Positions 1-20,376 of a DNA stretch of 20,376 nucleotides are shown here, piece by piece. Under the pieces are notes generated by a model. That model did no database searches. It was not told where the DNA came from and saw nothing but the letters and a program-made list of their open reading frames with translations. The position numbers and the translations under genes are program-made. Position 1 is the first letter of the stretch; each line of letters starts with the position of its first letter. The stretch is from the IMG/VR virus record IMGVR_UViG_3300050821_017218, positions 1-20,376 of that record; one strand, given 5' to 3'. This DNA is from a virus.

Positions 1-2423
1 CCGGCATCAATAACGGATCGAACACGATCACCATCGGTGGAAACATTTCCACCGGCGGTTCATTCACGATGTCGGGTGCGTTCGGCTTCACCGGTACGAT
101 CACGAATACGACTGCGGTTACCTTCCCCACCTCGGGTACGCTGCTATCGAGCGCATCCGCGGCGGGCGGCGATCTCACCGGAACTTATCCGAATCCCACG
201 ATTGCGAAGATCAACGGAACCGCTGTTGGTGGCGCATCAACTGCGACGACCGCGAACTTCTTGGTGCTGCGCGATGCCAATGGTAATGCGTTCGCCAACA
301 ACTTCATCTCCGCCGCGACCAACGTAACCTCGGCCGGCACCACCACTACGCTCACCGCGGCATCCAGCCAGACACAGGTTCTGACCGGAACTTCTGCGCA
401 GACCTTCCAGCTTCCCGATGCGACCACGCTCACCATCGGTTTCTCGTTCTTCTTTTACAACGATTCGACCGGTCTGCTGACGATCAAAAACAACGGATCG
501 ACTACGATCCTCACGATCCCGTCGGGCGGGCGCGGAGAAGTATTCCCTACGGCGATTGGCTCGGCCAACGGCACGTGGGACTGGCTCATCTCGGGCCCAA
601 CCAATGCGACGTGGGGATCGAATGCGATCAGCCTGCTCACGGGCACGACCATCGCTGTCGGCGGCACCACCGGCACCGGTCTTCAGTTCTCCAACACGAG
701 CAACTTCGGAATCTTCTACGGTCAGGGCGTACCACTGCTGAGTGCCGCGTTCGGTTCGCTCTATATCCGGTCGGACGGCGCTCCGTGGTACAACAGCAGC
801 GGTTCCACCGTATGGACTCAGCTTAGCGGCGGCGGCGGTTCGTCGACCACATCACAGCAGAACTTCACCGGCGACGCCAGCACCACGGTATTCACGCTGT
901 CCGCCGCACCGTCCGATCCGACCGATCTGGAAGTCTTCATCAACGGCACTCGGCAGGTAATGGGTACGGACTACAGCAGTTCCGGAACCACGCTCACTTT
1001 CACGACCGCACCACCCGTTGGCGGCACCAATAACATCTACTGCCGCTGGCATTTCACCCTACCCTCGGCGACGCTCGCCGTACCCACATCGCAGTTCTTC
1101 AGCGGCGACGGTGCAACATCGGCGTTCACTCTGAGCGCAGCGCCCGGCTCGACCGACAATACTGAAGTGTTCATCGGCGGACTCCGTCAAGAGCCTACCG
1201 TAGACTATTCCGTATCCGGCACCACGCTGACGTTTGTTTCGCCTCCGCCGGTTGGACCGAGTAACATCTACACGCGCTGGTACAATGCGCTGAGCGTCGG
1301 CGCGAGCGCGAACAAAGATACGTTCAACGGTGACGGATCGACCGTCGCTTTTACGCTGTCCGTGGCTCCGATCAGCATCATCAACACGCAGGTCTATATC
1401 TCCGGCGTGTATCAGGCCAAGGCCGCGTACTCACTCGTCGGACAGGTAGTCACGTTCACCTCGGCACCCCCCGTGGGCACGGGCAATATCGAAGTCATCT
1501 CACTTCCGTTGACGGCGATTGGCGTTCCCACCGCGGGTACCGTGGGAACGGCGCAACTTTCATTGCCGCTCGCACTGGGTTCGAGCACCGCAACGACGCA
1601 GGCCGCGGGCACGAACAACACTACTGTAGCTACTACTGGATTCCTGTTCAATGCAATTGGTGGAAGCGTTCTGCGCGGCTATCTGAGTGGCCTCGGCTTG
1701 GTGAACGACGGTGGCACCCCCAATACGAAGCTTGATATCAACGCAGGCGTATGCGCGGACAGCACAAATTCTTTTATGATTCCGCTCGCTGCGTTCACCA
1801 AGACCACGGGGGGCGCTTGGACAGCGGGCTCCGGCAACAACGGCATGGGCACCACGCTGACCATCGGCAACTCTACATGGTACCACGTATATGCGATCAT
1901 CAATGCAGGATTGGCTGACATTTATTTCGATACCTCGGCGACTGGCGTAAATGCTCCGGCCGGCACTACGGCGTTCCGTCGAATCGGATCGATCAAGACC
2001 GATGCTTCCGCGCACATCCTAGCCTTCATTCAGGATGGCAACACCTTCCAGTGGGCTACGGACGTTGCCGATATTAACTCCACCAATCAGGGTACCTCGG
2101 CAGTCACCGCCACGCTGCCCAGCGTTCCGTTGGGTATTCGTACCGAGGCGATTCTACGTGCCCGTACTTCGGCGGCGAACAACACCGATCAGTTTACCGT
2201 ACTGATCAGCGATCTCTCCGTGACCGATCAGGGCCCGGGCTCTTCGTTCTTCAACGTCGGCGGTGCCACATCGGAAGCCGCAACAATGCTCTTCGGCACG
2301 GAGCTTCGAGTGTATACGAATCTGTCACAACAGATTCGTACGCGATTCAATAATTCGGGAACCACTTCCAATCTCACGGTCAACACACACGGTTGGATCG
2401 ATCCTCGCGGCCAGAATGCCTAA
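1..2423 (+). CDS. Large tail-fibre protein, 5' end outside the window
   Basis: The frame is open from the left edge (first complete codon at position 3, reading GINNGSN...), so the gene starts upstream; the ATG at 69 is internal. About 806 residues are visible. They are rich in Gly, Thr, Ser and Asn with almost no charged runs, as in beta-structured phage fibres. The motif GGDLTGTYPNPTI, common in large phage and prophage tail fibres, lies at about 166-204. Three degenerate repeats of about 75 residues follow (864-1502). The C-terminal part (from about 1680) has a WYHVY...RRIGSI...FQW pattern that I associate with distal fibre domains. It would form an adhesin or fibre on the virion and contact the host surface. 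The stop at 2423 is followed after 16 bases by the collar-domain gene, so the two are probably co-transcribed. Family assignment is by composition and motifs only; receptor and exact tail position are unknown. Confidence 0.8.
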   Translation, partial: GINNGSNTITIGGNISTGGSFTMSGAFGFTGTITNTTAVTFPTSGTLLSSASAAGGDLTGTYPNPTIAKINGTAVGGASTATTANFLVLRDANGNAFANNFISAATNVTSAGTTTTLTAASSQTQVLTGTSAQTFQLPDATTLTIGFSFFFYNDSTGLLTIKNNGSTTILTIPSGGRGEVFPTAIGSANGTWDWLISGPTNATWGSNAISLLTGTTIAVGGTTGTGLQFSNTSNFGIFYGQGVPLLSAAFGSLYIRSDGAPWYNSSGSTVWTQLSGGGGSSTTSQQNFTGDASTTVFTLSAAPSDPTDLEVFINGTRQVMGTDYSSSGTTLTFTTAPPVGGTNNIYCRWHFTLPSATLAVPTSQFFSGDGATSAFTLSAAPGSTDNTEVFIGGLRQEPTVDYSVSGTTLTFVSPPPVGPSNIYTRWYNALSVGASANKDTFNGDGSTVAFTLSVAPISIINTQVYISGVYQAKAAYSLVGQVVTFTSAPPVGTGNIEVISLPLTAIGVPTAGTVGTAQLSLPLALGSSTATTQAAGTNNTTVATTGFLFNAIGGSVLRGYLSGLGLVNDGGTPNTKLDINAGVCADSTNSFMIPLAAFTKTTGGAWTAGSGNNGMGTTLTIGNSTWYHVYAIINAGLADIYFDTSATGVNAPAGTTAFRRIGSIKTDASAHILAFIQDGNTFQWATDVADINSTNQGTSAVTATLPSVPLGIRTEAILRARTSAANNTDQFTVLISDLSVTDQGPGSSFFNVGGATSEAATMLFGTELRVYTNLSQQIRTRFNNSGTTSNLTVNTHGWIDPRGQNA
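864..1502 (+). repeat. Three tandem ~75-residue repeats in the tail fibre
   Basis: Three in-frame units begin at about 864, 1098 and 1323 (spacing 234 and 225 bases). Each has the skeleton F-x-G-D-[AG]-[SA]-T-x-x-F-T-L-S-x-A-P, then [TN]-x-[VE]-[FY]-I-x-G-x-x-Q, then a D/A-Y-S stretch, [TV]-x-[TV]-F-T/V-x-x-P-P-V-G and x-N-I. The units are diverged in DNA, so this is old domain duplication rather than recent slippage. They are probably consecutive beta-sandwich modules of the fibre shaft. Confidence 0.8.
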
Positions 2424-2439
2424 CGGAGAAGAATAAGAA

Positions 2440-3318
2440 ATGGCTATCACTCAGGTTCAACCCGAAATGCTCTCCTCCGTCGGCAGTACGTCGCTCGTAC
2501 CGACCGGAGTCATCCTGCCGTTCGGTGGACTCGTAGTGCCGGCGGGTTGGATGTTGTGCTCGGGTGGTACGCAGCTTCGTGCATCGCAGCCGAACTTGTT
2601 CAACGCGATCACCGCGGCAGCCGTCGTTACGATCACCATCGCCAATCCCGCGGTCGTATCATGGACGAATCATGGCTTGGTCGCGGGTAATGTGATCTCG
2701 TTCGAGACGACCAACACGCTACCCACGGGTATCAGCGTTGGAACCAACTACTATGTGATCTCAGCCGGCCTCACGACGAACGCGTTCGAATTTAGCACCT
2801 CGGTCGGCGGGTCGGCCGTAGTTACGACGGGATCACAGTCGGGTGTTCAAACGGCTCGGCATAATCCGCACGGCTGCGGTAACGGCACGACGACCTTTGG
2901 TATCCCGGATGGTCGTGGTGTAGGGTTCGCCGGAGAAGATGCGATGGGTGGAACCGCCCGCGGCATCCTTGGAAGCGGAAACTCCACTGGTATCGCGGGA
3001 CCTGCGGTCATTGGCACGTTCGGCGGAGAACAGTCGCACGTGCTCGCCACGGGTGAACTTCCCGCGCATAGCCATGGTATCAGCGATCCGACTCACTCTC
3101 ACGGAGCATCGGGTGCAGGTCTTGTCGGTAATAACTTGGTCAACGGTACGACGCGAGCCGTCGGTACGGGCGACGGTACGAACTCGGGTTTCTTCCAGAA
3201 CGTCACCGTCTCGGTAAGTTCGGCCGGCACCGGCATCTCTACGACGAATACCGGATCGGGCTCGTCTCATAACGTCATGCAGCCGACGCTGGTCGTGAAA
3301 TACATCATCAAGCTATAA
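2440..3318 (+). CDS. Tail-collar-domain fibre protein with an inserted domain
   Basis: This 292-residue protein has a phage tail-collar domain. Residues 22-41 carry the P-T-G-x-I-L-P-F-G-G and P-A-G-W-M-L-C-S-G-G signature, and residues 149-160 the closing GTTTFGIPDGRG. Between LFNAI (53-57) and GCGNG (145-149), where collar domains normally have a short loop, lies an insertion of about 75-80 residues. It has the pattern NHGLVAGNVISF...LPTGISVGTNYYVIS, similar to the small modules often labelled FCCH-like in phage tail proteins. The C-terminal region has HSH at 210-212 and 219-221, like metal-binding histidines of T4 gp12-type short tail fibres, and ends in the typical HNVMQPTLVVKYIIKL. The start is the ATG 16 bases after the upstream stop, preceded by GGAGAAG. 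The stop codon overlaps that of the convergent gene. Likely role: short tail fibre or fibre tip in host binding. Confidence 0.85.
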   Translation: MAITQVQPEMLSSVGSTSLVPTGVILPFGGLVVPAGWMLCSGGTQLRASQPNLFNAITAAAVVTITIANPAVVSWTNHGLVAGNVISFETTNTLPTGISVGTNYYVISAGLTTNAFEFSTSVGGSAVVTTGSQSGVQTARHNPHGCGNGTTTFGIPDGRGVGFAGEDAMGGTARGILGSGNSTGIAGPAVIGTFGGEQSHVLATGELPAHSHGISDPTHSHGASGAGLVGNNLVNGTTRAVGTGDGTNSGFFQNVTVSVSSAGTGISTTNTGSGSSHNVMQPTLVVKYIIKL

Positions 3319-3918
3319 TTTGCGGGCGATCAACCTCGCATGCAGACCGACGAGCGTTGCGAAGGCGAACGCATGGGGCAGCTTGAACACGTAACCGCCC
3401 TGTTCAGGATCGGGCAGCCATATCTTGGACCGGATCAGGTCGATGGACTTTCCCTTGAGATACATTTTCGCCGGGCGAATCAGCGCGAGCAGTATGGCGA
3501 TGTCATGCAACGACTCCGGCGGATACTTCTTCACCGTATCGAAATGGCCGCCGATGTGCGTGAGCGGTTCATCTATCGGAGTACCTTCCATATAGAAACG
3601 CTCGTCCATGAACCAGTTCCAGTTGATCCGCTCGCGCAGAGTCTCCCTCATGTGATCCATCGACTCGAACTGGTCGTAGATGTGGTTCGGTAGCAGGTCG
3701 ATCTTGAAGTAACCCAACGGTTCGTTCGCATAGTCGAACGGGAACGCCGCCAAACCGGTGTTGGGGTCGACTGGAATCCGTTGCGGGTACAGACCGGTCT
3801 TATGCCGGTTGAGCCCGTCCTCCTCCGTATTGAACTGCGATGCGGGGGCGAACGGGAAGAGCGCAGCCGCACCGTCGCGATCTTTCACGTCGATGTCGAC
3901 ATCAGGCAGTTTGGCCAA
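3313..3918 (-). CDS. Miniature DnaE-like protein (C-family polymerase catalytic motifs)
   Basis: This 201-residue protein resembles a drastically shortened bacterial DNA polymerase III alpha subunit. LPDVDID (4-10) matches the DnaE PDFDVDF motif, whose two Asp residues (E. coli 401 and 403) bind catalytic metal. GYFKIDLL (69-76) matches LVKFDFLGL, which holds the third catalytic Asp (E. coli 555), here D74. The stretch around 37-44 (NRHKTGLY) resembles the HAGGVVI region. LHDIAILLALIRPAK (137-151) matches the FEDLIALVALFRPGP motif, and YVFKLPHAFAFA (176-187) matches GFNKSHAAAYAL. The PHP, thumb and C-terminal DnaE domains are absent. The start is TTG at 3918, with GGAGGAGC four to five bases upstream inside the end of the zinc-finger gene (17-base overlap). 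From memory, similar short proteins occur in marine T4-like phages, usually as hypotheticals. Polymerase activity is not implied; a regulatory or decoy role is equally possible. Confidence 0.72.
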   Translation of the reverse strand: MAKLPDVDIDVKDRDGAAALFPFAPASQFNTEEDGLNRHKTGLYPQRIPVDPNTGLAAFPFDYANEPLGYFKIDLLPNHIYDQFESMDHMRETLRERINWNWFMDERFYMEGTPIDEPLTHIGGHFDTVKKYPPESLHDIAILLALIRPAKMYLKGKSIDLIRSKIWLPDPEQGGYVFKLPHAFAFATLVGLHARLIARKL

Positions 3919-4609
3919 GCTGCTCCTCCGACAGGCTGTGGGCGAGCGCCTTCTTATCCGGATGCTCTTCCATCTTGGTCAACCAGTATTCCAAATTGAT
4001 GAACTCGTCCAACACCATGACCTGATCCTGTCCGAATCGATCCACCAGTTCCTTCACGGACCGATCATAGCCGAGCAGGACCCACGGCATTAACCGGTTC
4101 TGTCGAACCATGATGAGCGCTTCGAGCGGGTTGATCTTGGTAAAGAACTCCGCCACAGGAACGTTTCCATTGCCCATGCACCATGCACGGATGTTACGGA
4201 AGCTACGTTCGACATGCTCCTGCACGCCCTCGGCTTCGCGCATGTGAACGAGGAACGCATCGAGGTTCTTCGCCATCGTCCAGCGGCGCTCGGGAATCTT
4301 TTGCAAGATGAGCCAATCCAGATACTTGTGCGCGCTGATCACGTGTCGGGTCTGCGTGAACAGGGCAAGCTTCTTGAACGCATTGTACAGCGGAGATGCG
4401 ACGAACTCGGCCATCGGAGACAGCTTGGTCTTCTTCTTGAAGTGATTCACATGCTTCCAGTGCGCGAACAGCTTCTGCGCCATGATCGCGGTCAAATTAT
4501 TCGCCTCGGAGAACCGCTTCTTCTTCGCACACTGATGCTTGTCGTACCATGAGCGACGGCTGAACTCTTTTTCGCAGAACACACACTTGTACGTCTTTGG
4601 CATCGGCAT
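3902..4609 (-). CDS. Zinc-finger protein of unknown function
   Basis: This protein has 235 residues. The N-terminus has one treble-clef or C2H2-like finger, C9-x2-C12-x12-H25-x-C27, followed by a basic run (KKKR, 29-32). The finger suggests nucleic-acid binding. The rest is alpha-helical and rich in aromatic and basic residues (for example KYLDWLILQ, RSFRNIRAWCMG, EFINLEYWLTKMEE) and I do not recognise it. The start is ATG at 4609, overlapping the upstream TGA by one base (TGATG) with GAGGTGA just upstream. A longer in-frame start at 4666 would lie wholly inside the upstream gene and has no better ribosome site. The gene overlaps the downstream DnaE-like gene by 17 bases, so the two are probably translated together and may work together in replication or transcription control. 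Confidence 0.7.
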   Translation of the reverse strand: MPMPKTYKCVFCEKEFSRRSWYDKHQCAKKKRFSEANNLTAIMAQKLFAHWKHVNHFKKKTKLSPMAEFVASPLYNAFKKLALFTQTRHVISAHKYLDWLILQKIPERRWTMAKNLDAFLVHMREAEGVQEHVERSFRNIRAWCMGNGNVPVAEFFTKINPLEALIMVRQNRLMPWVLLGYDRSVKELVDRFGQDQVMVLDEFINLEYWLTKMEEHPDKKALAHSLSEEQLGQTA

Positions 4610-5118
4610 CAGAGGGTCACCTCGACGTAGTTCTTCAGCAGCGTCTCGATCTGTTCGTCCGTCCATCCGTACCCCCGGGCTAGTTCTGCGGCATCTTCCG
4701 CGGTGTTCTTCGCGGCCCAGATACGGACTTCCTCCGACCGGATGTCGGGATGGCTGAGAGTGAGGAGATCAAACAGCGCCGTGTTGCGCGTAGCAGCACG
4801 AACCTTGCTAAACCGATGGGCAACCTTTCGGCCAAGGCCAATGCTTGCGAGTAGTCGAGCTTGGAGTTCATACTTACCAGATAGCCCGAACCAGCCGAGA
4901 TTGCAATTCCGATTGAATCGACGGATCAATTCCATATGATCATCGTCGCGCGCCGCCCCGGTCATCCACAGCGGCAGGATGTAACCTAGATCACGGCATA
5001 GCTCCTTCAACGCTGCGGGATCGGCGGTGAGTTCATTGTATACGTTGGGGACGCGCCGGTCGAACTGTTCCAGAACGACGAACAGATCGAGCTTGCGCGC
5101 GGGCTTAGGCTTCTTCAT
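4609..5118 (-). CDS. Possible clamp-loader small subunit (gp62-like)
   Basis: This 169-residue protein starts MKKPKPARKLDLF. The ATG at 5118 overlaps the upstream stop as ATGA; a longer reading from 5208 lies inside the upstream gene. The pattern LPLWMTG (61-67 region), a central Leu-rich YELQARLLASIGLGRK segment and a C-terminal part with short helices ending in DEQIETLLKNY resemble my recollection of the protein labelled clamp-loader small subunit in marine T4-like phages. T4 gp62 works with the gp44 ATPase to load the sliding clamp. The match is loose, no catalytic motif is expected, and no gp44 or gp45 gene lies in this window to support it. It may instead be an unrelated conserved phage protein. 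Position between uvsW and the DnaE-like gene fits a replication function. Confidence 0.4.
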   Translation of the reverse strand: MKKPKPARKLDLFVVLEQFDRRVPNVYNELTADPAALKELCRDLGYILPLWMTGAARDDDHMELIRRFNRNCNLGWFGLSGKYELQARLLASIGLGRKVAHRFSKVRAATRNTALFDLLTLSHPDIRSEEVRIWAAKNTAEDAAELARGYGWTDEQIETLLKNYVEVTL

Positions 5119-5321
5119 CGGTCGACCGGGTCCATAGTGGCGTATGTATCCGGCGTCAGATTTGCAAGACCTCGCAGGACGAGCTTGGCGTGCACGTCGG
5201 CGATGCATTCCTCTTCGGTCGTGCGGTATGCTTCGATGCTGGGAATATCAGTTACGACTCCGTGCCATACGGCAGATTTCGTCCAATAGGTCAGCACGAT
5301 CTCTAGTTTAGGCAGGCTCAT
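5115..5321 (-). CDS. Small unknown protein
   Basis: This protein has 68 residues. The start chosen is ATG at 5321 (MSLPKLEIVL), 14 bases inside the end of the upstream gene, with AAGGCGAAGA before it; the longer reading from 5438 would be mostly antisense-like Arg-rich sequence inside that gene. The order of beta strand (LEIVLTYW), strand (WHGVVTDIP), a turn with EAYRTTEEE and a helix (ECIADVHAKLVLRGL) loosely recalls the HicB-type beta-beta-alpha fold. This is a structural impression only. The stop overlaps the next gene as ATGA, so it is part of the same operon. Confidence 0.6.
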   Translation of the reverse strand: MSLPKLEIVLTYWTKSAVWHGVVTDIPSIEAYRTTEEECIADVHAKLVLRGLANLTPDTYATMDPVDR

Positions 5322-5886
5322 TCTTCGCCTTCTTCGGCTTCGGTGCGTCGCCCCAGAGGTTCGCCGCATCTCCGCTGACTTCAAACTTATTCGTGCTGAA
5401 CATAGCACAGAGCGGACCCGGAACTTCACCCTTCGCATTGGGTCGACCCGTCGATACCTTACCGAGCGGAATCAGGACGAGATCGCGTTCGCCCACGGGC
5501 GGGCTGGTCCAGTTCGCATTCGGATATATCGTTGGCGTGCCCGTGGCAACCCGCAAATTCAGATATTCCGGCCGGTAACCGTTGATCGGATTGAAGCAGA
5601 ACGCCTTGTGGTCGGTACGATTAAGATCGGTCAGCGGAATCGTCTGTACCTCGTCGAGTTCAGCACAGAGAATCCACCAGTGCAGCGGCACAACGATGCG
5701 CTGCATGTCCTTGCCCAGACCGAGTTCGAGGCTGATGCCGGCGGCGTTGTACACCATGAGATGCGTGGTTTCACGGAACATAAAGTCGGGATTGCTGAAG
5801 TCGGAAAAGCTGAGCACGCCGAAATGAAACGACTCGTTGACAAAGTCGGTGTTCACCAGTTCGTTCATCTCATTCAATACGATCAT
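5308..5886 (-). CDS. Conserved-looking protein of unknown function
   Basis: This 192-residue protein begins at the ATG at 5886, overlapping the uvsW stop as ATGA, with GGAGG about ten bases upstream. It looks like a compact globular mixed alpha/beta protein: hydrophobic segments HLMVYNAAGISLEL (42-55 region), RIVVPLHWWILCAEL and DLVLIPLG alternate with polar turns. It ends in a basic, Lys/Pro-rich tail (APKPKKAKNEPA). There is no signal peptide or membrane helix and no catalytic motif that I recognise. Position directly after uvsW suggests a role in DNA metabolism or its regulation, by inference only. Confidence 0.65.
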   Translation of the reverse strand: MIVLNEMNELVNTDFVNESFHFGVLSFSDFSNPDFMFRETTHLMVYNAAGISLELGLGKDMQRIVVPLHWWILCAELDEVQTIPLTDLNRTDHKAFCFNPINGYRPEYLNLRVATGTPTIYPNANWTSPPVGERDLVLIPLGKVSTGRPNAKGEVPGPLCAMFSTNKFEVSGDAANLWGDAPKPKKAKNEPA

Positions 5887-7358
5887 AGGTAGTCAGCCTC
5901 CGTGTGATGGACGATCTGCCCATATTCCTCGAACGCCTTGCGACGCTCGTTCGCGTGCTTCTTGGACAGCTTCGCGTTGCCGTATATATCGTACAGCATC
6001 AACAACTTACCCGGAATCGGACGCAGACCACGACCCATCGTCTGCATGATCTTGATCGCAGCCTTACCCAGTTCGAACGGAACGACGTTCATGATCGAGG
6101 GAATATCGATGCCCACCGATCCGATGCCACTGGTGCAGATGAGGATGCCGTTGTCCATCTTGGAGAATCGTTCCCACGCCGGAGCCCGGACGGTCTTAGC
6201 ACTGTCCTCACCCGTAATGACGATGGCCTCAGGCAGTAGTGCACGGAACGCATCGATCAGCACCATGCGCTCACACACGACCAGCGTATTACCCTGCTCC
6301 GCAATTGCCCGTAGGAACGTGGCGATCCATTCCATCCGTCGGGTCTCGTTCGCGAACCATGCGAGTTCGTCATTCCACTCGGCATGACCGTCTTTCGCTT
6401 TGGTTCCACCGACCGCACGGATGTAGGAACGATTTGCTCGATCATTGAGCATGACCTGATGTACCTCGGCCTGCGACAGCAAACCGAGATTCTGAAGATC
6501 GCGCGGTGTCGCTTTCGTTCGGGGTTGGCCTACGACCGAAATGATCTGCTGTCGCGAAAGGTCTTCCTTCGGCAATGTACCGGTGCAGCCGAATCGGAAC
6601 GGCACGTTCCGGCCGGGACCGCCCAGAATCTCTCCGAGTACCTTGGCCTTCGCTCCCTGTACCTCGTCGACGATCACCGTCAGCACGCCCTCGAACAGTT
6701 CGTCGGCATAGTTATTCAGACTCTGCCATGTGCTTACTGTGATCGGCTTGCGTTCCTTCTCCTCGCCGTACCAGATGCCGCAGTCGAGGCCGACAGCGCG
6801 AAACTTCCCGCGGGTCTGAAGGATCAGATCGCTGGAGGGGACGATCACAACAACGTTGCCAACAGCGCTGTATACCTTCGCCAGCACGGCACAGCACAGC
6901 GTCTTACCACCGCCAGTGGCGATCTCGAACAGACCGGTGCCGTGCTCGATGCAGGTGTTGATCGCGTCCAACTGATGCGCACGCAGGATCACAGGTCCCT
7001 CGATATCCGTGGCCTTGTCCACCATCCGATATTCGGCGAAGTAATCCTCGGCGACCGGTTTGATCAGCGTGACCTGCTCGGAATAGTCTGCGCGGTAGTC
7101 GATCAGGTCGAGATCGTAATTGCGCTCGATCAGCGGCAGAACAGTGTCGATCAGGTTCAGGAAGGTCTTACCCGATTCCGCATTGAACAGCCGAATCTTG
7201 CCATCCCACCAGCCCAAGGCGAACTTCTCGGAGAACCGATATCCGTTGACGTAGTAGGCGAGCAGCCCGGAACAGACTTTGAGCGTGTCCGCGTCCAAAC
7301 GGCGGAACCGCACGTTAACCTCATCCAGAATCTCCAGCGTGGCGGACGCTCTATACAT
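5883..7358 (-). CDS. uvsW: UvsW-type superfamily 2 helicase
   Basis: This 491-residue protein has the superfamily 2 helicase motifs in order: RAHQLDAI (126-133) as Q-like motif, Walker A ATGGGKT (147-153), a Walker B/motif II of the form DEVQ (231-234), motif III TGT (259-261), an SGIGSVGIDIP segment (410-420) and motif VI QTMGRGLRP (439-447). In T4, UvsW is an ATP-driven helicase and annealing enzyme that unwinds branched DNA and R-loops and helps switch from origin-dependent to recombination-dependent replication. Length matches T4 UvsW. The N-terminal 120 residues would be the substrate-binding domain. The ATG at 7358 overlaps the HD-domain gene by eight bases and lacks a clear Shine-Dalgarno, so translation is probably coupled. 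It sits with uvsX and a uvsY-like gene as a recombination cassette. Confidence 0.9.
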   Translation of the reverse strand: MYRASATLEILDEVNVRFRRLDADTLKVCSGLLAYYVNGYRFSEKFALGWWDGKIRLFNAESGKTFLNLIDTVLPLIERNYDLDLIDYRADYSEQVTLIKPVAEDYFAEYRMVDKATDIEGPVILRAHQLDAINTCIEHGTGLFEIATGGGKTLCCAVLAKVYSAVGNVVVIVPSSDLILQTRGKFRAVGLDCGIWYGEEKERKPITVSTWQSLNNYADELFEGVLTVIVDEVQGAKAKVLGEILGGPGRNVPFRFGCTGTLPKEDLSRQQIISVVGQPRTKATPRDLQNLGLLSQAEVHQVMLNDRANRSYIRAVGGTKAKDGHAEWNDELAWFANETRRMEWIATFLRAIAEQGNTLVVCERMVLIDAFRALLPEAIVITGEDSAKTVRAPAWERFSKMDNGILICTSGIGSVGIDIPSIMNVVPFELGKAAIKIMQTMGRGLRPIPGKLLMLYDIYGNAKLSKKHANERRKAFEEYGQIVHHTEADYL

Positions 7359-8118
7359 TCACGTGGTGCAGACTGTGGAAGCGGTCGAGCCAAGCCTTGC
7401 GCGTAGCAACCTCTTTGCCCGGTCCGGGTACGATGCCGCTTGCGATGAGCTTCTCGATTTTGCGAGCGAACTTCTCCGCGATCTTCGCTCGCTCGGGCGC
7501 GAGGCCCATCTCGATCCGGGTCTGATGACCCTTGGGATTGTACAGGAACATCTCAGCATTTCCGATGGTGTGGTCGAAGTGATGGAGATCGTCGGGAAGC
7601 GTATCGAAAGGCAGCTTCAACGCCTGCGCCATTCCCGTGAATAGCTTCGCCTCGGCGACCTCGAAAAACGCGAACAGCGGGTGATTCTTGAGCGGCCGGG
7701 GAATGTCGACCAAGTATGCCTCGGTCATATCATGCACGAGCGCGGCCAGCCGTAGTGGCTTCGGCACGATGTATGAGAGATTTAGACTGTGCCAGCCCAC
7801 GTTGATCGGTAGCGTGGTTTGACCGACGAATCGGTTCTGTCGGCAGATACCTCGTGCTACGTCGTTTAGGTCCAAGTCGATGGCGCGGAAGTCCAACGGC
7901 CATACCGTCTTGCCCGAAAACATCTTCAAAGCCTGCCGCGGGTCCCGGCCGTACGGATCAATCCGCTGTGGATTTTCCACGCTGTATTCGGCACTCGTAG
8001 GGGCCCGTAGACGGCCCGTCGGCACGGCCGGACGCGTAGCGTAGCCCGGATGCAGCGGAATCGCGGCTATGTTGGCGAGCGTCTTCGCCACCATTTCAAC
8101 CGCACGATTGTTAGACAT
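7351..8118 (-). CDS. HD-domain phosphohydrolase
   Basis: This 255-residue protein has a metal-dependent HD hydrolase signature: H110 in VGWHSLNL, H129-D130 in LAALVHDMTEAYLVDIPRPLK and D182 in FDHTIG. The wording of the HD motif is that of phage and YfbR-like 5'-deoxyribonucleotidases, which act on deoxynucleoside monophosphates. A role in shaping the nucleotide pool during phage DNA synthesis is plausible. The N-terminal 65 residues have no recognisable motif. The ATG at 8118 overlaps the uvsY-like stop by eight bases, and AAGGGGA lies about seven bases upstream. Substrate is inferred from the family and could differ. Confidence 0.8.
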   Translation of the reverse strand: MSNNRAVEMVAKTLANIAAIPLHPGYATRPAVPTGRLRAPTSAEYSVENPQRIDPYGRDPRQALKMFSGKTVWPLDFRAIDLDLNDVARGICRQNRFVGQTTLPINVGWHSLNLSYIVPKPLRLAALVHDMTEAYLVDIPRPLKNHPLFAFFEVAEAKLFTGMAQALKLPFDTLPDDLHHFDHTIGNAEMFLYNPKGHQTRIEMGLAPERAKIAEKFARKIEKLIASGIVPGPGKEVATRKAWLDRFHSLHHVNV

Positions 8119-8704
8119 TGCTAGTCCCCTTGGTTGGGTCGATCCACACGTCTTGCAGATTGGCTTTGCGAATCTCTACTATCCTAGATAGGTTGATATT
8201 TCGGGTTGTGAACCCCTCAATCACGCTCAACAGGTGATTCTCGACGTTGGCTATGACCCTGATCTCCATGGCCAACCGGGCAATATCGTCCTCGGCCTTG
8301 GCCAATTTGGTCGCCGAAGTCACATTCAGTTCGCCGTACATCTGCCGAGATTCTCGGTCGTACATCAGGGATTTGACCTTGCGCGCGGTCATGATCTCGT
8401 GCATCTCTTCGAGCCAGCGCCTGATCTGCTGCGCATCCACGAGCACGCCCTTGTAGTAATGGTCGAGCCCGGGTGTCTCGGCCAGTAGCGTTTCGAGCGG
8501 ACCGACCGCGGTCATGTGCGGACGTGCATCTACGATAGCAGTCTTGAAGTAATCAACCGCCTCCTGAAGCCGACCACGATCCTCACAGACCGCATCGAAC
8601 CAGCGTTGAATCTTGAAGTGCTCCGGCGTGGACTCCAGCGAAGGCGCACGGGTCTTCCGTACGCGATCCGCCAGAGCGCCCACGCGCGACTTGATGTCGT
8701 TCAC
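8111..8704 (-). CDS. uvsY: UvsY-like recombination mediator
   Basis: This 197-residue, largely helical protein begins with GTG at 8704, overlapping the uvsX stop as GTGA. Its C-terminal half resembles T4 UvsY: a charged helix, EDDIARLAMEIRVIANVENHL, then a segment ending in TTRNINLSRIVEIRKANL, which parallels the T4 end (SRGFAIKHIQDMRAFEAG) in pattern. In T4, UvsY helps UvsX displace gp32 from single-stranded DNA and form the presynaptic filament. The protein is about 60 residues longer than T4 UvsY (137 residues), with an extra N-terminal region. Identification relies on weak similarity plus position directly after uvsX and close to uvsW and gp32. Confidence 0.6.
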   Translation of the reverse strand: MNDIKSRVGALADRVRKTRAPSLESTPEHFKIQRWFDAVCEDRGRLQEAVDYFKTAIVDARPHMTAVGPLETLLAETPGLDHYYKGVLVDAQQIRRWLEEMHEIMTARKVKSLMYDRESRQMYGELNVTSATKLAKAEDDIARLAMEIRVIANVENHLLSVIEGFTTRNINLSRIVEIRKANLQDVWIDPTKGTSNV

Positions 8705-10002
8705 GCCTGAGCCTCGCCCTCGGCAGCCAGCTTGGCCTTCTTCGCACGGGCCCGCTTCACCACGTCATTGGCCGCTTCCTTCACGGTCTCGACTAGCGCT
8801 TCGACATTCTCCGGCAGCACAACGGGCTCGGCCGCCTTACGCATGTCGTCGGGATTGCTGATGTCCGCGGGCTGAAGCTGCATGATTCGGTCGGCATGCT
8901 TGAGGAATTCCTTCTTGTAGAAGGTTACGACTCGTTTGCCGTCCTTGTCCGCTTCCACGTCGGGATCGGTGTATCCGTAACGGCCCGCGCTGACGAGGAA
9001 GATCGCCTGTTCCATCATCAACAGTTCGAACAGACCGCCGTACGGATCGACGCCGAACTTGTACGGCACCTGTACCTCGATCTTGGTGAACGGCTTCGAG
9101 ACGCGATTCTTCAGGTTCTCGACTACGATGGTGATGCCGACGACCTCGCCATCCTTGTGCTTGATGCCGATCTCCTTCTTGAGATTCGCGGACCAGTTCT
9201 CCGTGACCTTCTTCAACTCGGCCAGATGCTCGGGGTTCTCCACGTCTTCCATGCGGAGTTCCTGCTTCGTGTACAGCATACACCCGGAGGCGAAGTAGAG
9301 CATCTTGTTGCCGCCCGTGGTCTTGTGCTTGCGACCGAACCCCTCTTGGTTGTCCATGATGTGCTGGATGCCGATGACCAGCAGTGGCACGCCCGACGAA
9401 AGATGGGTGGTCGACAGAATCACGTCCCCGGTCTGCTTCGCCTTCTGACCCTGATCACCGACGAGTTCACCTGACTTGACCCGCTCCAGAGCGGTCTTCG
9501 GCAACGCGGCGGCCCACGAATCGATCACCAGCACTACGGGCTGTACCGGATCACCACCCTCGACGCGGAAGTTATCGCGGAGTTCACCGGCGAGTTCCGC
9601 AATGAGACGCTTGATCTCCTCCAGTCCGGCAGCACTGACGTATACGAGGTTGTCCATGTCCATGCCGGTACGGGCGAGCCAGCGCTTGCCGGCTTCGTCA
9701 TCCGTAGCCTTCTCCACGTCGACCCACACCACGAGCGCGCCATCCTTGCGCTGTGCCTCGGCAGCGATCAGCGCAGCCATCAGCGACTTACCCGAGCCGG
9801 ATTCGCCGTACAGGATGTAGTTGCGTCCGTACATCCAAGCCACGTCAAAGCGACCGGAGTTCATACGATTCATTGCGAAGTTGCCCATGCCGACCCACTT
9901 ATCGATGTCGCTGAATCCGACACGCAACGTCTCCGAAGGCATCGTCTTGAAAGTGGTTTCGAGCCGGTTCTTGAAGCTAACCGGGGACTTTGCTTTGGCC
10001 AT
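8701..10002 (-). CDS. uvsX: UvsX recombinase (RecA/Rad51 family)
   Basis: This 433-residue protein has Walker A GESGSGKS (66-73), a Walker B strand VVLVID ending at D161, VWVDVEKAT (92-100) where the catalytic Glu of RecA-like ATPases lies, and a TTGGNKMLYFAS segment (about 230) typical of UvsX. UvsX coats single-stranded DNA and carries out strand exchange for recombination-dependent replication and repair. The C-terminal 50 residues are Ala/Lys/Glu-rich, a likely flexible tail. The ATG at 10002 has GGGAGA about ten bases upstream. It follows gp32 after 73 bases that contain a strong hairpin. It heads a chain of overlapping genes. Confidence 0.92.
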   Translation of the reverse strand: MAKAKSPVSFKNRLETTFKTMPSETLRVGFSDIDKWVGMGNFAMNRMNSGRFDVAWMYGRNYILYGESGSGKSLMAALIAAEAQRKDGALVVWVDVEKATDDEAGKRWLARTGMDMDNLVYVSAAGLEEIKRLIAELAGELRDNFRVEGGDPVQPVVLVIDSWAAALPKTALERVKSGELVGDQGQKAKQTGDVILSTTHLSSGVPLLVIGIQHIMDNQEGFGRKHKTTGGNKMLYFASGCMLYTKQELRMEDVENPEHLAELKKVTENWSANLKKEIGIKHKDGEVVGITIVVENLKNRVSKPFTKIEVQVPYKFGVDPYGGLFELLMMEQAIFLVSAGRYGYTDPDVEADKDGKRVVTFYKKEFLKHADRIMQLQPADISNPDDMRKAAEPVVLPENVEALVETVKEAANDVVKRARAKKAKLAAEGEAQA

Positions 10003-10043
10003 GACTGTTCATTCTCCCGATGGAGTTATTACGAGAATCGATT

Positions 10044-10068
10044 GGGGCGACCCTTGTGAGGTCGCCCC
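10044..10068 (-). promoter_or_regulatory. Strong hairpin between gp32 and uvsX
   Basis: A perfect 9-bp inverted repeat, GGGGCGACC and GGTCGCCCC, has a 7-base loop. It begins a few bases after the gp32 stop. No T-run follows it on the minus strand, so it is not a textbook intrinsic terminator. It could be an attenuator, an RNA-stability element or a processing site that sets gp32 expression apart from uvsX. Confidence 0.55.
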
Positions 10069-10075
10069 GTTTCGA

Positions 10076-11401
10076 TCAGGCTGTGGTTGCCTTCTTCGTG
10101 CCGATCTTGGCGCGGATGTTGGCGATCACGTCGCTCACGCCGGGCTGAGCCGTCGAAGTCGTGGTCGCAGCCGGTGTCGGCTCCGGCGTCGAGGTCGGGG
10201 CCACTGTCTCGGCCTGCTTCTCCTCGGCTACCGGAGTCGTTTCCGGCGCAGCGTCGGCCTTCTTCGCACCGCGGCTCGCCGCGAGGCGGGAAGCGACCGA
10301 ACCGGCCGGCTTTCCACCGCCGACGGTCGAACGACCCGTCTGCGCCGGAGCACTGCCCTCTTCGCCCTCTTCCTTCTTGTCCTTCGGACGGTACGGAGAG
10401 CAACCCTCCTCACCATCCGCGAACGGCTTCTCCCACTCGGGATTCCACATGCCGTCACCGGTGCCGAACGCGCGCTCGAAGCTGACTTCCATCATCTCCA
10501 GCATGCGCTCGTACTTCTGCTCCGACGGCTGCTTCGGCAAGGTGGCGCGCAGATCGTGGAAGCCGTACTTGGCGATGGCTTCGATCTGCTCGTCCGTGAG
10601 CATGGTCTGCTCGCGATCCCAGCTAGAACCAGTGGTCCAGTCGCGGTACGGCTTGCCCGTCCGCTCGTCCTTGCCGTGCGCGACCGGGGCAACGATGAAG
10701 TTGAACCCGTTGAAGCCCTCGACGATGGCGTTCGCGCGCTCGTCGCTGAGCGACTCCGGATTCGTGGAGACTGCGATGCAGTCGTCGACGCTGAACTCGC
10801 CGAAGGGCAGTGCCTTGAACGGGTTCGGGCTGTCGTTCTTGTTGTAGATGTCCACATCGATCTTGGTGTGGAGCTTCGATACGATCTGGAAGATGCGGAT
10901 CGGATTCTCCGGCGGGCTCTGCTCGGACAGGTTCGACTTCAACACGAAGCCCTGATAGAACACCTGCGTGCTCTTGCTGATCCAATGCCGGTCGGCGACA
11001 CCCTTCAAGCGGGCCGCTTCTACGGTCTCACCTGCCTCGGTCTTCTCCTTCGCCTCGGCGTAAAGCTCACGCACCAGACGAAGCACCGGACAGCCGCCGC
11101 CCTTCGCGAGGCCCTGATAGACGTACTGAGGGCCGTACATTTCGAGGCACGGAGCCGAGAAACGCACGATCTTCTTGTCGTCGTTCGGAGCCAACGGGTC
11201 GGCGAACACCATCGGGATGAGCTTGCGCACGGTCCACGGTTCGTCGTACAAGCTGTCGAGAGCGGGGAGGAAGCGGATCATGGCCGACTGGCCGATCTGC
11301 AAATCAAGAATCGGATAGAGGGCCGGATTCTTGTTGGAACCGGTGCTGAAACGCGACTCGCGCTCGGCCCGGGCCTTCTTCATACGATCAATAAGCGACA
11401 T
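10076..11401 (-). CDS. 32: gp32-type single-stranded DNA-binding protein
   Basis: This 441-residue protein is read from ATG at 11401 (MSLIDRMKKARAERESRF), preceded by GGGAGA. A longer in-frame start at 11467 would place the hairpin-rich leader inside the gene. The basic N-terminus suits cooperative binding. The core has MIRFLPA (41-47) and YVYQGL, as in T4-like gp32. gp32 covers single-stranded DNA and coordinates replication, recombination and repair. It is much longer than T4 gp32 (301 residues). From about 330 the tail is low-complexity, rich in Pro, Ala, Thr and Lys/Glu, and ends in a basic segment (GVSDVIANIRAKIGTKK) instead of the acidic T4 tail. The T4 zinc motif (His plus three Cys) is not evident: only C85, C104 and H139 are nearby. 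Context with uvsX and uvsY supports the assignment. Confidence 0.82.
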   Translation of the reverse strand: MSLIDRMKKARAERESRFSTGSNKNPALYPILDLQIGQSAMIRFLPALDSLYDEPWTVRKLIPMVFADPLAPNDDKKIVRFSAPCLEMYGPQYVYQGLAKGGGCPVLRLVRELYAEAKEKTEAGETVEAARLKGVADRHWISKSTQVFYQGFVLKSNLSEQSPPENPIRIFQIVSKLHTKIDVDIYNKNDSPNPFKALPFGEFSVDDCIAVSTNPESLSDERANAIVEGFNGFNFIVAPVAHGKDERTGKPYRDWTTGSSWDREQTMLTDEQIEAIAKYGFHDLRATLPKQPSEQKYERMLEMMEVSFERAFGTGDGMWNPEWEKPFADGEEGCSPYRPKDKKEEGEEGSAPAQTGRSTVGGGKPAGSVASRLAASRGAKKADAAPETTPVAEEKQAETVAPTSTPEPTPAATTTSTAQPGVSDVIANIRAKIGTKKATTA

Positions 11402-11403
11402 TG

Positions 11404-11420
11404 TTTTGGGTCTCCCAAAA
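11404..11420 (-). promoter_or_regulatory. Hairpin holding the gp32 ribosome-binding site
   Basis: On the minus strand TTTTGGG, loop AGA, CCCAAAA forms a perfect 7-bp hairpin ending two bases before the gp32 ATG. The Shine-Dalgarno GGGAGA is inside the stem and loop. When folded it would hide the ribosome site, which suits translational control; T4 gp32 represses its own mRNA, though by a different leader structure. Confidence 0.6.
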
Positions 11421-11476
11421 AAGGTTTCAACGGTGTTTTCAACGACAAGACTTCGTACAAACTTCACATCAAGATA

Positions 11477-11570
11477 TTCGGCTTGGCCGAAGTCACCCTC
11501 CTGAACTAGGTCGGTTCAGACGAGTATTCCAGTGGGAATCTTTCGGCTCCCGGCTGGTCGAGTTTCCCAC
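11477..11570 (-). promoter_or_regulatory. Cluster of three hairpins in the gp32 leader
   Basis: Three perfect inverted repeats lie in the leader. At 11477-11491 TTCGGC/GCCGAA has a 3-base loop. At 11501-11519 CTGAAC/GTTCAG has a 7-base loop. At 11533-11570 GTGGGAA/TTCCCAC has a 24-base loop. No open reading frame with a good start covers this 250-base gap (11402-11651). Together with the hairpin at the start codon they suggest a structured 5' leader of roughly 200 bases, possibly a gp32 autoregulatory site. Confidence 0.5.
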
Positions 11571-11606
11571 CAAAGCATTGAACTGCCCCAGCACGATTCT
11601 CTGTCT

Positions 11607-11613
11607 TATTTAC
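11607..11613 (-). promoter_or_regulatory. Late-promoter-like box upstream of gp32
   Basis: Minus-strand GTAAATA lies about 200 bases upstream of the gp32 start and just after the gp17 stop. It matches the TAAATA core of T4-like late promoters. It is the least perfect of the boxes in this window, and a short motif can occur by chance. gp32 in T4 is also transcribed late. Confidence 0.35.
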
Positions 11614-11651
11614 TCAAAGTGTCTCGCTCGCGCGTCAAATTCAACCCCTAA

Positions 11652-13460
11652 TCAGTCCTTGCCGAGCGACGGCATAAGAGGGTTGAAAAGCGGGTTGTTG
11701 GGATCGGGAATCTCGTCGACCAGATCGGGCCGGATCAGATCATCCAGATCGGGCTCTTGGAAGCGAAGCTCGTCGATGAGGTGGTTCATCAGGATGCAGG
11801 ACATCACCACGTCGTCCTTCGCGCCGGCCTTGGCGGTCCAGCCCTGATTGCCGGTACGGACGAACGTCTTCAATTGGCTCACGAGTCGTGCACTGCGCGG
11901 GATGAAGATGCCGCGCTCGATCATGTTCTTGAATTCGAGTGCGTAACGCTTCTTGCTGGCCGGGCTCGTCCAAAGGCCGTTCCACTTGTGCGGACGCTCG
12001 CGCAGGATCGACGTGCTCTTGACGTGGATCGAGGTCTGTGAACCGTGCGTGAAATAGCCCGGGAACGTATCCTCGCCCTCGTACATGATGGCGTTGATGA
12101 TGCCCACACCTTGGCCGTTGCGCTCGACCGAGAAGTATACGTTCGAGGTGCCGCTGTGCTCCTCGAAGTTGTTCTGCATCAGTTCGATCCGCTTCAGTAT
12201 GCGGCGCAGCATTCGGGTCTGGCCAACCTGATCAAGCTCATTACTGTTCCACTCCGCGATTTGCCGAAGCGAGGGAATCTCCCACACCTGTATACAAGCG
12301 TCATCCAGACCGACGCCCTCACTCGGATCAAGAGTCACGGCGTATGCGGTATTCGGGAACACCTCCTCGTACCAGCGCACACCGTGGCGGTCGACGAAGC
12401 GAGGATCGGCCACGCCGTTCTTCAGCGTCGCTAGTCGGATCGGGCTGATCAGGGTGGGGTCGGCCGAGATGAACGAGCAGTCGAACTCTCGAAGGAATCG
12501 TTCCTCCGACAGGCCCGACCGCAACATGGTTTGCTTGAACTTCTCGCCACGATAGGACTTGATCTCACCGGTGACGCGGTCAATATCCTCGGGTACACTT
12601 GTCCATAACGCGTGGAACCCGACGAACGTGGGATCGTCTTCCTTGACCACGTTCGACAACATAAAGTTTTCCTTGTCGTACCGGGCCCGCGCCTCCTCCG
12701 TCTCGAAGATCGGCTCGTACTGATCGCGCTCCTCCTGAACGAACTGGACATTCTTCGACATGGCGTCTTCCCACTTCGCACTCAATGGAGACGGTATCGA
12801 GTTCAGCCAAATCTTAGAGAACTGATCCTCATCGGTATTGGGAGTGGATGTGATGATGCACTTACCACCGGTCGCCAACATGGGCAGGAGTGAGGTCCAG
12901 AAATCGGTAGCGATGTTCGGATTGACGTACGCAAGCTCGTCGCAATACAGAATCGAGATCGACTGGCCTCGGCCCGACGACTTGGTCGTCGCGAAAGCCT
13001 TGATCTTCGATCCGTTGGAGAGGTCCTTACGATGGACCTGATTCCGAACGACGCCGGGCTTGAGGTACCACGGCAGTTCCTCGTATCCGTACCAGATACG
13101 CTCCATGATCTCCTTCGCTCCCGCGTGATCCTTGGAGACGATCAGGATATCCTGCTTATCCTTGAAGATGGCCCACCACAGCAGGAATGCGGCTGCGGTT
13201 TCCGACTTTCCGGACTGCCGGCTCATCAGACCAACGACGCGGAGGTTCTCCAAGTACGTGCGTACGAGATTCCTCTGATAGTCGAACAGTCGGAACGGCA
13301 TCGGACCCAGCTTGGGATGCCGAATCCTGACGTGTTGCGTGATGAAGTGGATCGGATCGCGAGCACACCTCGCATATTCCAGCATCTGTTCCGGCGTATA
13401 CGACTGGGTGAAATTGGGCGGCTTGATCTTGCCGCCTTCTGCTTCAGGAATGAACGGCAT
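11652..13460 (-). CDS. 17: Terminase large subunit (gp17)
   Basis: This 602-residue protein has the packaging ATPase motifs Walker A SRQSGKS (80-86), Walker B ILYCDE (170-175) and coupling motif IITSTP (202-207). The C-terminal nuclease domain has an acidic residue in VTLDPSEG (D378) and a final acidic pair in GAKDDVVMS (about 558-566), as in RNase H-like terminase nucleases. It cuts concatemeric DNA and pumps it into the prohead, docking on the portal. Length matches T4 gp17 (610). The ATG at 13460 lies three bases after the preceding stop and lacks a strong Shine-Dalgarno, so translation is probably coupled. The gp16 gene lies one gene upstream. Confidence 0.93.
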   Translation of the reverse strand: MPFIPEAEGGKIKPPNFTQSYTPEQMLEYARCARDPIHFITQHVRIRHPKLGPMPFRLFDYQRNLVRTYLENLRVVGLMSRQSGKSETAAAFLLWWAIFKDKQDILIVSKDHAGAKEIMERIWYGYEELPWYLKPGVVRNQVHRKDLSNGSKIKAFATTKSSGRGQSISILYCDELAYVNPNIATDFWTSLLPMLATGGKCIITSTPNTDEDQFSKIWLNSIPSPLSAKWEDAMSKNVQFVQEERDQYEPIFETEEARARYDKENFMLSNVVKEDDPTFVGFHALWTSVPEDIDRVTGEIKSYRGEKFKQTMLRSGLSEERFLREFDCSFISADPTLISPIRLATLKNGVADPRFVDRHGVRWYEEVFPNTAYAVTLDPSEGVGLDDACIQVWEIPSLRQIAEWNSNELDQVGQTRMLRRILKRIELMQNNFEEHSGTSNVYFSVERNGQGVGIINAIMYEGEDTFPGYFTHGSQTSIHVKSTSILRERPHKWNGLWTSPASKKRYALEFKNMIERGIFIPRSARLVSQLKTFVRTGNQGWTAKAGAKDDVVMSCILMNHLIDELRFQEPDLDDLIRPDLVDEIPDPNNPLFNPLMPSLGKD

Positions 13461-13463
13461 CGA

Positions 13464-14450
13464 TCAGACGATAGCCTGCGCAGAGGGTTGCACCGCGGCG
13501 TGCGGACGGTTCGGGTCCATCGCGATGAGCCGTTCCGGTGAGATCGCCATCTTCTGAGCGACCTGCATCACGGCGGCGTTGCGAATCTCTTCTTCGCCCA
13601 TACCCGGACGTACACTCACGAGTACGGGATATTCCTTCCCCGTATCGGTATCGCTGACGCGAACCGTAGTGAGGGTCTGGCTGCTGTGCATCATCTCCTT
13701 CAGCACGGGACGCTTGATCAGCGACACGTCGAACTCGATGAGATCACCATCGCGACGCTCACCATTGAGCACCTGCACGGTGACGTTCTGTGCCCGATCC
13801 AGATCGAGCGGGTAGTTGAACGGCACTTCCTTGTGCGGTCCGGAAATTCCAATACGACCATGCTCATTCAGGCCGCGCACGACGTAATATCCGCGGCGCA
13901 GATCGGTATCGAGGATCGCTTCGGCCTCGATCTGCGTGATGGTGAATCCCTCGTATACGGGGAATACCTCTTCCTCGTGATGCTCTTCGCCCTTGCCATC
14001 GCTCAGATCGCCGAGCAAATCCTTGAGCGTCTTCATCGGTGTCTCTTGCTTGTCATCCTTGCCGAGGAAGCCCGGAGTGACACGGTCCGCGGCGTACGGC
14101 TTGTTCGGGTCCTTCGGAACCTCGTACTCCCGGTCCTCGCCTTCGATCTGAATCAGTTCCTCTGCCACCTGTAGAGCGAATGACAGTTCACGGACGGCGG
14201 TCGAGATCGAGAGCGGCAAACCCGTAACCAAATCAACGACATAGGTCGGCTTCATTGCGATAGCGGGGAATCGGTCGGCCTTCGTGCCCATCCACGGCAG
14301 CACGCCACCGGGCTTGATATCGCGAGCCATACGACCGGCCAATCCAATGCGGATCGCGCCGAGCGCGGCTCCATCATGGATGGGGGCGGTCGAGTAGATG
14401 CGATACTTGTACTCGGTCTCGGATTCGGAGATTAGCGCGCGCAAGCTCAT
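13464..14450 (-). CDS. Conserved phage protein of unknown function between the terminase genes
   Basis: This 328-residue protein begins MSLRALISESETEYKYRI. Similar starts occur, from memory, in unassigned proteins of marine T4-like phages near the packaging genes. It has an N-terminal part with a conserved-looking AEELIQIEGEDREYEVP segment (about 95-110), an acidic linker (DGKGEEHHEEEVFP, about 150-165) and a C-terminal beta-rich half including EVPFNYPLDLDRAQNVTVQVLNGE. No enzyme motif or membrane segment is visible. The ATG at 14450 has GAGGG upstream, and a GATAAATA late-promoter-like box lies 24 bases before it. Position between gp16 and gp17 suggests a packaging or head function, by inference. 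Confidence 0.7.
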   Translation of the reverse strand: MSLRALISESETEYKYRIYSTAPIHDGAALGAIRIGLAGRMARDIKPGGVLPWMGTKADRFPAIAMKPTYVVDLVTGLPLSISTAVRELSFALQVAEELIQIEGEDREYEVPKDPNKPYAADRVTPGFLGKDDKQETPMKTLKDLLGDLSDGKGEEHHEEEVFPVYEGFTITQIEAEAILDTDLRRGYYVVRGLNEHGRIGISGPHKEVPFNYPLDLDRAQNVTVQVLNGERRDGDLIEFDVSLIKRPVLKEMMHSSQTLTTVRVSDTDTGKEYPVLVSVRPGMGEEEIRNAAVMQVAQKMAISPERLIAMDPNRPHAAVQPSAQAIV

Positions 14451-14473
14451 GTCTTGATTCCCTCGATTCGATC

Positions 14474-14480
14474 TATTTAT
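14474..14480 (-). promoter_or_regulatory. Late promoter upstream of the gp16-gp17 spacer gene
   Basis: Minus-strand ATAAATA, in the context GATAAATAG, lies 24 bases before the ATG at 14450 in the 45-base gap after gp16. It is seven of eight to the T4 late consensus TATAAATA. It would give the 328-residue protein and gp17 their own late transcript. Confidence 0.6.
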
Positions 14481-14495
14481 CTGGTTCTATTCAAT

Positions 14496-14990
14496 TTATT
14501 TCTCTTCTTCGATGAAGCCTAGCTGCTTGATCGCGTCGCGCATCTGCTCCTGCGTGCCGAAGAAGTTGTTCGTGACCTGTGCTCCGCCCTGCGCAGCGCC
14601 CTTCTTCGTGAACGCAGCATCGGCCAGTCGGGACTTCTTCTTCTCCAACTGAAGATCGTTCTTGTGCTTCACCGCTGCGAGCGTGTTGGCGAACATCATC
14701 TGAATCTGTTCCATGATGCCGCGCTTCATCTTCGGATCGGCGTTGGGAAGTTCGTCCTTGTAGAAATCATCGAGGATCGCTTTGCCCATGGTGATGAGTT
14801 CTTCCAACTGCTTCTCACCCTCGACCTGCCTCCGTTCGATATCGGCCATATTGGGGAGATCGCCGTTGTCCACGGGGACTGGCATCTCATGCGGTTCGAC
14901 CAGCACGGGCAGTACTGTGGGTTCGGGCTGCTGCTCTTCAGCCACATCCACCCCTAGTGCCTTTTGAATCATCGTGTTGATCATCGTCAT
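14496..14990 (-). CDS. 16: Terminase small subunit (gp16)
   Basis: This 164-residue protein is the same length as T4 gp16. It has an acidic, Pro-rich N-terminus, a central helical region with coiled-coil character (RRQVEGEKQLEELITMG, KMKRGIMEQIQMMFANTLAAVKHKND) and a C-terminal VTNNFFGTQEQMRDAIKQL segment. The two-helix centre resembles the gp16 oligomerisation domain. gp16 recognises phage DNA and stimulates the gp17 nuclease and ATPase. The ATG at 14990 overlaps the gp4 stop as ATGA. Position between gp4 and gp17 supports the call. Confidence 0.8.
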   Translation of the reverse strand: MTMINTMIQKALGVDVAEEQQPEPTVLPVLVEPHEMPVPVDNGDLPNMADIERRQVEGEKQLEELITMGKAILDDFYKDELPNADPKMKRGIMEQIQMMFANTLAAVKHKNDLQLEKKKSRLADAAFTKKGAAQGGAQVTNNFFGTQEQMRDAIKQLGFIEEEK

Positions 14991-15634
14991 AGCGGTTTGA
15001 TCCTACGAATGCCCCGTATGCGTGCGACGCGAGGCTTACGGCCGAGCTTCAGCATATGTCTATTTGCCTTCGCCTTGACTTTTGCCAGTGCAGAACGCAC
15101 TCGTTTGGCCTTTGCGGGACGCATTTTCTTCTTCGCTACGGTTCCCTGCATGACCAGAGGCTTGATCGTGCGCTTCGAAGGCAGGATCGCTTTGCCACCC
15201 TTGAACATGTCGGCTTCGGTGAAGATTTCGAATCGAACGGGATGACCAGACGCAGCAGAGCGGCGTTCGCACCACACCATCGCGGCGGCCCATTTCGCTC
15301 TGTTCCGCGCTTGGATCATCGCGTCCTGTGAGGTACGCGCATAGTTATCGAACGTCTCTTTGAGCGGTTTCACCTCGACCAGCAACGAAACCTTCTCACC
15401 TTGCTGCACCTGTGTGAGGTAGTAGTCGGGGACGTAGACGGTCTGTCGGCCGTTGAGCGGATTCTGGTACGGAATCTGGACCGGCTCCGAGGCCCATTCC
15501 AGCACGCCCGGGGTCAGATCGAGGGTCTTGCAGAACTCCAACTCCCATGAACTCCGATATACCGGAAGATGATCGCCGGTATACTTCTCGGGGTTCTGCG
15601 GCGTGTATATGCCCTTGAGAAAGTTACGAGCCAT
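14987..15634 (-). CDS. 4: Head-completion nuclease (gp4-like)
   Basis: This 215-residue protein is read from ATG at 15634 (MARNFLKGIYTP), with GGTGGA five bases upstream; a GTG at 15643 is the alternative. It overlaps the end of the baseplate gene by 11 bases. Residues 26-31 YRSSWE, 67-71 YVPDY and 85-90 LVEVKP follow the order of TnsA-like PD-(D/E)xK nucleases and of T4-like gp4, with candidate catalytic E31, D70, E87 and K89. gp4 acts on the filled head before tail joining. The C-terminal 70 residues are unusually basic (KKKMRPAKAKRVRSALAK), and are longer than the cyanophage proteins I recall, suggesting extra DNA contact. Confidence 0.82.
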   Translation of the reverse strand: MARNFLKGIYTPQNPEKYTGDHLPVYRSSWELEFCKTLDLTPGVLEWASEPVQIPYQNPLNGRQTVYVPDYYLTQVQQGEKVSLLVEVKPLKETFDNYARTSQDAMIQARNRAKWAAAMVWCERRSAASGHPVRFEIFTEADMFKGGKAILPSKRTIKPLVMQGTVAKKKMRPAKAKRVRSALAKVKAKANRHMLKLGRKPRVARIRGIRRIKPL

Positions 15635-17360
15635 TCGTTCCACCGTTCAGAGCGAGATACTGATTGATCGCGGCCAGTGCGACCTGAGCGGTGACCGCGG
15701 CAATGACACCACCCGTATTCGTGCCGCTGGTACCCCCGTATAGAGCCGGATTGTACGTGGCGAACTGCGATACCGCGGGGATGAACTCGGACTGCTCCGT
15801 GAGCGACTGCGCCACGCTGGTGTAATACACGGCCAGATTCGTAGCTGCGGCAGCATCCGTAGGATTGGTTGCGGCTGCCGCCTGTGCAGTAGCGAGGGCA
15901 GCCGCATTCGTGAAGGACTGCGCCGCCGCGATCAGTGCGAGCGGAACCTGATCCTGCTGCTGTTGCACCGCGATGTCGGCCGCGGTCGGACTGGTCGAGG
16001 CCGGTGCAGAAGGTCCGTTCGTGTTCTGCAACGCCGCTACCGTGTTGGCTGCGGCCGAAGTCGTGTCGGGATTCGTCGCCAGCCCGCCCGAGATGGTGGC
16101 GTTTTGGAACTGAGACAATGCGTTGACCTGACCCTGAAGGATGTTGATCTGCTGCTGCCGGGCGGCGATCACGTTCGGATCGACGCCGGGCTGAGACTGA
16201 AGCTGTGCGAACGAAATCTGTGCTGCACTCAGTTGGCCGTTGTAGAACGATAGGGCGGCGCTCGATGAGTTGCCAAAGTTCGTGCCACCAATCGCCACTC
16301 CTAGCGAACTAACGGGAATCGTTGCGCCGAGCGCTCCATTGGTGCCGATGACATTGTAATTGGTCGGATCGGTTACGCTGCCCAGATTCGATGCCGGGAA
16401 CGTCACTCCGCCGCTCTCGGTGAAGATGCTCAAGCCGCCCTGAATACCGCACGCCGCCATACAGGTGGGGTCGGGACCCAAATTGATCGCCCCTTCCTGC
16501 GCGTGCCCGGATGAGGCCGCGTACGCGGGCGAACCTCCGGTCTGTAGCTGCTGATCGATGTTGCCCTGAATCGCGTTCTTGGGCTGACCCGTGCTCAGGC
16601 TGTAGTTCTCGTACTCGAAGATCAGACTAACCTCGACCACACCAGACTCGCCCTGATCCCGATCTTCCGGCTCAACAGCAATGAGCGACGGATTGTAGTA
16701 CGTGTAGATGTTGATCGAATCCGGCTCCGTGCCGAGATCGTAGATGATGATCGATTCGAAGAACATCCGCGAGCACTCGCGGAGCTTCATTCCCAGCGAC
16801 GGACGGGTATCCATCTGGGATCGGATCGTATCCCCGGCATTGCCCGCGAGCGCCTGCACGCCGGTATGGTTGTACGAGAACTTGCTAAATTCCGTGTTGT
16901 ATACGGTTCCCGGATTGGTCTGGCGACGGTCGCCACCGAGTTCACCGGAATAGTTGACGAACGCGATCATGTCCTTGACCAGCGCCATCACCATCGAAGT
17001 CGAATCGTCATAGAACCGCATCGTGAGCGGCTCGTACTCGATCTTCTTCTGGATGTTGTACGTTCGGTTGTATCCGCGAAGCTTATCCGTGACGATCTTC
17101 GGCTTTGGCAGGTCGGTCTTCTTCAGGTTCGAGTAGAGCGTGCCATCTTCGAGAAACGTAGCGACATTCGTCAACATATCGACGACCCCCGGCCCCATGA
17201 CGAACTCGGCGAACCACGTATGCTTGTGACGGGGTGTATTGATGCTGATTCGGGTCGATGTGCCACCGGCATCCGAGCCCCAGCGGCGCAGATTCACGGC
17301 GTAGTTGACGAACGGCCATCCTACTAGCTGTGCTGTATTGCCTACGTTGCTGTTCGCCAT
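15624..17360 (-). CDS. Tail-tube-fold baseplate protein with long Ala/Gln-rich extension
   Basis: This 578-residue protein has a tail-tube-like part at residues 45-258: WFAEFVMGPG (49-58), KKIEYEPLTMRFYDDS (105-120) and FESIIIYDLG...YYNPSLIAVEPED...VVEVSLIFEYENYSLSTG (201-258). This pattern fits the T4 gp48/gp54 family, which caps the baseplate hub and starts tail-tube assembly. Residues 260-578 are different: Ala, Gln, Asn, Thr and Gly-rich, with a helical stretch around 380-420 (QISFAQLQ, NVIAARQQQINILQGQV) and Ala-rich runs near 500-530. T4 gp48 and gp54 (364 and 320 residues) lack this. The ATG at 17360 has AGGGG upstream and a palindromic late promoter about 20 bases before it. The exact T4 counterpart is uncertain. 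Confidence 0.65.
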   Translation of the reverse strand: MANSNVGNTAQLVGWPFVNYAVNLRRWGSDAGGTSTRISINTPRHKHTWFAEFVMGPGVVDMLTNVATFLEDGTLYSNLKKTDLPKPKIVTDKLRGYNRTYNIQKKIEYEPLTMRFYDDSTSMVMALVKDMIAFVNYSGELGGDRRQTNPGTVYNTEFSKFSYNHTGVQALAGNAGDTIRSQMDTRPSLGMKLRECSRMFFESIIIYDLGTEPDSINIYTYYNPSLIAVEPEDRDQGESGVVEVSLIFEYENYSLSTGQPKNAIQGNIDQQLQTGGSPAYAASSGHAQEGAINLGPDPTCMAACGIQGGLSIFTESGGVTFPASNLGSVTDPTNYNVIGTNGALGATIPVSSLGVAIGGTNFGNSSSAALSFYNGQLSAAQISFAQLQSQPGVDPNVIAARQQQINILQGQVNALSQFQNATISGGLATNPDTTSAAANTVAALQNTNGPSAPASTSPTAADIAVQQQQDQVPLALIAAAQSFTNAAALATAQAAAATNPTDAAAATNLAVYYTSVAQSLTEQSEFIPAVSQFATYNPALYGGTSGTNTGGVIAAVTAQVALAAINQYLALNGGTNGS

Positions 17361-17377
17361 CGTTGACCCCTATTGGA

Positions 17378-17389
17378 CTAAATATTTAG
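17378..17389. promoter_or_regulatory. Palindromic, probably bidirectional late promoter
   Basis: CTAAATATTTAG is a perfect 12-base palindrome, so both strands read CTAAATA. Leftward it lies about 20 bases from the baseplate gene start; rightward about 30 bases from the bS21 start. The same CTAAATA occurs before the tail-tube gene. Confidence 0.6.
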
Positions 17390-17418
17390 CCCTCTTGAAG
17401 GGCGGATTGTGGGGTCAT

Positions 17419-17613
17419 GTGCTAGTCAAGGTAATCAACGGCGATATCGAAGGGGCGATCCGCAAAATGAAGCGGGCCCTCCACAACGACGGGCTGATCA
17501 AGGAAGTGCTCCGTCGGAAGGCGTACGAAAAGCCTTCCGAGAAGAAGCGGAGACGCCGGCTCGATGCGATCAGAGAGCATCGCCGCCAGCAGCGACTCCG
17601 CTCAGATCATTAA
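17419..17613 (+). CDS. Phage-encoded ribosomal protein bS21
   Basis: This 64-residue, strongly basic protein reads MLVKVINGDIEGAIRKMKRAL then GLIKEVLRRKAYEKPSEKKRRRR. It aligns with bacterial S21 without gaps in the core: KVRENEPFDVALRRFKRS, then [22 protein letters not shown] in E. coli. S21 binds the 30S platform near the anti-Shine-Dalgarno end of 16S rRNA. Phage copies are thought to replace the host protein and favour phage mRNA. The start is GTG at 17419 after GTGGGG; a TTG at 17407 is possible. The gene is on the opposite strand to its neighbours, and its stop overlaps the tail-tube stop in a shared TTAA. A CTAAATA box 30-40 bases upstream suggests late expression. Confidence 0.85.
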   Translation: MLVKVINGDIEGAIRKMKRALHNDGLIKEVLRRKAYEKPSEKKRRRRLDAIREHRRQQRLRSDH

Positions 17614-18332
17614 GCTGCCGCTGAGAACGAGATGCTGCTCAGAGCCGACGCGACGGTACCGCTGATCGCGATGCCGGTGCTGGCCTGACCAATGCCGGTG
17701 GAGTGGATGCCAAGCTGACCGGCGATTTCCGCGGTCTGCGAGAACGTACCCATCTGATTGCCGTTCTGGTCGAACCCGATCACGTTGTCGTAACGGACGG
17801 TGATTTCGAGATCGATGTTGGAGTTCTCCTTCGCGTTGAACTCGCCCAGATTCGTCTCGGTGATCCAGCAGCCCGAGTATGACCACTTCTGAAGGATGTT
17901 CGGGTCGCCTGCACCACCGGCGGAACCGCCACCGGCGAGTGCGTCGAGGTCGAACTCGAACTTGTAGTTCTCGCCCGCGCGCGAAACGGTCTGGTTGACG
18001 AAGTTCATCTGCTTCGCGACCTGATTCTGAAGCAGAACCTGAACCGTGTTGGCGATATCGTCATAAAAAGTGATCGTGATGGTCTGCCACTCACCGCGGT
18101 TCGCGACGTAGGTCGTCGACACGTAGTTGTACAGCTTCACTTCTTCGAACTGCACGTTCGGACGACCGACCTTGTAACACTGGCGGGTCAAATCATACGG
18201 CGCGGGCAAATTCGTTGCGCCGAAATTGAAGAAGGTCGTGCGGAACCGGTTCGCGAAGATCGGCTGCAACGCCATCGAACGATCACCGTTCAAACCGGGC
18301 GTGCCGAAGTTTGAGAGACTATTTACAGACAC
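17610..18332 (-). CDS. Tail-tube-family protein (gp19/gp54-like)
   Basis: This 240-residue protein has features of the contractile-tail tube fold: an opening NRFRTTFFNFG strand (28-38), LPAPYDLTRQCYKVGRPNVQFEEVKLYNY, then EWQTITITFYDD and a closing DLEITVRYDNVIGFD. The FYDD segment parallels that of the adjacent 578-residue protein, suggesting common ancestry. It could be the major tail tube (gp19) or a tube-initiator or completion protein (gp54/gp3); gp18, the usual neighbour of gp19, is not in the window. The start is GTG at 18332 with AGGAG ten bases upstream; ATG at 18275 is an alternative. Residues 194-240 are Gly/Ser/Ala-rich. A CTAAATA late promoter lies 40 bases upstream. Confidence 0.68.
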   Translation of the reverse strand: MSVNSLSNFGTPGLNGDRSMALQPIFANRFRTTFFNFGATNLPAPYDLTRQCYKVGRPNVQFEEVKLYNYVSTTYVANRGEWQTITITFYDDIANTVQVLLQNQVAKQMNFVNQTVSRAGENYKFEFDLDALAGGGSAGGAGDPNILQKWSYSGCWITETNLGEFNAKENSNIDLEITVRYDNVIGFDQNGNQMGTFSQTAEIAGQLGIHSTGIGQASTGIAISGTVASALSSISFSAAA

Positions 18333-18371
18333 CGTGCATATTCTCCTATTCCGGAGTAATTCTTGATCGTC

Positions 18372-18378
18372 TATTTAG
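18372..18378 (-). promoter_or_regulatory. Late promoter of the tail-tube gene
   Basis: Minus-strand CTAAATA, in context GGGCTAAATAGAC, lies 40 bases before the GTG at 18332, leaving room for a leader of about 30 bases with AGGAG. It is identical in seven bases to the palindromic box at 17378-17389. Confidence 0.6.
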
Positions 18379-18396
18379 CCCAATCGAAAACACTGT

Positions 18397-18684
18397 TTAG
18401 TCATGACCCCATTTTCTTCGGAGATGAGGCGTCGGCACCTCTCGAAGATAATCGAGAATTCGCTGTGCTCTACCGTGTGCAGCTTCATAAACGAAGATAT
18501 TCCCCTGTCGTCGAACGTTTGCTATGGGTCCTTTGTCGACGGGACTTATTCGGTCGAACCATCCTTTGATCCACGTCAATGTAGATTCAGTGCCACATCC
18601 ACCGATGCGATATCGCGGGCCGACTGTCTGAATGTGTCCATCTCCGTCGAGATATCCTTTGTATGATTCCGGGTATTGACAGAA
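18397..18684 (-). pseudogene. Truncated LAGLIDADG homing-endonuclease remnant
   Basis: The recognisable part is about 95 residues ending at the stop at 18397. YKGYLDGDGHI corresponds to the LAGLIDADG helix (AGLIDGDG in relatives), followed by YRIGGCGTESTLTWIKGWF and, at the end, NIFVYEAAHGRAQRILDYLR and a final HLRRKWG, the order seen in phage and intron LAGLIDADG domains (strand, GTE/helix, strand, helix ending in LDRKY-like motif). Only one such domain is present. No ATG, GTG or TTG occurs in frame within about 150 bases upstream of the motif; the open frame continues upstream but runs antisense to the 120-residue gene. An early promoter overlaps its front. It is therefore probably a broken mobile gene, though a rare start codon cannot be excluded. 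Confidence 0.55.
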
Positions 18685-18704
18685 CTCCCCAAAACCTGTA
18701 TATC
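18676..18704 (+). promoter_or_regulatory. Sigma-70-like early promoter
   Basis: A perfect -35 TTGACA (18676-18681), a 17-base spacer and TATATC as -10 (18699-18704) match the housekeeping bacterial consensus. Transcription would start near 18711, about 28 bases before the ATG at 18739. It would drive the rightward small genes directly after infection. Confidence 0.75.
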
Positions 18705-18738
18705 TGTGCCTCCCCTCGGGGAAACACGGGAGAATTTC

Positions 18739-19101
18739 ATGCAGCTTCAGGTCCTCGTCGATACGGTCGAAGTTTCCAAGGCTGGTCCGGGTTTTCCCGA
18801 GGGTGCTCGCGTGGTCGAGCTTCAGGCGTTCGACGGCAAGCACTACTATCACGGCATGGGTCTGATCCCTGCGGCTCAGGCTCATCGTCTGGCGGCTCGC
18901 GTGATCGACGCGGGTCAGATCGATCCCAATCAGTGGGGCTGCTACGAGGACGAAGCCGCGGAGCGCCAATTCTATCACGAATCGGGTCAGGCCGCCGCGG
19001 ACGAGCGCGAGGCGGAGCGTTTTTACGACGACAATTGTCGCGCTTCGTTTCAGGCCATTCTCGCGGCCGAGCATGACGATCCTTGTGCTGGGAGGGACTA
19101 A
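18739..19101 (+). CDS. Small early protein of unknown function
   Basis: This 120-residue protein starts MQLQVLVDTVEVSKAGPGF, with GGGAGA seven bases before the ATG; an ATG at 18676 overlaps the -35 box and is unlikely. It has an N-terminal beta-rich part (VLVDTVEV, ARVVELQAFDGKHYYHGM), a helix (AAQAHRLAARVIDAG) and an acidic, Ala/Glu-rich C-terminus (ESGQAAADEREAERFYDDN). No known motif is visible. It is the first gene after the early promoter, so it is expressed early, and is followed by three bases then the next gene. Confidence 0.7.
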   Translation: MQLQVLVDTVEVSKAGPGFPEGARVVELQAFDGKHYYHGMGLIPAAQAHRLAARVIDAGQIDPNQWGCYEDEAAERQFYHESGQAAADEREAERFYDDNCRASFQAILAAEHDDPCAGRD

Positions 19102-19104
19102 TCC

Positions 19105-19371
19105 ATGGCCAAGAAACCTGAGAAAGTCAGCGTACTGGTGAGCGGCCTGACCGGCGTCGTCGTCGGGGCCGACGAACTGTCCGGCCGGGTCTACGCCGAT
19201 CTGTCGGCGAAGCCCGGCGACACCGATACGGCCAACGACCTGCTGTACGGCTGCCTGTACATCCGTGACCAGCGCGGGGCGCTCGAAGCGGTCCGGGCGT
19301 TGCTCGACGATGAGACGCGGCTCGCCCAGTTCGTGCAGGAATATTTCGCGCGCAAGACGGGAGCCGTGTGA
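19105..19371 (+). CDS. Small early protein of unknown function
   Basis: This 88-residue protein starts MAKKPEKVSVLVSGLTGVVVG, with the strong site GGGAGGGA about six bases upstream. A beta-rich N-terminal half is followed by an acidic helical half (YIRDQRGALEAVRALLDDETRLAQFVQEYF). No signal peptide, membrane helix or catalytic motif is visible. The stop overlaps the next start by one base (TGATG), so translation is probably coupled. Confidence 0.65.
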   Translation: MAKKPEKVSVLVSGLTGVVVGADELSGRVYADLSAKPGDTDTANDLLYGCLYIRDQRGALEAVRALLDDETRLAQFVQEYFARKTGAV

Positions 19372-19607
19372 TGCTGAACCGTCCTGACTCGCATCCCACG
19401 CATCGATTCGAGATCGACGGGGTCCAGTACCGCGCTGACTACGGCTTCCGCATGGACGGCACGTGGAAGCCGACCGCGCGCATGCAGAAGTTCACTACGC
19501 TGGCCAATGGCCGCGGCCGTTGGGTCAACTGTGCTCCGACGCAGGAGCGACAGATCGCCCTGCGCGGCGCGATCAGAGCAAAGTCCGCGAGAGGGAGTTG
19601 GTCATGA
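19371..19607 (+). CDS. Small basic early protein of unknown function
   Basis: This 78-residue protein is read from the ATG at 19371; a GTG directly before it (19368) is an alternative that adds one residue. GGGAG lies about eight bases upstream. Early strands (RFEIDGVQYRADYGF) are followed by a basic, Trp-containing region (GTWKPTARMQKF, RGRWVNC) and a basic C-terminus. The charge suggests nucleic-acid binding, but no motif supports a specific role. The stop overlaps the membrane-protein start as ATGA. Confidence 0.6.
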   Translation: MLNRPDSHPTHRFEIDGVQYRADYGFRMDGTWKPTARMQKFTTLANGRGRWVNCAPTQERQIALRGAIRAKSARGSWS

Positions 19608-19825
19608 GCCGTCTTGTTGCACTGTTTTCGTTCGGCATCTTCATGGTGATGAGCGGCGCGTTTTGCTTCGTCTGCGACTTCGCCGAGCGCCATTACGACG
19701 GTACACTGGCCTTCGCCCTGCTCGCCGCAGGCATGGGCCTGCTCTCGTTCATCCTCGCACTGTTCATGCTGGTGATCACCATCATGATCGCGATCTACGG
19801 CGTACCCGAAATTGCAAAGGAGTAA
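19604..19825 (+). CDS. Small membrane protein with two transmembrane helices
   Basis: This 73-residue protein begins MSRLVALFSFGIFMVMSG, with AGGGAG before the ATG. Two hydrophobic segments, at about 4-25 and 36-66, are separated by a short polar turn (DFAERHYDG). The second is long enough for a tilted helix. Likely location: host inner membrane. Roles such as superinfection exclusion are possible but nothing in the sequence shows one. It ends with GVPEIAKE, and its last codons carry an AAAGGAG site for the mini-ORF that follows. Confidence 0.65.
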   Translation: MSRLVALFSFGIFMVMSGAFCFVCDFAERHYDGTLAFALLAAGMGLLSFILALFMLVITIMIAIYGVPEIAKE

Positions 19826-19828
19826 GAC

Positions 19829-19864
19829 ATGATGTTCTGCAAATTCACCAACCGAGCCACATAA
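19829..19864 (+). CDS. Possible 11-residue micropeptide
   Basis: ATGATGTTC... gives MMFCKFTNRAT and then TAA. The site AAAGGAG lies seven bases before the ATG, a better Shine-Dalgarno than most genes here, and the gap before the next gene (19826-19883) is otherwise unexplained. It could be a leader peptide, a true micropeptide or a decayed gene start. Confidence 0.3.
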   Translation: MMFCKFTNRAT

Positions 19865-19883
19865 CCTCTGAAAGGAAATCGAC

Positions 19884-20273
19884 ATGGACGACCTTTTACA
19901 AATGGATTCCGATCAACTCAAGACCAAGCGGCACGAATACTGGGCGTTTGCCTTCGGTACGGTTGGCTGCGTGGGTGCTGTTATGGCGATGCTTTCGGTC
20001 ATGATTTGGGCCAGCGCCAATGCACCACCCAAAGTGCAACCGCGTTTCGAACTGCGCATGATCGGTAATAGTATTCCGGCCGAACTGGCTTCGGACGCGA
20101 ACGAATTCTCCAAGCAATGCGCCTCGAAGCTGTCGGTTCAGTCGGTCGCATGTGCCGAGAAGGCGCTCAATGCGTATGGAGTCCGACACTGGGTCGTGTT
20201 CGACAACGTCACCGGCAAGACGCGCCCGGCGCTCGACGGCGAGGTCAAGTCGGGTGAGGCGAATACTCCGTGA
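19884..20273 (+). CDS. Single-pass membrane protein of unknown function
   Basis: This 129-residue protein has AAAGGAA about eight bases before its ATG. A charged N-terminus (MDDLLQMDSDQLKTKRHEY) is followed by one hydrophobic helix (about 20-43, WAFAFGTVGCVGAVMAMLS). The remaining 85 residues are polar, with two Cys (C79, C89 region: KQCASKLSVQSVACAEK) that could form a disulphide if periplasmic. No known domain is recognised. It probably sits in the inner membrane with the N-terminus in the cytoplasm. The stop overlaps the next start (TGATG). Confidence 0.62.
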   Translation: MDDLLQMDSDQLKTKRHEYWAFAFGTVGCVGAVMAMLSVMIWASANAPPKVQPRFELRMIGNSIPAELASDANEFSKQCASKLSVQSVACAEKALNAYGVRHWVVFDNVTGKTRPALDGEVKSGEANTP

Positions 20274-20376
20274 TGCGCAGCACCGTGATCAACGGCTTCG
20301 AGGTGATTTGGTCCGGACAAGGCGTCTGGGTCAATTCACCCCAAGGCCACAACGTCGCCCGGATGAGCCGATTCGC
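20273..20376 (+). CDS. Unknown small protein, runs off the right edge
   Basis: ATG at 20273 overlaps the preceding TGA by one base. The 34 visible residues (MRSTVINGFEVIWSGQGVWVNS then PQGHNVARMSRF) stay open to the window end. They are beta-rich and Trp-containing. No family is recognised. Confidence 0.5.
   Translation, partial: MRSTVINGFEVIWSGQGVWVNSPQGHNVARMSRF

Follow-up and report, generated by a model that had tools for sequence, protein, structure and literature searches.

A perfect 12-bp palindrome, CTAAATATTTAG, in a giant T4-related phage is probably a bidirectional late promoter, predicted from its sequence to carry a gp55-type box (nTAAATA) on either strand; the two interlocked boxes would serve a gene for ribosomal protein bS21 on one side and a gene of the tail-tube family (tube2) on the other. 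The window, that is, the whole stretch of DNA that was analysed, is a 20,376-base fragment of this uncultured phage, and the palindrome lies at 17378–17389, between the rightward bS21 gene (GTG at 17419) and the leftward tube2 (ATG at 17360; Table 1). As DNA, it comprises two TAAATA hexamers that overlap by 2 bp, the plus-strand box standing 34 nt from the bS21 GTG and the minus-strand box 22 nt from the tube2 ATG, both of which are promoter-like distances. The preliminary description, which reported CTAAATA on each strand at a suitable distance from both flanking genes, is confirmed on both points. Its further proposal of a single late-sigma site firing both ways is strongly supported as far as two-way late promotion is concerned, given the hexamer bias, the gp55 homologues, the conserved pair and the L024 junction described below, but what it took for a single site is two overlapping hexamers.

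Table 1. Positions of genes and predicted promoter elements in the window.
Feature	Position	Strand	Remarks
bS21 gene	17419..17613	+	GTG start; GGGG Shine-Dalgarno-like run 17411-17414; PF01165, phrog_21469 E 3.6e-13
tube2, tail-tube-family paralogue, 578 aa	15624..17360	-	phrog_4542 E 3.8e-7; AGGGG 17371-17367 before ATG
tube1, main tail-tube protein, 240 aa	17610..18332	-	phrog_4542 E 4e-45
Palindrome CTAAATATTTAG, two interlocked predicted late-promoter boxes	17378..17389	no strand	Opposed pair kept in relatives
TAAATA, predicted -10/TATA box for bS21	17379..17384	+	Predicted start ~17389-17391
TAAATA, predicted -10/TATA box for tube2	17383..17388	-	Predicted start ~17378-17376
CTAAATA, predicted tube1 late promoter, one-directional	18372..18378	-	TAAATA also ahead of tube1 in cultured relatives
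TAAATA ahead of 13464-14450 gene, predicted one-directional late promoter	14474..14479	-	23 nt to start codon

The rightward gene is bS21, as had been claimed, and belongs to the PF01165 family (Ribosomal_S21; E 1.4e-13, 50.7 bits against a curated cut-off of 27). The leftward gene, previously called a baseplate gene, is not clearly that and is better described as a tail-tube paralogue on its match to phrog_4542; it sits beside the main tail-tube gene (tube1), and in cultured relatives the corresponding genes bear the annotation ‘tail tube protein’. bS21 is a reversed gene between tube1 and tube2, which both run the same way. As the two tube genes adjoin in cultured relatives, the position of a reversed bS21 between them implies that tube2 here needs its own promoter, and if that promoter is common to bS21, then bS21 is a late gene. 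At their other ends, bS21 and tube1 meet tail to tail with stop codons overlapping in TTAA (17610–17613), where no terminator was found in the window and where read-through from tube1 would be antisense to bS21. The bS21/tube1 junction of four relatives (L003, L005, L013, L019) carries a GC-rich hairpin with T/A-rich flanks.

Within the window the palindrome occurs once, even with one mismatch allowed, and none arose in 100 dinucleotide-preserving shuffles. CTAAATA was observed three times against 0.34 expected, two of the three inside the palindrome, and TAAATA six times against 1.6 expected; five of these six run with the structural genes on the minus strand, and the sole plus-strand copy faces bS21. 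A 6-kb search for sigma70 promoters near the palindrome gave a single weak match, which is below the mean for shuffles and does not fall at the site. It is exceedingly improbable that the palindrome is a chance product of AT-rich DNA: a second such palindrome does occur in the L019 genome (L160:11420) at near the chance rate, by a rough estimate, but the shuffles of the window gave none, and one and the same junction is conserved across relatives whose TerL proteins are ~45–55% identical. The second interlocked pair, GATAAATATTTATC (L160:11420–11429; G002:C1:291420), adjoins an open frame with an ATG 6 nt past the box and apparently lies between divergent genes. The bS21 leader of the window also contains a 5-bp hairpin (17389–17403), which was set aside, as no counterpart was seen in the leaders of the relatives.

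The hexamer itself has the properties of a late promoter element across this phage group. Relatives were gathered by TerL, tube1 and bS21 searches, in which alignment-based searches yielded the viral contigs and single-protein scans with tube2 and bS21 yielded none, and they include two large genomes, L019 (G002; 360 kb) and L016 (G001; 376 kb). In both L019 and L016, no hexamer within 70 nt ahead of called genes shows a greater excess of sense over antisense copies than TAAATA (54 versus 12 and 61 versus 15, respectively), and in the large relatives the base preceding it is almost never T while the base following it is C or T at most sites. An ATG stands exactly 5 nt past TAAATA at 9 of 87 sites in G002 and 11 of 83 in G001, with nearly none at 3, 4, 7 or 8 nt, and the general site set has a purine peak at +6 past the box; together, this spike and this peak predict a start 6 bases past the box. 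The TAAATA boxes of this group lie about one turn before the predicted starts and on the strand of their genes, as do the boxes of T4/gp55-type promoters. A gp55-like late sigma is encoded by all five large relatives, L019 and L016 among them (E 1e-17 to 5e-31), the window itself being a 20-kb fragment. For the variant TAAGTA, the upstream counts of sense versus antisense copies (10 versus 4 in one large relative, 2 versus 1 in the other) hint weakly at promoter activity.

T4 late promoters (TATAAATA) depend on gp55, gp33 and gp45 and start transcription about one helical turn past an 8-bp TATA box (PMC2988020). The present phage group shares with T4 the core hexamer, a predicted start at a similar distance, the presence of gp55 homologues (in the relatives) and, by prediction, late transcripts of either polarity, whereas its consensus, [G/C/A]TAAATA[C/T], is without T4's leading TA. 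T4 has a gp45-type sliding clamp and none was detected in relatives of the window phage, where the phrog_223 and PF02916 models were silent, although another clamp family is possible. The T4 genome contains no interlocked or overlapping TAAATA pair. In G002 (C1:141709–143157) and G003 (C1:85670–87118), the gp55-like sigma is encoded in one 508-aa open frame, its halves split by an in-frame insertion of ~330 aa that is possibly an intein, and TerL is interrupted by inserts of ~0.6–1.3 kb, likely introns or inteins, in L019/L020 (8114–11191), L021/L022 and L024.

Conservation of the opposed pair was assessed at 21 distinct bS21/tube2 junctions with both genes visible, and additionally in L002, a contig starting just before the pair. 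Interlocked opposed boxes are present at 17 of the 21, of which 11 are exact on both sides and six carry one mismatch on the bS21 side, mostly as TAAGTA. The preliminary description had named conservation of the palindrome in related phages as a check, and what is conserved there is the opposed pair, with variable spacing: the window has an offset of 4 between its boxes, most junctions have 6, and L017, L019, L063 and L002 have 7, the cores of interlocked pairs being 10, 12 or 13 bp long. When the tube2 box was kept and the remaining intergenic sequence was shuffled (18 testable junctions, 5000 trials), exact interlocked pairs averaged 0.28 with a maximum of 4, against 11 observed among junction rows that are not all independent. 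The bS21-facing boxes of these 11 all lie 32–38 nt from the bS21 start codon. Exact pairs occur in several deeply separated lineages of the tail-tube tree, among them the window, L080, L017, L002 and the groups of L005 and L003. On that tree, the labels for spacing class need 14 changes, which points to repeated change.

The remaining junctions, and those without bS21, help to separate the possible roles of the two halves. The boxes are 69 bp apart in L015/L016, each facing its own gene, and are also separate in L044, with an exact bS21-facing box in either case, while no exact bS21-facing box was found at the L018 and L059 junctions. L024 branches within the bS21 carriers, and its tube1/tube2 junction contains no bS21; there the tube2 box is retained alone, with no bS21-facing box. 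There is no pair in the more distant bS21-less L052, L056, L057 and L058, none between tube1 and tube2 of the cultured relatives, where these genes are adjacent and 11–80 nt apart, and no interlocked pair at the bS21 genes of other phage types. It could be argued that the half facing the tail-tube gene alone is a promoter, the other half being incidental and bS21 being read from another start, and both the confinement of mismatches to the bS21 side in six junctions and the inexact L018 and L059 would suit such an arrangement. We consider it improbable, given the excess of exact bS21-facing boxes over the shuffled expectation at their 32–38 nt distance, the absence of this half where the junction is without bS21 (L024, L052) and its exact retention in L015/L016 and L044 though detached from the tail box. 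A perfect inverted repeat between divergent genes might also be an operator at which a dimeric regulator controls the bS21/tail locus. However, the half-sites take three spacings and can be 69 bp apart, a variability that suits a pair of promoters better than the binding of a dimer and on which we rejected the operator as very improbable; the half-site is, moreover, the hexamer found genome-wide upstream of one-directional genes.

If the palindrome is a two-way late promoter, as we favour, host RNA polymerase with the phage gp55-like sigma would bind late in infection in either orientation, a rightward start giving bS21 mRNA and a leftward start tube2 mRNA. With starts placed 6 bases past each box, the opposite predicted starts are 13, 11 and 10 bp apart for offsets of 4, 6 and 7, respectively, and the opposed −10 elements overlap with predicted starts beside or within the shared element, as in bidirectional promoters of the type described by Warman and colleagues. 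The bases melted for one direction are largely those melted for the other, so that on geometry the open complexes should exclude each other: the transcription bubbles would cover the same bases and one orientation would be open at a time. In offset-6 pairs (12-bp cores), each box ends in the A that is the predicted +1 of the opposite promoter, perhaps the reason this offset is favoured. The window has C at the expected plus-strand +1 and T at the minus-strand one, each preceded by a G, which makes starts at 17389 and 17378 plausible. The predicted leaders are 25–33 nt for bS21 and 15–30 nt for tube2. Points against the two-way promoter are that gp55 was found in relatives and not in the window fragment, the single mismatches of the bS21-facing box at six interlocked junctions, the inexact L018 and L059, the C and T at the expected starts in the window and the silence of the clamp models in the relatives.

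Bidirectional promoters of bacteria and archaea have been described (Warman et al., 2021, cited in PMC12825309) and are common in bacteria, the separations between starts in E. coli being most often 18, 10 and 23 bp (Warman et al., 2026; PMC12825309). As predicted for the phage pair, divergent starts flank a shared −10 sequence, and the opposed bacterial polymerases exclude each other (PMC12825309). There, however, one sigma70 −10 element reads both ways through inherent symmetry (PMC12825309), whereas TAAATA is not self-complementary and the phage pair comprises two dedicated boxes, with variable overlap, for a phage late sigma. As TAAATA has no such symmetry, two boxes must have been brought together, which makes the pair stricter evidence for selection.

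Competition at E. coli bidirectional promoters occurs only when activity in one direction is high, and noise is then also lower (PMC12825309). We can imagine the phage pair as a dosing device, in which strong late activation would allow polymerase competition to fix the ratio of bS21 to tail-tube mRNA and damp its noise, and in that event late ribosomes would be remodelled in step with virion assembly, but we think this rather unlikely. The preliminary description had likewise proposed that a shared site would tie bS21 dose to structural gene expression and set opposite initiation complexes in competition, both of which are possible consequences of the two-way promoter. A variant of the two-way promoter that is bidirectional but uncoupled, with promoters too weak for collision and with compact late timing in place of dose balancing, is a serious possibility that stops a little short of probable. 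In its favour, basal activity was too low for competition in five of five E. coli bidirectional promoters tested (PMC12825309), and a distance of 69 bp between the boxes suffices in some relatives; on the other hand, strong activation, the condition of competition in E. coli, is possible at late promoters of phages, and 17 of 21 junctions stay interlocked although separate boxes are possible.

About 20 late-type promoters in G002 (L146–L163) and G001 (L164–L182) have an ATG exactly 5 nt past TAAATA, and tube2 in L018 and L059 starts in the same way. The mRNAs of such genes would begin at the start codon and, judging by box and ATG position, are probably leaderless; the phages concerned encode bS21 as well. 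The composition of the 30S subunit could affect how well leaderless-looking late mRNAs of this kind are translated.

Phage-encoded bS21 is widespread. In this clade, of which the collection searched appears to contain no cultured member, the predicted promoter would make bS21 late by design, and a conserved, sequence-defined late promoter common to a tail gene offers a direct and testable answer on bS21 timing, for which the natural series of spacings and the bS21-less junction could be used as controls. T4-type late promoters and bacterial bidirectional promoters are both known, yet their combination on a phage ribosomal-protein gene appears to be undescribed: nothing that we found in the literature searched, a search that was not exhaustive, describes a late-sigma promoter of interlocked form. 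Bidirectional promoters would thereby be extended to a phage late sigma.

The bS21 genes of other phages are placed differently. In Bacteroidetes phages, as in the window, bS21 lies within the structural region on the strand opposite to the structural genes, and it is expressed late at a level similar to that of its opposite-strand neighbour (Chen et al., 2022; PMC9723584). Its neighbours there belong to the region of the MCP, protease and portal genes rather than being two tail-tube genes, and as that report makes no mention of promoters, no shared late promoter is proposed in it. The related cultured giant myophages PA5oct, SCTP-2, Atu_ph07 and Phosso (TerL ~35% identical for PA5oct, Atu_ph07 and Phosso) also carry bS21, and in all four tube1 and tube2 are adjacent. 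bS21 runs in the direction of ClpX/ClpS in PA5oct and SCTP-2 and occupies other non-structural regions in Phosso and Atu_ph07, in each case without an interlocked pair. Upstream of bS21 in the latter two we observe TTGACA and, ~17–18 nt further on, a −10-like hexamer that reads TATAAA in Atu_ph07 (L204) and TAGGGT in Phosso (L203), which suggests that bS21 in these two phages may be expressed early from a sigma70-type promoter instead of late.
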